From: Arcobacter acticola
Lineage (GTDB): Bacteria; Campylobacterota; Campylobacteria; Campylobacterales; Arcobacteraceae
NCBI RefSeq assembly: GCF_013177675.1
Contig: NZ_CP042652.1
Location: 1,798,001 to 1,862,000 of the forward strand
DNA: 64,000 nucleotides
Reading direction: 5' to 3'
Numbering within the stretch: position 1 is the first letter of the stretch; every line of letters starts with the position of its first letter. A program made the translations under genes and the position numbers. Shown here piece by piece: positions 1-64,000 of this stretch. The notes below the pieces were generated by a model. The model was not told where the DNA came from, did no database searches, and saw only the letters and a program-made list of their open reading frames with translations.

Positions 1-154
1 AATTTATTAAAGGGAAAGTAGCTTGTAGTATTTTATCTTTATTAATTTGTCCTCTATCTACTTTTGCAATACCAAATCCAATTGGATTTCTGTACCAAGA
101 TTGTGATTGAATATCATCTATTAATTGTTTAAATTCATCTTTTGTATAAGCCAT
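1..154 (-). CDS. dapD: Tetrahydrodipicolinate N-succinyltransferase, N-terminal part (cut by window edge)
   Basis: The first 51 residues of a protein are readable on the minus strand, starting at the ATG at 154-152; the rest lies left of the window. The start reads MAYTKDEFKQLIDDIQ and continues through GFGIAKVDRGQ and KILQATFPLIN, which matches the N-terminal signature I know from epsilonproteobacterial DapD. DapD succinylates tetrahydrodipicolinate in the lysine/meso-diaminopimelate pathway in the cytoplasm. A GGAGAAATA ribosome-binding stretch precedes the ATG. The call rests on a short stretch, so it is likely rather than certain. Confidence 0.75.
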   Translation of the reverse strand, partial: MAYTKDEFKQLIDDIQSQSWYRNPIGFGIAKVDRGQINKDKILQATFPLIN

Positions 155-236
155 TATTTCTCCTATTATTTTTTGTGTATTGTACAACAAAGAAGACTAA
201 TATTAGGTTAATTTATAAGAAAAAATTATAAATTTA

Positions 237-2084
237 TTAATAAATAGTATCCATATCAATTGAAGCATTTGTAGTATTAACAGAATGTAAAGCTGTTAAT
301 AGAGCCTTTACATTTGAGCTTCTAAGAATTATTTCATATCTAAATTTATTTGCCATTTTAAAAATAGGGCTTTGTCCAAATCCCACAACTTCTATGTTTT
401 TATTCTCTTTAAAATAACTAACATAAGAATCCATTTCATCTTTTATTTTAAGACCGTTTGCATGGGAAAATGTAACTTTTGCCATTTTTAGAAATGGAGG
501 ATAAAGCTCTTGTCTAAATTCAAGTTCAGATTCTAAAAACTCTTGATAATTTGATTCATTTAAATAATGATTAAAAAACTCTTCATTTTTTGTTTGAATT
601 ATAACTTCACCCTCACCTTTTCTTCCGCTTCGTCCTGAAATCTGAATTAGCAAAGATAAAGCTTTTTCTCTTGATTTATAAGAGTTCATATTTAAAACCG
701 AATCAATTCCCAGAACAACTGCAAGACGAACATTATGATAATCGTGCCCTTTTGAAAGCATTTGTGTTCCAACTAAAATATCGATTTCACCTTTATTAAA
801 CTCATTTAAAATAGTTTTTAATTGATTATTAGTTTTTATTTTATCCCTATCAAATCTTTTTATAATTTTTTCTGGAAAAATTTCTTTTAATTCTTCTTCT
901 ATTTGTGCAGTTCCCACTCGCAAATTATGTATTATTCCACTATGACAAGAAGGACAAGAATCAGGAATTTGTTGAGCATAACCACAATAATGGCACTTTA
1001 ATGCTAAATCATTTTTATGTAAACTCATAGAAACAGAACAATAAGGGCACTCAACTGATTTTCCACAAGATGTACAAATTTGATATTTAAAATTTGCTCG
1101 TGTTGGTAAAAACACAATTACTTGATTTCCACCATTTATTGTGTTTTCAATTTTATTTATAATTTTTCCTGATAAATTACCATTACTATCATCAAAACTA
1201 TAAGTTTTTTTTGTAGTATGAAATGTTTCATTTAGTCTGAAAAATGGTATTTTATGAAAAGAACTAGCACTAACAGTTGCACTTCCTAAAACAAGTTGAA
1301 TATTAAATTTTTTTGCAATATAAATACATAAATCTTTTGTATGAAATCTAGGTTTTGAATCACTCTTATAAGACTCATCATGCTCTTCATCAACAACAAT
1401 TACCCCAAGGTTTGAATATGGTAGAAATAAAGCAGATCTAGCTCCTGCAATTAGTTTTATACTTCCTTCTTGTAAACCTTTTAATATTTCAGTTTTTTTC
1501 TTTGCTGTAATTTTAGAGTGCCAAATTGCTACGCTTTTATTAAATACTTTTTCTAATCTTTTTTGCATTTGTGGAGTTAGAGAAATCTCAGGCATTAGTA
1601 AAATTGCTTGTTTATTATCATTTAAATGCTCTTCAATTATTTTGATATAAACCTCTGTTTTCCCTGCTCCTGTATCTGCAAATAATAAAGCTTGCTTTTT
1701 TTCTTTTAAAAAAACTTTTGCTTTTTCTTGAGAGTTTGATAAAAGAATTTTACTATCAAACTTTATTTCATCATTTTGTTTTTCTATTGATTTTGAAAAT
1801 GGATGATATACACTTAAAGCCTCACCTAAAGAGCATACATAATATTGAGATACAAAATGTGCCGTTTGCATCATAATTTCATCATAATAATTATTTGAGA
1901 TTTCAGAAATATTAGTACATTTAAAACTTGGCTCTTCTACTTGCTTTATAATTACAGCTTCATTTAAAACTTTTCTATTTTGTAGTTTTACCAAAACTTT
2001 TGCACCTATAGTTATTTCTTCTTCACTTTTATAAGTAAGATTATTTAATGGGGATTTTAATAATGCTAATTCATAATAAAACAA
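237..2084 (-). CDS. priA: Primosomal replication restart helicase PriA (N')
   Basis: PriA is the 3'-to-5' superfamily 2 helicase that reloads the replisome at stalled forks. The 615 residues are short for the family, as is usual in Campylobacterota. Visible landmarks are the Walker A segment ADTGAGKTE near residue 138, the DEEH box (VVDEEHDESY) near 233, and two groups of zinc-binding cysteines (CTSCG, CPYC, CHYCG, CPSCH) near residues 340-385, followed by helicase motifs V/VI (GTQMLSKGHDY and QISGRSGRKGEG). The start codon is TTG at 2084-2082. It follows the stop codon of the upstream pseudopilin gene directly and has a strong AAGGAGA ribosome-binding site inside that gene, so the two are translationally coupled. 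Confidence 0.95.
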   Translation of the reverse strand: MFYYELALLKSPLNNLTYKSEEEITIGAKVLVKLQNRKVLNEAVIIKQVEEPSFKCTNISEISNNYYDEIMMQTAHFVSQYYVCSLGEALSVYHPFSKSIEKQNDEIKFDSKILLSNSQEKAKVFLKEKKQALLFADTGAGKTEVYIKIIEEHLNDNKQAILLMPEISLTPQMQKRLEKVFNKSVAIWHSKITAKKKTEILKGLQEGSIKLIAGARSALFLPYSNLGVIVVDEEHDESYKSDSKPRFHTKDLCIYIAKKFNIQLVLGSATVSASSFHKIPFFRLNETFHTTKKTYSFDDSNGNLSGKIINKIENTINGGNQVIVFLPTRANFKYQICTSCGKSVECPYCSVSMSLHKNDLALKCHYCGYAQQIPDSCPSCHSGIIHNLRVGTAQIEEELKEIFPEKIIKRFDRDKIKTNNQLKTILNEFNKGEIDILVGTQMLSKGHDYHNVRLAVVLGIDSVLNMNSYKSREKALSLLIQISGRSGRKGEGEVIIQTKNEEFFNHYLNESNYQEFLESELEFRQELYPPFLKMAKVTFSHANGLKIKDEMDSYVSYFKENKNIEVVGFGQSPIFKMANKFRYEIILRSSNVKALLTALHSVNTTNASIDMDTIY

Positions 2085-2555
2085 TTATCTGATCTCCTTA
2101 CATATATCTTCTTCACTTTTACAAAGCATTTTTTCATTTTCATATAAAAATAAAATAGATTTAGAAGATGAAAGATAAAATTCGTAAGAGTTATCTGAAA
2201 TTTTGCTCCACTTTCCTAGTTTTTTTTCTTTTGTATCTGTAGAAGTTATAGAAAACTCTATAACTTTTGTAAATAATTTTTCATTAATTTTATCAATAGC
2301 ACTATAATCTAAATTTTCTATTTTATCACCATTTGATAAAAGGGTATTTATTGTTTTTTTTTGTTCAATTCCACTTTGAATTAAAGATAAATCTGATTTC
2401 AAAAGAGATAAGTTTGAACTATCAATTATTGCATTGTATTTAGGAAGAGCAAAAGAAGTTATAAGTACAATTAAGATAATTGCAATTATAATTTCTAAAA
2501 GAGAAAAGGCCTTTATATTAAAACCTTGATAATTTATTTGTAATATCTTCAACAT
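2085..2555 (-). CDS. Type II/IV pseudopilin-like protein
   Basis: The protein (156 residues) has a class III prepilin signal: a short leader ending KA, then FSLLEIIIAIILIVLITSFALPK, with the invariant Glu at position +5 of the mature chain. The residue before the cleavage site is Ala instead of the usual Gly, which still fits some epsilonproteobacterial pseudopilins. After the single transmembrane helix comes a charged periplasmic domain with a late Cys pair (MLCKSEEDICKE) that could form a disulfide. It is probably cleaved by a prepilin peptidase and assembled in a type II secretion or competence pseudopilus. It overlaps the ZapA-like gene by 38 bp and is followed immediately by priA. Confidence 0.75.
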   Translation of the reverse strand: MLKILQINYQGFNIKAFSLLEIIIAIILIVLITSFALPKYNAIIDSSNLSLLKSDLSLIQSGIEQKKTINTLLSNGDKIENLDYSAIDKINEKLFTKVIEFSITSTDTKEKKLGKWSKISDNSYEFYLSSSKSILFLYENEKMLCKSEEDICKEIR

Positions 2556-2727
2556 TTTTTTGAAAAGTATTATATTCTTGAGACAATCTTATATAAGCTG
2601 CTAATAAATCTCTAGTATCATTGTTTTTACCTAAATCCAAGTATTTACTTAGCTCTTTATGTATTTTTTCATCAACAGTAATAGTATAGGCCATATTGTT
2701 TATATGAAATGTAACTTCTTTATTCAC
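2518..2727 (-). CDS. Small ZapA-like protein
   Basis: A 69-residue cytoplasmic protein with no transmembrane segment. The pattern (a beta-rich N-terminus VTFHINNMAYTITVD, then helices with TRDLLAAYIRLSQEY) resembles the short ZapA fold that cross-links FtsZ filaments, but identity is weak and this is inference. The start is GTG at 2727-2725, overlapping the last codons of the upstream coiled-coil gene; the internal ATG at Met12 is an alternative. The neighbourhood of a ZapB-like coiled coil, with an 8-bp overlap, supports a division-accessory pair. Confidence 0.6.
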   Translation of the reverse strand: MNKEVTFHINNMAYTITVDEKIHKELSKYLDLGKNNDTRDLLAAYIRLSQEYNTFQKNVEDITNKLSRF

Positions 2728-2920
2728 CCTTTTGCGCCTTTATCAATGTTAATGTACTATCGATTCTTAAAAACATATCTTGATTATTTCTAATTAATTC
2801 ATCATTATCATTTTTAACTCTATTTAATTCTTGAGTTAATGCTTGATTTTCCAATTTTAATTTTTCATAATCATGAATTAATTTATCAATTTTATTATTT
2901 AATGTTTCTATTATTTCCAT
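2720..2920 (-). CDS. Small coiled-coil protein, ZapB-like
   Basis: The 66 residues are almost entirely one heptad-patterned helix (IIETLNNKIDKLIHDYEKLKLENQ and onward), rich in Lys, Glu, Asn and Leu, as in the ZapB/DUF904 type of division-associated coiled coils. There is no signal peptide or membrane segment. It overlaps the downstream ZapA-like gene by 8 bp, so the two are probably translated together. The coiled coil is seen directly; the division role is inferred from shape and neighbour. Confidence 0.6.
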   Translation of the reverse strand: MEIIETLNNKIDKLIHDYEKLKLENQALTQELNRVKNDNDELIRNNQDMFLRIDSTLTLIKAQKGE

Positions 2921-2973
2921 AAAAAGATTTTATCCAAAATTTCCTAGGTTTCGAACATAAATTATAGTGATAA

Positions 2974-3384
2974 TTATATTTTTTTCTCATTTATAAAGAT
3001 TTTCGCTACTTCATACAACATTGCAACTGATTTTCCCCATTGAGAATAATCATTTACGTCTTCAAGATTAATTCCAAAATTTTGTGAAATCTGTTGCATT
3101 AGCTTTTGCTCATTTAAATGAAAAGTGTGATCAATATGAATTAAAATCATTAATTCAAGTATAACTATTCTTTTACTTTGCTCTGATTTAAAATCTTTTA
3201 AAATACCATCTAAACTAAAATTTTCACTATCAAAAGAGTCTAAATTTTCAATACCCATTTCAGTGCAATATTCAAGCAATATTTCTTCTTCTCTTGGCCC
3301 ATATTTACTATCCACCCGAGCAAGATAATGAGCTAATTGTAAAAAAGAAAACTTCTCTTTTGATTGTAATTTCATTAATAACAT
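2974..3384 (-). CDS. TerB-like helical protein of unknown role
   Basis: A 136-residue all-helical cytoplasmic protein. The stretch FLQLAHYLARVDSKYGPREEEILLEYCTEMG, followed by a second repeat ELMILIHIDHTFHLNEQKLM, resembles the TerB/TerB_N helical-bundle fold, in which acidic residues bind metal. No tellurite-resistance partner gene is nearby. It starts at ATG 3384 with AGGA about ten bases upstream; Met4 is an alternative start. The function is unknown. Confidence 0.6.
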   Translation of the reverse strand: MLLMKLQSKEKFSFLQLAHYLARVDSKYGPREEEILLEYCTEMGIENLDSFDSENFSLDGILKDFKSEQSKRIVILELMILIHIDHTFHLNEQKLMQQISQNFGINLEDVNDYSQWGKSVAMLYEVAKIFINEKKI

Positions 3385-3448
3385 TATGATTATTCCTATT
3401 TGTATATTTTGTAATTATAATAGAACTAGGTTAACAAGGAATAAACAG

Positions 3449-4096
3449 CTATCTACCTAAAAAAGGAAATACTGTTAATAAACCTGAAATAATAAATTCT
3501 ATAGATATTGAAGCTAATAATAATCCCATAATTCTTGAGATTATATTTAATCCAGTAATTCCAAGTCTTTTTGAAATATAACTTGCCATTTTTAAAGTCA
3601 AGTAAATATAAGAAGAGATTGCAATTATAATTATACTCATCATTATAAGATGAAATAAAGTATCAGATTTTTGAGAAAATATGATAATAGTTGATATTGC
3701 ACCAGGACCTGCTATTAAAGGAATAGCCAAAGGAACTACTGCAATTTCTTTTACATTTATACTTTTTTTCTGTGCTTCTTTTAATTCACTTTTTGTATTT
3801 TTCGCTTTTGGGGTTTTTGCATTTATCATGTTTATAGACATCAATAGTAACAAAATTCCACCTGCAATTTTAAAAGAAGAAATAGAAATTCCAAAAATCA
3901 ATAAAATATATTGCCCAATCCAAATAGAAACTAATCCAGCAATACAAGCAGCAATAGAAGCTGTTCTTGCTGTTTCTCTTTTTTCACTTGGACTACTATG
4001 TGATGTTAAAGAAACAAAAATAGGAATGGCAACAAAGGGTGAAAATATTGACATTAAACCTATTGATATTTGAATATAATCAGAGAAATCTAGCAA
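3449..4096 (-). CDS. MarC family integral membrane protein
   Basis: The 215 residues form about six hydrophobic helices. The sequence carries family signatures: an N-terminal SIFSPFVAIPIFVSLT, the central FKIAGGILLLLMSINMI, and PLAIPLIAGPGAISTIIIF after a charged loop. MarC proteins are inner-membrane proteins, sometimes called NAAT transporters; a physiological substrate is not settled for the family. The start is TTG at 4096-4094 with AAGG eight bases upstream. It stands downstream of the liv genes on the same strand, with its own short leader. Confidence 0.85.
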   Translation of the reverse strand: MLDFSDYIQISIGLMSIFSPFVAIPIFVSLTSHSSPSEKRETARTASIAACIAGLVSIWIGQYILLIFGISISSFKIAGGILLLLMSINMINAKTPKAKNTKSELKEAQKKSINVKEIAVVPLAIPLIAGPGAISTIIIFSQKSDTLFHLIMMSIIIIAISSYIYLTLKMASYISKRLGITGLNIISRIMGLLLASISIEFIISGLLTVFPFLGR

Positions 4097-4126
4097 CTTA
4101 CAACCTTATTTATTTGAGTCATAACT

Positions 4127-4822
4127 TTATGCACCTAAATATTTTGCTCTAATTTCATCTGAGTGAACTAAATCACTTCCTTTGCCTTCAAGTGCTACTT
4201 CACCATTTTCTAAAACATATGCCCAATCTGATATTTCTAAGGCAGCAAAGGCGTTTTGCTCCACTAATAAAATAGTAATACCTTCTTCTTTTAATCTAAT
4301 AATTGTTTCAAAAAGTTCACCAATAATTTTAGGAGCAAGTCCAAGAGATGGTTCATCTAACATAAGAAGTTTTGGAGAGCTCATTAAAGCTCTAGCGATT
4401 GCTAGCATTTGTTGCTCTCCTCCACTCATAGTTCCAGCTAATTGCCCTTTTTTTGAAACTAGTCTTGGGAAAAGTTTAAACATCTCTTCTTGTAACTCTT
4501 CATATTTATCATCATTATTAAAAGCGCCCATTCTAAGGTTTTCTTCAATAGTAAGATTTTGGAAACATCTTCTTCCCTCAGGAACTAAAGCAATATGATT
4601 TTGAATAATCTTATGTGTTTTTAAATTCGAAATATCTTTATTATTAAAAGTGATTTGACCAGTTTTTTTAACATCATTTACAATTGATTGTAAAGTAGAA
4701 GTTTTACCAGCTCCATTTGATCCAATCAAAGAAACTATTTGTCCTTCTTTAACTTCAAAATTAATTCCTCTTACAGCTTTAATAAGCCCGTAATATACTT
4801 CTAAATTTTTTACTTTAAGCAT
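4127..4822 (-). CDS. livF: Branched-chain amino acid ABC transporter, ATPase LivF
   Basis: One of the two ATPases that power uptake of leucine, isoleucine and valine. Seen: Walker A GSNGAGKTST, the Q-loop region, the ABC signature MSGGEQQ, Walker B LLMLDEPSLGLAP and the switch His region. The LivF type is recognised by ALVPEGRRCFQNLTIEENLRMG. I placed the start at ATG 4822, which has GGAG nine bases upstream and gives 231 residues; a TTG five codons further upstream lacks such a site. The start lies inside the last codons of livG (8-bp overlap), so the two ATPases are translationally coupled. Confidence 0.93.
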   Translation of the reverse strand: MLKVKNLEVYYGLIKAVRGINFEVKEGQIVSLIGSNGAGKTSTLQSIVNDVKKTGQITFNNKDISNLKTHKIIQNHIALVPEGRRCFQNLTIEENLRMGAFNNDDKYEELQEEMFKLFPRLVSKKGQLAGTMSGGEQQMLAIARALMSSPKLLMLDEPSLGLAPKIIGELFETIIRLKEEGITILLVEQNAFAALEISDWAYVLENGEVALEGKGSDLVHSDEIRAKYLGA

Positions 4823-5582
4823 GTTTAAAATCTCCAAGATAGGCTTTTATAACCTCTTCATCTTTAATAGCATCTTTAATGTCACCTTCAAAGATTGTTT
4901 TTCCATAATCTAAAACCATAACCCGATCGCATAGTTTATTTACAAATTTCATATCATGTTCGATTAATAAAATAGTAATATCAAACTCATCTCTTATTTT
5001 AAAAAACAGCTCTGCTAATTCATTTGTTTCATTTGGATTCATACCTGCTGCTGGTTCGTCTAATAATAATAGTTGTGGATTAGCTGCAAGTGCACGTGCT
5101 ATTTCTACTTTTCTTTGTTGACCATAAGAAAGAGAAGTTGCTTGTTCATTTGCATATTTATCAATTCCTAATACTTCCATAATTTCAAAAGCTCTTTTTT
5201 TAACTCTTTTTTCTTCTTTATAAAATCTTGGTAATCTAAAAATTGCTTCAAAATATGTATAAGAGGCTTGATAATCAAAGCCTATTAAAATATTTTCTAA
5301 AACAGTCATAGATTTAAATAATCTAATATTTTGAAATGTTCTAGCAATTCCTCTATGAACTATTTTATGGGGTTTAATACCATCTATTTTTTGACCATGA
5401 AATTTAATTGAACCTTCAGTTGGTTCGTAATTTCCTGTAATAATATTAAACATTGTTGTTTTACCAGCACCATTTGGGCCAATTAAACCATAAATCTCTT
5501 TTGCTTTTACACTAAATGAAGTATCTTTTATTGCAGTTACTCCACCAAACTGCTTAGTTACGTTGCAAACTTCTAAAATCAT
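4815..5582 (-). CDS. livG: Branched-chain amino acid ABC transporter, ATPase LivG
   Basis: The second ATPase of the LIV importer (255 residues). Seen: Walker A GPNGAGKTTMFN, the LivG-typical HRGIARTFQNIRLFKSMTVLENILIG, the ABC signature LSYGQQRKVEIARAL and Walker B LLLLDEPAAGMNP. It ends in a longer C-terminal tail than livF, as usual. Its ATG overlaps the livM stop codon in the ATGA arrangement. Confidence 0.94.
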   Translation of the reverse strand: MILEVCNVTKQFGGVTAIKDTSFSVKAKEIYGLIGPNGAGKTTMFNIITGNYEPTEGSIKFHGQKIDGIKPHKIVHRGIARTFQNIRLFKSMTVLENILIGFDYQASYTYFEAIFRLPRFYKEEKRVKKRAFEIMEVLGIDKYANEQATSLSYGQQRKVEIARALAANPQLLLLDEPAAGMNPNETNELAELFFKIRDEFDITILLIEHDMKFVNKLCDRVMVLDYGKTIFEGDIKDAIKDEEVIKAYLGDFKHA

Positions 5583-6619
5583 TTGTTTGCCTTTTTCTTT
5601 TTAAATAAATCTTTTAACTCTTTTTTACCCATAAGACCTTCCCTTGCAAAAAGCATCACTATAATTAAAATTAAAGAGAAAACAACCATTCTCATTCCTG
5701 GCATTGCATCTGTTTGAATACCCATAAAATCCATAGGTTCATCTAAAAATCTCATCCATTCAAGTCCTGCCATTACAAATATAGTTCCTAAAATAGCTCC
5801 CGTTGTACTTCCAAGACCACCTAAAACGATGATAATTAATAATTGGAATGTTAAGAAGAATGTAAATAAATCTGGAGAGATTGATGTTAGTAGTGCTGCT
5901 AATAAACCACCACCAACACCTTCAAAAAATGCTGAAGTTGTAAATGCTAAAGTTTTAATTTTAAAAGTATTAATACCCATAGCCGTTGCCGCATCTTCAT
6001 CATCACGAACAGCTTTCATAGCTCTTCCAAACTTTGAATAGATAATATTTAATATTGCAATAACTGTAAAAATTGCAATTCCACCTGTCCAATAAAGATT
6101 TGAGAATTCAGGAATATCATTTATACCTAAAGATCCATTTGTAATTGAAGGAGAGTTAATAGCTAAAATTCTAATAATAAATCCAAAACCAAGTGTAACA
6201 ATAGCTAAGTAATCACCTCTTACTCTAAAAACAGGAAAAGATAAAGATAAGGCTAATAAAGCTGAAATAGTTCCAGATAAAATCAATGCCCAGAAAAAAT
6301 TTGCTTGTAAAGCTAAAACCCATGGAGATGCATCTTCAATATAGTATTGATATTCCATCGCTTCTGCATCAACTAATAATATGGCTGTTACATAAGCCCC
6401 AATTGCAACAAATCCATTTGGTTCAAGTGAAAACTGACCAGTCACACCATTTATCAAGTTATACGAAACTGCAAGAATAATAAAAATAGCAACATTGTTA
6501 ATAATTCTAACTGTATATTCATCAAAAAAGTTTTGCGCAAACCATGTAAACCAAATAGCTGTTATTATAATCGCTAGATTTATTAATCTGTCTCTTGTAA
6601 AAATTGTATCTTGTGCCAT
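5579..6619 (-). CDS. livM: Branched-chain amino acid ABC transporter, permease LivM
   Basis: A membrane permease of 346 residues with about ten hydrophobic helices. It carries the LivM cytoplasmic coupling region (FGRAMKAVRDDEDAATAMGINTFKIK) that contacts the ATPases, and the FEGVGGGLLAALL and LGGLGSTTGAILG segments typical of the family. A basic tail (LKDLFKKKKANK) ends the protein. The gene is separated by two bases from livH and overlaps livG. Confidence 0.93.
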   Translation of the reverse strand: MAQDTIFTRDRLINLAIIITAIWFTWFAQNFFDEYTVRIINNVAIFIILAVSYNLINGVTGQFSLEPNGFVAIGAYVTAILLVDAEAMEYQYYIEDASPWVLALQANFFWALILSGTISALLALSLSFPVFRVRGDYLAIVTLGFGFIIRILAINSPSITNGSLGINDIPEFSNLYWTGGIAIFTVIAILNIIYSKFGRAMKAVRDDEDAATAMGINTFKIKTLAFTTSAFFEGVGGGLLAALLTSISPDLFTFFLTFQLLIIIVLGGLGSTTGAILGTIFVMAGLEWMRFLDEPMDFMGIQTDAMPGMRMVVFSLILIIVMLFAREGLMGKKELKDLFKKKKANK

Positions 6620-6621
6620 GA

Positions 6622-7518
6622 TTAAAACCTACTCTTTTCTAAATCTTCACCCATAATTCCAGTTGGTTTAAATAACAATACTAAAATTAAGAAAATAAAT
6701 GCAAAGGCATCTTTATAACCACCAAGTTCTGGGAAAAATGCAATTACAACAACTTCTGTAAATCCAATAATAAATCCACCAACAACAGCACCTGAAACAG
6801 AACCAATACCACCAACAACAGCAGCAGCAAAGGCTTTAAGTCCAACTAAAACACCCATCATAGGCTCAACAGAAGGATAATTAATAGCCCAAAAAATCCC
6901 ACCAACGGCTGCTAGTCCTGAACCTAATCCAAATACTAAAGCAATAATAGTATTTGCATCAATTCCCATTAAATTTACTGTTTTAATATCAAATGACAAT
7001 GCTCGTATGGCCATACCATATTTTGTTTTATATAAAACATATAATATTCCCATTAATAAAAACAGAGTAACAATTGGAACCATAATAGAAGCAAAAGAGA
7101 AAGTAACACCAGCAACATTAAAAATATTTTCCATATACTCAGGTACTGGAAATGCTCTTGGAACTCCACCTAAAAAAACTGTAAAAGCATTTTCTAAAAA
7201 GAATGAAATACCAATTGCTGTAATTAGTAAAGAAATTTTTGGAGCTTCTCTTAAAGGTTTATATGCAATTTTATCCATAAACATACCAAAACTAGCCGAA
7301 ATAGTAACAGCTAATAAAACAGTAAGTGGAAATGGTAAATCAAAAACAGCCATAAAAGTATAAGCTAAAAAAGCACCTACCATCATAATATCACCATGTG
7401 CAAAGTTAATTAACCTTAACACACCATACACCATAGTATAACCAATTGCAATAAGGGCGTACATACTACCCAAACTAAAACCGTTCACCATTTGTTGCAT
7501 AAACGTTAATATATCCAT
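6622..7518 (-). CDS. livH: Branched-chain amino acid ABC transporter, permease LivH
   Basis: The partner permease of LivM. Landmarks: MYALIAIGYTMVYGVLRLINFAHGDIMMVGAF at the N-terminus and the coupling helix YGMAIRALSFDIKTVNLMGID. The start was placed at ATG 7518 (298 residues) because AGGAG lies seven bases upstream and the protein then begins in the normal family register, MDILTFMQQMVNGFSLGSMY. A longer reading frame to 7605 would add 29 residues crossing the 5' leader and is not supported. Confidence 0.93.
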   Translation of the reverse strand: MDILTFMQQMVNGFSLGSMYALIAIGYTMVYGVLRLINFAHGDIMMVGAFLAYTFMAVFDLPFPLTVLLAVTISASFGMFMDKIAYKPLREAPKISLLITAIGISFFLENAFTVFLGGVPRAFPVPEYMENIFNVAGVTFSFASIMVPIVTLFLLMGILYVLYKTKYGMAIRALSFDIKTVNLMGIDANTIIALVFGLGSGLAAVGGIFWAINYPSVEPMMGVLVGLKAFAAAVVGGIGSVSGAVVGGFIIGFTEVVVIAFFPELGGYKDAFAFIFLILVLLFKPTGIMGEDLEKSRF

Positions 7519-7590
7519 TAAATCTCCTGATTTCTTATATCTACATATTATTGCAATATTAAAAATAATTTTTATTAGTTTTAATATTGC

Positions 7591-7625
7591 AAAAAAGCCT
7601 AACAAAAAAAATTGTTAGGCTTTTT
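7591..7625 (-). terminator. Attenuating hairpin after the binding-protein gene
   Basis: Perfect arms AAAAAGCCTAACAA and TTGTTAGGCTTTTT flank a short A-rich loop, and a U-run follows in the minus-strand transcript. It lies between the binding-protein stop codon and livH. Hairpins here commonly lower permease and ATPase transcription relative to the abundant binding protein; that role is inferred. Confidence 0.85.
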
Positions 7626-7648
7626 GAATTCTTATTTTATAATAAAAA

Positions 7649-8764
7649 TTATGGGTTAACTGTTGCTTTAAATACAGCTTTTCCATCTTTGATTTCTTTA
7701 ATAACAGCAGATCTAGTTGCGTTACCTTCAGAATCAATAGAGATTTTTCCTGAAACACCATCAAATCCAGTTGTTTTTTTAATTTCTTTATTAATACAAA
7801 CAGAATTTGTTGGATCTTCACATCTATTCATTGCATCAATTAATACATTATAAGTATCAGCACCTAAAGCTGTAAATGAATTCATTTCTTTATTTCCAGT
7901 TTCTTTTTCATGGAAAGCTACGAAATCAGCTGAAGTTTGTGAAGGAGGATTTGTTGAATCAAAGAAATCTGTAAACATATATCCATTTACTGAATCTCCA
8001 CCTAAGTCAATAAATGTTTGGTTAGCAACACCATCTCCTGAAAACATTGGTTTTTCTAAACCTAATTGTTTAGATTGTCTAGCAATCATAGAAGCTTCTG
8101 GGTGGTATAATGGTAAAAACATAAAGTCTGGATTTGTTTCTTTAATTTGAGAAACTACAGCTTTAAAATCTTTGTCACCTGAAGTAACTTTGATTTTCTT
8201 AACAATTTCTCCACCATTTTTCTTAAATGCTTGTTCAAAAGCTTTAGCTAAACCTAAAGAATAAACTTGTGCTTGATCAACAACTACAACAGCAGTTTTA
8301 TAACCTTGAACTTTTGCAAAATTTGCAACAACTTCACCTTGGAAAGAATCTGTAAAACAAACTCTATTTGCAAATTCTCTTTTTGCTGTTAATTGATCAT
8401 TTGTAGCAACTGAAGCAATAACAGGAATCTCTTTTTTATCAGCAATAGCAATTGCTTGAGCTGTATTTGTAGATGTTAATGCACCTAAAATAGCTACAAC
8501 TTTATCAGAAGAGATAAGTCTAGTTGTTGCAGTTGCAGTTTCAACTTTATCACCTTTGTTATCAAGTAAAACAATTTTAATTGTATCACCATTTTTTAAT
8601 ATAGGTTGTTGTTTGTGAGCTAACTCAACACCTAAGTTTGTTACTTGTCCATAAGCTGCTAATGGTCCAGACATTGGCATAACTGCACCAATACTAATCT
8701 CTTTTGCTGAAACAACACTACAAGATAATGCAGATGCTAAAGCTATACTTAAAAATTTATTCAT
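7649..8764 (-). CDS. livJ: Branched-chain amino acid ABC transporter, periplasmic binding protein
   Basis: The solute receptor of the importer (371 residues). It begins with a Sec signal peptide (MNKFLSIALASALSCSVVSA, cleavage probably before KEISIG) and continues as a type 1 periplasmic binding protein: IGAVMPMSGPLAAYGQ, VVAILGALTSTNTAQAIAIADKKEIPVIASVAT and GVDYN-like TALGADTYNVLIDA. Cysteines in ANRVCFT and RCEDPTNSVC could form a disulfide near the C-terminal lobe. AAGGAG precedes the ATG. First gene of the liv operon; specificity among leucine, isoleucine, valine or other amino acids cannot be read from the sequence. Confidence 0.92.
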   Translation of the reverse strand: MNKFLSIALASALSCSVVSAKEISIGAVMPMSGPLAAYGQVTNLGVELAHKQQPILKNGDTIKIVLLDNKGDKVETATATTRLISSDKVVAILGALTSTNTAQAIAIADKKEIPVIASVATNDQLTAKREFANRVCFTDSFQGEVVANFAKVQGYKTAVVVVDQAQVYSLGLAKAFEQAFKKNGGEIVKKIKVTSGDKDFKAVVSQIKETNPDFMFLPLYHPEASMIARQSKQLGLEKPMFSGDGVANQTFIDLGGDSVNGYMFTDFFDSTNPPSQTSADFVAFHEKETGNKEMNSFTALGADTYNVLIDAMNRCEDPTNSVCINKEIKKTTGFDGVSGKISIDSEGNATRSAVIKEIKDGKAVFKATVNP

Positions 8765-8887
8765 TTGTTCTCCTTAATTAATTCTTGTTTATTCTATCAT
8801 AAGAATATAAAAAAATTATGATAAAACTACAATAAGTTATATAAAAATTATACATTTCATATGACTTTTTAACAAATTTATACTGTT

Positions 8888-10072
8888 TTAGTACTTTTTA
8901 ATAGTAGAAAGCATTAATATATAATCTATTAAATCAATCTTTTTGCCGTTTTTAATATAAACTCTTGGAACTCGTTTATCAACCATACATGTTATTTCAT
9001 AATTTATTGTATTTAATGATTCTGCAACACTATCTATTGAAATTCCATTTGAATCATTTCCTCCAAATAAAATCACTTCATCACCAATATTTACATCTAA
9101 TCCTGTCACATCTATTAGGCATTGATCCATACAAATATTTCCAATAACAGGAACTTTAGAATCCTTTACCATTACCTTTGCTTTTCCTGTTAACATTCTT
9201 GTATAACCATCTGCATAACCTATTGGTAAAGTGGCAACTAAAGATTGCTTATCACATTTGTATTTTAAACCATAACTAACACACTCACCCTTATGAAGAG
9301 TTTTTACAAAAGAAACTTGAGCTTTTAAACACATAACTTCTTTTAAATTAACAACATTATGATTTACTTCTTTAGATGGGAATAAACCATATAACATAAT
9401 ACCAGCTCTTACCATATCAAAATTATATTGGGGTAAATCAATAATTCCTGCACTATTTGATACATGTTTTAAAGGTATCTTTAGTCCTTTATTCTCTAAA
9501 TTATTAATAATATACATATATTTTTTAACTTGCTGTATTGTATATTCTTTATCAATTTCATCAGCAGCAGCAAAATGTGTAAATATTCCTTCTATAATTA
9601 AACCATCAAGTTTACTAATTTCTAATATATTATCAATAGTTTTATCTTCAAAAACCATACCTAATCGGTTCATTCCAGTATCAAGTTTTATATGAACAGT
9701 AATTTTTTTATTTAAAGAAATAGCAACTTGTGAAAATTCTTTTGCTTGCTCTAGTGTATAAATTGTTTGAATAATATTATATTTAATAAGATCAAGTGCT
9801 AAATTTTCAGGAGTATAACCCAATACCATAGTTTCGATATTTGGGAAAAAAGTTTTTAATTGCATTGCTTCACTTAATGTAGCAACTGCAAATCTATCTG
9901 CACCATTTTCAAGTAATGTTTCAGCAATATAAACAGCACCATGACCATAACCATCTGCTTTAATTACAGCTGTAATTTTAGAATCTTTATTTGTAACTCT
10001 TCTTACTTCTCTCATATTATGAGCTAAATTATCTAAATTTATTTCAGCCCAAACGGGTCTTGATAATTTCAC
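8888..10072 (-). CDS. alr: Alanine racemase
   Basis: A fold-type III PLP enzyme that interconverts L- and D-alanine for peptidoglycan synthesis or D-alanine use. The PLP lysine is in the N-terminal motif AVIKADGYGHGA near residue 38, and the second catalytic residue, a Tyr, in CVSYGLKYK near 267, followed by the LPIGYADGY signature. The C-terminal beta domain includes GNICMDQCLIDVT. At 394 residues it is a little longer than average, with a short extra tail. It sits next to the AGCS symporter and a D-amino-acid dehydrogenase, so a role in alanine catabolism is plausible. Confidence 0.95.
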   Translation of the reverse strand: MKLSRPVWAEINLDNLAHNMREVRRVTNKDSKITAVIKADGYGHGAVYIAETLLENGADRFAVATLSEAMQLKTFFPNIETMVLGYTPENLALDLIKYNIIQTIYTLEQAKEFSQVAISLNKKITVHIKLDTGMNRLGMVFEDKTIDNILEISKLDGLIIEGIFTHFAAADEIDKEYTIQQVKKYMYIINNLENKGLKIPLKHVSNSAGIIDLPQYNFDMVRAGIMLYGLFPSKEVNHNVVNLKEVMCLKAQVSFVKTLHKGECVSYGLKYKCDKQSLVATLPIGYADGYTRMLTGKAKVMVKDSKVPVIGNICMDQCLIDVTGLDVNIGDEVILFGGNDSNGISIDSVAESLNTINYEITCMVDKRVPRVYIKNGKKIDLIDYILMLSTIKKY

Positions 10073-10115
10073 TTATTTTCTCCTATTTATATATACTAAA
10101 TCATTATTCTTATGT

Positions 10116-10152
10116 AAGTAATAAAAAGCAGCACAATAGCTTTTTATTACTT
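10116..10152. terminator. Inverted repeat between alr and the symporter gene
   Basis: Perfect 14-bp arms (AAGTAATAAAAAGC and its complement) with a 9-base loop at 10130-10138. It lies upstream of alr and downstream of the symporter. Because it lacks a clear U-run it may be a processing or terminator hairpin; it works in either direction on paper. Confidence 0.55.
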
Positions 10153-10169
10153 CCATAAAAATAAATTTA

Positions 10170-10199
10170 TCAAAAGGAGAAAAATAAAACTCCCTTTGA
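10170..10199 (-). terminator. Terminator hairpin after the AGCS symporter
   Basis: Arms TCAAAGGGAG and CTCCTTTTGA (one G-U pair) around a T-rich loop, about 30 bases after the symporter stop codon, then AT-rich sequence with runs of T. It stands in tandem with the hairpin at 10116-10152. Confidence 0.6.
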
Positions 10200-10228
10200 T
10201 TTAATTTATTTGAGATATTTTAAAATAT

Positions 10229-11307
10229 CTATTTATATCTTTTTATTTCACCTGAATTTACTCTTGCAACAAAAGAGTTTAACTCTTTTTTAACAATTGG
10301 CATAAGATAGTATAATCCAATAATATTAAAAATAGACATTGAAAACATTGCTGCATCAGAGAAGTCAATAACAGCACCAAAGCTAATACTTGTACCAACA
10401 ATTACAAATAAACAAAAAATTCCTTTATAAACTAGTTCAGTTGTAGCACCCTCACCAAAAAGATAAGTCCATGCTTTTAGTCCGTAATATGACCATGACA
10501 CCATAGTTGAGAAAGCAAACATCACTACTGCTAGTGCTAAGAAATACTCAAAAATAAATGAAGTTTCTGTAAAAGCAGCAGCAGTTAATGTAACTCCACT
10601 TAAAGCACCTGTATTCATTCCTGAAATAATAATAACTAAAGCTGTCATCGTACAAATAACAACCGTATCAATAAATGGTTCAAGTAAAGAAACAAAACCT
10701 TCTGTTATGGGTTCTTTAGTTTTTACAGCTGAATGGGCAATGGCTGCTGATCCAACTCCTGCTTCATTTGAGAAAGTAGCTCTTTTTAATCCTTGAATTA
10801 ATGCTCCAATAAAACCACCAGCAACTCCAGCACCTGTAAATGCTCCAATAAATATTTGCTCAAAAGCAGCGCCTATTTGATCATAATGAGAAACTAATAC
10901 AATAACTGCCATTCCAACATATAAAGTAGCCATAAATGGAACTAGTTTTGAAGTTACTGATCCAATAGAAGGCATACCACCTATAATAACTCCTGCAAGA
11001 AGTATTGCAAAAATAATACCTGTAATCCATCCGTATCCAGGAGCTAATCCAAATGTTTGAACAATCATTGCATTGGCTTGATTACCTTGGAACATATTTC
11101 CAGCACCAAATGCTGCAAATATTGTCATAATTGCAAAACCAACTGCTAGTATTTTACCCGTTTTTGCATGACCTTTTTCTTTAAATGCTTTTGATAAATA
11201 ATACATTGGTCCACCTGATACTGTACCATCAGCATTTTCATTTCTATATTTTACACCTAAAGTACACTCAGTAAATTTTGATGCCATTCCAAATAAACCA
11301 CAAACTA
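10229..11307 (-). pseudogene. AGCS alanine/Na+ symporter, C-terminal fragment (split by IS)
   Basis: The downstream two thirds of an AGCS-family (DagA/AlsT type) sodium:alanine symporter. The frame reads VCGLFGMASKFTECTLGVKYR, VSGGPMYYL and several further hydrophobic helices, with TFSNEAGVGSAAIAHSA, the family's conserved transport motif. The first ATG inside the fragment is at 11287, so a truncated product would begin MASKFTEC. Removing the IS630 element at 11308-12450 and one TA copy joins this fragment in frame to the N-terminal fragment (12451-12885) as FWM-I-VCGLFGM, giving a 503-residue symporter. A product made from this half alone would lack the first helices and is unlikely to transport. 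Confidence 0.9.
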
Positions 11308-11334
11308 TTACTCCACCGATAAACTAAACTAATT
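11308..11334 (+). repeat. IS630 element left terminal inverted repeat
   Basis: Begins TTACTCCACCGATAAAC and matches the complement of 12424-12450 at 22 of 27 positions. The TA at 11306-11307 is the target duplication. Confidence 0.85.
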
Positions 11335-11361
11335 ATATGCTAAATTTAGCTATAATTTGAA

Positions 11362-12420
11362 ATGGAAAAAATAAATAAATTAGAAAAAAATGATGCTAGA
11401 AAAGTAGATTCAAATACATTACAGTATCTCAGAGATAGAGCAATTAAATTAAGGGATAGTGGTATAAGTAATCTTGAAACAGCTGCAATATTAGGTTTGT
11501 CAAAAATTACAACATCAAGATGGTATAGCAAATATAAAAAAGATGGTCAAAAAGCACTTAAAGTTCAAAAAACTGGTCGTCCTAAAAAGTCTGGTAAGAG
11601 ACTTAGCGATGAACAAGAGGAAAAAATCATCCGAATGCTTATAGATACAACCCCAGAACAATTAAAGTTTAAGTTTGCTTTGTGGACAAGAGAAGCTGTA
11701 AAACAGTTAATTCTAAGAGTAGTAGATATTGATATGCCAATATCAACAGTTGGAGATTATCTTGCAAAATGGCAATTTACTTCGAAAAAACCAATAAAAA
11801 GAGCTTATGAAAGAAAAGATAGTGCAACTAAAGCTTGGTTGGAAGAAACATATCCAAAAATCAAAAAAGAAGCAAAAATAAATAATGCTGATATTTGGTG
11901 GGCTGATGAGACTGCTTGTGTATCAATGCCATCAAATTTAAAAGGATATGCTCCAATAGGAAGTAAAATAAAACCTATTCTTACTCATACAGCTAAAAAG
12001 TTTAAAGTGAATATGATATCAGCCATTACAAATACAGGTAAATCAATGTTTGCATTGTATGATGATTCAATAGCTACAGATAATTTTATAGATTTTTTAG
12101 AAAAAGTAATAAAATCAAATGATAAAAAAGTATTTATGATAGTAGATAACCTAAGAGTACATCATGCTAAATTAGTAAAAGCTTGGGAAGAAAAGCATAA
12201 AGATAAAATCAAACTCTTTTATCTTCCACCATACTCCCCAGAATTTAATCCTGATGAATATTTGAATCAAGATTATAAGAGTAATGTACATAAAAATGGT
12301 CTGCCAAAAAATCAAAAAGAACTAAAAGAAAACACACAAAATTATATGGAGAATTTACAAAAAAATCCACAAAAAATAGCTAACTTTTTTCAACATCAAA
12401 GTGTTAAATATGCTAGCTAA
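11362..12420 (+). CDS. IS630-family DDE transposase
   Basis: A 352-residue transposase. The N-terminal part is a homeodomain-like helix-turn-helix (LETAAILGLSKITTSRWYSKYKKDGQKAL) followed by a second winged segment (TVGDYLAKWQFTSKKPIKRAYERK). The catalytic core shows all three acidic residues: Asp in IWWADETACVS near residue 180, Asp in VFMIVDNLRVHHA near 258, and Glu in the YSPEFNPDEYLNQDYK motif near 292-300. No frameshift is visible. The -10-like TATAAT at 11351-11356 is very close to the ATG, so expression is probably weak or from a leaderless transcript. Confidence 0.93.
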   Translation: MEKINKLEKNDARKVDSNTLQYLRDRAIKLRDSGISNLETAAILGLSKITTSRWYSKYKKDGQKALKVQKTGRPKKSGKRLSDEQEEKIIRMLIDTTPEQLKFKFALWTREAVKQLILRVVDIDMPISTVGDYLAKWQFTSKKPIKRAYERKDSATKAWLEETYPKIKKEAKINNADIWWADETACVSMPSNLKGYAPIGSKIKPILTHTAKKFKVNMISAITNTGKSMFALYDDSIATDNFIDFLEKVIKSNDKKVFMIVDNLRVHHAKLVKAWEEKHKDKIKLFYLPPYSPEFNPDEYLNQDYKSNVHKNGLPKNQKELKENTQNYMENLQKNPQKIANFFQHQSVKYAS

Positions 12421-12423
12421 TGA

Positions 12424-12450
12424 AATTAGCTCTGTTTATTGGGGGAGTAA
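12424..12450 (-). repeat. IS630 element right terminal inverted repeat
   Basis: The complement begins TTACTCCCCCAATAAAC, matching the left end at 22 of 27 positions; the flanking TA at 12451-12452 is the second copy of the target. Confidence 0.85.
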
Positions 12451-12885
12451 TATCATCCAAAAAGTTGCTCCTGCTCCTCCAATAGATAAAGCCACACCAA
12501 CTCCAGCAATATTTCCAAGACCAACAGTTCCTGATAATGCAGTTGTAAGCGCTTGAAAGTGTGAAACTTCACCTGGCTCTTTTTTATCTGGATTTGAAAA
12601 CTTTCCACGAACAATATCAATTGCTAATCCAATTCTTCTAAATTGTACAAAACCAAAATAAAAAGTAAATACAATAGCTGCAACAAACAACCAAGCAACA
12701 ATTAATGGGAATGTTACTCCATCTTCTATTTTAATACCATAAAAAATCATATTCGCAAACCAAGCAAAGTAATTTGTAAAAAATTGATCTATTTTTTGAT
12801 CTATTCCAACAATCTCTTCTGCAAAACTAAAACTTGGGATACACAACATTGCTATGAAAAATAGCACCCTTTTAAATACATTCAT
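12436..12885 (-). pseudogene. AGCS alanine/Na+ symporter, N-terminal fragment (split by IS)
   Basis: The first 145 genuine residues of the symporter: a signal-like leader ([22 protein letters not shown]), a long first periplasmic stretch, then [23 protein letters not shown] and the family motif [35 protein letters not shown]. After codon 145 (ATA at 12453-12451) the frame enters the IS and adds only LLPQ before a stop. The remaining two thirds of the gene are on the far side of the element. AAAGGAAAATTT precedes the ATG, so the fragment can still be translated but should be non-functional. Confidence 0.9.
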
Positions 12886-13001
12886 AAATTTTCCTTTTTT
12901 ATAATATAAATTTATATTAAATTATTATTTTATTCTATAGACAGCTATCAATATTAAATTAAGACATTAGCCAATTGATTTATTAATGAAAATTTCTAAA
13001 A

Positions 13002-13029
13002 GTAAAGAAAGAGAAAACTCTTTCTTTAC
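13002..13029 (-). terminator. Terminator of the dadA-ridA operon
   Basis: Perfect 12-bp arms (GTAAAGAAAGAG and complement) with a 4-base loop, three bases past the DadA-like stop codon, followed by a T-rich stretch on the minus strand. Confidence 0.85.
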
Positions 13030-13032
13030 AGT

Positions 13033-14271
13033 CTATCCTTGAAAGAATGATGAGAATAACAAGATATCTGCATTTGTTTCATTTCTTTTATCAATAGTAA
13101 TTACATCATTTATAATTTTTCCAATTGAAGGAGCAAATGTAATTCCAAGCCAACCTAATCCAGTGGCGTGTACTAAATTTTTATAGTTTTCATCAAATCC
13201 TAAAATTGGAATATCATTTGGAGTAAGAGGTCTAAATCCTGCCCATTCAACTACATTTTCTCTTTTAAATTCGTTTGTGTATTGTGCTAGGTTTTTATTC
13301 ATACTATCAATTTGTTTTCTTACAATTGAAGGATCCGTTGTACCAAGTTCAAGTTTTGAAGTCATTCTTAATGTTTCTCTTCTTGGAGTCATAGCTATAA
13401 ACAAGTCTGCAAATAAAGATGTTGTTTTAGGCATTAATTCTTTATCCATATTAAAAGTCAAACTATAACCTTTTGCAGGTGTCATCATAAATCTATTTTT
13501 TGCTTGACGTGCTAGTTTATCATCAGCTCCAGTTGAAAGAATAAATGTTTCAGCTTCATATACACCTTTTGAAGTTCGAATTTTACTTACTTTTGAACCT
13601 TCAAATTCTAATCTTTCAACATCTTCATTTAAAAGAAATTCAACACCCTTTTCTTCTAAATATTTTTTTACAGCAAGCATCATTTCACCTGCATCAATAT
13701 GTCCATTTTCTTTTAAAAGAATAGAACCTATTACTTTGTCATTTAAGATTGGCATATACTCTTTTGTTTTCTCTTTTGAAAGAATTTCATAAGCAAGTGG
13801 ATCATCACAATGTGCTGCTTTTGCATCAAAAGTTTTTTGCTCAGTATAAATCATTAATAAACCATCTTTTCTAAAGTAAAAATCAATTCCATCATCTTCA
13901 ACCATAGATTGATACATATCTAAACTAACTTGCCCATATCTTTCAAATAAAGCTAATGTTCTTTTTAATCTAGCTTCTGTTGAACTTGCTGCAAATTTTA
14001 AAAGCCATTTATATAAATGTAAATCCAATGTAGGATGAACACTAGCTGGAGATTCACCTTTTAACATCAATTTAATAGTATCAGGAATAGCACCAGGTGC
14101 ACTTAATGGAGCTTTTTTAAATGCTGATAATAATCCTGCATTTCCAAAAGATGTTCCATTTGTAATATCACTTTTATCTATTACAGTTACACTTCTACCA
14201 CTTTTTTGTAAACAATATGCTGACATAAGTCCAATACAACCACCACCTACAATTACTACATCTTTTTTCAT
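13033..14271 (-). CDS. DadA-like FAD-dependent D-amino-acid dehydrogenase
   Basis: A 412-residue FAD-dependent oxidoreductase of the DAO/DadA family that probably oxidises D-amino acids to 2-oxo acids and ammonia, passing electrons to the respiratory chain. The N-terminal dinucleotide-binding motif is VVIVGGGCIGLMSAYCLQ, followed by the FAD-contact segment VIDKSDITNGTSFGNAGLLS. The C-terminal part has EWAGFRPLTPNDIPILG and ATGLGWLGITFAPSIG, which are conserved in DadA. It is downstream of ridA (32 bp) and divergent from a YheO/DauR-like regulator. Substrate specificity is not visible; proline- or sarcosine-type substrates remain possible. Confidence 0.85.
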   Translation of the reverse strand: MKKDVVIVGGGCIGLMSAYCLQKSGRSVTVIDKSDITNGTSFGNAGLLSAFKKAPLSAPGAIPDTIKLMLKGESPASVHPTLDLHLYKWLLKFAASSTEARLKRTLALFERYGQVSLDMYQSMVEDDGIDFYFRKDGLLMIYTEQKTFDAKAAHCDDPLAYEILSKEKTKEYMPILNDKVIGSILLKENGHIDAGEMMLAVKKYLEEKGVEFLLNEDVERLEFEGSKVSKIRTSKGVYEAETFILSTGADDKLARQAKNRFMMTPAKGYSLTFNMDKELMPKTTSLFADLFIAMTPRRETLRMTSKLELGTTDPSIVRKQIDSMNKNLAQYTNEFKRENVVEWAGFRPLTPNDIPILGFDENYKNLVHATGLGWLGITFAPSIGKIINDVITIDKRNETNADILLFSSFFQG

Positions 14272-14303
14272 TTTAATTCTCCATTAATATTTAAAATAAT
14301 CTT

Positions 14304-14678
14304 CTATCTTTTTGCTATTGCTTCAATTTCAATCAAAGCATCTTTTGGTAATCTCGCTACTTCATATGTTGCACGTGCTGGATATGGAGCACTAAAAAAC
14401 TGTCCATAAATCTCATTTACTACTGCAAAATCTTCAATATTTTTTAATAAAATTGTAGTTTTTGAGATATCTTTCATTTCTAAACCTGCTTCTTCTAAAA
14501 TATATTTAATATTTTGTAAAGATTGTCTAGCTTGAGAAGCTATATCTTCTCCTGCAAAAGAACCAGTTGTTTCATCAATAGGTAATTGTCCAGATACAAA
14601 TATAAATCCATCTTTATCTACAGCTTGAGAATATGGTCCAATTGCACTTGGTGCTTTTGTTGAGTTAATTACTTTCAT
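14304..14678 (-). CDS. ridA: RidA family enamine/imine deaminase
   Basis: A 124-residue RidA/YjgF protein, which hydrolyses reactive 2-aminoacrylate and other enamine/imine intermediates released by PLP enzymes and amino-acid oxidases. Signatures: [25 protein letters not shown], and the catalytic-site segment [25 protein letters not shown] with the conserved Arg and Glu. Its place directly upstream of the DadA-like dehydrogenase fits: imino acids made by the dehydrogenase are RidA substrates. AAGGAATA lies before the ATG. Confidence 0.92.
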
Positions 14679-14920
14679 ATTATTCCTTGGTGATAATTTT
14701 TTTTTACTATTGGTAGTTTATAATAAAGTTTTATTAAAGTAAATAGTTTTTATTATATATTTTATACAATTTGATAATTTATTATTGACTTATTTGAAAC
14801 TAATGTATAATTTATAAACAAAAAACATTAAATTATGGTCTTATTTACTTTTCTGATAATAAAAAATTATTATAGAAACTATTTGCCTTTTAATTATTCT
14901 GATAATTTTTTATTATTATA
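14679..14920. other. Divergent control region between ridA and the YheO-like regulator
   Basis: A very AT-rich stretch between the ridA start and the regulator promoter. It holds a possible additional promoter toward the regulator (TTGACT at 14785-14790, TATAAT at 14806-14811, spacing 15, shorter than ideal). No reading frame or strong inverted repeat was seen. Because the ridA-dadA operon and the regulator diverge here, it is the likely site of autoregulation. Confidence 0.5.
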
Positions 14921-14949
14921 TTGACTTTTTCTATTTTATCACTTATAAT
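14921..14949 (+). promoter_or_regulatory. Sigma-70 promoter of the YheO-like regulator gene
   Basis: TTGACT at 14921-14926 and TATAAT at 14944-14949 with a 17-base spacer, a near-ideal vegetative promoter. A transcript would begin near 14956, which excludes translation starts upstream of that point and supports the TTG start at 14984. Confidence 0.75.
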
Positions 14950-14983
14950 ACTAGCCATAAATTTAAATAAAAAAAGGTTTTTT

Positions 14984-15631
14984 TTGAACTCTTACATCAA
15001 AAAATATATCTCAATTGCTGATTTTTTAGGTGAAGTATTAGGAACTAATACTGAAGTAATAATACATGACTTAATTAATTATGATCATTCAATAGTGCAT
15101 ATTATTAATGGACATATAAGTAATAGAAAAATTGGCGATGCAATAACTGATTTAGTTTTAGAGTTTATGATAACAGAAGCTAAAAACAATAAGCAGTTTA
15201 TATGTAACTATAGCTCAAAAACTATTGGTGATAAACTATTATACTCATCATCATATTTTATTAGAGATGAAAAAGATAATTTAGTTGGTGCACTATGTTT
15301 AAATTCAGATTATCATGATGTAAAAAAATCATTATCATTTTTAACTTCCCTACTTCCAAACTATGTGGAGGATAAGGTTATAGCACTAAGCAATATAAAA
15401 GAGACTCTAAATACAAGTTCGCAAGAAGGAACTGTAAATAAAATAGATGAAATTTTAAATCAATTTGATGTTGAACCAAATAGAATGACAATAGAAGAAA
15501 AAACTGAAGTGATTGCCACATTAAGTGATTGTGGTATTTTTAATATAAGAGGCTCAGTTCAAGAAGTAGCAAATAAATTGCAAATGTCTGAACCTTCAGT
15601 TTATAGATATATAAAGAAAATAAAAAAATAA
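14984..15631 (+). CDS. YheO/DauR-type helix-turn-helix regulator
   Basis: A 215-residue cytoplasmic regulator with an N-terminal PAS-like YheO domain (TNTEVIIHDLINYDHSIVHIINGHIS, RKIGDAITDL, YFIRDEKDNLVGALCLN) and a C-terminal HTH (FNIRGSVQEVANKLQMSEPSVYRYIKK). DauR of this family controls D-arginine catabolism in Pseudomonas, and the divergent DadA-like/RidA genes make a D-amino-acid-responsive role plausible here. The start is TTG at 14984, with AAAAAGG six bases upstream. A longer frame from the TTG at 14921 would add a hydrophobic stretch atypical of the family and would start inside the -35 box. Confidence 0.85.
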   Translation: MNSYIKKYISIADFLGEVLGTNTEVIIHDLINYDHSIVHIINGHISNRKIGDAITDLVLEFMITEAKNNKQFICNYSSKTIGDKLLYSSSYFIRDEKDNLVGALCLNSDYHDVKKSLSFLTSLLPNYVEDKVIALSNIKETLNTSSQEGTVNKIDEILNQFDVEPNRMTIEEKTEVIATLSDCGIFNIRGSVQEVANKLQMSEPSVYRYIKKIKK

Positions 15632-15633
15632 AT

Positions 15634-15975
15634 TTATTCTAATTCCAAACTCATAAGATACATATCTTCACCATCTGTAACTTTTATATTTATACTTTGG
15701 CACTTTGGACATGAAAATTCATTTTTTTCTAAAGTTGAACTTGTATTACAATCAAAACACTCAATAACTACTTTTTGATGATTTATCAAAAAAACTGCAT
15801 CATGACAGACCGTTTGTTCTTTAAAGGTATCAAAAGCTGTTTGCAGTAAATCAGGTTCAACTCCACTTAAAACTCCAATTTTAACCACAACTTTTGTAAC
15901 TTTTTTTGCATCATTTGTTCGTGCGTGTTCTTCACAGCTTTCAAGAAGGGATTGAACTATTGAGTATTCATGCAT
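15634..15975 (-). CDS. hypA: Hydrogenase nickel incorporation protein HypA
   Basis: HypA delivers nickel to the NiFe-hydrogenase large subunit with HypB. The 113-residue protein begins with the nickel-binding MHE (MHEYSIVQSLLESCEEHA) and has the zinc site with two CxxC pairs (ECFDC near residue 73 and SCPKC near 91), all present. In Campylobacterota HypA often serves urease as well, but no urease genes are in view. Last gene of the minus-strand hyp series, 42 bp after hypE. Confidence 0.95.
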   Translation of the reverse strand: MHEYSIVQSLLESCEEHARTNDAKKVTKVVVKIGVLSGVEPDLLQTAFDTFKEQTVCHDAVFLINHQKVVIECFDCNTSSTLEKNEFSCPKCQSINIKVTDGEDMYLMSLELE

Positions 15976-16017
15976 AAACTACTCCTTTAAAAATATTATA
16001 CTTTTTAAAGAAAACCA

Positions 16018-17016
16018 TTAACAAATCCTTGGAAGAAGCTCACCTGTTGGTGTATCTAAAAATCTTTTTGTTCCCCATGAACTATTTAGTATTACTTTTT
16101 TATTATATTGTTGAGTAACTTTCCCAATAATACAAGCATTTGAAGCTTCAGGAAATCCATGTAAAACTTCAATTGCTTTTACTACATCATCTTTAGGAAT
16201 AGCTAAAACAAAAGTTCCCTCATTTGCAAGGTTTGTAGCTTCAAAACCTAACATCTCACAAATTCCCCTTACCTCATCACACAGAGGAATTTTTTCTTCA
16301 TCTACTTCTATACAAATATTTGATTGTTTTGCCCACTCATTTAAAACAGCACTCACTCCACCTCTTGTGGCATCTCTTAGAGCTGTAATTTTAATACCTG
16401 AGTCAATCAAAGCTTTAACTTGTGGATATAATGAATTACAATCACTTTTAAGATTTGAGTTCATATCCATACCCTCACGTGCAGCAAAAATAGTAGCACC
16501 ATGAGCTCCAATATCTCTATTTACTAAAATCAAATCATCTTCACTAATATTGTTTGAGCTAATACCTTTATATAAAATCTCTCCAATTCCAGTCGTATTT
16601 ATAAAGATTTTATCAACAGCACCTTTAGGAACTACCTTTGTATCTCCACTTACAACAATAGCATCATTTACTTCAAGCTCTTTTTTCATGGAAGCCACTA
16701 TTCTTTGTAGTTGCTCTACTTCAAACCCCTCTTCAATAATCACTGAACAAGTAAGATACTTAGGCTTTGCACCCATCATGGCTAAGTCATTACAAGTTCC
16801 ACAAATGGCAAGTTTCCCAATATCTGCTCCACTAAAGAATAAAGGACTAACTGTAAATGAATCTGTACTAAAAGCTAATTCCCCATTTTGAATAATTGCA
16901 GCGTCTTCACTTTTTTCTAAAATCTCATTTTTAAAAGCTTCATAAAAGACCTCTTTTATTAACTCATTGTTTTCAGCTCCACCATTTCCATGAGCTAGGG
17001 TTATTGTTTTGGTCAT
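16018..17016 (-). CDS. hypE: Hydrogenase expression/formation protein HypE
   Basis: HypE dehydrates the carbamoyl group placed on its C-terminal cysteine by HypF, producing the cyanide ligand of the NiFe site. The 332-residue protein has the PurM-like ATP-binding fold (ITLAHGNGGAENNELI at the N-terminus, VVSGDTKVVPKG, LRDATRGGVSAVLNEWAKQS) and ends with the functional tail PRIC, the last Cys being the modified residue. It ends directly after the MazG-like gene begins to its right (adjacent, 0 bp gap). Confidence 0.96.
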   Translation of the reverse strand: MTKTITLAHGNGGAENNELIKEVFYEAFKNEILEKSEDAAIIQNGELAFSTDSFTVSPLFFSGADIGKLAICGTCNDLAMMGAKPKYLTCSVIIEEGFEVEQLQRIVASMKKELEVNDAIVVSGDTKVVPKGAVDKIFINTTGIGEILYKGISSNNISEDDLILVNRDIGAHGATIFAAREGMDMNSNLKSDCNSLYPQVKALIDSGIKITALRDATRGGVSAVLNEWAKQSNICIEVDEEKIPLCDEVRGICEMLGFEATNLANEGTFVLAIPKDDVVKAIEVLHGFPEASNACIIGKVTQQYNKKVILNSSWGTKRFLDTPTGELLPRIC

Positions 17017-17373
17017 TTATTTATCTTCCCTACTCTTTGAATATTTCTTTTTCCCACCCTTTGATGTTTCAACTGGATATTTAGCTTCATTTTTTGTCAT
17101 CTTATTCATAATGGCATCTTCAAGGTTTATATCTAGTTTCATACAAAGTCTAAGAAGATAAATAGCAACATCAGCTACTTCTTCTTTTGTATGCTCTAAT
17201 ACATCATCAGGTAAGTTTTGTGATTCTTCAAAATTTAACCATTGAAATATTTCATTTAGTTCCCCTACTTCACCTGTTAATGCCATAACTAGATTTTTAG
17301 GATTATGAAAACTTTCCCAGTTTCTATCATCTGAGAATTTTTGTATTCTTTGTTCTATTCTTTCTATGTTCAT
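17017..17373 (-). CDS. MazG-like nucleotide pyrophosphohydrolase
   Basis: A 118-residue all-alpha NTP-PPase of the MazG/RS21-C6 type, which hydrolyses (d)NTPs to monophosphates. The metal site is visible as EVGELNEIFQW near residue 35 and EEVADVAIYLLRLC near 64, matching the ExxE...ExxD pattern. The C-terminus is basic (KGGKKKYSKSRE). It is wedged between hypE (no gap) and an NAD-dependent dehydrogenase (9 bp); its link with hydrogenase maturation, if any, is unknown. Confidence 0.85.
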   Translation of the reverse strand: MNIERIEQRIQKFSDDRNWESFHNPKNLVMALTGEVGELNEIFQWLNFEESQNLPDDVLEHTKEEVADVAIYLLRLCMKLDINLEDAIMNKMTKNEAKYPVETSKGGKKKYSKSREDK

Positions 17374-17382
17374 AAATAGCCT

Positions 17383-18246
17383 TTACTCATAAAATTTACA
17401 AATAGCCTGAGTTCCCAAATCTCCATCACCATTTTTTTCTAAAGTTTCATACATCTCTATAACATCTTGTAGTACTTTTAGATTTGCTACTTCTTCATTT
17501 GCTATTTTTAAATCTTTTACAATATGTTTTATATAAAAGCCTGGCTCAAAATCTCTTTTATTCATCTTAGGAGCATTATTTGTCATTTGCCAACTTGATG
17601 CTGCTCCATTACTAATACTTGCAAGCATTGTAGGTATATCTAATCCAACTTTATTTCCATAAGCAATAGCTTCACTAATACCTGCAATTATTCCAGCAAT
17701 TGCAACTTGATTTGCCATTTTTGTATGTTGTCCATTTCCTGATTTACCTTCATAGATAATTGTAGTACCCATGGCTTCAAAAACTTCTTTACAAGTATTA
17801 AAGTTATCTTCATCTCCTCCAACCATAATAGATAAAGTAGCATTTTTAGCTCCCACATCTCCACCTGAGACAGGGGCATCTAAAAATTTCAATCCTTTTT
17901 CTTTTGCCTTATTATAAATATCTATTGTTAGCTTTGGACTTGTAGTTGTCATATCTATTAAATAAGTGTTTTCATTTGCACTATTTAAAATACCTTTTTG
18001 AGATAAATATACTTCTTCTACATCTTTTGGATAACCTACAATTGTAATTACTACATCTTTATCTTTGGCACATGATTCTATAGTTTCACAAAATATTGCA
18101 CCTGCATTTAATATATCTTTGATTTTTTCTTTATTTCGTGCATATACTTCAACTTCAAATCCTTTTTTCATTAGATTTAAAATCATAAATTTTCCCATTA
18201 CACCTGCGCCTATAAAACCTATTTTTTTACCTATAATTTGACTCAT
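17383..18246 (-). CDS. 3-hydroxyisobutyrate dehydrogenase family NAD(P)-dependent reductase
   Basis: A 287-residue beta-hydroxyacid dehydrogenase. The N-terminal Rossmann motif is IGFIGAGVMGKFMILNLMKKG; the substrate-binding signature FLDAPVSGGDVGAKNATLSIMVGG and the catalytic Lys in GNGQHTKMANQVAIAGI are present. Family members reduce tartronate semialdehyde, succinic semialdehyde or 3-hydroxyisobutyrate; which one applies cannot be told. It interrupts the run of hyp genes on the same strand. Confidence 0.88.
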   Translation of the reverse strand: MSQIIGKKIGFIGAGVMGKFMILNLMKKGFEVEVYARNKEKIKDILNAGAIFCETIESCAKDKDVVITIVGYPKDVEEVYLSQKGILNSANENTYLIDMTTTSPKLTIDIYNKAKEKGLKFLDAPVSGGDVGAKNATLSIMVGGDEDNFNTCKEVFEAMGTTIIYEGKSGNGQHTKMANQVAIAGIIAGISEAIAYGNKVGLDIPTMLASISNGAASSWQMTNNAPKMNKRDFEPGFYIKHIVKDLKIANEEVANLKVLQDVIEMYETLEKNGDGDLGTQAICKFYE

Positions 18247-18273
18247 AATATTAAGACCTTTTTTTAAATTTAT

Positions 18274-18309
18274 AAAAAGTAAAGCAGTTTTCTTTCTTTA
18301 TAAAAGATT
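18274..18309 (-). repeat. Degenerate copy of the hypD 3' end and terminator
   Basis: Matches 18367-18403 (start AAAAAGTAAAGCAGTTT, end TATAAAAGATT) with a few differences. The second copy covers the last codons and terminator of hypD, so this one looks like a leftover of a local duplication. Confidence 0.6.
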
Positions 18310-18365
18310 CTCAGACATTTATGGTTTAAACTAAAGATTAAACATCATAAATCTCGTAATCTTTC

Positions 18366-18391
18366 AAAAAAGTAAAGCAGTTTACTTTTTT
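18366..18391 (-). terminator. Terminator after hypD
   Basis: Perfect 11-bp arms AAAAAAGTAAA and TTTACTTTTTT with loop GCAG, directly after the hypD stop codon; A/T runs on both sides allow termination in both directions. Confidence 0.8.
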
Positions 18392-19516
18392 TTATAAAAG
18401 ATTACCATATTTATAATAAGCACTACATGCACCTTCGCTACTAACCATACAAGAACCTATTGGATTTGTTGGAGTACAAAGTGTTCCAAAGATTTTACAA
18501 TCGTGTGGTTTTGCAACTCCTTTTAGAATATCTGGGCATCTGCAAGCTTTATTATCTTTTACTTCTTTTGTTGGTAATATTTCTTTATATGCTATTTTTG
18601 CATTATATTTATCATATTGCTCTTTTAGTTCATATCCACTATCTTCAACCTCTCCAATTCCTCTGAATTTAAAAGGAACTTTTTTGAAATATTTATTTAT
18701 TAACTCTTGAGCTTTTATATTTCCCTCATAAGAAACCAATCTTTTATACTCTATTTCTAAATCACTTCTTTTTTCAACAAACTGTTTTACTATCATATAA
18801 AGAGATTGCATCACGTCTACTGGTTCAAAGCCACTTACAACTACTGGTTTATTATAATCCCTTGGAAACTCTTCATATATCTTACTTCCACTAATAACAC
18901 TTACATGTGAAGGGCCTAAAAAAGCATCTATCTTACAATCACTACTTTGAACAAGTACACGCATAACTTCAGGAACTGTAATATGATTTATATGAAAAAG
19001 TATATTTGTAATATCTTGTTTTATTACTTGTTCTAATAAAGCACAAGTCATAGGAGTTGTTGTTTCAAATCCTATTGCAAAAAAGACTACTGTTTTATTT
19101 GGATTTTCACTTGCTATTTTTATACACTCCATTGGTGAGTAGACAAATCTTACATCAGCACCTTGGCTTCTTGCATTTTGTAAACTTCCACGACTACCTG
19201 GAACTTTTATCATATCGCCTAAAGTTACAAGTATTACATCTTCTTGTAAACTTAATTCATAAGCACTATCGATTCTCTCTTTTGGCATAACACAAACAGG
19301 ACAACCAGGTCCGTGTATAAAATTTATTTTTTTATTTATTAACTGTGGAATTCCATATTTCATAATAGTATGAGTGTGCCCACCACAAACTTCCATAATA
19401 TTTATAATTCCATCATAATCTTTTAAATCATCATCTATTATTTTCTTATATGCTTTTATTGTTTTAGCATCCCTAAAACCATCATATAAATCTTTTAGTT
19501 GTAGCTCTTTTTCCAT
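18392..19516 (-). CDS. hypD: Hydrogenase formation protein HypD
   Basis: HypD is the iron-sulfur scaffold that, with HypC, assembles the Fe(CN)2CO unit of the active site. The 374 residues include the conserved GPGCPVCVMP near 71, the catalytic-thiol region IMEVCGGHTHTIMKYG near 41, IGFETTTP near 152, and a C-terminal [4Fe-4S] cysteine set (KACRCPDILKG, CKIFGTLCTP, SCMVSSEGACSAYYKYG). It follows hypC after 13 bp. Confidence 0.96.
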   Translation of the reverse strand: MEKELQLKDLYDGFRDAKTIKAYKKIIDDDLKDYDGIINIMEVCGGHTHTIMKYGIPQLINKKINFIHGPGCPVCVMPKERIDSAYELSLQEDVILVTLGDMIKVPGSRGSLQNARSQGADVRFVYSPMECIKIASENPNKTVVFFAIGFETTTPMTCALLEQVIKQDITNILFHINHITVPEVMRVLVQSSDCKIDAFLGPSHVSVISGSKIYEEFPRDYNKPVVVSGFEPVDVMQSLYMIVKQFVEKRSDLEIEYKRLVSYEGNIKAQELINKYFKKVPFKFRGIGEVEDSGYELKEQYDKYNAKIAYKEILPTKEVKDNKACRCPDILKGVAKPHDCKIFGTLCTPTNPIGSCMVSSEGACSAYYKYGNLL

Positions 19517-19529
19517 GATATTTCAAAAC

Positions 19530-19811
19530 CTATCTATTTGGGCAATTATCAGATTGCTCAATTGCTTCTAATCTATCTTGCTCTTCCATCTTTTCTATTA
19601 TTTCTGCATAGACTTTGAGTGATTCTAGTGCATCCTCTTCATCTATTTTATTCATTGCAAATCCAATATGAATTAAAACATAATCACCAATTACAACATC
19701 TTGGTCTATTAAATCTAAACTTGCACTTCTTTCAACACCCATTGTGTCAACTACACAAGTGTTCATTTCAGTGTCTATACTTTTTATTTTTGATGGTATT
19801 GATAAGCACAT
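19530..19811 (-). CDS. hypC: Hydrogenase assembly chaperone HypC
   Basis: HypC (93 residues) starts with the essential MCLSIP, in which Cys2 binds the iron-ligand complex and the hydrogenase precursor. The OB-fold continues with ERSASLDLIDQDVVIGDYVLIHIGFAMNKIDEEDALESL, all conserved. The tail (RLEAIEQSDNCPNR) is a little longer than usual. AAAAAGG precedes the ATG. A 130-bp structured spacer separates it from hypB. Confidence 0.95.
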   Translation of the reverse strand: MCLSIPSKIKSIDTEMNTCVVDTMGVERSASLDLIDQDVVIGDYVLIHIGFAMNKIDEEDALESLKVYAEIIEKMEEQDRLEAIEQSDNCPNR

Positions 19812-19835
19812 ACAATTTTTCCTTTTTAATCTATT

Positions 19836-19940
19836 ATTTGTAAAACAATTTTATGAATGATTCTGCAACGGAAGGGTAAAAATCTTTGATTTTTGGGTAC
19901 TCACCGTGAAGCCTAAATGAATGAAATTGATTTTACAAAT
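19836..19940 (-). repeat. Long imperfect palindrome between hypB and hypC
   Basis: Outer arms 19836-19851 and 19924-19940 are complementary over 16 of 17 positions with one bulge. Inside are ACGG (19868-19871) with CCGT (19904-19907) and a hairpin AAAAATC-TTT-GATTTTT (19878-19894). It begins two bases after hypB ends, and no reading frame was found. The fold could act as an intercistronic RNA structure; alternatively it is a small non-autonomous repeat. Not recognised as a known riboswitch. Confidence 0.6.
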
Positions 19941-19941
19941 T

Positions 19942-20760
19942 TCATCTCATCTTTCTTTTGAAATTAATCCAATCAATTACATTTTGAAGTGATTGTTTAT
20001 CTTTGATATTCACTTCTAATATATCCACATTTGGTTTTAGTTTTCTAGCTTCTTCTTTTTCTTTTTGTATATCATATTCAAAATAAGGAAGTAAATCTGT
20101 TTTTGTAATAAGTATTAAATCAGCAGCTCTAAACATAACAGGATATTTAACTATCTTATCCTCACCCTCAGGAACTGAAACTAAAACAATATTTAAGTGA
20201 GTTCCCACATCATAAGAAGCAGGACATACAAGATTTCCTACATTTTCCACAAAACAAACATCTATATCATCTAAAGCGATATCATGTAAACCTTTGTGAA
20301 CCATAAAGGCATCAAGATGACAAGCACTTCCTGTTTGAATTTGAACAGCTTCAATTCCCTTTGCTTTTAATCTATCGGCATCCCTTGAAGTTTCTAAGTC
20401 ACCCTCAACAACTGCAAATTTGAAATCAACTATATCTGCAATATTTTCCAAAAGTGTAGTTTTACCACTTCCAGGACTACTCATAAGATTTATTCCTAAA
20501 ACTTTGTGTGAGTCAAAATGAGTTCTATTATGTGAAGCTTCATGGTCATTTTTATCTAAAATCTTTTTAATTACAGAGATTGTTTTAGCATCGTTTAATT
20601 GGGGATTGTGATTTAGTGTTTCATGGGCTGCTTGATGAGTATTACTAAAAGCCAAATTATCATGTGGATGGTCATGATCATGAACAAGTCCATGCTCATG
20701 AATGTCGTGATGGTGGTGATGTTCTTGACCTGCTATTGTACAACCGCAATCTTTACACAT
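19942..20760 (-). CDS. hypB: Hydrogenase nickel incorporation GTPase HypB
   Basis: HypB is the GTPase that, with HypA, inserts nickel. The 272 residues start with the nickel-binding motif CxxCGC (MCKDCGC), then a long His/Asp-rich segment (residues 13-50, EHHHHHDIHEHG and others) that could store nickel. The GTPase domain follows: Walker A SSPGSGKTTLL near residue 94, VVEGDLETSRDADR, the metal-site Cys/His region GSACHLDAFM, switch II VENVGNLVCPASYDVG and the base-recognition TKTD. AAAGGATAATAAT precedes the ATG. It has a promoter and a hairpin leader of its own. Confidence 0.96.
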   Translation of the reverse strand: MCKDCGCTIAGQEHHHHHDIHEHGLVHDHDHPHDNLAFSNTHQAAHETLNHNPQLNDAKTISVIKKILDKNDHEASHNRTHFDSHKVLGINLMSSPGSGKTTLLENIADIVDFKFAVVEGDLETSRDADRLKAKGIEAVQIQTGSACHLDAFMVHKGLHDIALDDIDVCFVENVGNLVCPASYDVGTHLNIVLVSVPEGEDKIVKYPVMFRAADLILITKTDLLPYFEYDIQKEKEEARKLKPNVDILEVNIKDKQSLQNVIDWINFKRKMR

Positions 20761-20770
20761 ATTATTATCC

Positions 20771-20827
20771 TTTTGAGTTAAACTATTTTTCTGAATAATT
20801 ATTCATTTTAAATAGTTTAACTCAAAA
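20771..20827 (-). promoter_or_regulatory. Hairpin in the hypB 5' leader
   Basis: Perfect 18-bp inverted repeat: 20771-20788 pairs with 20810-20827, with a 21-base spacer that itself holds the 14-bp palindrome TGAATAATTATTCA (20792-20805). The predicted hypB transcript begins near 20832, so nearly the whole leader would fold into this hairpin, which ends where the AAAGGA ribosome-binding site begins. It may control translation or stability or be an operator; there is no U-run, so it is not a typical terminator. Confidence 0.65.
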
Positions 20828-20838
20828 AGTCTAAATAT

Positions 20839-20877
20839 AGTATAATTTTTATTTACACTTAGGTATTTTTAGAACAA
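20839..20877 (-). promoter_or_regulatory. hypB promoter with a 20-bp element shared with nicO
   Basis: On the minus strand: TTGTTCTAAAAATACCTAAG (20877-20858), 13 bases, then TATACT (20844-20839). The same element, one mismatch apart and at the same 13-base distance, lies before the nickel permease gene. It replaces a recognisable -35 box, so an activator site is likely. Confidence 0.65.
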
Positions 20878-20888
20878 GTTTTATTTTT

Positions 20889-21281
20889 TTATTTAAAAGA
20901 AATAGATGTCTCTTTTAAGATTGCATTTACATCTGTTGAGTCACCATTATATTTAACTAATTTTATACCTTGTGAAGTAAATGAATTAGCTGTATTCTTA
21001 CAAGCTTTTCTAACAACCACATAACTACACTCAACTAAAGCTTCACCCATTTTATTATGTTGAGCAATATGTTGGGCATCATCATGTTTATGATTACACT
21101 CATGATCTTCTTCGGCATGGTCATGATCTATATCTGTTCTTGGATTTGTAATTACTGAATCTAATTTAAATGATCTAAACATTCCGGAACCTGTCAAATC
21201 ATAAATTGCAAACTTTGGAGTATGTCCTGCATTACTAAAGAATGTTAAATTCTCATCTTTTACTGGAATTGCTATTTTCAT
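20889..21281 (-). CDS. NifX/NifB-C-terminal-like protein with a His-rich loop
   Basis: A 130-residue protein of the dinitrogenase iron-molybdenum cofactor biosynthesis domain type: MKIAIPVKDENLTFFSNAGHTPKFAIYDL at the start and the core ALVECSYVVVRKACKNTANSFTSQGIKLVKY. No nitrogenase genes are present. In the middle (about residues 52-73) is an inserted stretch rich in His and Asp/Glu (DHDHAEEDHECNHKHDD), the kind of sequence that binds nickel. Its position between the nickel permease and hypB suggests nickel or cofactor handling for hydrogenase. That role is inferred. Confidence 0.8.
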   Translation of the reverse strand: MKIAIPVKDENLTFFSNAGHTPKFAIYDLTGSGMFRSFKLDSVITNPRTDIDHDHAEEDHECNHKHDDAQHIAQHNKMGEALVECSYVVVRKACKNTANSFTSQGIKLVKYNGDSTDVNAILKETSISFK

Positions 21282-21368
21282 TGTATGCCTTTTATTACTT
21301 TATTGTAGAGTATACTCTCTTAAGTGCTTTTATATGCAATTATTACTCCTTTGACTTTTAAATTAACC

Positions 21369-22010
21369 CTAAGCTAATAAAAAGTTAGTACCAACAACTA
21401 AAGAAACAAGGCCTGCAACAGTAAATATTCTTTTAATATTTTGTTGAGAATTTAATAAATTTTTATTTATATATAAAATAAATGCCCCAAAAGCTAAAAA
21501 GACAATCATAACACCCAAAGTAAAAGCTAAAACCATAGTAAAATCAACACTAGCACTTTCAACCAGTCCTAGAGTAACTAACATTCCTCTAACTCCGCCT
21601 ATTCCCATAAGAGTTCCTATTGCAAAGGCTGAACTTACATCTTTATTTGTATGAGAATGTTCTTTGCCAAAATAAATATGAATATGCTCTTTACCATCGT
21701 GGATATGCTTACTTAGGTTTATTCTATTTGTAAATACTAACCATAATAAATAAATTCCCATTCCTAAAATCACAGAAGCAGAAATAACATCTCCATAAGC
21801 TAGTATCTCATCTGATATTTTATATGTTTCAAGTATTTTTGCAAAAATAAAAAGTGATATTCCATGGCCTACTGCAAACATACTTGTAATAAGTATTGTT
21901 TTTCTTTTATTTTTTCCTATTGAAAAATCTGCAATTGCAGTTAAATGATCAGCTCCAAAAGCATGTAAAATTCCATACCAAAAGATTAGAGATAAAGCTA
22001 CATGTTCCAT
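21369..22010 (-). CDS. NicO/NiCoT-type nickel permease
   Basis: An integral membrane protein of 213 residues with about six helices. The first helix carries the nickel/cobalt transporter signature HX4DH (HAFGADHLTAIADF), and the second VGHGISLFIFA. A His-rich cytoplasmic loop (HIHDGKEHIHIYFGKEHSH) lies between helices 3 and 4. These features and the neighbouring hypB support nickel import for hydrogenase. Cobalt cannot be excluded. AAGGAAAAAC precedes the ATG; it is first in the minus-strand series nicO - NifX-like - hypB. Confidence 0.88.
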   Translation of the reverse strand: MEHVALSLIFWYGILHAFGADHLTAIADFSIGKNKRKTILITSMFAVGHGISLFIFAKILETYKISDEILAYGDVISASVILGMGIYLLWLVFTNRINLSKHIHDGKEHIHIYFGKEHSHTNKDVSSAFAIGTLMGIGGVRGMLVTLGLVESASVDFTMVLAFTLGVMIVFLAFGAFILYINKNLLNSQQNIKRIFTVAGLVSLVVGTNFLLA

Positions 22011-22068
22011 GTTTTTCCTTACGAGTAGTTCTTAGATTATTGTAGTATATTTTTATATTTATAAACTT

Positions 22069-22107
22069 ATCATAATTTTATAAAACTCTTATGTATTTTT
22101 AGAACAA
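22069..22107 (-). promoter_or_regulatory. nicO promoter with the element shared with hypB
   Basis: TTGTTCTAAAAATACATAAG (22107-22088), 13 bases, then TATGAT (22074-22069). It differs from the hypB element at one of 20 positions. It lies between divergent genes and ends 14 bp before the start of the transposase-like gene, so it could control both. Confidence 0.65.
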
Positions 22108-22121
22108 AAAATATACAAAAG

Positions 22122-22778
22122 ATGCTAATATATGAAATGAAATGTCAAAACTGCAATAACACAAACTTTTATATTCTAGCAAATGATTATATAAAATGTA
22201 AAAAATGTGCAAAAAAATATTCCCTAAAAAAAATAGAAAAAGACAAGCAAGTAGCAATAAGTTTTTCTCAAAATAAAAATGCCCTTGAAACCTCTAAAGA
22301 ACTACAATTAAATTATAAAACAGTAAAAGATAGATTTGATATTTATAGAAAAGAAATAGCTATATATTTAGAAAACCAATATAATAACTCAGTAAAAGAC
22401 AATACAGAATATGAAGAGTTTTATTATATAAAAGAACGTGAAAAAAAGAAAAAGAAAAAATCTTTAAGCCAAGCCATAAATATAATGGGATTTTATTCAA
22501 ATGAAAAGATATATACTATTCTTATGCCAAAAATTGGTAAAAGAGCTTTTGATATAGAAGATGGTTTTATAGAGTATTTAAATTGGCATAAAATCCACTC
22601 AAAAAATTCTTATCAATCAAAACTTAATGAATTTTGGAAATTTTTAGAAGAAAATCTAAAGAAATATAAAGGTGTAGAAGAAGAAAATTTTTTCTTTTAT
22701 TTAAAAGAGTGCGAATTTAGATTTAACTATTCACAAAAAGAGCAATTAGAGATTATCGAAAATTTATACAAAATATAA
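22122..22778 (+). CDS. Zinc-ribbon/HTH protein resembling a domesticated IS1595-type transposase
   Basis: A 218-residue protein. The N-terminus is a zinc ribbon (KCQNCNN ... KCKKCAKKYS), followed by an HTH (KNALETSKELQLNYKTVKDRFDIY), the order found in IS1595/ISXO2 transposases. The C-terminal half keeps that family's pattern (IHSKN, then NEFWKFLEENLKKYKGV and YLKECEFRFNY), but the DDE acidic positions are not evident (EYEEFYYIKE where DExYIG is expected). No inverted repeats or target duplication surround it. I infer a transposase-derived DNA-binding protein, possibly the regulator of the adjacent nickel genes. Met6 (22137) is an alternative start. Confidence 0.6.
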   Translation: MLIYEMKCQNCNNTNFYILANDYIKCKKCAKKYSLKKIEKDKQVAISFSQNKNALETSKELQLNYKTVKDRFDIYRKEIAIYLENQYNNSVKDNTEYEEFYYIKEREKKKKKKSLSQAINIMGFYSNEKIYTILMPKIGKRAFDIEDGFIEYLNWHKIHSKNSYQSKLNEFWKFLEENLKKYKGVEEENFFFYLKECEFRFNYSQKEQLEIIENLYKI

Positions 22779-22812
22779 TTTCTGAATAATTTATTTTCAC
22801 TATAATTCAAAA

Positions 22813-23973
22813 ATGAGAAATATAAGTAAACTAACCATTTTAACAATGCTTTTATTAGCAATGACAACTAGTATGTCAAATGTCGCTATTGTAACAACTC
22901 TTCCACATCTTAAAGAATATTTTACAAATATAAACAATATAGAATTTTATTCAAGATTAATGCTCACGCTTCCTTCACTGGTAATTGCACTTTTAGCACC
23001 TATTTTAGGGCATTTTATTTTTAGCTTTGGAAAGAAGAGATCTGTACTTATTGCACTTTTCTTCTTTTCTTTTTTTGGAACTGCAGGGCTTTATCTAAAT
23101 AGCATTGAATCACTTCTTGCATCACGAGCTTTATTTGGATTATGTGTAGCAACTTTGATGATAGTTTCTACTTCTTTAGTGGGAGATTATTTCAAAGAAC
23201 ATGATAGACACAAATTCATGGGATATCAAAGTGCTTTTATGGCAATTGGTGGAGTATTTTTTGTCGTTGGTGGTGGTTTTTTATCTGATATAAACTGGCG
23301 TTTCCCTTTTGGTATATATTTTATTGGTTTAGTATTATTGCCTTTTGTAATTCTATTTTTAAAAGAGAAAAAAATAGAAAGCACACAAGAAGAATTATCT
23401 ATAGATATTGGAAAAAATATGCTTGTTGTATATTTTCTTGCATTTATTTATATGCTATTGTTTTTTATTTTACCAACGCAAATTCCTTTTTTATTAATAG
23501 AAAAATTTGAAGCTAGTGGGAAAATGGCTGGAACTGTAATTGCTACTGCATTTTTTTGCAATGCTTTAGGAGCTATTGCTTTTTCAAAATTGAAAAAATA
23601 CTTAAATTTTATTGCTATTTATTTAATAGGTATTACGTTAATGGCCCTTGGATTTTCACTTGTAGGTGTTATAAATCATATCTATTTCTTTTTTATAACT
23701 AGCCCTATTCTAGGTTTTGCAGGTGGAATTATGATGACAAATGCAACAGCTTGGATGCTAAGTAAAACAAGTCATGAAAAAAGAGTAAAAAGTTCAGGAT
23801 ATTTTACTTCTGCTATATTTTTAGGGCAGTTTTTATCTCCTATAGTTTTTCATCCTTTTTTAGACTTTTTAGAAATCCAAGATTTCTTTTTGTATATCGG
23901 GTTAAGTTTATTTTTTGTTAGTTTTATAGCTTTTGTTTTTTTAAGATTCAAAACTAAAATTAAACAGAAATAA
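22813..23973 (+). CDS. Major facilitator superfamily efflux transporter
   Basis: A 386-residue inner-membrane protein with twelve hydrophobic helices. Family marks: the loop after helix 2 (GHFIFSFGKKRSVLIALFFF, the RxGRR-like site), LLASRALFGLCVATLMIVSTSLVGDYF in helices 4-5, and GYQSAFMAIGGVFFVVGGGFLSDINWRFPF, as in drug/H+ antiporters of the Bcr/CflA and DHA types. The substrate is unknown. It begins 34 bp after the transposase-like gene on the same strand, so the two may be cotranscribed. Confidence 0.88.
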   Translation: MRNISKLTILTMLLLAMTTSMSNVAIVTTLPHLKEYFTNINNIEFYSRLMLTLPSLVIALLAPILGHFIFSFGKKRSVLIALFFFSFFGTAGLYLNSIESLLASRALFGLCVATLMIVSTSLVGDYFKEHDRHKFMGYQSAFMAIGGVFFVVGGGFLSDINWRFPFGIYFIGLVLLPFVILFLKEKKIESTQEELSIDIGKNMLVVYFLAFIYMLLFFILPTQIPFLLIEKFEASGKMAGTVIATAFFCNALGAIAFSKLKKYLNFIAIYLIGITLMALGFSLVGVINHIYFFFITSPILGFAGGIMMTNATAWMLSKTSHEKRVKSSGYFTSAIFLGQFLSPIVFHPFLDFLEIQDFFLYIGLSLFFVSFIAFVFLRFKTKIKQK

Positions 23974-23995
23974 GAGCTTTATTGCTCTTATTTCT
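23966..23995. terminator. Bidirectional terminator between MFS and DsrE genes
   Basis: Perfect 12-bp arms AGAAATAAGAGC and GCTCTTATTTCT with a 6-base loop; the left arm includes the MFS stop codon, and the convergent DsrE gene ends at 24001. Confidence 0.85.
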
Positions 23996-24000
23996 TTATA

Positions 24001-24426
24001 CTAAGGTCTAATATAAGAGTAACCTTGCTCTTGAAGTTCCACGATTCTACCAACTCCTGCTTTAACTGTAGTTACACCTTTTGTTAAAATTGGATCAACA
24101 CCTGTTTTTTCTTTTATATGAGCCATTGTATTTTCACAAGCACTAAATTTTACATCTTGCAATGAAAGATCTTTAACTCTAGTACTATGAAAAGATTGCT
24201 CTGTTAATATTCCTAATCCTGGACCAAAAGCAACTATTTCAATAGTTACATTATCCATACCATATAATTTTTGTAAATTTGAAGCATTATTTAATGCCAA
24301 TAATTGAGTTCTTGTATCATCTGTACTAACTTGTATTACAACTTTATGTTCTGAAGCATTTAAATTACTACTTAAAAACAATAAAGAGATAAAAAGAAAA
24401 GCAATTTTAGTAAATAAATTTTTCAT
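24001..24426 (-). CDS. Periplasmic DsrE-family protein
   Basis: A 141-residue protein with a cleavable signal peptide (MKNLFTKIAFLFISLLFLSSNLNA, cleavage before SEH) and a DsrE/DsrF-like domain: KVVIQVSTDDTRTQLLALNNASNLQKLYG, VTIEIVAFGPGLGIL and a single Cys in DVKFSACENTMAHI. The family includes sulfur-relay proteins; exported members may bind sulfur or copper, but this is not established here. A second, cytoplasmic DsrE-type gene lies 75 bp upstream on the same strand. Confidence 0.8.
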   Translation of the reverse strand: MKNLFTKIAFLFISLLFLSSNLNASEHKVVIQVSTDDTRTQLLALNNASNLQKLYGMDNVTIEIVAFGPGLGILTEQSFHSTRVKDLSLQDVKFSACENTMAHIKEKTGVDPILTKGVTTVKAGVGRIVELQEQGYSYIRP

Positions 24427-24501
24427 TCTTAATGGCTAATGTTAATTTAAAAATATACTAACACTTCTTCATAACATTAGAATAGCTTATTTTATTTATA
24501 A

Positions 24502-24840
24502 TCAAACAGAAATAATACTTTCTCCACTTTTAACCCAAGAACTTAAAAGCTCACCTGTGTAATAAACTTGCATATCACAAGATTTAAGTTCATTTTCAAC
24601 TCCTAAATCTTCAGCACATTTTTTACATGCAATTACTTCTACACCATCTGCTATCATTTGTTTAATTTTTTCTTGAACTTCTTTATCTTTTGCAACTAAT
24701 CCTTGAGATGCTCCCCAAATAAGGATTTGAACATTTCCTATCCAACCTTTTAGTTTTGCATTATGAGCATATAAACATATCATATTCATAGCTGTTTCTT
24801 TATTATCACTTGTCCATAAAATTTTTGCTGTATTGTTCAT
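24502..24840 (-). CDS. DsrE-family cytoplasmic protein
   Basis: A 112-residue soluble protein with the DsrE fold pattern: AKILWTSDNKETAMNMICLYAHNAKLKGW, VQILIWGASQGLVAKD and the CxxC pair VIACKKCAEDLG near residue 76, plus a later Cys in LKSCDM. Such cysteines carry persulfides in sulfur-transfer relatives. It has no signal peptide, unlike its neighbour. AAGGAAGAAAAT precedes the ATG. The partner and substrate are unknown. Confidence 0.8.
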   Translation of the reverse strand: MNNTAKILWTSDNKETAMNMICLYAHNAKLKGWIGNVQILIWGASQGLVAKDKEVQEKIKQMIADGVEVIACKKCAEDLGVENELKSCDMQVYYTGELLSSWVKSGESIISV

Positions 24841-24872
24841 ATTTTCTTCCTTTTATTAATTTAATTATAATA

Positions 24873-26114
24873 CTAATATAATTTTCCTATTTTTCCTGCA
24901 AGATTTCCACTTGAAAATGACCATTGAAGATTATATCCGCCACAAGGTCCATCTATGTTTACTACTTCTCCACAAAAGAAAAGTCCTGAAACTAAACTGC
25001 TTTGCATTGTTTTTGAATCTATTTGTTTTAACTCAACTCCACCTCTTGTAATCATGGCATTTTTAAAGCCTTCATGACCAATTACCGTAAGTGGTGTCCA
25101 AGCTAAAGTTTTGATTAGTTTTTCTCTTTTTATTCCATCAATATTTTTAAATCTTTGACTTGAATCCACATCACAAATATTACAAATCTCTTGTGCTACA
25201 CTTGAAGCTAAAAGTGTATTTAGATTTTCTAAAACCGTATTTGTAGGATTTTTTTCAATCTCTTTTTTAATATGTGTATAAATTTGCTCTTCATTCATAC
25301 CTTTTAAAAAACTAATTAAAAGTGGAACTTCATCATATTTTGCTAAAATGGGAGTTAGTTCCCTTGCAAAATCCAATACAACAGGACCACGAATTCCATT
25401 ATTTGTGAAGATTAAATCTCCAGTTAGTTTTAGTTTTTTATATTTTGGAATATCTACTTTTAATATAGCCTTAGCAATAGTATCAGCTTTGCAACGAGCA
25501 AAATTCTTTTCTTTCGTAAAAAGTGGCATCATTGCAGGATGAAGGGAAGTAACTTCATGACCAAACTCTTTTGCAAAAATATAACCATCTCCCGTTGCTC
25601 CTAAAGTTGGATAACCTAATCCTCCCGTTGCTAGAATAATATTTCTTGAGTTATAAATAGTGTCTTTTGAGTTTATAATAAAAATATCATCTATTTTTTG
25701 AATAGTTTGAATATCAACAGAACATTGAACTTCTATATTTAATCTTGCAATTTCATCATCTAAAGATTTTAAAATAATACTTGAACTATGATCTGCTGGA
25801 AATACTCTAAATCCATCCCTAGCAATTGTTTCAACTCCTATACTTAGAAAAAAATCTCTTAAATCATCTGCTGTAAAAGCAGCTAAAGCATGGGTCATAA
25901 AACGTCCATTTTTACCAAATTTTCCCATAAAGTCTTCAGTACTTAGAGTATTTGTAAGATTACATTTTCCTCCACCTGTAGCTTTTAGTTTTGCAGCAAT
26001 CTTAGGAAGTTTTTCAAGTAATAAAACATCGTTTTTTTCTTTTGCAGCACTTATACTTGCCATTATCCCAGCAGGTCCACCACCAATTACAATTACATCA
26101 TAAATCTTATTCAA
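24873..26114 (-). CDS. HI0933/YhiN family FAD-dependent oxidoreductase
   Basis: A 413-residue flavoprotein of the BaiN/YhiN (HI0933) family. Seen: the FAD motif DVIVIGGGPAGIMASISAA, KLPKIAAKLKATGGGKCNLTN (the family signature), NIILATGGLGYPTLGATGDGY, and the C-terminal GLFFCGEVVNIDGPCGGYNLQWSFSSG. The family is named after bile-acid dehydroxylation or aminoacetone oxidation in single members; a general function is not established. It stands alone, 32 bp upstream of the DsrE gene. Confidence 0.9.
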   Translation of the reverse strand: MNKIYDVIVIGGGPAGIMASISAAKEKNDVLLLEKLPKIAAKLKATGGGKCNLTNTLSTEDFMGKFGKNGRFMTHALAAFTADDLRDFFLSIGVETIARDGFRVFPADHSSSIILKSLDDEIARLNIEVQCSVDIQTIQKIDDIFIINSKDTIYNSRNIILATGGLGYPTLGATGDGYIFAKEFGHEVTSLHPAMMPLFTKEKNFARCKADTIAKAILKVDIPKYKKLKLTGDLIFTNNGIRGPVVLDFARELTPILAKYDEVPLLISFLKGMNEEQIYTHIKKEIEKNPTNTVLENLNTLLASSVAQEICNICDVDSSQRFKNIDGIKREKLIKTLAWTPLTVIGHEGFKNAMITRGGVELKQIDSKTMQSSLVSGLFFCGEVVNIDGPCGGYNLQWSFSSGNLAGKIGKLY

Positions 26115-26212
26115 ATTTTTCTCTTTTTATTTTTTTATGTATTATATATAAAGCTTTAGGTGGCTTTGATAAAATCCAATATAAATATTCAAAATATGTA
26201 GTAATTTTTTGA

Positions 26213-26218
26213 TATAAT
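26213..26218 (+). promoter_or_regulatory. -10 box of the sensor kinase gene
   Basis: TATAAT preceded by the T-run TTTTTTGA, a common arrangement in Campylobacterota promoters, 44 bp before the kinase ATG. Confidence 0.45.
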
Positions 26219-26261
26219 TGACATTACTTTCAAAAATTATTGTAATACTAAGGTCTCAATC

Positions 26262-27890
26262 ATGATTAATAAAATTATAAAAAATAAATTTTCTATTTTT
26301 TGGATAATTATTATTCTTATAATTTCTTTTAACTACTTAAGCTTTAATTATTTTATAAAAAGTTTTATAAACTTAGAAAAACAAGAAAATAATAAAGTTT
26401 TAAATTCATTAATGACATTTATTGATACAAAATTTAAAACAATAAAAATAACAGCAAATGATTATAGTTATTGGGATGATACATACGAATTTATAAAAGA
26501 TCAAAATGAAAAGTATATATACGAAAATTTTCGGGATACGACCACTACTTTAGAAAATGTAAATTTAGATTTTATGATTTTTATGAATTTAGAAAATAAA
26601 AATATTCATACTCAATTATCAAAAAATATAAAAACTCTAAATAAAGATAATTTTACTAAATATATAGTAGATTCAATAACAGATGATGAAAATATCTCAA
26701 TAGCCAAATATCAAAATAACTACTACTATATTGTAAAATCTCGAATACTAAAATCTGATTTAAGTGGTAAAACAAGAGGGTTTATTTATGTAGGTAAAAA
26801 AATATATTTAGAAAACTTTAATGATGAATTTAAAAATAGTATAAAATTTATTGATATAGTTTCCAATAAAACAAATAAAACTTTAAAAAGTATATTTTTA
26901 GATAAAGTAGAAGTTCATTTTGTATATAGTGAAGATATTTTATCTAATATTATTTCATTACAAAACAATAATAAAAACTTAGCAATGTTAAAATTAGATA
27001 ATTATAGAGATATTTATAAACAGGGAAGAAAACAGATTATTTTATTTAATACAGCTGTTTCAATATTTGTATTAATTTTATTTTTTATCTTTTATTTTTA
27101 CATTTATTATCACAAAAGATTAAATATTGAACTTGAAATTAGAGTTGAAGATGAAATAAAAAAACAAAAAGCTCAAGAAGAGATATTAATTCACCAATCA
27201 AGATCAGCAGAAATTGGTGAAATGATAAATAACATAGCTCATCAATGGAGACAACCTTTAAATAATTTGAGTTTAACAATACAAAATATTGGTTTTAAAT
27301 ATGAAAATGATGTTTTAACAAAAGAAGAGCTAAATGAAACCATTGATAAATCAAAAATGATAATAAACTCAATGTCAAATACAATAGATACTTTTAGAAA
27401 CTTTTTTGAACCAACCAAAAATAAAAATCTATTTAAAGTTGAGCATAGTATTGAGAATACCTTAGAAATATTAAGTTCAACCCTTAGATTTTATAATATT
27501 GAAGTAGTAAAAGAGATTATTGATGATGTGGAAATATATGATTATGAAAATGAATTTTCTCAAGTATTATTAAATATTATTACAAATGCAAGGGATGCTT
27601 TAGTTTCAAATAAAATTGAAAAACCAATAATTAAAGTTAATGTTTCTAAGATTGAGAATAATGTAATAGTTAAAATTAAAGATAATGCAAATGGAATAAA
27701 TGAAGAGATTATAGATAGAATATTTGAACCATATTTTACAACAAAAGGAAAAGGTAACGGAACTGGAATTGGGCTTTATATGTCAAAACTTATTATTGAA
27801 AAAAACATGAATGGAAAATTAACAGTAAAAAATGATAATGATGGTGCAGTTTTTATAATAACACTAAATATCACAAAACAAGAAATATAA
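26262..27890 (+). CDS. CHASE4-type sensor histidine kinase
   Basis: A 542-residue membrane kinase. Two transmembrane segments (residues about 10-33 and 255-282) enclose an extracytoplasmic CHASE4-like sensor domain with the NDYSYWDDTYEFI signature. The cytoplasmic part has the H-box SAEIGEMINNIAHQWRQPLNNLSL (phosphorylated His near 327) and an HATPase with N-box NIITNARDAL, G1 IKDNANGI, and G2 GKGNGTGIGLYMSK. The signal is unknown. No response regulator is next to it, so it is an orphan kinase. Confidence 0.92.
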   Translation: MINKIIKNKFSIFWIIIILIISFNYLSFNYFIKSFINLEKQENNKVLNSLMTFIDTKFKTIKITANDYSYWDDTYEFIKDQNEKYIYENFRDTTTTLENVNLDFMIFMNLENKNIHTQLSKNIKTLNKDNFTKYIVDSITDDENISIAKYQNNYYYIVKSRILKSDLSGKTRGFIYVGKKIYLENFNDEFKNSIKFIDIVSNKTNKTLKSIFLDKVEVHFVYSEDILSNIISLQNNNKNLAMLKLDNYRDIYKQGRKQIILFNTAVSIFVLILFFIFYFYIYYHKRLNIELEIRVEDEIKKQKAQEEILIHQSRSAEIGEMINNIAHQWRQPLNNLSLTIQNIGFKYENDVLTKEELNETIDKSKMIINSMSNTIDTFRNFFEPTKNKNLFKVEHSIENTLEILSSTLRFYNIEVVKEIIDDVEIYDYENEFSQVLLNIITNARDALVSNKIEKPIIKVNVSKIENNVIVKIKDNANGINEEIIDRIFEPYFTTKGKGNGTGIGLYMSKLIIEKNMNGKLTVKNDNDGAVFIITLNITKQEI

Positions 27891-27906
27891 TTACAAAAGG
27901 ATTTTA

Positions 27907-29013
27907 ATGGCTGGAATATTAGGCTACTTATCAGTTTTAACAGATGATATAAGTTCACTTGCGGGAAAGACTATGGCAACAACTGCCAAATCACTGGCAA
28001 CTTCACTTGATGATATAGGGCTTTTATTTGACGATATTGCTACATATACAAAATTAGCAAGTATTAAATCATCTGGACTTTTAGTAGATGACTTAGCTGC
28101 AATTGCAAATTTTACAAATGAAACAACTTCTGATATTTTGAAAAGAGAATTATCAAAAGCTAAATCTGTAGATGAATTAAAACAAAATATTGAGAAACTA
28201 GATGAAAAATCTCAACAAGAAATTTTTAAAGAGCTAGAAAATATTAGACAAATAGCTATTCTAGAAGCAAAAAGAAAAGCTGCTTTAAGAGAATTACCTA
28301 TTGTTTATAAAATTGCAAAGGGAAGTTTTAAAAACAAATTTATCATTATTCCTATAGTTTTACTTCTTAGTTACCTTGCACCTTGGGCTATCTCTCCTAT
28401 TTTGATTCTTGGGGGAATTTATCTAGCTTATGAAGGTGTTGAGAGTATTTTAGAAAAAATGGGGCATCATCATGAAGTTGAAGATGAAAAGGAAACAATA
28501 AAAGAGTTATCAAGTGAAAAACTTGAGGATGAAAAAGTAAAAAGTGCTATTAAAACAGATTTTATTTTATCTTTTGAAATTATTGTAATATCATTAAGTC
28601 TTATTGAAAATACAGAATTTATAACAAAACTTTCTGTTTTAACTCTAGTTGGAGTATTAACAACTGTTTTTGTATATGGAATAGTTGCTTTAATTATAAA
28701 ACTTGATGATATTGGTTTTTATCTACAAGAGAAGAAAAGTGCAATTTCAAAAACTATTGGAAATGCTTTTGTAAACTCAATGCCATGGATTATAAAAGGT
28801 ATTGGAATTTTAGGAACTATTGCTATGTTAGCAGTTGGTGGAGGAATCGTTGCCCATGAAACTCATATCTTACACTTTATGGATAGTGCAATAAAAGCTA
28901 TACCATTAGGAGGTTTTTTAAGTGAGATTATACTTGGAGGAATAGTAGGATTTTTAACTGTAAAAATTCTTCCTATTTTTACACCTATTTTTAATAAGTT
29001 CAAAAAAAACTAA
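27907..29013 (+). CDS. DUF808 family membrane protein (YedI-like)
   Basis: A 368-residue inner-membrane protein. The N-terminal MAGILGYLSVLTDDISSLAGKTMATTAKSLA segment and LLVDDLAAIAN are typical of DUF808/YedI. Several hydrophobic helices follow, with HHHE-type charged loops (MGHHHEVEDEKE). No biochemical function is known for the family. It starts 16 bp after the sensor kinase gene and may be cotranscribed with it. Confidence 0.9.
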   Translation: MAGILGYLSVLTDDISSLAGKTMATTAKSLATSLDDIGLLFDDIATYTKLASIKSSGLLVDDLAAIANFTNETTSDILKRELSKAKSVDELKQNIEKLDEKSQQEIFKELENIRQIAILEAKRKAALRELPIVYKIAKGSFKNKFIIIPIVLLLSYLAPWAISPILILGGIYLAYEGVESILEKMGHHHEVEDEKETIKELSSEKLEDEKVKSAIKTDFILSFEIIVISLSLIENTEFITKLSVLTLVGVLTTVFVYGIVALIIKLDDIGFYLQEKKSAISKTIGNAFVNSMPWIIKGIGILGTIAMLAVGGGIVAHETHILHFMDSAIKAIPLGGFLSEIILGGIVGFLTVKILPIFTPIFNKFKKN

Positions 29014-29034
29014 ACTGCAAAAACAGTTTAGTTT
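29007..29034. terminator. Bidirectional terminator between DUF808 and DUF481 genes
   Basis: Perfect 11-bp arms AAACTAAACTG and CAGTTTAGTTT with loop CAAAAA, overlapping the DUF808 stop codon. Confidence 0.85.
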
Positions 29035-29049
29035 AATCTCTAAATAATT

Positions 29050-29757
29050 TTAGAAATCTACTATTAAAGAAGTTAAAAGTTTTTTATCTGCTTTCTCTTT
29101 AGTAGTTTGATTTACATAATCAATTCTATAACTAACACCCAAAGACAGGTTATCAGTCATTTTAACACCCAATGATGTATCACTTGCCATAAAATATTTA
29201 TCATTATCTTCAAGAGAAACTAAATAATTAAACATTTGTTTAAACTTTAAATTTTCATTGATTTTATATCTATAGTTTATTTCAGCTCTTGAAGCTACAT
29301 ATTCATCTTTTATACCACTTGAGTATTGATCTAGGGCATAATCCAAACCACCTTGTAAATCAACAGTTTGTTCTTTTGTATCTAATAATTTATACCCAAG
29401 TCCTGGTCCTGTATTTAATCTATAATCATAATCTGAAAATTGATCTTTTAAATAATTTACTCCATAATAAGCGTAAATTTTTTCATCTAACATATAATTA
29501 TAATCTAATTCAATATCATATTTATTTGCAGAACTTTCCTTGTTATTTTCACTATAAAGGATATTTCCTTTTGCTTTGAAACTACTTCTATCACTTAAAG
29601 CAGTTGTTGCTTCTAGTTTTGTTGAAAATGTACTTGTATTTGAATTTCCACTTGTTTTTACATAAGATAACTCTAAATGTTTATCAACATCTAAAGCATA
29701 AGATGTAGATGCAAAAATTGCTAAAATACAAATTTTGCTAACAATAATTTTACTCAC
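29050..29757 (-). CDS. DUF481 outer-membrane beta-barrel protein
   Basis: A 235-residue protein with a signal peptide (ICILAIFASTSYA) and alternating amphipathic strands ending in LLTSLIVDF, a C-terminal Phe as required for outer-membrane insertion. The pattern HLELSYVKTSGNSNTSTFSTKLEA is the start of DUF481 (YdiY-like, 'salt-induced outer membrane protein') barrels. Function unknown. It overlaps the radical-SAM gene by one base. Confidence 0.82.
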   Translation of the reverse strand: MSKIIVSKICILAIFASTSYALDVDKHLELSYVKTSGNSNTSTFSTKLEATTALSDRSSFKAKGNILYSENNKESSANKYDIELDYNYMLDEKIYAYYGVNYLKDQFSDYDYRLNTGPGLGYKLLDTKEQTVDLQGGLDYALDQYSSGIKDEYVASRAEINYRYKINENLKFKQMFNYLVSLEDNDKYFMASDTSLGVKMTDNLSLGVSYRIDYVNQTTKEKADKKLLTSLIVDF

Positions 29758-31265
29758 TATTCTTTCCTTAATTGCTGTCTTTTATTTGCTTTTGAAACTT
29801 CTTTTTGTGCAAAATCATAAGTCTCTGGTATTATTTTTTTTAAAAATGCAGGGAAACTTCTTCCTTCTACACTCATAACATCTTGTAAAATAGCATTAGC
29901 TATTAACTCTTTATCATAAGAATTACTAAGATATTCATACAAAAATTGCGCAATTCTATCAAGAGAAATCTTATAAGTAGATTCACTTCTTTTATAAAGC
30001 CATTTTGAGAAATCATAAAAATTCTCATACACTTTTCCATCGCTAAAAAGTAAAGCTGTAGTTTTTTGAAAATTACCACTATTGTAAATAATATCCCAAA
30101 ATCTTGCAAACCGTTTCATATCTTGCATCAAATCAAAACTGATTAAATCATTTTTTAAAATATCATAAGGAGGAGCGTCATTATAAACCATTCCATAAAT
30201 TTTGTCATGTCTATCAAGGGTAGTTCCTGATAACTTTTTCAAAATTCCCACTTGTATTTCACCCGTTGAAAGTGTATAAAGTTGATTTAAATTTCTTCCA
30301 AAACTTTCAATACTTTCACTTGGAAGTCCAATAATTAAATCTATATGCATATGAGCATGTGTTTCTTGAGATAAAAACTTTAAATTATCTTTTATTTTGT
30401 CTAGTTTTAAATTTCTTCTAATCTCTTTTGCCACATCTAAATTTAAAGTTTGAATACCAACTTCAAGTTGTAAACACCCTGCTTTAAACTGCTTTATTAA
30501 ATCCCTTAATTCTTCAGGAAAATTATCAGGGATAACTTCAAAATGTAAGAAATAGTCTTCTTGCTTTGCTAAAAAGTAGTTCAAAATAGCTTTTGCATAA
30601 GAAATTTTAATATTAAAGGTTCTATCTATAAACTTAAAACTTCTAGCGCCTCTTTGCCACAGTTTTTCGATCTCATCTAAGAAAATATTTATATCTAAAT
30701 ATCTCATTTTTGTTTCTATTGAAGATAAGCAAAACTCACACTCAAAAGGACAACCACGTGCATTTTCAACATAAATATGTCTATTTTTTATATCAAAGTC
30801 TGTGTAATCATCATATGGTAAAGCAATTGCTTCAAAATCAACTTTTGGCGAATGAATAGTTCTTGCTTGAGTACAGTTTCCATCTAATAATTCTCTGCAA
30901 AGATTATAAAAAGAGACTTCACCTTCACCACAAATTATATAATCAGCCATATCAAAATTTACTCTAAGAGGTGTATAACTAACTTCAGGGCCACCTAAAA
31001 CAACAATAGTTTGGGGTGATACTTTTTTTATTATTCGTACAAGTTCACCTATATCAAAAGCATTCCAAATATATACAGCTATTCCTATGATTTTTGGTTT
31101 TTTAGAAAGTATTTGTTCTGCAATAGTTTGAACTGAAGAGTTTATTACAAACTCTAAAATTTCTGCCTCGTTTTTTAATTCTTTTAAATTTGCTAATAAA
31201 TATCTCAATCCTAATGAACTATGAGAATATCTAGAGTTTAATGTAGTAAGTATTATGTTTTTCAT
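29757..31265 (-). CDS. B12-binding-domain radical SAM protein (DUF4080)
   Basis: A protein of about 502 residues. The N-terminal cobalamin-binding-like domain (residues 1-130, IGIAVYIWNAFDIGELVRII and VVLGGPEVSYTP) precedes the radical SAM core with CPFECEFCLSS, the three cluster cysteines, near residue 173, and a C-terminal DUF4080 region (SGTTLDRHDKIYGM). The reaction is not known; relatives are often methylthio- or C-C-bond-forming enzymes. I used ATG at 31265, because the frame further upstream begins only at a GTG with no ribosome-binding site. Confidence 0.88.
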   Translation of the reverse strand: MKNIILTTLNSRYSHSSLGLRYLLANLKELKNEAEILEFVINSSVQTIAEQILSKKPKIIGIAVYIWNAFDIGELVRIIKKVSPQTIVVLGGPEVSYTPLRVNFDMADYIICGEGEVSFYNLCRELLDGNCTQARTIHSPKVDFEAIALPYDDYTDFDIKNRHIYVENARGCPFECEFCLSSIETKMRYLDINIFLDEIEKLWQRGARSFKFIDRTFNIKISYAKAILNYFLAKQEDYFLHFEVIPDNFPEELRDLIKQFKAGCLQLEVGIQTLNLDVAKEIRRNLKLDKIKDNLKFLSQETHAHMHIDLIIGLPSESIESFGRNLNQLYTLSTGEIQVGILKKLSGTTLDRHDKIYGMVYNDAPPYDILKNDLISFDLMQDMKRFARFWDIIYNSGNFQKTTALLFSDGKVYENFYDFSKWLYKRSESTYKISLDRIAQFLYEYLSNSYDKELIANAILQDVMSVEGRSFPAFLKKIIPETYDFAQKEVSKANKRQQLRKE

Positions 31266-31459
31266 GCGCGATTTTAACACAATAAAGTAGTGTTTTAGAT
31301 AATTTGTTTTTTCTAAAAGAAATAGGTTTTTAACATATCTGCCAAAATATATAACATTAGTAAAGTAAAAATAATTTTGTTTGTATTCATAAATTTATTT
31401 TATATTAACTTTTCATAAACCAAACTTTTATATACTCACGTTTTATTTAAAGGATTATT

Positions 31460-31762
31460 ATGAAAAATGATACATTTTCAAGATTTAGATTGATTTCATT
31501 TGTAGAAGGAATATCTTATTTACTATTAGTATTTATTGCAATGCCATTAAAATATATGTTTGATTACCCTCTTGCTGTAAAAATTGTAGGCATGGGTCAT
31601 GGAGTTTTATTTATACTATTTTTTGTAGCTTTACTTATGGCTATGAATAAATATAAGTGGAAGTTTTTAGGATTTCAATTATTTGTTTATTCTTTAATAC
31701 CATTTGGTTTTATTTTAATTGAAAAGATTATTATGAAAAACCCTGCGAAAAAATTAAAATAA
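31460..31762 (+). CDS. DUF3817 small membrane protein
   Basis: A 100-residue protein with three hydrophobic helices. SRFRLISFVEGISYLLLVFIAMPLKYMF and VGMGHGVLFILFFVAL are the hallmarks of DUF3817, a family often next to cytochrome or haem-related genes, of unknown function. AAAGGATTATT precedes the ATG. The stop codon is one base before the DUF420 gene, so the two form a unit. Confidence 0.88.
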   Translation: MKNDTFSRFRLISFVEGISYLLLVFIAMPLKYMFDYPLAVKIVGMGHGVLFILFFVALLMAMNKYKWKFLGFQLFVYSLIPFGFILIEKIIMKNPAKKLK

Positions 31763-31763
31763 T

Positions 31764-32228
31764 ATGTTTTTTTCTAAAGGTTTTTTAGGCACAGATGCCC
31801 CTTTGTATATGGATATAGCAACTATTTATTTTGCTATTTTACCATTTTTACTTGCATTTAGTATATTTTATGCGGTGAAAAAACAGTATAAAAAACATTT
31901 TATTTCTCAGTTTATAATTTTATCTACCACTTTATATATAGTAGTTTTATTCGAAATTGGTCTTAGAATTTCAGGTGGATTTATGGAGTATTCAAAATAT
32001 AGTAATATATCTTTTGATTTTATGCTAGTTTTTTTAATAATTCATATATTTATAGCAATTGCAGCAATTGCAGGATGGATATTTTTATTTATTTCATCTT
32101 ATAAACAATATAAAAGAAATGAATTAGATGGAGCAAAACATAAAAAAATAGGAAAAGCTATTTTTGCAGCACTAACCATAACATCAATTATGGGAATTTT
32201 TATGTACTTATTTTTATTCGTTTTTTAA
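31764..32228 (+). CDS. DUF420 membrane protein
   Basis: A 154-residue protein of four helices. GTDAPLYMDIATIYFAILPFLLAFSIFYA and HIFIAIAAIAGWIFLFISSYK match DUF420, whose conserved His residues resemble haem or copper ligands in CtaG/YozB-like proteins linked with cytochrome oxidase assembly. That role is inferred only. It follows the DUF3817 gene and precedes the cytochrome operon by 99 bp. Confidence 0.85.
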   Translation: MFFSKGFLGTDAPLYMDIATIYFAILPFLLAFSIFYAVKKQYKKHFISQFIILSTTLYIVVLFEIGLRISGGFMEYSKYSNISFDFMLVFLIIHIFIAIAAIAGWIFLFISSYKQYKRNELDGAKHKKIGKAIFAALTITSIMGIFMYLFLFVF

Positions 32229-32327
32229 AATATTTAATATTTTCTCAAAACTTGACTTTTTACAATTTTTATTATTTCTAATTTTGTTATGATGTAAATA
32301 TTACATAAAACAAAATTTAGGAATAAA

Positions 32328-33545
32328 ATGAAATCATTTTTACAAGTTATCATTGTAGCTTTTATTTTTATATCATTTTTACTATCTCTTCCAAATCTTA
32401 CAAAAGAGAGAAATTTCAAAACATATAAAGACGAACAATTAAGAGCTACCGCACAATCAAAGGGACTAAAGCCAATTCCAAATACCTATGAAGAGTTATT
32501 AAAAATAGTAAATGATAAAAACAATCCTTTAAGCCATGAAAAAATAACTTTAGGAAAAGAATTGTTTTTTGATACAAAACTATCTTTAGATGATACTATT
32601 AGCTGTTCAACTTGTCATATGATTAGTAAAAACCCAAATGAAAAGAAAGTAATACTAAATGCCATAACTTCAAAAAAACAACCAAATGACATGAAAAATG
32701 CAAATAATTGTGTTATTTGTCATCTAAGTGATGAAAGTGGAACTGATAGATTATCAACTGCGATTGGGTATAAGGGGGCTACAAATCCTCATCATCTAAA
32801 TACTATGACTATTTTAAACTCTTCATTGGCAAAAGTTCTTACATGGGATGGAGAAGTAAAAAGTATAGAAAAACAAATATCTAATTCTATTCAATCAAGC
32901 TATAAAATGAATATAAAAGAAGATGAACTTATAAAAAAATTATCAAAAGATGAAAAATATATAAATCATTTTAATGAGGTTTTCAAAGAAGAAAATAGTT
33001 TAACTTTTATAAATATTCAAAAAGCAATTGCAACTTATGTAAGAACTTTACTTACAAGAAGTTCTTTTGATGAATTCTTGGAAGGAGATAATAATGCTAT
33101 TTCAGCAACAGCCAAAAGAGGTTTAGTAAACTTTATGAACTTTGGTTGTGCTGGTTGCCATACAGGTATGAGTGTTGGGGGTCAAAGCGTTCAAAGATTT
33201 CCATTAAGACAATTTGCAGGAATCCATGATTTAAGACCAAACTTGGGTTCTCCTCCTGATTTTGAAATCATTGATGATACCTTTCCTTTTGAAAATAAAG
33301 GTGGATATAAAGGTAGAGCTGATACTCACTTCTTTAGAGTTCCAATTTTAAGAAATGTTACTAAGACTTCACCATATTTTCATAATGGCTCTGTAGATAA
33401 GATAAGAGAAGCAGTTGAAATAATGGGTAGGCATCAAGTTGGATTAAATTTATCAAACCAACAAATAGATGAAATTGTTGAATTTCTAAAAACCTTAGAA
33501 GGAAATGTTGTAGATTATACAAAAGATATAAAGGTTAACAAATGA
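32328..33545 (+). CDS. Triheme cytochrome c peroxidase (CcpA/MauG family)
   Basis: A 405-residue periplasmic di-haem peroxidase-like protein anchored or exported by an N-terminal hydrophobic segment (VIIVAFIFISFLLSLP). It has three haem-binding motifs: CSTCH near residue 95, CVICH near 129 and CAGCH near 278. Usual family members have two; the extra one is inserted in the N-terminal haem domain. The C-terminal part holds KTSPYFHNGSVDKIREAV, with the conserved axial region. It reduces H2O2 or oxidises an unknown donor. It overlaps the pentahaem gene by four bases (ATGA), so they are translated together. Confidence 0.88.
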   Translation: MKSFLQVIIVAFIFISFLLSLPNLTKERNFKTYKDEQLRATAQSKGLKPIPNTYEELLKIVNDKNNPLSHEKITLGKELFFDTKLSLDDTISCSTCHMISKNPNEKKVILNAITSKKQPNDMKNANNCVICHLSDESGTDRLSTAIGYKGATNPHHLNTMTILNSSLAKVLTWDGEVKSIEKQISNSIQSSYKMNIKEDELIKKLSKDEKYINHFNEVFKEENSLTFINIQKAIATYVRTLLTRSSFDEFLEGDNNAISATAKRGLVNFMNFGCAGCHTGMSVGGQSVQRFPLRQFAGIHDLRPNLGSPPDFEIIDDTFPFENKGGYKGRADTHFFRVPILRNVTKTSPYFHNGSVDKIREAVEIMGRHQVGLNLSNQQIDEIVEFLKTLEGNVVDYTKDIKVNK

Positions 33546-35362
33546 TGCTATTTAATATAAAAACATTAATTCTTCTAATATTCGTAAGTGGTATTTTACA
33601 AATGGATATATTAAATATTTCATGGGAAAACTTAAAAATAATCTCTGTTATACATGTTTTTGCTTCTATATTCTTATGTATATTTTATATTATCCCTTTT
33701 GTAAATAAACACGCTTATAAATATATTGTTATAAAAAGAGTAAATAGTATTATTGGATGGGTTTTAGGTTTTATTCTTTTACTTATAGTATTAAGTGGAT
33801 TTTATCTATTTTTTATTGGAAACACAGGAGGAAATATGATTGGAATTTATAGTTTTAATATCCATTTATATGGCTCTTTTGTATTACTATTTTTTCTTTT
33901 TTATCATACAAAAAATCCTAAGAAAAAAGTATCATCTATTGCTTTATTTTTAGCATTTTCATTTACAGGTATGATACCTGCATATAGTTTTGATACAAAA
34001 TCAGAAAACAACTTACTAAATCTAAAAACACAAAAAGATGTAATTTATCATAATCAAGATTGGACAAACTCAACAAAATGTAAATCATGCCATAATGAAA
34101 TATTTAATCAATGGGCAAATTCAAATCATAAAAATCTAGTAGAATCAAATCCTTATTATATGGTTATGGAATCAATTGCAGGTGAGGTTGAAGGAAATGA
34201 TTTTAAAAAATGGTGTATGGGATGCCACAATCCAAGTGCACTAACAACTGGACTTACTAGAACAAGTCACGCTATGGATGATAACTTTTTAGCAAATACA
34301 CTATTTGAACAAAATGCAAAAACTTTAGTTAAGACCTATGAAAAACATGGAAATACAAGACTTGAAGAGGGAGTTTCATGTTTAACTTGTCACAGAATCA
34401 CAGATGCTAGTTCTGAGGGAAATGCATCATATACACTAAATATTACCGATAGAAAGAAATATCCTTTTGAAGATGATGAATCAACTTTAGGGGAATTTTT
34501 AGGGCATAAATTTATAAATGCAAAACCAAATGTTCATAAAGAGAGTTATATGAAACCTCTTTATAAAGAATCTAAATATTGTGCTTCTTGTCATGATGAA
34601 ACATCCCCTACAACAAATAAACAAATAGTATCAACTTTTAAAGAGTGGGAAGCCTCACCATATAATAATAAAGAAGATAAAACAAAAAACAAATCTTGCA
34701 TAGATTGTCATATGACTTATTTAAAAGATGATAAGTTTGATCCATTAAATGGAGTCTCTACAGATGGCGGAGTAGTAAAAAAAGATGTAAAAGTTCACTA
34801 TTTTGCAGGTTCGAATCATTTTCTAGCTGGATTAAAAGACAAGGAAAATGAAGATCAAATACTTCAACTATTAAGAACTTCTGCAAAACTTGATGTAGAT
34901 ATAAAAAACAATCAAATACATGTGGGTGTAGAAAATGTAGGAGCGGGGCACCACTTGCCAACAGGAGTTGCAGATTTTAGAGAATTATGGCTTGATATTA
35001 CAATATATGATGCAAATAAAAAAATAGTATTTTCAAGTGGGAAGCTTGATAGTAACGGTGATTTACAAGCTGATGCAAGACCTTTTATGAAAGTTTTTGG
35101 GGATAAAGATGGAAATCCAGTTGGATTATTGTTTTGGAAATATGAGAAACTTTTAAGTGATACTAGAATTCCTGCAAAAACAAGAAGAGTTGAAAGCTAT
35201 GATTTAAAGGAAAATTTAACTTATCCTTTAAAAGCTATTGTGAAATTAAACTTTAGAATCTATCCTCAATGGGTAACATCAATAGTTCAAAAAGCTTTTC
35301 CAGAGCTTCCAAATCCTCCAGTTGTAGAATTAGAAAGAATTGAGCATATTTTTAAAAAATAG
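33542..35362 (+). CDS. Membrane-anchored pentahaem cytochrome c
   Basis: A 606-residue protein. Residues 1-145 contain about five hydrophobic helices with internal His residues (SVIHVFASIF, NIHLYGSFVLLFFLFYH), so they may form a quinone-facing or b-haem membrane domain. A periplasmic domain with five CxxCH motifs follows (CKSCH, CMGCH, CLTCH, CASCH, CIDCH, about residues 180-385), of the cytochrome c-554 type, and a beta-rich C-terminal domain (NNQIHVGVENVGAGHHLPTG). It probably passes electrons from the membrane to the peroxidase encoded upstream. That pairing is inferred from the operon. Confidence 0.85.
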   Translation: MMLFNIKTLILLIFVSGILQMDILNISWENLKIISVIHVFASIFLCIFYIIPFVNKHAYKYIVIKRVNSIIGWVLGFILLLIVLSGFYLFFIGNTGGNMIGIYSFNIHLYGSFVLLFFLFYHTKNPKKKVSSIALFLAFSFTGMIPAYSFDTKSENNLLNLKTQKDVIYHNQDWTNSTKCKSCHNEIFNQWANSNHKNLVESNPYYMVMESIAGEVEGNDFKKWCMGCHNPSALTTGLTRTSHAMDDNFLANTLFEQNAKTLVKTYEKHGNTRLEEGVSCLTCHRITDASSEGNASYTLNITDRKKYPFEDDESTLGEFLGHKFINAKPNVHKESYMKPLYKESKYCASCHDETSPTTNKQIVSTFKEWEASPYNNKEDKTKNKSCIDCHMTYLKDDKFDPLNGVSTDGGVVKKDVKVHYFAGSNHFLAGLKDKENEDQILQLLRTSAKLDVDIKNNQIHVGVENVGAGHHLPTGVADFRELWLDITIYDANKKIVFSSGKLDSNGDLQADARPFMKVFGDKDGNPVGLLFWKYEKLLSDTRIPAKTRRVESYDLKENLTYPLKAIVKLNFRIYPQWVTSIVQKAFPELPNPPVVELERIEHIFKK

Positions 35363-35363
35363 C

Positions 35364-36077
35364 TTATTCTTTCATCCATTTTTTTATTTCGATACTTAAG
35401 AGTTCTGGAACTTCAAGTGGAATATTATGACTTGTTCCTTCCCTTGAAATTATCTTCATATTATGTTTATTATTAAGTAATTTATCTAATGCAATTTGAT
35501 TTAAAAGCCTATCATTAACACTATAATAAAAACAAATTGGAAAATCTTGAATAATTAAATCTTCAAATAAATCTTTTCTATAAAATGTACTTGTAAGTTG
35601 TGAAATAAAAGTCTCTTTTCCTAAATCCATAAACATATCTTGAATAATTTTGATTAATTCAGAATCATTTTGATTTTGCTCTTCTACTAAAGAGACTGCT
35701 TTTTCATAAGATAGGCCTACAAATCCCTCTTTTTCTATTATTGCAAATTTCTCTTTTCTTCTTTCTATTTCAGCCTCATTTGAAGCCCCAGGAGTTGCTG
35801 CTACCATAAAAAGTCTATTTACTCTATTTGGATATGTTATTGCAAAATAAGAAGCTATATACCCTCCTAGTGAGAACCCTAAAAGATTAACTCTTTCTTC
35901 TTTGAAAAGATTAAATAAAATATCTATAATCTCATCAAAATCCTCTGTATGTGGAATTGGTACATGAACTAGTTCATACTCATTTTGTAAAAAGGGTTTA
36001 ATTCTACTCCATAATCTTTCATCAGTCATAAGTCCTGGAATTAAATATATCTTTTCTTTTGCATTCTCTTCAATCAT
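35364..36077 (-). CDS. Alpha/beta hydrolase
   Basis: A 237-residue hydrolase-fold protein. Seen: the nucleophile elbow GFSLGG near residue 91 with the catalytic Ser, an Asp/Asn region VNDRLLNQIAL, and the late His in EGTSHNIPLEVPEL. The substrate is unknown; no lid domain is evident. It overlaps the DUF3465 gene by four bases. Confidence 0.85.
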   Translation of the reverse strand: MIEENAKEKIYLIPGLMTDERLWSRIKPFLQNEYELVHVPIPHTEDFDEIIDILFNLFKEERVNLLGFSLGGYIASYFAITYPNRVNRLFMVAATPGASNEAEIERRKEKFAIIEKEGFVGLSYEKAVSLVEEQNQNDSELIKIIQDMFMDLGKETFISQLTSTFYRKDLFEDLIIQDFPICFYYSVNDRLLNQIALDKLLNNKHNMKIISREGTSHNIPLEVPELLSIEIKKWMKE

Positions 36078-36475
36078 TGATATATAACTCCATTATGTTT
36101 TAACCAACCATCTTTATGTTTTTTTCTTGGGTCATGATGTGTCCAGTGAACTACTCCACCTTTATTATTCCACTCATACTCACCATAAAACTCTATTGCA
36201 TCCCCTGCTTTTAAATCAGCCACTCTAGGGGCTAAATCAATATTATGAGCAATTAAAATAGTTAGATTTGAAGGAAGTTTTACTAAAAATCTTTGATGTT
36301 GACTTCCTTTTGTATCATCTTTTAAAACCTTGATAACTTTCCCGACACCTAAAACCTGAACATCACTTTGTTTACTATGATAAGCTTTATCTATTTGTTT
36401 ATTATTGGCATAAGCGGTATTTGAAATAAGACAAATAGTTGTTAATAGTATAAATAATAGTTTTTTCATTTTCAT
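36074..36475 (-). CDS. DUF3465 periplasmic protein
   Basis: A 133-residue exported protein with a signal peptide (LLFILLTTICLISNTAYA). The core QRFLVKLPSNLTILIAHNIDLAPRVADLKAGDAIEFYGEYEWNNKGGVVHWTHHDP is an excellent match to DUF3465, a small beta-rich family related to OB/DUF-type nucleic-acid or metal-binding folds but without a known function. It overlaps the hydrolase gene. Confidence 0.88.
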   Translation of the reverse strand: MKMKKLLFILLTTICLISNTAYANNKQIDKAYHSKQSDVQVLGVGKVIKVLKDDTKGSQHQRFLVKLPSNLTILIAHNIDLAPRVADLKAGDAIEFYGEYEWNNKGGVVHWTHHDPRKKHKDGWLKHNGVIYQ

Positions 36476-36519
36476 CCTAGATTTTATAACTTATAAAAAG
36501 TGTATTAATTGAAAATTTA

Positions 36520-36945
36520 TTAAAGGCCCTTTGCTATTAATGCACCTAAAAATGGCATTATAAACACTAATAAAAGTTGCATTCTAAATAACATAATGAT
36601 TATTTTTGGCATTTTAACTGTATCACCTAAAGATTTTTTATTTCTAAGAAAAAATCTAGTTGGATAAATAGAAAGTAAATATACTAAAACAAACATTGAT
36701 AGTTTTAAATGAAACACCCAATTTGTTGAATAAAAACTAGCATCTTTACCAACCCAAAGCCAAAGGCTTAATCCACCAATAAAAGTAAGAATAAGACTGA
36801 TTATATAAATAATATCTAAAAATGCAATTTTCTTAAACTGTTCTTTACTTACTTCTGTTGATATTATCAAATGTTGAGCAACTAATGTCGCACTTAAACT
36901 CATGATTCCAATAAAATGTAAATATCTAAAAAATACTTCTGTCAT
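36520..36945 (-). CDS. DUF2214-like membrane protein
   Basis: A protein of 141 residues with four hydrophobic helices, starting MTEVFFRYLHFIGIMSLSATLVAQHLI, and a conserved FIGGLSLWLWVGKDASFY segment; the pattern resembles DUF2214/CopD-type membrane proteins. I placed the start at ATG 36945, which has AGGAAAAATT upstream, rather than the in-frame ATG further upstream at 36978. Function unknown. Confidence 0.72.
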   Translation of the reverse strand: MTEVFFRYLHFIGIMSLSATLVAQHLIISTEVSKEQFKKIAFLDIIYIISLILTFIGGLSLWLWVGKDASFYSTNWVFHLKLSMFVLVYLLSIYPTRFFLRNKKSLGDTVKMPKIIIMLFRMQLLLVFIMPFLGALIAKGL

Positions 36946-37027
36946 AATTTTTCCTATAATTTGTTTTTTGAAGTGCAATGATATATTTAATTTACTTATT
37001 TTTTTATAATTTACTAAATATTAGTAT

Positions 37028-38860
37028 TTATAGATTATAAAATAACATCAATAACCAAGTAAGAGATGCCCACATGATTATAGTTAGTGGAATTCCAACT
37101 TTTAAGAAATCATTAAATGTATAACCACCAGCTGTCATAACAAGTAAATTTGTTTTATAAGCCATTGGTGTTGCATAACTCATGTTTGCACCAAACAATA
37201 CAGCTAATACAAAAGGCTCAGCAGGTAAATTTAACTGTTGAGCAATTCCTATTGCTATTGGAGTTCCTATTACTGCTGCTGCGTTATTTGATACTATATT
37301 TGTCATTATTGCCATTAATAACATCAAACCACTTAACATAAATATTGTACTACTTCCTTGCATTGCTGATACAAATAGATGTGCCAAATAAGATGCTGCT
37401 CCTGTTTTAAGAAGGGCTTGCCCTAAAGCTAAAGATGCAACTACAATTAAAACAACTTGAGTATTTAAAGCATTTGAAGCATCTTTCCAATTTATACAGT
37501 TTGTTAAAAACATCAAAAAAACTCCAAGTGTTGCACTAATAGCAATTGGTAGTATTCCCAAAGCAGCAACAGCAACAATTCCAAACATAATAAAAAATGC
37601 AATTGGAGCTTGTTTTGAGTGGGCTAAATCAGCGGTTGAGTCTAAAACTAGTAACTCTCTACTTTTTTTAAGTTCAGTTATATGTTCACTTTTCCCTTGA
37701 ATCAAAATAACATCACCTACTTTTAGATTTATATCACCCATATCTTTCATAATTGTTTCAGTTTTTTTACCACTTCTGTGAAGAGCAAGAGCTACCAAAT
37801 TATGTCTTTGTAAAAATCTAGTTTGAGAAAGTGTTGTATTATTTAATCTTGAACCTTGGGAAATTATAACCTCAGCTATTTGCTGTTCTTCTGCCATTAA
37901 AGGATGTTCATCGTCAACAGCTCCCAAACTCGTGTATAAAACTGCTCCTAGTACTGTCTCATAAGTTTTTAGATTCTCAGGAGTATCTTCGACTACTAGC
38001 ATATCTTCAGCTTTTATAATAGTTTTAGAATTTGGTAAAACATACATATCTGTACTATTTCTATGAATTCTTAAAACCTTCATCATTCCATCTGTTTTTG
38101 CTATTAAATCATCCAAAGGCTGATCTTGCGAAATTGAGTCTTCGGGAATCATCAGTTTCGCTGTAAATATTCTTGGACTTGTATCAGAAAATGGTGCTTT
38201 TCTTTCATTCATAAAATAAGGAACAACTAACCATAAATAAAGCATAGCAAATGCACCTGCTATTACCACAGGTAAAAAGAAATCAAACATACCAAAACTT
38301 TTTAATCCCATATCTACTGCAACTGAAACAACCAATAGATTTGTAGAAGTTCCAATTGTTGTACTCATTCCACCAATAAGTGTTGCAAAGCCCATAGGCA
38401 TTAAAACCTTTGAAGCTGATGTTTTAGTTCTTATTGAAACAGCCGTTAAAATAGGAAGTAACAATATTACAATAGGAACATTATTTACAAATGCACTTAA
38501 AGTTGCACCTACAACCAAAGTAAGTAAAAGTGATAGTTTTGGATAAGAGCCCCAAAGCTTAGATAATACCCTTCCAACAGGTTCTAAAGCCCCTGTTCGA
38601 ACTAATCCTTGCCCTGCAATCATTAATGCACAAACAGCAATTAAAGCCTCATGACCAAAACCAGAAAAGAAATCAATTGCATGAATTGTAGTATTTTCAT
38701 AGGTATATGGGAAAACTGTGAAACCCACAGTAAGTGCTACTAAGATAAAAAGACTTGAAGTTTCCAAAGGAACTTTTTCCCTTGTAAAAAGAAAAAGTGC
38801 AAAAACAGTTAAAAGCATTACAGCTAGAGAATGACTATTAATAGACGTAACAAGTTCCAT
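37028..38860 (-). CDS. SLC13/DASS-type anion permease with two RCK_C domains
   Basis: A 610-residue membrane protein. Two halves of the transporter (residues 1-220 and 400-610) surround a cytoplasmic region with two TrkA-C (RCK_C) domains (around residues 225-390: LMIPEDSISQDQPLDDLI, MYVLPNSKTIIKAEDMLVV, and AEVIISQGSRLNNTTLSQTRFLQRHNLVALALHRSG). The repeated AFVNNVPIVILLLPIL and NIVSNNAAAVIGTPIAI are the DASS hairpin motifs. Such proteins import sulfate, tungstate or dicarboxylates; the substrate is not visible. Confidence 0.9.
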   Translation of the reverse strand: MELVTSINSHSLAVMLLTVFALFLFTREKVPLETSSLFILVALTVGFTVFPYTYENTTIHAIDFFSGFGHEALIAVCALMIAGQGLVRTGALEPVGRVLSKLWGSYPKLSLLLTLVVGATLSAFVNNVPIVILLLPILTAVSIRTKTSASKVLMPMGFATLIGGMSTTIGTSTNLLVVSVAVDMGLKSFGMFDFFLPVVIAGAFAMLYLWLVVPYFMNERKAPFSDTSPRIFTAKLMIPEDSISQDQPLDDLIAKTDGMMKVLRIHRNSTDMYVLPNSKTIIKAEDMLVVEDTPENLKTYETVLGAVLYTSLGAVDDEHPLMAEEQQIAEVIISQGSRLNNTTLSQTRFLQRHNLVALALHRSGKKTETIMKDMGDINLKVGDVILIQGKSEHITELKKSRELLVLDSTADLAHSKQAPIAFFIMFGIVAVAALGILPIAISATLGVFLMFLTNCINWKDASNALNTQVVLIVVASLALGQALLKTGAASYLAHLFVSAMQGSSTIFMLSGLMLLMAIMTNIVSNNAAAVIGTPIAIGIAQQLNLPAEPFVLAVLFGANMSYATPMAYKTNLLVMTAGGYTFNDFLKVGIPLTIIMWASLTWLLMLFYNL

Positions 38861-38925
38861 AAAATACCTTTTACATAAATATATAGACTATTCTACAATG
38901 CTTAGGCAAAAATTAAACTGATTTT

Positions 38926-39549
38926 TTATTTATTAAAATGTTGATAATCTTTTATATTTTTCCAATCACCACCCCATTTCCATCCATACTTTTTAAATAT
39001 CTGCACAGCTTTACTTGATGATGTTAATACAGCTTTATTTTCAATAGAGTCATTATTTTCTACTCTTGTTAGATATTTAATAGAATCTTTGTGTGAAGTT
39101 GTACCATCTTTATAAACATAAGGGTTTTCTAAAGGATTTATGTCTATGGCTTTTCCATAGGAATGTTTTGAGTACTTATTACTTCCCTCAGCTTTTCGGC
39201 AGTTAAAAGCTGATGTATTATCATCTTCTATTGATTCAAAATCATCGCCATTGTATTTCTCTATTGGAAAGATTTTTCTTATTGGATAGTTTATAGCAAG
39301 TAACTCTTCAAATATTTGTGATACTTCAAGTGAAATATCTTTGTGAACCACTATATCTCCAAAATGTTCCTTATCATCAAATCCTAGATATTTTACATTT
39401 ACAATTCGTAAATCATCTAAAGAAACGGGACACTCTTTTTGATAAGCGATTCCTTCCATTTGTTTTGCATAGTTTTCATCTATTAATCTAATATTTGAAG
39501 CATTTAAATAACTTGTTAAAATAAATACTAAAAATAAAAGAATTTTCAT
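38926..39549 (-). CDS. M15-family D-alanyl-D-alanine peptidase-like protein
   Basis: A 207-residue exported zinc peptidase of the VanY/peptidase M15 type. A signal peptide (ILLFLVFILTSYLNA) is followed by the zinc-site segments KYSKHSYGKAIDINPLENPYV (His and Asp) and the C-terminal WKNIKDYQHFN with the third ligand His. It probably trims peptidoglycan stem peptides in the periplasm. It meets thiI at one base. Confidence 0.88.
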   Translation of the reverse strand: MKILLFLVFILTSYLNASNIRLIDENYAKQMEGIAYQKECPVSLDDLRIVNVKYLGFDDKEHFGDIVVHKDISLEVSQIFEELLAINYPIRKIFPIEKYNGDDFESIEDDNTSAFNCRKAEGSNKYSKHSYGKAIDINPLENPYVYKDGTTSHKDSIKYLTRVENNDSIENKAVLTSSSKAVQIFKKYGWKWGGDWKNIKDYQHFNK

Positions 39550-41009
39550 TATGGTCTATAAACTTTGATATTAGTATAATTTTCAGCATCTCTTAAAAAC
39601 TGTGCATGAAGTTGGCTTAGAATTCCTTTTTCACAATAAAACAGATACTCTTTATCTTGAGGAAGTTTTTTAAACTCGCTTTTTAATTTATAAAATGGGA
39701 TTTTTAAAGTTTCAACAGAAGTTTCAATACAATCATCACTTTGTCTAATATCAATAACAGTATAATCACCACTTGATAAATCACTAATTACTTCCATTTG
39801 ACCAATTTCGCTTATGTTTTGATCCATTTCATCTACATTTATAAAAGCTGAGTTTTTAACTGCTTCATCTAAAATCGTATAATCAAACCTTCTAGCTTCA
39901 CTTGCTGTTCTTTCATAGTTTCCATGAGTAACTGGGTTTTTTGAAATAACACCACAATACTCAGGCATAGATTCAGCGAATCTTGTTGTTCCAATTTTAT
40001 TTGCAATATCAATGATATCTGGTTTACTCATCATAGAAAGTGGTCTTAATACAAGTTTATTTGTAGCTTGGTCAATAAGTGCTAAGTTTCTTAATGTTTG
40101 ACTTGAAACTTGAGCTACACTTTCCCCTGTAACTAACGCATCAATACTCATAGTATCTGCTACTTTTTCAGAAGCCATTAACATAAGTCTTTTTAACATA
40201 ACACCCATATATGGTTCACTTACACTTTTAAAAATTTCTGTTACAACATCATCAAAAGGAATAGAAATAAACTGAACTCTATGAGAGCTACCAAATTTAT
40301 TCCATAAATAATAAGCCACTTGTTTTACACCAATTTCATGTGCAATTCCACCAAGATTAAAGAAAATAAAGTGAGTTTTAATTCCTCTTTTCATAGTTAA
40401 ATAAGATGCCACAGTTGAATCAAATCCACCTGACATAAGAGATAAAATACTTCCTTGTGAACCTATTGGAAATCCACCCATTCCCATATGTTTGTGAGTG
40501 ATAACATTTAATTGAGCAAATTCTAATTCTAAATTTATAGTATATTCAGCACCCTTTAAAGCAACACCTTTTGTATCATTCATAGCAAGCATATATCCAC
40601 CAACAGTTTGTTCAACTTGTGTTGATTTAAACTCTTGAGTTCCCATTCTTTTACATCTAACTACAAATGTTTTACCTTGAATTTCATGTGCCATTGTTTC
40701 GTTTACAACAACTTTAATATCATCTAATGTATTCATATTATCAAATTGTACAGCTTCAAGTATTTGTTGAATTCCAGGAGTGTCTAAAAGTCTCATTCTA
40801 ACTTCAGCAACCACTTCTATAGGACATACAACTTCTACTTTATCAAAAAATTTTCTCACTTTTATGTCTTTTGAAATCTTTGATAAAATATTTACGAGGT
40901 TATTATAAACCTGCGATATCATCTGTCTTTTTGCAGTTGTACCTTTTATCATAATCTCAGTGAAATACTTTATTATAAATTTCTGTGTTTTGATTTGCGT
41001 TTCATTCAT
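39549..41009 (-). CDS. thiI: tRNA 4-thiouridine sulfurtransferase ThiI with rhodanese domain
   Basis: ThiI makes 4-thiouridine in tRNA and supplies sulfur for thiazole synthesis. The 486 residues contain the NFLD/THUMP region, the PP-loop SGGFDSTVASYL near residue 190, the second catalytic region around EYCGVISKNPVTHG, and a C-terminal rhodanese domain in which the persulfide Cys is in LFYCEKGILSQ near 455. A long ThiI with a rhodanese domain is normal in proteobacteria. Confidence 0.95.
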   Translation of the reverse strand: MNETQIKTQKFIIKYFTEIMIKGTTAKRQMISQVYNNLVNILSKISKDIKVRKFFDKVEVVCPIEVVAEVRMRLLDTPGIQQILEAVQFDNMNTLDDIKVVVNETMAHEIQGKTFVVRCKRMGTQEFKSTQVEQTVGGYMLAMNDTKGVALKGAEYTINLELEFAQLNVITHKHMGMGGFPIGSQGSILSLMSGGFDSTVASYLTMKRGIKTHFIFFNLGGIAHEIGVKQVAYYLWNKFGSSHRVQFISIPFDDVVTEIFKSVSEPYMGVMLKRLMLMASEKVADTMSIDALVTGESVAQVSSQTLRNLALIDQATNKLVLRPLSMMSKPDIIDIANKIGTTRFAESMPEYCGVISKNPVTHGNYERTASEARRFDYTILDEAVKNSAFINVDEMDQNISEIGQMEVISDLSSGDYTVIDIRQSDDCIETSVETLKIPFYKLKSEFKKLPQDKEYLFYCEKGILSQLHAQFLRDAENYTNIKVYRP

Positions 41010-41159
41010 TCTAGGAAAACCTTGTTTATTTTATTATTCGCGATTATAACATAAGAGTGCTTTTGATACTAATTTTTATGGCATTTCTAGGCTCTTTTAT
41101 TTTTTTCACAAAAAGTTTTCTCTATAATACACCTTCAATTTTTACCAAAGGCCTAATTT

Positions 41160-41351
41160 ATGCAAGAGAACCAATACGAAAAAATAAGAGTACTATTTTT
41201 TAAACTAATAGAAGAAACAAAAGAACTATCTGATAATGAATTTGAAAATATAGTAAATCAAGTTTTCAAAGAGAACGAATCTTTTACACCTGAAATGAAA
41301 GAAAGATTGGTTATTGATATTGCAAAAATGAGAAGCAAAATTTTAAACTAA
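41160..41351 (+). CDS. Small acidic/lysine-rich protein, unknown
   Basis: A 63-residue, mainly helical protein (IRVLFFKLIEETKELSDNEFENIVNQVF and so on) with no membrane segment or cysteine. It begins at ATG 41160 and ends 14 bp before the zinc-ribbon gene on the same strand. Not recognised; conservation in related genomes would be needed to support it beyond its good codon usage and spacing. Confidence 0.65.
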   Translation: MQENQYEKIRVLFFKLIEETKELSDNEFENIVNQVFKENESFTPEMKERLVIDIAKMRSKILN

Positions 41352-41364
41352 AAGTAGAACAATC

Positions 41365-41619
41365 ATGACAAACGAAGAATTAATAGATTTAGCAAATGAA
41401 TTAAAATCTGATGAAACAACAAATCCAATAGGTGTTTTTGAAGAGTTTGCAAAAGAAAACAACATAAGCCAAGAAGAGTTAGAACAATTATTATCAAAAA
41501 AATATGACTGTTTTAAATGTGAATCATGTCATACTTTCTACTGTTATGATGAATATTCATTTTTTGATGAAAAATGTATCTACTGCTGTGATACAGATTC
41601 TGAAGAGGAAGAATATTAA
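41365..41619 (+). CDS. Small zinc-ribbon protein, unknown
   Basis: An 84-residue protein with a helical N-terminus (EELIDLANELKSDETTNPIGVFEEFAKENNISQEELEQLL) and a C-terminal zinc-binding segment in which CFKC and CESC pairs precede CIYC-C (residues 50-76). The tail is very acidic (DTDSEEEEY). It follows the small gene at 41160-41351. Role unknown. Confidence 0.72.
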   Translation: MTNEELIDLANELKSDETTNPIGVFEEFAKENNISQEELEQLLSKKYDCFKCESCHTFYCYDEYSFFDEKCIYCCDTDSEEEEY

Positions 41620-41626
41620 AATTCTT

Positions 41627-41652
41627 AGATAAGCCAAAATTTAGGCTTATCT
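41627..41652. terminator. Bidirectional terminator before the antiporter gene
   Basis: Arms AGATAAGCC and GGCTTATCT with an 8-base loop, between the convergent zinc-ribbon and CPA1 antiporter genes. Confidence 0.75.
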
Positions 41653-41658
41653 TTAAAT

Positions 41659-43122
41659 CTATTCTTTTACTATTTGAAAAATTTTTAAAACTTTTTTATA
41701 TTTATTTTCACTATTACATTGAATCAATAACATATCGTTCTCTTCTAAAAGAGTAGAACCTGTTGGTTTTATATAGTCATTATCTCTTTTTATAAGAAGA
41801 ATTAGAAAATCTGCTGGTAAGTCAAGTTCAACAATACTTAAACCTATAACTCTAGATTTTTCTTCAATATAAAACTGCTTTAATGTATGATAAAAAAGTG
41901 GTGATGCAATAACACTTTCACCTTTAAAATCTTTACTTTTTGATTCAACTTTTAGCCATTTTGCCATTAAAGGAAGTGTTGTTCCTTGAATTAAAATTGA
42001 AAATAAGACGATAAAAAACACTATATTAAAAATCAAATTTGATTTCTCAAATCCTTGTAAATATGGATATGTTGCCAAAATTATAGGAACCGCTCCCCTT
42101 AATCCAACCCAAGAAATAAATGCTTTTTCTTTAAAAGAAAAAGAGCTAAATATAGTACTAATAAAAACTCCAGCAGGTCGTGCTACAAACATTAACCAAA
42201 AAGCAATAGCTAAACCTGATAGGGCAACATCAGGAAGTTGTGATGGAAAAACCAAAAGTCCAAGGGCTAGGAAAACTGCAATTTGCATAATCCATGATAA
42301 TCCATCATGAAAACCAATTAAATTCTTTTTATGCACAAACTCTCTTGTATTTGCAACTATTCCTGCCATATAAACAGCTAAAAATCCATTTCCACCTAAT
42401 AAAGCAGCAGATGAGAATAAAAGTAAAACCCATCCTATTGTAAATACAGGATAAAGACCATAAAAAGTTAGATGTATTCTATTTAAAATTATTGGTAATA
42501 AATATCCAAATAGATACCCTAAAAGCCCACCTATCAGAAACTGTAAAAAGAATTTAAAAATCCACTCTGTGGCATTTGTACTTTCAGGCAACATTATAAT
42601 TTGTAAAATAGCAACCGTTAGGAAGATTGCCATTGGGTCATTACTACCTGATTCTAACTCCAACAAAGGTGAAAGTTTCTTTTTTAAAGAAATTCCCTTT
42701 GCTCTTAATATTGCAAAAACAGCAGCAGCATCAGTAGAAGAGATAATTGCACCCAATAACAATGACTCTAAAAAAGTAAAATCAAGTAGATAATAAACAC
42801 ATAAGGCTACAAAAAATGCAGTTAATAGTACTCCAACCGTTGCTAGGATTAAACCATTTTTTAAAATAGGTTTAATAGATTTCCAAACCGTATCTAATCC
42901 TCCTGCAAAAAGGATAAAAATAAGTGCTAATGTTCCAATATTTTGAGCTAACTCCACATTATCAAACTCTATACCTAAAATACCATCAGAACCAGCAAGC
43001 ATTCCTAGTCCTAAAAATATAAATAAAGATGGTATTCCAAATTTGTTAGATAACTTACTTGCTACTACACTTAGAAGCATTAAAAAAGCTGTAATTAATA
43101 AATAAAATTCAATTGATGACAT
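41659..43122 (-). CDS. CPA1-type K+/H+ antiporter (NhaP2/CvrA-like)
   Basis: A 487-residue monovalent cation:proton antiporter. About twelve helices with the ion-binding segments LLLGAIISSTDAAAVFAILR and ELESGSNDPMAIFLTVAIL (Asp pair), and WVGLRGAVPIILATYP late in the chain, all typical of CPA1/NhaP2. A C-terminal TrkA_C-like domain (residues 405-487, PADFLILLIKRDNDYIKPTGSTLLEENDMLLIQC) could sense nucleotide. It probably controls cytoplasmic potassium and pH. Sodium specificity cannot be excluded. Confidence 0.9.
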   Translation of the reverse strand: MSSIEFYLLITAFLMLLSVVASKLSNKFGIPSLFIFLGLGMLAGSDGILGIEFDNVELAQNIGTLALIFILFAGGLDTVWKSIKPILKNGLILATVGVLLTAFFVALCVYYLLDFTFLESLLLGAIISSTDAAAVFAILRAKGISLKKKLSPLLELESGSNDPMAIFLTVAILQIIMLPESTNATEWIFKFFLQFLIGGLLGYLFGYLLPIILNRIHLTFYGLYPVFTIGWVLLLFSSAALLGGNGFLAVYMAGIVANTREFVHKKNLIGFHDGLSWIMQIAVFLALGLLVFPSQLPDVALSGLAIAFWLMFVARPAGVFISTIFSSFSFKEKAFISWVGLRGAVPIILATYPYLQGFEKSNLIFNIVFFIVLFSILIQGTTLPLMAKWLKVESKSKDFKGESVIASPLFYHTLKQFYIEEKSRVIGLSIVELDLPADFLILLIKRDNDYIKPTGSTLLEENDMLLIQCNSENKYKKVLKIFQIVKE

Positions 43123-43280
43123 AAGGGTCCTGATATTATTTTGTGTTCTAAAAAAATTATTATAGTTTAGAATAATTAATAAAAAGTTTTAAAATATAAA
43201 AATTCTAATTTTACAATCTAAATAATAAGAATAATTATAATATAATCCCGGAAAATTTACTTGAGAACACAGAGGATACA

Positions 43281-44273
43281 ATGATTAAATTAATAAAAAA
43301 AGAAAACGAGATAGACATCAGCTTGCCTTTTTTTGCTCAAGAAAAATATTTAGAAACAAAAAGTCCTAATTATGGTTGGTTTGTTTCTGAAAATTTCATA
43401 CTTCCTTTTGTTTTATTTACTACATATATATTTAAAAGAATAGTTTTTACAACTGAACTAATAAATAAACATAATTCATCAATAGAAGAAGAAATAGCTT
43501 TTTTAAATAATATGCAAGATTATATTAAAAAAAACAATATCTGTGACTTTATACATAAACCTCAACCTAGTGCTATTTTTAGAGCTTATCCAAAAAACGC
43601 AAATGCATTTAGATGGGGAACTTTTCAACTTCCAATAGATAGTGATTTTGATAATATGCTTGTAAAAGTATCAAGTTCTCAAAGAAAATATGTTAGACAT
43701 GCAATTAGAGACAATGTAACAATAACAAAAACAGATGATTATGAAGAAGTATATAACTTATGTAATGAAACCTTATCTAGACAAAAAATTCAATTACTTA
43801 TAGATAAAGAAGAATTTACTCATCAATATAAAAATTTACATCCTCAAAATATGATTATGTTCAAAGCTACTTATGAAAATGAAGTACAAGGTGTAATAGT
43901 AATATTTTTTGATGATAATACTGCATTTGCTGAATACGCAGGAAGTATCCCAAGACCTAAAAATGGTTCTTTGAAACTTTTGCATTTATATGCGATGCAG
44001 TATCTTGCTCAAAATCATAATTTAACAAATTTCGATTTTCTAGGTGCTGTACCTGATATTATCGAAGATGCAAAAGAATCTGGTATTCAAAAGTTTAAAA
44101 AAGAATTTGGGGCAGAGATAAAAGAAGGTTATCAATTTACTGTAATTTTTAAGCCAATTAAATATTTTCTTTTTAATTTCACTCTAAAAATGCATCTTTT
44201 ATCAAAAGGTGTAAAATATGTTGATCCAGTTGAAAGGGATAGAAGATTATCTAAATCTAGATTGAAAGTTTGA
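43281..44273 (+). CDS. FemAB/GNAT-like acyltransferase
   Basis: A 330-residue soluble protein. The pattern KVSSSQRKYVRHAIRDNVTITKTDDYEEVYNLCNETLSRQKI and TYENEVQGVIVIFFDDNTAFAEYAGSIPRPKNGSLKLLHLYAMQYLAQNH is that of the FemABX/lipid II aminoacyltransferase group of GNAT-fold enzymes. It may add amino acids or other acyl groups to peptidoglycan or polysaccharide precursors. The donor is unknown. Stands alone, with a good GAGG site upstream. Confidence 0.75.
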   Translation: MIKLIKKENEIDISLPFFAQEKYLETKSPNYGWFVSENFILPFVLFTTYIFKRIVFTTELINKHNSSIEEEIAFLNNMQDYIKKNNICDFIHKPQPSAIFRAYPKNANAFRWGTFQLPIDSDFDNMLVKVSSSQRKYVRHAIRDNVTITKTDDYEEVYNLCNETLSRQKIQLLIDKEEFTHQYKNLHPQNMIMFKATYENEVQGVIVIFFDDNTAFAEYAGSIPRPKNGSLKLLHLYAMQYLAQNHNLTNFDFLGAVPDIIEDAKESGIQKFKKEFGAEIKEGYQFTVIFKPIKYFLFNFTLKMHLLSKGVKYVDPVERDRRLSKSRLKV

Positions 44274-44289
44274 TTTTTTTATAAGTATT

Positions 44290-44319
44290 TAATCTAACCT
44301 CTTGTTAAAGGTTAGATTA
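44290..44319. terminator. Bidirectional terminator between the FemAB-like and lipoprotein genes
   Basis: Perfect 11-bp arms TAATCTAACCT and AGGTTAGATTA with an 8-base loop. Confidence 0.85.
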
Positions 44320-44332
44320 AAATTACTATATA

Positions 44333-44881
44333 TTAATTTAAAAGTGTTGGAAAATCTTTATGATTTATGATTTCACCAATTAATTGTTTTATTGTTGGAC
44401 TGAAAGATGTTCCCATATTATTACAAGCTGTTGTTGCTAAATATGATGATGGATAATCTCTTTTTGTATTAACTGTAATTGATTTTCCAGTTGTTGACGT
44501 TACAGTTACATTTATTTCCCAATATGCATTTCCAAGCATTGAACTTCCATAAACTTTATTTACATTTCCACTGATTTTTAAATCAGAATTTTTATCATAA
44601 ACTCCAGCCATTTTTAACTCAGATAACAAAGCCTCTTTTATATATTCTGAAAATGGCTCACCTTTTGGAGTAGATATTGTTTCTGCTAATCTACACATTA
44701 CACTACTTTCTCCAACATTTGTAGCTGTGAAGTTTCCAACATCTAATTTTAACTCTTTATAATCTCTTAATGTTGACACATTATCTGCTGATACATTATA
44801 TTCAGATGTTTTTATACCACAACCTGTAAAAAGTAATGTTGCTAATGCCACACTTGATACTACTAGTAATTTTGTTTTCAT
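44333..44881 (-). CDS. Lipoprotein of unknown function
   Basis: A 182-residue lipoprotein with the lipobox LFTGC near residue 21. The mature protein is beta-rich (SEYNVSADNVSTLRDYKELKLDVGNFTATN, YWEINVTVTSTTGKSITVNTKRDY) and has Cys residues in SVMCRLAE and TTACNNMG that may form a disulfide. It shows no conserved catalytic pattern. Its promoter carries two GAGTCATTTG repeats (44914-44945) shared with the WYL gene, so it may belong to the WYL regulon. Confidence 0.8.
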   Translation of the reverse strand: MKTKLLVVSSVALATLLFTGCGIKTSEYNVSADNVSTLRDYKELKLDVGNFTATNVGESSVMCRLAETISTPKGEPFSEYIKEALLSELKMAGVYDKNSDLKISGNVNKVYGSSMLGNAYWEINVTVTSTTGKSITVNTKRDYPSSYLATTACNNMGTSFSPTIKQLIGEIINHKDFPTLLN

Positions 44882-45233
44882 AAATTATTTTCCTTTGTTA
44901 ATAAAATTATTAAATTATATCAAGCAAATGACTCTCAAATGACTCTTTTTTGATAATTTATCTATTTTTTATGTGCAACTTTTGTACATTTTGATAAATA
45001 ATATGTTTTTTATCTCTACTATTAATATCAAACAAAATTATTGATACATTTATAGATAAATTTATTGAAAGTAAATTCAATAATTAATATTTGATTTAGT
45101 GTAGTTATTATTTATAAAATACACTCTTATTTTAATTATTAATTCATAAAATAGAGATAACAATATAAATGATTTATAAAAACTACATTTTCTAATAATT
45201 TATAATATAATTAATAAAAAATAGGAGTTTAAA
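44882..45233. other. AT-rich spacer holding two divergent promoters
   Basis: No reading frame of note. The left part (44914-44945) is the lipoprotein promoter listed separately. The right part holds TATAAT at 45201-45206 and TAGGAG before the thioredoxin-like gene. The middle is very AT-rich and has no strong inverted repeat. Confidence 0.5.
44914..44945 (-). promoter_or_regulatory. Lipoprotein promoter with two GAGTCATTTG repeats
   Basis: Minus strand: GAGTCATTTG at 44945-44936, one A, GAGTCATTTG at 44934-44925, five bases, TATAAT at 44919-44914. The 11-bp period places the two repeats on the same face of the helix. The same arrangement occurs before the WYL gene at 53042-53073. Confidence 0.7.
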
Positions 45234-45617
45234 ATGAAAAAATTTATATTACTTTGTTTATTGGCAATTTCAGTTTTTGCAGGCTCTATAAATTTTGAAA
45301 AAGATTTAGATAGTGCAAAGCAAAAAGCCATTGCCCAAAACAAAAAACTTATGATTATGTATTCATCACCTACTTGTCCTGAATGTAATTATATGAAGAA
45401 AAAGGTTTTAAAAGATGAACAAATCGCATCTTATGTAAATGAAAACTTTGTTTCAGTTATCATGGATATACATGAAGATGAAAAAATCTTACCTTATAAA
45501 TTTATAGGTATTCCTACATTCTATTTTGCAAATGCAACAAATATGGAATTAATTGGTAAAAAAATTGGTGGAACAAGAGAAGAACAATTTTTAGAAATAG
45601 CTAAAAGCATAAAATAG
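45234..45617 (+). CDS. Periplasmic thioredoxin-like protein
   Basis: A 127-residue exported thioredoxin-fold protein. A signal peptide (FILLCLLAISVFAGSINF) is followed by a CPEC active site in MIMYSSPTCPECNYMKKKVL near residue 46 and a cis-Pro segment FIGIPTFYFA. CPEC instead of CPYC resembles SoxW/DsbD-partner proteins. The likely role is periplasmic disulfide or sulfur-related redox chemistry. It precedes the pentapeptide-repeat gene by 9 bp. Confidence 0.85.
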   Translation: MKKFILLCLLAISVFAGSINFEKDLDSAKQKAIAQNKKLMIMYSSPTCPECNYMKKKVLKDEQIASYVNENFVSVIMDIHEDEKILPYKFIGIPTFYFANATNMELIGKKIGGTREEQFLEIAKSIK

Positions 45618-45626
45618 GATAATCAT

Positions 45627-46220
45627 ATGAAAACAATATTAATAGCCTTAGCATTAGTATCATCACTTTACTCTTTTGATCAAAATCATTTACAAAAATT
45701 TTTAGATACAAAGGATTGTCCAAACTGTGATTTAAGTGGCGCTGATTTAAGTAACAAAGATTTATCAGGTGCAAATCTAAGATCTAGTAATCTAACAGAT
45801 GCAAATTTTGAGAATAGTACTTTAGTAAAAGCAAATCTTTGGGGTGCAAATTTAAAAAATGCAAACATGAATAATACAAATGCTAGAGCTTCTAATTTTA
45901 CAGCAGCAGAATTAATCAATATCAAATGCGATAATACAACTTTCAAAGGAGTAAACTTCGCAAATGCCAACTTTGAGCAAGTATCATGTAAAGATGTATC
46001 TATTTGGTCAGCAAATTTTCTTGAAACAACTTTTGAAAATGTAGATTTTACAAACGCAGGGGCAGCATACGCAATTTTTAATGATGTGGATATGACAGAT
46101 TTAAATATCAAAGGAGCTATTTTTTGGAATGCAAAAGTAACAAATAGTACCTTAACAAAAGAAGCTTGTGAACATCTAAAAAAAGAAGAAGCTATAAGCG
46201 AAAATAACCAGTGTAATTAA
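45627..46220 (+). CDS. Exported pentapeptide-repeat protein
   Basis: A 197-residue protein with a signal peptide (TILIALALVSSLYSF) and about 20 A(D/N)LXX repeats forming a right-handed quadrilateral beta-helix (CDLSGADLSNKDLSGANLRSSNLTDANF and onwards). Cysteines at both ends of the helix (KDCPNCDLS, KEACEHLK, NNQCN) may lock the fold. Most exported members have no known function. Its stop codon lies in the left copy of the 26-bp direct repeat that bounds the inserted segment, so the gene itself is intact. Confidence 0.85.
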   Translation: MKTILIALALVSSLYSFDQNHLQKFLDTKDCPNCDLSGADLSNKDLSGANLRSSNLTDANFENSTLVKANLWGANLKNANMNNTNARASNFTAAELINIKCDNTTFKGVNFANANFEQVSCKDVSIWSANFLETTFENVDFTNAGAAYAIFNDVDMTDLNIKGAIFWNAKVTNSTLTKEACEHLKKEEAISENNQCN

Positions 46221-46238
46221 ATTTACACTGGTTATTTC
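46203..46238 (+). terminator. Terminator of the pentapeptide-repeat gene
   Basis: Arms AATAACCAGTGTAA (46203-46216) and TTTACACTGGTTATT (46222-46236) pair with a short TTAAA loop, overlapping the stop codon, and T-rich sequence follows. Its right half is the core of the 26-bp direct repeat. Confidence 0.75.
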
Positions 46239-46239
46239 A
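46214..46239. repeat. Left copy of the 26-bp direct repeat
   Basis: Identical to 49066-49091 (starts TAATTAAATTTACACTGGTT). It includes the last bases of the pentapeptide gene and half of its terminator. Confidence 0.9.
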
Positions 46240-46314
46240 TTTTTTTGAATCATTGGGGTAACTTTCCTTTTTTTCAATTATATCTATTTTGTAATTAAAA
46301 ATATTTATTTACAT

Positions 46315-47052
46315 TCATTTCAAAAATCCCATTTTAGCTATACTATTTTCATCTGTTTTTTTAAACTCAATTTCTTCTTTTACATATTCTAAAATTTCTT
46401 GATAGTCAAACTCTTTTTGGTTTAAAATTTTATTTATAAGATATTTTCTACTTACATTTTCTATTTGTCCACCACTTAAATCATAAGATGATAATTTGGT
46501 ATAAGTGCTATCATCTAAATCGTTAAGTTTTAATTTCCAAATAAACATTCTTGTTTTTGCTGTTGGTTTATCAAATTTGATTTTATTTAAAAATCTTCTT
46601 GAAAAAGCATCATCCATATTATCAATTAAGTTTGTTGTTGCCATAAAAATACCGTCAAAATTTTCTAATTCTTCTAATAATATATTTTGCATAGTATTAT
46701 TCATTTGCCCAACAGCATCTGTAACATCTAATCTTTTTGAAATTAATGCATCAGCTTCATTAAATAAAAGTATTGGTTTAGATTTTAAAATACAACAAGC
46801 TCTTCTATACTCATCAAAAATAGCTTTAGTATTCTTTTCACTCTCCCCTACCCATTTTGATTGTATAGAGCTAATATCTACTTTTAGAACATCTCTTTTT
46901 GTAAGTTTTGCAATTTCATATACAGATGCTGTTTTACCAGTTCCTGGATATCCATAAAATATAGAAACTATTCCTGATGGTAAATTTGCTTTTTTTAAAT
47001 CTTTTATGATTTTATTAAAGTTTTTAGAACTACATACATTTTTTAATGGTGT
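46315..47052 (-). pseudogene. AAA+ ATPase with the 5' end missing
   Basis: A continuous frame of 245 codons encodes a complete AAA+ ATPase domain (Walker A FYGYPGTGKT, Walker B LLFNEADALI, sensor 1 ATTN, arginine-finger region FSRRFLNKI), but it has no start codon before the domain. An in-frame stop (47055-47053) closes it upstream. The first ATG in the frame (46704) is after Walker B, so a protein from it cannot bind ATP. The gene therefore lost its 5' part, including the N-terminal domains that relatives have. The HipA-type gene follows 200 bp upstream. Confidence 0.8.
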
Positions 47053-47252
47053 TTAGTTATAGTAATGTTTTTTTACTAGTAGTATCAAAGTGTGATATTC
47101 AATTCTATATTAGGATTTAAGATATTCATTGATTTATATATTCAATTAGTATTCTTTTCGAAAAATTCATAAATATGAGTAAATTTTTTCAACTTACATT
47201 GGATACATTCATTAAATTGATTATAATAAATCTTCCATCTCAAATGTTTTTA

Positions 47253-48839
47253 TCATATTATCCAAGAATATGTTTTTAAATGCTCTACTCTTTCTTTATG
47301 AAACTTTGTTAATAACTCATGAAACTCAATTGGTGCTGTTGAAGCTTTCCAGTATGAACCTTCACCTATTCTTGTTTTTTGTTTCTTCTTATAAAAAGGT
47401 ATTGATCCTAAAGATTTAATTTCTTCAATATATTCAGGTAATTTCATTTCATATAATTTAGCTATTTTATAAGCTTCCTCTTTAAATTCTTTGAAATCAA
47501 CTTTTAAAATTTTACATAATGGTTTAAAATCATTAGGTCTAATATTTGATTGTTTTCCATTTATTGTTAGATGAGAATCATATCCTTTCGATGAATCGTA
47601 TATACCTGTACAAGCTACGTCATATAAAGGAGCAAAAAATATTAAATCTTTATCATAAATTAATGATAAATTTTTTGTATGCATATCTTCATGTTGAATA
47701 ATTACAGAATATACATAATGTTTTAATAACTCCATTCTTTCTTTTGGGCTGATTAATTCTTTTTCAATTCTTTCAAAAAGTCTTTCACTAGTTGTATCAT
47801 ATTTATTTTCACTTCTTAAGCCTAAAAATACTGCAAATGTAGATTTTGCATATCGATGAAAACCTAATCTATCAAATCTTTTTACAATATAATGAAACTC
47901 TTCATCTTTTTCATTCTTTACAATTGCACTATATGGAACTCTAAATCCTAAAGTATTCTTTGCAAAAGACATAAATAGATGTTCGTTTAAAGAAATATGA
48001 GGAAAGTAGTTGTCATTATCTTTATTTGCTTTAGGTTTGCTATATGGTTTTAATATATAGGCATGAGCTGAGTCATCTAACTTTATATTTCTTTTTTCAA
48101 AATCAATATTGATTAATTTTTTATATTGAAATCCAGATATTCCATGAGCTTTTCTCATTTCTTGTTTTGAAATATCGTATCCATCAGGGAATAGTAATGA
48201 ATCTTCTATATCTACTGTAAAATTGTTTAATACATTTATTTTAGGATTATTAGCTAAAATCTCATTTAATGAAGAAAGATAGCTAGGATTAGAAGATGTA
48301 GTATTATCAATATCTTTTGTTTTAGAAAAATATAAATCTCCAATATTATCTTCAAGCATTGTTAAGATATGAAATTCATCTGCAGTTTTTGAAGTTGTTT
48401 CTAAAATTTCTCTATTAATTCCTTCTGGAATATTCTCTTCAAATACTGCAGGGATATTATCAAAATCAAAAGCTTTAATTTGTAGATTTAATGTAGGAAT
48501 AGCTTTTGATTTATTTATTAAGAATTCATTTTCATAATAAAACCTATATCTATCTTTTAGTTTAAAAAGTATCCCTGCAATTTCATCATTTTTAACTACA
48601 TAGATAAATTCAAATCTTCTATAATTTGAAACAATATCATTTATTGCATATTCAGTAGAAGATGCTTGTCCTATAACACTTACTCTATTTGTATCAATTA
48701 ATTGCTTTAGCTCTTTTTGAAGAGTTCTTGGTGTAATTTTAAATTTATCTAATTTACTAATTAATTTTTTTAAGCTAATGTATTTATTTTCTTCTGTAAG
48801 TATTCTTAAAATATCTATTAATATGGGTTTTATTGTCAT
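47253..48839 (-). CDS. HipA-type kinase with fused N-terminal winged helix
   Basis: A 528-residue protein. Residues 1-75 resemble a winged helix (ILRILTEENKYISLKKLISKLDKFKITPRTLQKELKQLI). The rest is HipA-like: P-loop GISGFQYKKLI near 235, AYILKPY with the ATP-contact Lys, catalytic QHEDMHTKNLSLIY near 387 (HxDxHxKN), and PLYDVAC. HipA toxins phosphorylate glutamyl-tRNA synthetase or relatives. There is no separate hipB or hipS gene, so the DNA-binding part may act in cis. AAAGGAAATAT precedes the ATG. It lies inside the direct-repeat segment. Confidence 0.85.
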   Translation of the reverse strand: MTIKPILIDILRILTEENKYISLKKLISKLDKFKITPRTLQKELKQLIDTNRVSVIGQASSTEYAINDIVSNYRRFEFIYVVKNDEIAGILFKLKDRYRFYYENEFLINKSKAIPTLNLQIKAFDFDNIPAVFEENIPEGINREILETTSKTADEFHILTMLEDNIGDLYFSKTKDIDNTTSSNPSYLSSLNEILANNPKINVLNNFTVDIEDSLLFPDGYDISKQEMRKAHGISGFQYKKLINIDFEKRNIKLDDSAHAYILKPYSKPKANKDNDNYFPHISLNEHLFMSFAKNTLGFRVPYSAIVKNEKDEEFHYIVKRFDRLGFHRYAKSTFAVFLGLRSENKYDTTSERLFERIEKELISPKERMELLKHYVYSVIIQHEDMHTKNLSLIYDKDLIFFAPLYDVACTGIYDSSKGYDSHLTINGKQSNIRPNDFKPLCKILKVDFKEFKEEAYKIAKLYEMKLPEYIEEIKSLGSIPFYKKKQKTRIGEGSYWKASTAPIEFHELLTKFHKERVEHLKTYSWII

Positions 48840-49065
48840 ATATTTCCTTTAAGCTTATTACGAATTACTTTTATATTTATTTAAGATTATATAATAATAA
48901 ATACAAAAAATCAATATAATATTAAAATAATCTTATGATTGTTCGTGATATGCTTTAATAATTCCTTTAATAAAATTCACTACATTTGTTAATTTATTAA
49001 AGCTTTTAATTATTACAGTATTCCCAAATAGGTGAAGTTTTTGAACCCTTATTACAAATTTTCTT

Positions 49066-49091
49066 TAATTAAATTTACACTGGTTATTTCA
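49066..49091. repeat. Right copy of the 26-bp direct repeat
   Basis: Identical to 46214-46239; the bases before and after differ, so the repeat is exactly 26 bp. Confidence 0.9.
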
Positions 49092-49131
49092 ATATTTCAA
49101 TTTAAAATGTTTTCCGCTGTTTCTTTTTAGT

Positions 49132-49491
49132 TTAAGGTAGCTTATCTATAACTTTTAAACATTGTGTTTTAAACTTAGGAAGACCAAATCTAATTATCCA
49201 TTCGATAATAGATAAGTTTACACCTTCATAATCATGTGCAATATATGTTCTCACATCATAAAGACCTTTTAAATCATCTTTATCAAATTTATCTAATATA
49301 TCATCAGCATGAGATTGTTTTAATTTATTAAATTGTTCAGCTATAGCTGTTAGATGCATAAGTATTGCAGGTCTTGAAGTAACTAGGTCTTCTAAAGCAG
49401 CAGAAATAGTTCCATTATTTTTTACAATTTCTTCTATATATTCTATTTTTTCAATAATCAAATATATTTTAGAAATAGATTCTTTAGACAT
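49132..49491 (-). CDS. HEPN-domain toxin, HepT-like
   Basis: A protein of 119 residues of the DUF86/HEPN family. The RNase-type motif is R-x4-H, in VRTYIAHDYE near residue 92, with the Tyr that MntA AMPylates in HepT systems three residues further. The rest is helical, as in known HepT. I chose ATG 49491; a TTG five codons upstream is the alternative. It overlaps the last codons of the MNT gene by 8 bp. Confidence 0.88.
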   Translation of the reverse strand: MSKESISKIYLIIEKIEYIEEIVKNNGTISAALEDLVTSRPAILMHLTAIAEQFNKLKQSHADDILDKFDKDDLKGLYDVRTYIAHDYEGVNLSIIEWIIRFGLPKFKTQCLKVIDKLP

Positions 49492-49795
49492 AAATAGTTC
49501 TATCAATAATAAATTTTTTTGCAGTTTTTCCCATACCTGAACTATCTGCTAAATCAACAGGTATTCCAAAGATAGTACTAATTTCTTGTTTTATTTCATT
49601 TATTCTACTAACAGCTTTAAAACCATATTTTGCAGCAAAATCAGGGGTAGATTCAACTAATATATCCACATCACTATTTGGTGTTGCTTCATCTCTTGAG
49701 TATGAACCAAATAATCCTTTTATAATGAAACCCTCTTTACTATAAAGAGGTTTTAGTTCTTTTAGTTTTAAAATTATTTCATTTTTTTGAATCAT
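49484..49795 (-). CDS. MNT-type nucleotidyltransferase antitoxin, MntA-like
   Basis: A 103-residue minimal nucleotidyltransferase. The signature GLFGSYSRDEATPNSDVDILVES (GSxSR and DxD, near residues 29-48) is complete, with the third acidic region around EISTIFGIPVDLAD. MntA neutralises HepT by adding AMP residues to the Tyr next to the HEPN motif. The gene order (MntA first, HepT second, overlapping) is the classic module. Confidence 0.9.
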   Translation of the reverse strand: MIQKNEIILKLKELKPLYSKEGFIIKGLFGSYSRDEATPNSDVDILVESTPDFAAKYGFKAVSRINEIKQEISTIFGIPVDLADSSGMGKTAKKFIIDRTIYV

Positions 49796-49922
49796 TATTT
49801 ACCTTTGTTTTTTTGTATTATAGCATAACAAAATTTTTGTTCATTATTGTTTATATCTCTTTTGATTTAAACAATCTGCAATAATATAGATTTTGAAAGC
49901 TTATGGGTTGGGATTTCTTTTC

Positions 49923-50165
49923 CTAAGACTCACTTCTTATCGAATCCCTTTGTATTATTTTTTTCATAGGATTATTTGGGCATCTTGACTGTTTTAATTT
50001 ATAATTAGTCATTGGATTTAGAGTTGATTTTAACTCATAAGCACAATTTTCATTTCCTATTTCTTAAAAATTGCACCTAAATAGATTTCATCATCATTTA
50101 TATTATCTATTTTTACTTTTCTATGTATTTATCACAAAATCTAATATAATCTTTGCTCCTGCCAT
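49923..50165 (-). pseudogene. Decayed small gene with frameshifts
   Basis: A strong AAAAGGAGGTTTAAG site precedes ATG 50165, but the frame stops after MAGAKIILDFVINT. Coding-like stretches continue in other frames (KIDNINDDEIYLGAIFKK and then ENCAYELKSTLNPMTNYKLK and onwards to a stop at 49925-49923). Together they suggest a gene of about 80 residues broken by two shifts. I do not recognise the protein. The region 49796-50299 holds nothing else coding. Confidence 0.45.
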
Positions 50166-50299
50166 CTTAAACCTCCTTTTCTTTTTTATAAAAAAATTAT
50201 GGAACGATTTGAAATGTTTTTAAAGCAAAATTTATTTTATTTATTATTCTTTTTTTCCTATGTGTTTTTTCTATTTGAAGTTCATTTAACATTTTAAGA

Positions 50300-50806
50300 T
50301 TAATTCTTTTGATAAATTAAATTAAAAAATATTTTATTTATATCTTTGATAATAATATTGGCTAAATGTATATTAGATTCTTCATTAAATTTATTCAAGT
50401 CGTCTAAAAAACCATTAGCATAAAAATCAATTAATACTTTTTCATTTGCTGAAATACAATTTAACAATAAAGTTTTTACATTTTGAAACTCTTGAAAATT
50501 TATTTTTTCTACTATTTGTTCAAATATTTCATCTTCTTCTTTAAATAATGATAAAAACTCTTCTTTTGTTATCATTTCCTGATTTTTCATAATTTTATAC
50601 ATAAAACTATCATTCATATAACTTTGTTTATCTTTATAACTTATCTCTTTTGTTAATGGATTTTTAGCAAAAGTGTCAAATTCATCTTTCATTTCAATTT
50701 CCATAATTTTGAATTTTTCACTATTTTCCCAAAAATTATTTTTATCTAATCCACATTCCTTTGAAAGTAATTCACTCATTCTATTAAGATCAATTTTATT
50801 TCCCAT
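50300..50806 (-). CDS. Unknown helical protein downstream of the nuclease gene
   Basis: A 168-residue all-helical protein (RMSELLSKECGLDKNNFWENSEKF, FEQIVEKINFQEFQNVKTLLLNCISA) with no membrane segment, catalytic motif or recognised domain. It begins 15 bp after the PD-(D/E)XK gene, with AAAAGGAATAATTAAA before the ATG, so they are surely cotranscribed. In such operons the small partner may be an immunity, specificity or effector subunit, but nothing in the sequence decides this. Confidence 0.6.
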   Translation of the reverse strand: MGNKIDLNRMSELLSKECGLDKNNFWENSEKFKIMEIEMKDEFDTFAKNPLTKEISYKDKQSYMNDSFMYKIMKNQEMITKEEFLSLFKEEDEIFEQIVEKINFQEFQNVKTLLLNCISANEKVLIDFYANGFLDDLNKFNEESNIHLANIIIKDINKIFFNLIYQKN

Positions 50807-50820
50807 TTTAATTATTCCTT

Positions 50821-52029
50821 TTAGTTTAATTCTTTAACTATAATATCCATATAACTTTTTATTTCATTATAAATATTTTCAACAATTTTATCTAATTTAT
50901 CATTATCAAAAATGTCATAAGTTGGCTCTTCATAATCTTTGCAAAAATTTAATGCATATTTTGATTCACAATATCTAGCATTTTTATATTTGTATTTAAA
51001 ATCTATTAATTTAGCTAATTTTTCTATATCACTTTTACTTTCAAATTCAATTTGATATTTAAAATTAGATTTAGAATAAGAATAAATTAAAAAATAAAAA
51101 TTATTTTTATTTAAATTAAGTCTTAATCCTAAATCATTATCTTTTGTTCTTTTCTCATAAATTTCTTTTATTAAATCATCTGTTGAACTATCTTTTATAG
51201 AAAAATTATATCCCTCCATTCCCCAATTTTTCTTATTTTTTAAATATTCTTCAAGTTTAATAGTTAAACTCTTCCAAAATAAGAATTCTCTTTCTGCCCA
51301 AACTTTAGCTAAACCTTTTGACATTCTTGTTGCTGCTATTGCCATTTTTGGAGTATTTATAATTTCGATTATTTCCATTTGCATTTCCTGTGTTGTTTGA
51401 TTTGTGATATTTAATATTAAATTTTTATATTGAAAAAGACTTTCCCTTATTATTGGTAAATTTGCACTTTTTTCTATGGATTTTTCAATAAAATTTAATA
51501 TATTAGATTGAAAAGAAATTCTTTCATATTCAACTTCTTTTGCACTTTTTTCATCGGCATCTCTACCATCTAAAGTTAAATAATAGATTTTAAAAAACTT
51601 TTTATCTTGCTTTTTTGCATATTCAAAATAATCACTTAATTGTTTATCTTGATCTGTTGCATCTATTTTCATTTCAATTGCAATATAATAATCATCATTT
51701 TCAATAGTAAAATCTATCCTTCTATTAGCGTCTATTAAATTTTCTCTACCTACTTTTACATTTTCAAAATCAAAATCTTCAATTTTTAGAACTTCATCTA
51801 TAAAAATTCTTAAATATTTATCATCTTGATAATGTGTACCTTTTGGATTGATAAATTCATATAAAAAAGCTGAATGCGTATTAACTTCCAATCTTTCCAT
51901 TTTTAAAATAGAAAAAATATTAAACTTATCTCCTCTATGCTTTTGTAACTCTTCAATAAGTTCTATTTTTCCATATAACTTAATTAAAGCTTTTTCTAGT
52001 TCTTTAAAATCTATATTTTTATCACTCAT
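50821..52029 (-). CDS. PD-(D/E)XK nuclease-like protein
   Basis: A 402-residue protein. The nuclease core is at residues 95-160: RRIDFTIENDDYYIAIEMKIDATDQDKQLSDYFEYAKK carries the D...ExK signature (Asp in RIDF, Glu and Lys in IEMK), preceded by a Glu-containing helix in the HSAFLYEF region. The C-terminal half is a helical and charged region of unknown role. No methyltransferase is near, so a stand-alone nuclease or a DNA-repair/defence role is possible. It follows the WYL gene at 58 bp on the same strand. Confidence 0.75.
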   Translation of the reverse strand: MSDKNIDFKELEKALIKLYGKIELIEELQKHRGDKFNIFSILKMERLEVNTHSAFLYEFINPKGTHYQDDKYLRIFIDEVLKIEDFDFENVKVGRENLIDANRRIDFTIENDDYYIAIEMKIDATDQDKQLSDYFEYAKKQDKKFFKIYYLTLDGRDADEKSAKEVEYERISFQSNILNFIEKSIEKSANLPIIRESLFQYKNLILNITNQTTQEMQMEIIEIINTPKMAIAATRMSKGLAKVWAEREFLFWKSLTIKLEEYLKNKKNWGMEGYNFSIKDSSTDDLIKEIYEKRTKDNDLGLRLNLNKNNFYFLIYSYSKSNFKYQIEFESKSDIEKLAKLIDFKYKYKNARYCESKYALNFCKDYEEPTYDIFDNDKLDKIVENIYNEIKSYMDIIVKELN

Positions 52030-52086
52030 TTCAACAATTCCTTTTTAATTTACTAAATCTTATCATACACGAATAACCAAGTAAGG

Positions 52087-53019
52087 TTACTCAAATCTCT
52101 TCAAATACAAATCAATATTCTCTTTCACTTTACTTTTCAATTTATCAGGCTCAATAACCCCAATAAAAGGAAGATACCTTTGAATAGTAGGAATTATCTC
52201 CATATAATCTGTAATCATTAGTTCTATATCACAAGATTCATCATCATAGATTTTTAATACTCTTTGTGATTTATTTAGTGGTTTTCGCATGACATATCTT
52301 GATACTTCTTTATCAAGAAAGAGTTGAACTAAGATAGGTTCATTTTCTGGTTTATAGTAGGCACTTATGGCATTTTCAAAAGAGTTTATTTTTTCTTCAT
52401 CAAATCTAAAGTTTGAGTGTAATACTTCTATATCTTTAATAGTATTTAGATGGAAAGTTTTTATTTTATTATCAATTGGCTCAAATATGATTAGATACCA
52501 AAATCCCTCAAGGTTTAGAATTTTAAGAGGATATATTTCTCTATTTTTCTTATTATAAAAGCATTTGATAATAGATTTTGACTCTATTGCATTTTTAATT
52601 TGAATTATTTCATTTTTAAAGTTATCTATTTTTTCTATTGAGCTTGTTTGATAAAGTTTATTTGTTAATTCATCTTCAAATTTTAGAAATAGACTATCAA
52701 CTTTTGGGGATAAATCAACATCACTATATTTATCTTTTGATTTATTTTTTAATATTGCAATTATTGCTAATTCATCAGAGCTAAACAAAGTTTTTGTTAA
52801 AAAGTTGTTTTTAGCTTTATAGGTTTTAGAAGAGTAATTATAATAGATCTTATCATCTACAAATAAAGGCAAGATATAATCTTTAAAATCACTTTGAATG
52901 ATTTTTTTACTTACACCTAATCTTTCAACAAGATTTGGTGTTGATAAATCATAGCCTTTATTTAACAATTCTAATATAGCTGATAGTCTATTTATTCTAA
53001 TACTAAAATCCATTTTCAT
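52087..53019 (-). CDS. WYL-domain HTH regulator
   Basis: A protein of about 310 residues. A winged helix (INRLSAILELLNKGYDLSTPNLVERLGVSKKIIQSDF) is followed by the WYL domain with LNLEGFWYLIIFEPIDNKIKTF near residue 180 and the WCX-like C-terminal extension. WYL regulators sense nucleotides or ligands and often control defence operons. I placed the start at ATG 53019, because TATAAT at 53047-53042 would make an upstream start untranscribed. It is followed by the nuclease gene, probably in one operon. Confidence 0.85.
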   Translation of the reverse strand: MKMDFSIRINRLSAILELLNKGYDLSTPNLVERLGVSKKIIQSDFKDYILPLFVDDKIYYNYSSKTYKAKNNFLTKTLFSSDELAIIAILKNKSKDKYSDVDLSPKVDSLFLKFEDELTNKLYQTSSIEKIDNFKNEIIQIKNAIESKSIIKCFYNKKNREIYPLKILNLEGFWYLIIFEPIDNKIKTFHLNTIKDIEVLHSNFRFDEEKINSFENAISAYYKPENEPILVQLFLDKEVSRYVMRKPLNKSQRVLKIYDDESCDIELMITDYMEIIPTIQRYLPFIGVIEPDKLKSKVKENIDLYLKRFE

Positions 53020-53041
53020 CTTTGATAATAATTTATTAATT

Positions 53042-53073
53042 ATTATATCTACCAAATGACTCTCAATTGACTC
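53042..53073 (-). promoter_or_regulatory. WYL-gene promoter with two GAGTCAWTTG repeats
   Basis: Minus strand: GAGTCAATTG (53073-53064), one A, GAGTCATTTG (53062-53053), five bases, TATAAT (53047-53042). Same layout as 44914-44945. If the regulator binds its own promoter, these are its probable operators. Confidence 0.7.
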
Positions 53074-53116
53074 TTTTTTATCTAAATTCATAAAATATTT
53101 TTATAATTAGATATTT

Positions 53117-53452
53117 TTACACTAATCCTGTAAACAATATTTTACACTTAATACTATTTTCAACTAAATCTTCATTAATAGCTGTTCCAAAGATTACTTC
53201 ACAATTTTCATCACAATTGTCATTTATAAAACCCATAATATCATTTACGATTAATAAAGAGCTATTAGGTAAAATCTCAAACTCAACCCAAATACCTTTT
53301 GCAGCTTTTAATTCATTAGAAAACTCATTTTTAATATCTGATGTTATATTATCTTCAACATTAAAAATCTTAACATAACCAGCAACTTTTCCTATTTTTG
53401 ACAAGATTACTTGTAAATCTTGTAAATCAGTATTTGTAGTATTTAAATTCAT
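53117..53452 (-). CDS. FtsZ C-terminal-domain-only protein
   Basis: A 111-residue protein. It resembles FtsZ from the T7 (synergy) loop onward: NTDLQDLQVILSKIGKV matches NxDxxD followed by the helix, KGIWVEFEILPNSSLLIVNDIMGFI and VIFGTAINEDLVENSIKCKILFTGL match the C-terminal beta domain. The GTP-binding N-terminal domain and the tail that binds ZipA/FtsA are absent. It may bind the plus or minus end of FtsZ and modulate filament growth; that is inference. AGGAGAACAAA precedes the ATG. Confidence 0.65.
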   Translation of the reverse strand: MNLNTTNTDLQDLQVILSKIGKVAGYVKIFNVEDNITSDIKNEFSNELKAAKGIWVEFEILPNSSLLIVNDIMGFINDNCDENCEVIFGTAINEDLVENSIKCKILFTGLV

Positions 53453-53544
53453 TTTGTTCTCCTAGATTGTTTATATAGTGAAATTATAAACTAGGTGAAT
53501 TACTTAGGTTGGGGATTTAGTGAAATTTAGGAAAAGGAAAAACT

Positions 53545-53568
53545 AACTTGAGAATAAATTCCCAAGTT
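53545..53568 (-). terminator. Hairpin after the cupin gene
   Basis: AACTTGGGAAT and ATTCTCAAGTT (minus strand) pair with one G-A mismatch, just downstream of the cupin stop codon. Confidence 0.55.
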
Positions 53569-53577
53569 GATTTTATT

Positions 53578-53931
53578 TTATAACATAGTGATCTTATCTT
53601 CTTTTGTAGTAATCATACATAAAAACTCATATTCGCTACCATAACAGGCTTCATAGTTATGTTCTACTCCTGCTGGAATGTAAATAAAATCTCCAGCTCT
53701 TGCGTGATACTCTTCATCACCTACAATAACCTTTGCTTCACCTTTTAAAACATATTGTTGGTGTTGTATTTCATTGATATGATTTGGCATAGAACCATCA
53801 ACTGCCAGGGTAACTTTTCTAACAATAAAATCTTTATCCTCTTTTGGAGTTAAAACAGCAATTGAGGCATTTACAGTTTTTGGAATACAAGTTGATTCAT
53901 AAACGTCTGAATTATTACAATATTTGTTCAT
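53578..53931 (-). CDS. Small cupin-domain protein
   Basis: A 117-residue cupin. The two metal motifs are partly visible: HQQYVLKGEAKVIVGDEE (His/Glu region) and DFIYIPAGVEHNYEACYG (late His). A single N-terminal Cys pair is present. The ligand is unknown; such proteins are dioxygenase-like or ligand-binding. AAAGGATAGAT precedes the ATG. Confidence 0.82.
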   Translation of the reverse strand: MNKYCNNSDVYESTCIPKTVNASIAVLTPKEDKDFIVRKVTLAVDGSMPNHINEIQHQQYVLKGEAKVIVGDEEYHARAGDFIYIPAGVEHNYEACYGSEYEFLCMITTKEDKITML

Positions 53932-53993
53932 ATCTATCCTTTTTTTTAATTGTTTATAATTGTAATTATAACTCTTTTTAAGAATAAAATGTA

Positions 53994-54410
53994 TTAAAAT
54001 ACAAAAGCAATATCAGCAATACTAATATTGTAAATATTTATTTTAACTCCATCACTATCAACAACATTGTATGAGATAATCAATTCATTTGGATTTTCTA
54101 TAGTTTGATTCTCTTCAGCAAATTTTACATATTTATCATAATCAATAACGCTATAAATAAATTTTGCTTTTTCTTTAAATTTTTCATTATTTATATATCT
54201 TACATAAACTTCTTCGTATGTTTTGGGATCATATTTATCATAAAAATTCTTCTTATACATTAGCTCACAATAAGCAGCTTTTTTAGAATTTGTTGAAGAG
54301 TATTCTAAATAATCATCTGCAATAATTGACTCTAAACTTTCATGTATTTCAAATAGATTATACTTTTTATATCCATCTTCATTTGATATTTCAGCTGTTG
54401 TTCTAATCAT
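53994..54410 (-). CDS. Hypothetical protein
   Basis: A protein of 138 residues starting MIRTTAEISNEDGYKKYNLFEIHESLESIIADDYLEYS. No transmembrane segment or recognised domain is visible; it is charged, with Tyr- and Glu-rich helices. I used ATG 54410 because AGGAATAAAA is upstream; the frame to 54512 would add a hydrophobic, non-family-like extension. Role unknown. Confidence 0.6.
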   Translation of the reverse strand: MIRTTAEISNEDGYKKYNLFEIHESLESIIADDYLEYSSTNSKKAAYCELMYKKNFYDKYDPKTYEEVYVRYINNEKFKEKAKFIYSVIDYDKYVKFAEENQTIENPNELIISYNVVDSDGVKINIYNISIADIAFVF

Positions 54411-54728
54411 TTTTATTCCTAATTTTTTATTTGATTTTAGCATATTCTTTGTTATAAACACATAATTAATTTTTAATATGTATAATCTTATATAATTATA
54501 AATAGATAACAATATATATTGTTTTTTGATATAATTTCATATAAAGTTAATGCATATTTTATATAGTATTTTTGAGAAAAATTATTTTTCTATTTCTACC
54601 TTATATATAGCTTTTATTTAGTATTATCATTACATTTTAAATACTATTTATATATCTATTAATGTTTATATATTGTATAGTATAAATATTTTATATAAAG
54701 TACTATTTTATAGCTTTATTCTAATTTA
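54411..54728. other. Extremely AT-rich spacer
   Basis: No reading frame of note between the hypothetical gene and hypF. A 16-bp palindrome AACAATATATATTGTT lies at 54508-54523, and TATAAT-like boxes occur on both strands, so it probably holds the promoter of the hypothetical gene. No G/C-rich terminator was found for hypF. Confidence 0.5.
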
Positions 54729-56972
54729 TTAGATTTTATGATAGATTTGCCCAATACTAAGACCACCATCATTAGCTGGAATATCAATATTAAAATAAAA
54801 TTCCCTACCCTGCTTTTCAAATTTATCAATTAAAATTTCTAATAAAATTCTATTTTGAAAAACTCCTCCACTAATTACCAAAGGAAGATTTTTATAAGTG
54901 TTTGATAAATCTTCTATAATCTTAACTATTGTATTTATAAACTTTGAACAGATTAATTTCTTATCATTATCTAAAATTATTTCTTTTATCATCAAAGATA
55001 AATCTATTTGATTATGTGATATTTCATAAGAATAATTCTCTTTTATTGAAGCCTCATAGTATTGTTCTATTTGTAAGCCTGTTTCACCCTCATAACTTTG
55101 GGTTTGTAAAATATCAGCAAATGATGCAAGTGCATCAAATAAACGTCCTATAGAGCTTGTAAGAGGTGTATTTAAAGCTTTTTGCCACATTGTATGAAAC
55201 ATTTTTATTTCATTTATTTTAAAAGCTTTTACACAAGAATTATCCATAAGTAGTATTTCATCTAAGGTAAAATTATCAAATAGTAGACTCAAAGCCACTC
55301 TTTTGGGCTCTTTTACTGCCATTTCCCCACCAAGAAGTTTGAAGTATTTAATATGATTTACTCTTTTGTATGTACTTTTATTTGCTATAAAAACCTCACC
55401 ACCCCAAATATTCCCATCATCACCATACCCTGTACCATCAAATGCTATTCCTAAAACCTCTTTATCAAGTTTATGCTCAGCCATAACAGAAAGAATATGA
55501 GCATAATGATGCTGAACTTGAACAAGTTCTATTTTAGGATTAATATTTTTAAGTTTAAATGCAAACTTTGTGGACTCATAATTTGGATGTTTATCACAAA
55601 CAATAATCTGGGGTTCAAAGTCATAAAAATTTTTAAAAGTGTTAATTGTTCTTTCAAAATATTCAACAGATTCAATAGAGTTTAAATCTCCAATATGAGG
55701 AGATAAAATTAAGTTATTTTCAAAGGCTAAACTAATAGTTGACTTTTGATTTGCACCCATTGCTAAAATCTTTTTTTCTAATTTATTTTCTAATTTTATA
55801 GATGTAGGAGCATAACCTCTTGCATTTCGTAGCTTTATATTTCTATTTCTAACAACTTGTATAACTGAATCGTCACAAGCGTTTACAATATCTCTATTAA
55901 AATCAAGTATAAAGTCTACAATATGTTCTAATTTAGCAAAAACTTCATCTTTATCTTTGATTATTGGTTCATCTTTTAAATTAGCACTAGTGGCTATAAT
56001 TGGGCCATCTAAATACTTAAAAAGCAAATGATGTAAAGGTGTATAAGATATAAAGCATCCTATACGATTTACATTTGGAGCAATTTTACTTGATAAAGCT
56101 GTATTTCCTTTTTTATTTACTAAGACAATTGGTTTTTCTTTTGATGATAAGATTTCTTCTTCTTTTAAAGTGATATTTGTATATTCTTTAATACTCTTTA
56201 AGTCTTTAAACATAACCGCGTAAGGCTTAGTTGGTCTATTTTTATTTACCCTTAATTTATTTACACTTTTTTCATTTAAAGCATCACAAATCAAGTGAAA
56301 ACCACCCATTCCTTTTATAGCTATAATAAAGCCTTTCTTTATCAAAGTAGCTACTTCTTTAATAGCTTCATTATTGTATTTAATAATATCTCTATTAGAA
56401 CTATACAAAGTTAAATTAGGGCCGCATTTTTCACAAGAAATTGGTTGTGCATGATATCTTCTATTCCTTGGATCTTTATACTCTTTTTTACAGTCTTCAC
56501 ACATTTCAAAGCTTGCCATTGATGTGTTTACTCTATCATAAGGAACTGTAGTTATAATAGAGTATCTAGGACCACAATTTATACAATTTGTTAAACAATA
56601 GCTATATCTAAAGTTATCCAAATCATTAATATCATCAATACAGTCATCACAAATAGATATATCAGGAGATATTATTGTTGATTTGCTATTGCAGTTAAAA
56701 CTCTCAACTATTTCAAAGTTTTTATACTCTTTTTGATTTATTATTTCTTTTATTTTTAGCTTATGTATAATTGCTAGTTTAGGAGGGTTTAGTTCAAGTT
56801 CCTTCATGAAATTTATAGCCTCTGATTCTAAACAATAAAGAAGAATATTAACTCCCCTATCGTCATTATTTACCCAACCTTTTATATTATGTTTTATTGC
56901 TAGATTATAAACAAAAGGACGGAAACCAACACCTTGAACTATCCCTGTAATTTGAATAAGAAATGACTTCAT
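54729..56972 (-). CDS. hypF: Carbamoyltransferase HypF
   Basis: HypF transfers carbamoyl from carbamoyl phosphate to HypE for cyanide-ligand synthesis. The 747 residues show all modules: acylphosphatase-like (TGIVQGVGFRPFVYNLA), two zinc fingers (CDDCIDDINDLDNFRYSYCLTNCINCGPRYSI and CEDCKKEYKDPRNRRYHAQPISCEKCGP), the YrdC-like domain (AIKGMGGFHLICDA, NKNRPTKPYAVMFKD) and the Kae1-like domain (VQHHYAHILSVMAEH, AFDGTGYGDDGNIWGGEVF, VISGGVFQNRILLE). It stands 34 kb away from the other hyp genes and apparently has its own transcription unit. Confidence 0.96.
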   Translation of the reverse strand: MKSFLIQITGIVQGVGFRPFVYNLAIKHNIKGWVNNDDRGVNILLYCLESEAINFMKELELNPPKLAIIHKLKIKEIINQKEYKNFEIVESFNCNSKSTIISPDISICDDCIDDINDLDNFRYSYCLTNCINCGPRYSIITTVPYDRVNTSMASFEMCEDCKKEYKDPRNRRYHAQPISCEKCGPNLTLYSSNRDIIKYNNEAIKEVATLIKKGFIIAIKGMGGFHLICDALNEKSVNKLRVNKNRPTKPYAVMFKDLKSIKEYTNITLKEEEILSSKEKPIVLVNKKGNTALSSKIAPNVNRIGCFISYTPLHHLLFKYLDGPIIATSANLKDEPIIKDKDEVFAKLEHIVDFILDFNRDIVNACDDSVIQVVRNRNIKLRNARGYAPTSIKLENKLEKKILAMGANQKSTISLAFENNLILSPHIGDLNSIESVEYFERTINTFKNFYDFEPQIIVCDKHPNYESTKFAFKLKNINPKIELVQVQHHYAHILSVMAEHKLDKEVLGIAFDGTGYGDDGNIWGGEVFIANKSTYKRVNHIKYFKLLGGEMAVKEPKRVALSLLFDNFTLDEILLMDNSCVKAFKINEIKMFHTMWQKALNTPLTSSIGRLFDALASFADILQTQSYEGETGLQIEQYYEASIKENYSYEISHNQIDLSLMIKEIILDNDKKLICSKFINTIVKIIEDLSNTYKNLPLVISGGVFQNRILLEILIDKFEKQGREFYFNIDIPANDGGLSIGQIYHKI

Positions 56973-57160
56973 ATAACTCCAAAAAAATTTATATTTTTAT
57001 TATAAAAGATTATTCCTTTACTAATGATATTTAATAAAATCTGTAAATTTATAATTTAACTTACTATTTGTAGAAATTGACATGATATTTATATAATTGT
57101 CTATTCACTTATTTTCTTTTATCTCTTATAATCTCACATATAAAAAAAAAAGGAAATATT

Positions 57161-57838
57161 ATGAATATACTAATTGTACTTACATCACATGATAAACTAG
57201 GAAATACACAAGAAAAAACAGGTTTTTGGCTAGAAGAATTCGCATCACCTTACTACACACTACTTGATGCAGGAGCAAATATAACAATTGCAAGTCCAAA
57301 AGGTGGGAAACCGCCACTTGATCCAAAAAGTGACGCAGCTGATTTTCAAACAGAATCAACTAAAAGATTTAAAGCAGATGAAAAAGCAAATGAAGTATTA
57401 GCAACTACAGTTAAACTTTCAAGTGTAAAAGAAAGCGATTTTGATGCTGTTATGTATCCAGGAGGTCATGGACCACTATGGGATTTAACAACAGATTCTG
57501 ATTCTATAGCATTAATTGAAGCCTTTGTAAAAGCTGATAAACCCGTAGCTTCTGTATGTCATGCACCTTCTGTTTTATTAAATGTAAAACTATCAAATGG
57601 TGAGTATTTAGTAAAAGGTAAAAAAGTAACTGCTTTTAGTAATACAGAAGAAGAAGCTGTTCAATTAACAGATATTGTTCCATTTTTACTAGAAGATGCT
57701 TTACAAAGTAAAGGTGCTATTTACTCAAAAGTTGATGATTGGCATTCATATGCAATTACTGATGGCAAACTAATTACTGGTCAAAATCCAGGTTCTTCTC
57801 AAGCTGTTGCTAAAGAACTTTTAAAACTTCTTGCATAA
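57161..57838 (+). CDS. DJ-1/PfpI-family protein (Hsp31-like)
   Basis: A 225-residue class I glutamine-amidotransferase-like protein. The nucleophile elbow is VASVCHAPSVLL with Cys and His near residue 130, and YPGGHGPLWDL near 104 supplies the conserved Gly-His. The N-terminus (ILIVLTSHDKLGNTQEKTGFWLEE) is typical of the Hsp31/PfpI group, which act as glyoxalase III, deglycase or chaperone. AAAGGAAATATT precedes the ATG. Glyoxal detoxification would fit with the neighbouring AraC/alcohol dehydrogenase pair, but this is inference. Confidence 0.9.
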   Translation: MNILIVLTSHDKLGNTQEKTGFWLEEFASPYYTLLDAGANITIASPKGGKPPLDPKSDAADFQTESTKRFKADEKANEVLATTVKLSSVKESDFDAVMYPGGHGPLWDLTTDSDSIALIEAFVKADKPVASVCHAPSVLLNVKLSNGEYLVKGKKVTAFSNTEEEAVQLTDIVPFLLEDALQSKGAIYSKVDDWHSYAITDGKLITGQNPGSSQAVAKELLKLLA

Positions 57839-57845
57839 ATTACAT

Positions 57846-57866
57846 AAGGACTTATTTTAAGTCCTT
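57846..57866 (+). terminator. Terminator of the DJ-1/PfpI gene
   Basis: AAGGACTT and AAGTCCTT arms around ATTTT, followed by TTTTTG. Confidence 0.75.
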
Positions 57867-57942
57867 TTTGTAGAAATACACATAATTTATCAATACTCTA
57901 ACAAACTTTCTACTATAATGAATAAAAAAATTTGGAAATCTT

Positions 57943-58818
57943 ATGAACCATAAAATATTAGAAGAAGTAAATAAACTTGTAAAAGAAAACTCATTAACTA
58001 GAACGAATATAAAAGCCGTAAACTTATATAAAACTACAACTTTTTTACCACGAACTCCTTTGACTTATGATTTTTGTTTAGTATTTGTTTTACAAGGAAA
58101 AAAAATAGGTTATCTTCCAAATAAAAGATTTGAATACGACTATAAAAACTATCTAGTAGTGCCAGCTGCCCTTCCCTTTGAGTGTGAAACCTATGCTTCG
58201 AAAGAAGAGCCTTATACTTGTATTTTAATAAATATTAATAGAGATATTATGCATGAAATCATCTCTTGTATTTCAAAAGAAGAATCAAAAAACTGTAAGT
58301 CTGTACAAATGGCAATTTTTCAAGATAAAGTTACTCAAGACTTAGAAAACTCTATTTATAGGCTATTAAAAATACTTCAATCAAAAGAAGAATCAGCTAT
58401 TTTAGGTGATTCAATATTAAGAGAAATTTATTATAGAATTGCAATTGGTGAAAATTCTCACTTTTTACATAAAATGTTTTTAGAAAATAAAATGGAATCA
58501 AAGATGACAAGAACACTAAAAATCATACATAATAAATACAATGAGCATCTTGATATTCCAACTCTAGCAAAAGAAGAAGATATGAGTGTATCGTCATTTC
58601 ATACACACTTTAAAAAAGTAACAAGTCTTAGTCCTTTGCAATATATTAAAAAAATACGACTAAATAAAGCCAAAGATTTATTAACAAGAAATAATTTACA
58701 AGTAAATGAAACAGCCTATGCAACAGGATATGAGAGTTCTTCGCAGTTTTCGAAAGATTTTAAGAGTTATTATGGATATCCACCAAAAGAGGCAAAAGCC
58801 TCTTTTGAGATTGTTTAA
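57943..58818 (+). CDS. AraC-family transcriptional regulator
   Basis: A 291-residue regulator: an N-terminal cupin-like sensing domain (YKTTTFLPRTPLTYDFCLVFVLQGKKIGYLP) and two C-terminal HTH motifs (LDIPTLAKEEDMSVSSFHTHFKKV and LQVNETAYATGYESSSQFSKDFKSYYG). It converges on the iron-containing alcohol dehydrogenase gene and is a likely regulator of it or of the upstream DJ-1 gene, a layout common for YqhC-YqhD. The end of its coding region carries a terminator hairpin. Confidence 0.9.
   Translation: MNHKILEEVNKLVKENSLTRTNIKAVNLYKTTTFLPRTPLTYDFCLVFVLQGKKIGYLPNKRFEYDYKNYLVVPAALPFECETYASKEEPYTCILININRDIMHEIISCISKEESKNCKSVQMAIFQDKVTQDLENSIYRLLKILQSKEESAILGDSILREIYYRIAIGENSHFLHKMFLENKMESKMTRTLKIIHNKYNEHLDIPTLAKEEDMSVSSFHTHFKKVTSLSPLQYIKKIRLNKAKDLLTRNNLQVNETAYATGYESSSQFSKDFKSYYGYPPKEAKASFEIV
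58784..58807. terminator. Terminator inside the end of the AraC gene
   Basis: Perfect 10-bp arms CAAAAGAGGC and GCCTCTTTTG with loop AAAA, within the last 35 bases of the coding region; it can serve both this gene and the convergent dehydrogenase gene. Confidence 0.7.
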
Positions 58819-58830
58819 AGCTTATTTTGA

Positions 58831-59976
58831 CTATTTCATAGCCATTTTAAGAATTTTTTCACAAATATCTAAAGTGATATTCTGGTTTTCACCAATAGCT
58901 ATCATTCCATGAGCTTCTAGAGATGGAATGATATTTTCAATAACTTTATTATCAACTGTTTCATAATCGTTTAGATTTGTAGTAACACCAACGCTGTGAT
59001 ACATATTTTCAATAGCAACAATAACTGCTTCATTATCATTTTTGATTCCAAAAACATTTTCACCCATTTGTGCTAGTTTTTCACTTTTTTGTTCAATCAT
59101 AACTCTTAATAAAGAAGGTTGAACAACAGCTAAACTTTGTGCATGATCAACTCCATAAAAGGCTGTTAATTCATGTCCTATCATATGTGTAGCCCAATCT
59201 TGTGCTACACCTGAACCTATAAATCCATTTAAAGCTTGATTTGCAAGAAGCATTAGGTTTTCTTCCCAAACTGCATCTTTTCTATTGTCCCAAGTACTTG
59301 CTAGTTTTGCTAAACCTCTTAAAATAGTTTCAGCATAACCATCATGAAGCAATGATGTATTTGGACATGTTAAATACTGCTCACAAGTATGAACAAAGGC
59401 ATCAACTAAACCATTTGCTAGTTGTCTATCTGATAATGTACTCATTACACTTGGATCTAATACTGCAAATAATGGAGAAACAAAAGGTGATGCGAAAAAT
59501 CTTTTTTCATTTGTAGATTTTTTTGATACAACTGCATTTGTATTTGATTCGCTCCCCGTTGCAGGTAAAGTTAAAATAGCACCAAGAGGTAAAGCTTTTT
59601 CAATAGTTGCAGTTCCACACAAGAAGTCCCAACCGTCACCATCATATAGTGAAGCTGCTGCTATATATTTTGAACCATCAATAACAGAACCACCACCAAC
59701 AGCTAAAATAAAATCAACTTTTTGCTCTTTTACTAAAACAACTGCTTTACTTAGTGTTTCATAAGATGGATTTGCTTCAACTCCTGAAAACTCAATCCAA
59801 TTAAAACCTTCAAGTGCAGATTTTACCTCATCATACACACCATTATTTTTAATTGAACCACCACCATAAACCACTAATATTTTATTACCTTTACTTAAAT
59901 GTTTAACTATTGAAGCAATTTGACCTTTTCCAAAGTGAATTGCTGTTGGGTTTGAATAATCATATACTAAACTCAT
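58831..59976 (-). CDS. Iron-containing alcohol dehydrogenase (YqhD-like)
   Basis: A 381-residue type III alcohol dehydrogenase that reduces aldehydes with NADPH in the YqhD branch. Seen: the cofactor motif AVGGGSVIDGSKYIA near residue 95, TGSESNTNAVVS, and the metal ligands in LVDAFVHTCEQYL (Asp, His) and MIGHELTAFYGVDHAQSLA (two His). I used ATG 59976, with AAGGAAATATCA upstream, rather than the ATG five codons before it. It is opposite the AraC gene. Confidence 0.92.
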   Translation of the reverse strand: MSLVYDYSNPTAIHFGKGQIASIVKHLSKGNKILVVYGGGSIKNNGVYDEVKSALEGFNWIEFSGVEANPSYETLSKAVVLVKEQKVDFILAVGGGSVIDGSKYIAAASLYDGDGWDFLCGTATIEKALPLGAILTLPATGSESNTNAVVSKKSTNEKRFFASPFVSPLFAVLDPSVMSTLSDRQLANGLVDAFVHTCEQYLTCPNTSLLHDGYAETILRGLAKLASTWDNRKDAVWEENLMLLANQALNGFIGSGVAQDWATHMIGHELTAFYGVDHAQSLAVVQPSLLRVMIEQKSEKLAQMGENVFGIKNDNEAVIVAIENMYHSVGVTTNLNDYETVDNKVIENIIPSLEAHGMIAIGENQNITLDICEKILKMAMK

Positions 59977-60073
59977 TGATATTTCCTTCATATTTTTTAA
60001 TTTATGTATTATAGAAGAAAATTATACTAATAAGAATAGCTATTTCTTTAAATTATATGTTAATTCCTACAAA

Positions 60074-61990
60074 TTAATTTATTACAATAACAGGTGTAAT
60101 TTCTAAAACTAATTTTTTGTCTACTACTTTTTGTAACTTCTCTTTGATAATATTATAATCATCTAAGATAAGAGGTTTAGAAGATATTACATCTAAATTT
60201 ACAATAATTTCATCGTTTTTATTTTGTACTTTTTTAATATGCAATTCTATATCATGTCCATTTAAGGCCACTGATTTAAAACCATTTAGTTTATTGAAAT
60301 AATCATATCTGTGAACCACATCCATAAATGATAAAAATAAAGGAATAGCAATAATCACCATTAAAATAGAAGTATATAAAATACCTTTTTTAGCCCTTTT
60401 AATAGGAGCATAACCTAAAACTATAAATGTCAATGCAGCACTTAGAGTAATTCCCACTAAGTTTGTTACAAATAATAAAAATGAACCATAAATCACATCA
60501 ATATTTCCAAGGCCAAGCCCAATACCTGTTACACTCAAAGGTGGCACTAAGGCAACTGCTATTGCAACACCTGCAAGGGATTTGGCAACTTCTTCTTTAG
60601 AGTTAGCATAAGCACCTGCAATTCCTGAGAAAACAGCCACCATTAAATCAAGTAAATTAGGATTTAATCGTCCTTGCATTTCTGCTGTTATTTGCTCTAA
60701 TGGAATAAAAAGAGTATAAACGCAAGAAAATAGTAAGGCCATAAAAATACCAATAATCAAAGATCTAGCACTTTGAATCATCAAAAACTTATCAGCTCTT
60801 ACAACACCCATTGATAAAGAGATAATAGGAGCCATTAATGGAGCTAATATCATGGCACCTATAATAACAGGTGCTGAATTAGCGAAAAGTCCTGTAGTAG
60901 CTAATAGAGTACTTAAAATCATCAAAGTTAGATATGTATAAGAAAACTTAGCACTATCTTTTAAACTTACAAATAAATCTTTAAACTCTTCATCTGTAGC
61001 TTTTTTAAATAATGGCAACTTTCCACCTATTAAAATAGAGCTTAATTCAGCTTTTGGGAGTGTATTTAGTTTTATTACATCTTTTTCTTCACACTGATTT
61101 GTATCATTTTTTACAATTTCAAGTAAAACTTTTCCTAAATGTACATTTAAACAATCTTGTAGCACTTCTAGTTCTATCATATTTGATTGATACATATCTT
61201 TATGATCGATTTTATAATTCAATATTCCATTAGATGAAACACTCAACTTTGAAGTTTTAATAAATCCCAAACTTTTTGGTAAAGAAACTAAAGATATTTT
61301 TTGATAAAAGAAAATTGAAATCAAATACCAAATATATGAAAACAAAGACGTGGGAGCTAGAATATAGGCATTTAACTTTCCATCATGAATTGATAAATCA
61401 TCTTTAATTGCTGATTCTTTATTCATGATAGTTGTGTGTTCAAGTATAGTTATACCTGAAGCTGCTGTTTGAATTGATTGTTCTTTTGAAGTAGTTAGGG
61501 TATAGCTTTTAAATTTTATATTTATTAAGTTATTAAAAAATATTTTTATTTTATTTATTCTACTATTTTGATTATAATCAAGTCTATTCATTCCATGCAT
61601 ATCACCAATTACAACACGATTAAAAGCAATGAAATCATTACATTTTAATAAATCTATCTTACTTAATAGCTCAATATTAAAAGCATCTTCAATAGACTCT
61701 TTAATATCTTTAGAAACACCATAGTTTCGCATTGCATTTGGGCAATTTTCATTTGGTAAAATTGCAATATTTATATTTGTGTTTAGATGATTTTGAAAAA
61801 AAGTTTTTATTTCATCATCACTTAAATATAATAAAAATAAACAATCCTGCTTTTCTTCAGACTTATCAAATATTTTTTCTGTTGAAAAAGTAGCTATTTT
61901 ACTAGTATATTTTTCTTTTATATAATCAAATATTTCACCAAGAATTTTTTCATCTTGCTCTTTTGTAATAAAACAAACATCTCTATACAC
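60074..61990 (-). CDS. DUF389 membrane protein
   Basis: A 638-residue protein. The central part (residues 340-560) is a DUF389 membrane domain of about eight helices (FSYTYLTLMILSTLLATTGLFANSAPVIIGAMILAPLMAPIISLSMG, AGVAIAVALVPPLSVTGIGLG). A long cytoplasmic N-terminal region of about 330 residues with no recognised domain precedes it, and a C-terminal extension follows. The transport or signalling role of the family is unknown. Confidence 0.9.
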   Translation of the reverse strand: MYRDVCFITKEQDEKILGEIFDYIKEKYTSKIATFSTEKIFDKSEEKQDCLFLLYLSDDEIKTFFQNHLNTNINIAILPNENCPNAMRNYGVSKDIKESIEDAFNIELLSKIDLLKCNDFIAFNRVVIGDMHGMNRLDYNQNSRINKIKIFFNNLINIKFKSYTLTTSKEQSIQTAASGITILEHTTIMNKESAIKDDLSIHDGKLNAYILAPTSLFSYIWYLISIFFYQKISLVSLPKSLGFIKTSKLSVSSNGILNYKIDHKDMYQSNMIELEVLQDCLNVHLGKVLLEIVKNDTNQCEEKDVIKLNTLPKAELSSILIGGKLPLFKKATDEEFKDLFVSLKDSAKFSYTYLTLMILSTLLATTGLFANSAPVIIGAMILAPLMAPIISLSMGVVRADKFLMIQSARSLIIGIFMALLFSCVYTLFIPLEQITAEMQGRLNPNLLDLMVAVFSGIAGAYANSKEEVAKSLAGVAIAVALVPPLSVTGIGLGLGNIDVIYGSFLLFVTNLVGITLSAALTFIVLGYAPIKRAKKGILYTSILMVIIAIPLFLSFMDVVHRYDYFNKLNGFKSVALNGHDIELHIKKVQNKNDEIIVNLDVISSKPLILDDYNIIKEKLQKVVDKKLVLEITPVIVIN

Positions 61991-62053
61991 TTTTACTAAT
62001 CCTTATAATCAATAGCTTTATTCTTTTAGATTAGCATTATAGTATAAGATATT

Positions 62054-63586
62054 TTAATAATCTAGGGGATACTCTTTTGGCAAAATTATATTATATGATT
62101 TACTTAATGTTTTATTTGTTTTTGACAATAATATTGAATTTGCGAACATATTTCCGCATAAAACAACATCTTTTGCTTTTGTTTCTTTTGCGATTTCATT
62201 TGTGTAATTACATATAAATTCACTTAAACTTTCATAGAAAGAATAAATTAAAGTAATATTATCAACATCAGCCATTTTATAAGCCATTATTGATTGAACA
62301 ATTCTTCTATAATCTAAATAATTTACATCATTTATAGATATTAGTTTCATATCTATTTGAATTCCACTTGTCATACTTGTATTTAAAGCCATATCTTCAA
62401 ACTCTTTAGAGCTATTTATTCCTAAAACCTTTGCACACATATTTATAATTGATTCAAAACCATTTGTATTTAAAGGTACATCATCTTTTAAAACATTTGG
62501 GAATTTTTTACTATAATTTGCAATTAATCTAGCGCAATGCTCATCAATATCTGCAATTTCTTCAAAACAATTTTTTATACTGTTATGAATATTTGGAATT
62601 GAAATAATATTTTTCAAACCTTTTGTTGGAATATTTATACAAATAGAACTATTTGAATTATTTTGAGAGAAATAAACTCCAATAGAAGGTATTAATCTTT
62701 TTGAAGTTTGAGCCAAAATTGCTTTATAAACACCACCATTATCATCAAAATACTCCTTTGAAGAGTTGTATTTTCTATTTGCTACAAAATCATATTTAGG
62801 AAAAAGACCTTTATCTCCATGAATTATCAAATTTTGTTCTTTCATATAAGTAATTTTTAATCCATCTTGATAAACTTCATCATTTACATATAAAACATAA
62901 TTTATATCATTTTTCTTTAAAGCTTGTGCAAATAAAACCACCTCTTTATCATCAGGAATTTTTGCATATATAAAATTTGTTGAAGAAAACTCTTTTTGTG
63001 TATTTTTTAATATTTTAAATTTTAGTTTTACTAAAGGTCTTTCAATTGAACATAAAAGTTGAAAATCTTTTACACTTATATCAAAAATCTCTTCAATTTT
63101 ACTGGTATCTGTAATTAGAAGTTTAACTTCAAAACCTTTTTCTTCAAACTCTTCTCTTATTTTTTTGTTTGGTAAAAAGTAGTCCTTAAGTCCATTATGG
63201 GTTTCAAATCTTGATATTTCACCCCTTGTGATTTTTACAATATCATTTAAAAAATCAATATTATTCTCTTGTATTATTTGTTTTATTGAATCATTTGTAA
63301 GAAGTGATAAGTTTTGTTTTATTTCAAAATCTTTCAATTCTTCTAAACTTTCATCATAATCTTCAATAACATAAGATTTTCCAATAAAAATTGATAATGG
63401 AAGTTTTTTTTCTAAAAGTGAAAAGAAATTCTCTATTATTTGGGCTTCTTCTTCTAATATTATTAGAATAAAACCTTTATATTGTTTGCAAACTGCATTT
63501 ACTTTTGACTGTTTTATTAAATCTTCTATTATATATTTGAAATATAAATTTGTTGTATTGAACTCTATTTTATAAATTAATTGCAT
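62054..63586 (-). CDS. hydE: HydE-type HypF-like hydrogenase accessory protein
   Basis: A protein of 510 residues. It resembles a degenerate HypF lacking the acylphosphatase and zinc fingers: CSIERPLVKLKFK corresponds to the YrdC-Kae1 junction of HypF, DVVLCGNMFANSILL to VISGGVFQNRILL, and EHCARLIANY with TSGIQIDMK to the Kae1-like core. The name follows the Campylobacterota hydABCDE operons. Active-site residues are not obvious. Start at ATG 63586 (GAAGAAGA upstream); the ATG at 63604 is an alternative. Overlaps hydD. Confidence 0.75.
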   Translation of the reverse strand: MQLIYKIEFNTTNLYFKYIIEDLIKQSKVNAVCKQYKGFILIILEEEAQIIENFFSLLEKKLPLSIFIGKSYVIEDYDESLEELKDFEIKQNLSLLTNDSIKQIIQENNIDFLNDIVKITRGEISRFETHNGLKDYFLPNKKIREEFEEKGFEVKLLITDTSKIEEIFDISVKDFQLLCSIERPLVKLKFKILKNTQKEFSSTNFIYAKIPDDKEVVLFAQALKKNDINYVLYVNDEVYQDGLKITYMKEQNLIIHGDKGLFPKYDFVANRKYNSSKEYFDDNGGVYKAILAQTSKRLIPSIGVYFSQNNSNSSICINIPTKGLKNIISIPNIHNSIKNCFEEIADIDEHCARLIANYSKKFPNVLKDDVPLNTNGFESIINMCAKVLGINSSKEFEDMALNTSMTSGIQIDMKLISINDVNYLDYRRIVQSIMAYKMADVDNITLIYSFYESLSEFICNYTNEIAKETKAKDVVLCGNMFANSILLSKTNKTLSKSYNIILPKEYPLDY

Positions 63587-64000
63587 GTGTAAAATCTTCT
63601 TCATTTGGAATTCTATTTAAGTGCTCACCATTGTAACTACCTATCATACTTTTAACAATATCAGGAATCAAGATGTTATTTATTTTTGTAGCTTTTATAC
63701 CTAAGCTTTCTATTTCTTTTATACTATTTAAAATAAACTTTTCAAATCTATTTTCCATACTTTGAGTAAGTCCAATTTCAACATTTATAATATCTTCAGG
63801 AATTATTCCAATTATAGTCACATTTGCATGGGAATCTAAAACTGAAACAATTTCTAACATCTCCACAATTTCTACCTCATGGGCTGTTTTTCTATAGTTT
63901 CCAAGTCCCAATAAAACATCTGAAGGAAGTCTATATATTTCCCCTGCTTTATCTTCAATAGACACAGTATCTAAAATAATAACATTGTCATACTCTTGAA
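63570..64000 (-). CDS. hydD: Hydrogenase maturation protease HydD (N-terminal part missing at window edge)
   Basis: A frame that enters from the right edge and ends at 63570. It reads VIILDTVSIEDKAGEIYRLPSDVLLGLG, then HEVEIVEMLEI and VTIIGIIPEDIINVEIGLTQSMENRFEKFI, the pattern of HyaD/HybD/HydD endopeptidases that cleave the C-terminus of the NiFe large subunit; Asp (DTV) and His (HEVEIVEM) are the nickel-binding residues. The start lies beyond 64000. Its presence implies hydrogenase structural genes just upstream. Confidence 0.85.
   Translation of the reverse strand, partial: QEYDNVIILDTVSIEDKAGEIYRLPSDVLLGLGNYRKTAHEVEIVEMLEIVSVLDSHANVTIIGIIPEDIINVEIGLTQSMENRFEKFILNSIKEIESLGIKATKINNILIPDIVKSMIGSYNGEHLNRIPNEEDFTHAINL

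Follow-up and report, generated by a model that had tools for sequence, protein, structure and literature searches.

A conserved 20-bp operator-like element and a transposase-derived candidate regulator at nickel and hydrogenase maturation genes of Arcobacter acticola and its relatives

The hypB-nicO locus and its 20-bp element

We analyzed a stretch of 64,000 nucleotides from the genome of Arcobacter acticola (hereafter, the window). On its minus strand, the window carries a nicO-like gene, a gene for a small His-rich protein and hypB, followed by the rest of a putative hypB operon that comprises hypC, hypD, a 3-hydroxyisobutyrate-dehydrogenase-like gene, a MazG-like gene, hypE and hypA (Table 1). 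An open reading frame divergent from nicO encodes the protein that we propose as a candidate regulator; translation may instead begin at a second ATG (position 22137).

Table 1. Features of the hypB-nicO locus, in window coordinates
Feature	Position	Strand	Sequence or basis
Rest of putative hypB operon	15634..19811	-	Synteny in relatives; names by sight and homology
hypB (GTPase, nickel insertion)	19942..20760	-	TIGR00073, E 3e-83
Inverted repeat, hairpin-like, in the hypB 5' leader	20770..20829	-	About -26 kcal/mol predicted; close relatives only
-10-like hexamer TATACT, 13 bases downstream of the hypB element	20839..20844	-	Sequence
20-bp element (putative operator), upstream of hypB	20858..20877	-	TTGTTCTAAAAATACCTAAG
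NifX/NafY-like His-rich protein, 130 aa, between nicO and hypB	20889..21281	-	PF02579, E 2e-4, below cut-off
nicO-like nickel transporter	21369..22010	-	NicO Pfam, E 5e-4, below curated cut-off
-10-like hexamer TATGAT, 13 bases downstream of the nicO element	22069..22074	-	Sequence
20-bp element (putative operator), between nicO and the divergent transposase-derived gene	22088..22107	-	TTGTTCTAAAAATACATAAG
Candidate regulator, 218 aa, IS1595-transposase-derived (Zn ribbon, HTH, degenerate DDE)	22122..22778	+	Divergent from nicO

The first-pass annotation of this DNA had reported that hypB and nicO are preceded by copies of one 20-bp element that differ at a single position, and that each copy stands at the same distance from a -10-like hexamer. 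Both copies lie on the minus strand exactly where it had placed them, and the gap of 13 bases to TATACT or TATGAT was found at both promoters. As it had also stated, the window holds no third copy, even when up to three mismatches are allowed. The consensus pattern common to both copies is TTGTTCTAAAAATACMTAAG, and the element does not look like an evident palindrome. With up to three mismatches, 0.16 matches to this pattern are expected in the shuffled window, and two matches were reached in 1 of 100 shuffles, the pattern being derived from the same data.

When the whole genome (3.02 Mb) was scanned, the next best match had two mismatches and lay within an RND-type efflux gene, and matches with three mismatches were about as frequent as those of the reversed pattern. 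Thus, the genome carries two real copies of the element, and these are the only convincing ones. A candidate third copy at position 844984 is inside a coding gene and was attributed to chance. Further, the hydA promoter of this genome (L018) has lost the element, and the regulon of A. acticola therefore seems to be limited to the nicO and hypB operons.

Several other features of this genome were recorded. The inverted repeat in the hypB leader is predicted to form a strong hairpin with a TGAATAATTATTCA loop and is present in the close relatives L026, L027, L058, L060, L064 and L066; the remaining relatives keep just its 5' arm (GGGTTAAACT). Palindromes such as TGAATAATTATTCA occur near hydA as well as in the hypB leader. 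A TetR-type gene (L018:13412-about 14000, minus strand) and its homologs overlap hupS, and its start is apparently non-ATG in this genome. The hupL-like large subunit (L018:11169-12524, minus strand) stops right after the CxxCxxH motif, like H2-sensing hydrogenases, and is a possible sensor. In the window, a gene recognized by sight as an IS630-like transposase gene (11362-12420, plus strand) lies between 10229-11287 and 12436-12885 (minus strand) and seems to break a sodium:alanine symporter-type gene into two.

Conservation of the element across relatives

The pattern matched 84 times in 100 relatives with up to two mismatches, compared with 9 times for the reversed control pattern. Most matches were situated before hypB, nikKMLQO, nicO or the gene of a nickel-type binding protein, or in reversed orientation between hupL and hydA. 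Forward copies stand approximately 90-120 bp ahead of hypB; others precede nikKM, nicO, the gene of a family-5 (NikA-type) binding protein and a second DUF4198 gene. The nikKM operons of these relatives encode a DUF4198 NikK-like protein, CbiM/NikM, a NikL-family protein, CbiQ and an ATPase. In a further group the element is reversed and lies between the 3' end of hupL and hydA. Porin and SBP genes, at the lower end of the regulon, are supported by one or two genomes.

Across 45 forward promoters, we also examined how far the element stands from the -10 sequence. A good -10 match was most common at +33 from the first base of the element (42% of the promoters), whereas the other offsets between 28 and 39 gave a match in 0-16%. 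The spacing is thus likewise conserved, because the offset found in the window is the one that is enriched across relatives. Since the matches exceed the control, stand before nickel or hydrogenase genes and keep their offset from the -10 sequence, these comparisons support the view that the element is an operator-like mark of a nickel/hydrogenase regulon. The annotation had suggested a shared regulator for nickel uptake and nickel insertion, and the gene context in relatives supports this suggestion: copies scattered at random away from promoters were not seen, nor was loss of the element in relatives with the same gene order. The presence of the element at nicO, nikKMLQO, hypB and hydA in relatives covers both the nickel uptake and the hydrogenase targets of a NikR regulon.

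At the hupL-hydA junction of six loci (L036, L039, L049, L059, L063 and L069), a conserved TTGTTAC...TACACT block containing TGTTACW is found besides the reversed element. TGTTACW resembles the HP1021/CemR box; the CemR paper mentions no hydA site. Further, in one relative (L044/L185, genome G029), a type I restriction-modification gene directly follows the element and the hyp operon lies approximately 9 kb beyond, as if an insertion had parted the operator from hypB.

A transposase-derived protein associated with the element

A homolog of the protein encoded at 22122-22778 was present in all 11 hyp clusters that were first inspected by annotating neighborhoods of 20 kb. Among 100 genomes (that of the window and 99 relatives), 57 possess both hypB and the protein, 20 hypB only, 2 the protein only and 21 neither (p 2e-8). 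In 55 of the 57 genomes with both, the two genes are at most 12 kb apart on one contig. Second copies of the protein occur in four genomes, and all four are divergent from nikKMLQO with the element in between.

The protein is associated with the element as well. With a site matrix built from Arcobacteraceae sites, we detected the element in 73 of 110 homologs, at most 100 bp ahead of the start of the protein and pointing away from it. None of 29 IS1595 transposases at unlinked loci had it, and it turned up in 0.2% of shuffled upstream sequences; for about a third of the homologs this Arcobacteraceae matrix recognized no upstream site. The element also accompanies the protein in Sulfurimonas, Sulfurospirillum, Sulfuricurvum, Sulfurovum and Nitratiruptor, where variants of it occur, for example TAGTCCCAAAAATATATAAG. 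Of 58 loci with the protein, 40 carry a site upstream of hypB (some of these loci belong to the genomes from which the matrix was built). The four Arcobacteraceae genomes with the protein that give no strict match have variant sites of 10-21 bits (L146, L149, L158 and L161). In the 19 genomes that possess hypB without the protein, including four Arcobacteraceae, no site of at least 12 bits was found up to 3 kb upstream of hypB. Thus, as expected of a transcription factor, a conserved site stands before the protein's own gene and its targets and is lost together with the protein. Base 5 of the operator tended to be T in homologs with K or R after the conserved Tyr of the recognition helix (18 of 22, versus 10 of 36 others); this covariation is confounded by phylogeny and was therefore not used.

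The protein family is characterized by an invariant CxxC...CxxC ribbon, by an HTH and by a C-terminal LKExEFxFN block. The NCBIfam IS1595 model NF033547 matches 32 of 35 members, the window protein falling below its curated cut-off, and the Pfam ribbon and DDE models PF12760 and PF12762 match some members. Pfam alone gave nothing useful for the window protein, so that an alignment and NCBIfam were required, and a PDB sequence search with the same protein returned unrelated weak matches only. When the family was aligned by hhalign with 27 true IS1595 transposases, the two profiles matched over their whole length (99.9%, E 1.1e-36). When examined for an RNase H-like DDE fold, an AlphaFold model of the protein (pLDDT 85) gave weak PDB structure matches over residues 84-199, the best with a Z of 5.6 to the ISCth4 transposase and others with a Z of 4-5 to retroviral integrases, and matched LuxR/RcsB-type HTH domains over residues 33-88; Foldseek returned no match below E 0.001 for this model.

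The family shares its domain order and end-to-end profile similarity with IS1595 (ISXO2-like) transposases but differs from them in having lost catalytic residues, in being single copy and fixed beside hyp or nik genes, and in being under purifying selection (dN/dS 0.03-0.10). Of 43 members, 42 have lost the third catalytic residue (E) and 23 have a replacement of the first (D), whereas the 27 true transposases have intact catalytic residues, save one D2. That the gene is single copy and fixed in place speaks against its mobility, and the family forms one clade against the true transposases (support 96/90). By these comparisons, the protein is a domesticated, catalytically dead IS1595-family transposase of single origin.

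In true IS1595 elements, the terminal repeat starts approximately 40-70 bp upstream of the transposase start, which is roughly the place of the operator here. This position is suggestive of descent of the operator from the left terminal repeat, but the true repeats (GGGTCTTG..., GGGGCTGTAG...) do not match the operator matrix, and the sole ends in common (GTC...TAAG) run in opposite directions. We therefore do not claim such descent. Distant relatives of the protein that lack the zinc ribbon lie beside TonB-dependent receptor genes (L180:983-1618, minus strand; L183:5519-6070, plus strand). These are perhaps further transposase-derived regulators, and they hint at other uses of the family.

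A possible counterpart of NikR

Nickel import is under the control of NikR, as is hydABC in Helicobacter pylori (PMC6682613). We found no NikR (PF08753, NikR_C) in any of 61 Arcobacteraceae genomes, including that of the window, whereas control genomes do match, and NikR was therefore rejected as the regulator. The element is also unlike typical NikR inverted repeats. NikR is present in eight genomes of other families, one of which also has the candidate protein, and among hypB genomes the two proteins avoid each other (p 0.001). NikR fills the physiological slot that we propose for the candidate regulator, although NikR is a ribbon-helix-helix/ACT protein and the candidate is a Zn ribbon-HTH-DDE relic. 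The protein would play a NikR-like role and yet belongs neither to NikR nor to the active IS1595 transposases.

We consider that the element acts as operator for a nickel/[NiFe]-hydrogenase regulon and, with a probability of roughly 0.8, that it is bound by the product of 22122-22778. The protein, which has kept the zinc ribbon and the HTH of its transposase ancestor, would bind the element through this HTH. At the nicO and hypB (or nikK) promoter the element would cover approximately -45 to -26, and the gene of the protein itself has the element at its promoter, too; occupancy of the element would control the access of RNA polymerase, by blocking or recruiting it, and would provide autoregulation. 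From the genomic comparisons we infer direct binding, repression rather than activation, and nickel as the signal. The protein would most likely be an autoregulated repressor in the role of NikR, with nickel uptake and Hyp maturation held down when nickel is plentiful. We favor a repressor that would release nickel uptake and Hyp synthesis at nickel shortage, given that nickel importers are what the paralogs guard and that NikR is lacking. For repression by nickel specifically, the odds are about even.

A site at -45 to -26 fits activation equally well, since a class II activator could bind there. The same operator and protein may, with a chance of about one third, form an activating system that answers H2, redox or low oxygen and not nickel, and that recruits polymerase from -35. 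What the regulon comprises (nickel import and Hyp maturation, and also hydA in relatives) is all required for H2 oxidation, which would suit such a signal, but the paralogs guard nikKMLQO alone, the neighboring genes (nikK, nicO, SBP and HupE-type) indicate nickel rather than H2, and the element is reversed at hydA.

It is unlikely that the transposase-derived protein is a mere neighbor and that another regulator reads the element. The TetR-type gene before hupSL overlaps hupS in several relatives, and a CemR/HP1021-type response regulator could be envisaged from the conserved TGTTACW at the hupL-hydA junction and its similarity to the HP1021/CemR box. We rejected the TetR-type gene, since it occurs only with hupSL and never beside nik or hyp promoters; further, under another regulator both the absence of the element in genomes with hypB but without the protein and the paralogs at nikKMLQO would stay unexplained.

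Very improbable is a promoter element of an alternative sigma factor, although its spacing to the -10-like hexamer is fixed and A. butzleri possesses seven ECF sigma factors (PMC2147049). We rejected this explanation because the element is reversed at hydA and the -10 sequence, 13 bases past the 20-bp element, is of the ordinary sigma-70 type; in several families, moreover, the element lies beside one and the same protein. Chance similarity or a recent duplication of a promoter segment, which might be thought of because this genome has two copies only, is refuted by the 84 versus 9 matches in relatives across families and by the absence of the element in genomes with hypB but without the protein, and the flanks of the two copies differ.

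Dedicated regulators beside nickel import genes have a parallel in NimR, a MerR-type protein that controls nik genes in Haemophilus and belongs to another protein family. TldR proteins are TnpB-derived, RNA-guided regulators; they too are transposon proteins turned regulators, but their family differs and no guide RNA is implied here. InsA of IS1, a transposase part that binds next to its own promoter, resembles the candidate in this respect and differs in protein family.

We regard the protein family as a putative new transcription-factor family that arose by exaptation. Tentatively, an IS1595 DDE transposase may have been domesticated once, early in Campylobacterota, into a nickel sensor-regulator of import and hydrogenase maturation that replaced NikR and perhaps senses metal via its zinc ribbon or a remodeled catalytic pocket; we regard this full history as possible and somewhat doubtful. 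In the open literature on IS1595 with hydrogenase, transposase-derived bacterial regulators and Sulfurospirillum hypB with transposase, we found no earlier description of the protein or the element. Little is known of regulation in Arcobacter (PMC6682613), and the A. butzleri genome paper reported no obvious nickel uptake system (PMC2147049). If true, this would be a rare bacterial DDE transposase turned ordinary transcription factor, of which we found no other case in the open literature. Such genes are likely to be annotated plainly as "transposase" and so overlooked. For the H2-oxidizing Campylobacterota, the finding puts forward a concrete operator, a regulator candidate that forms one clade, and the genes that they would target.
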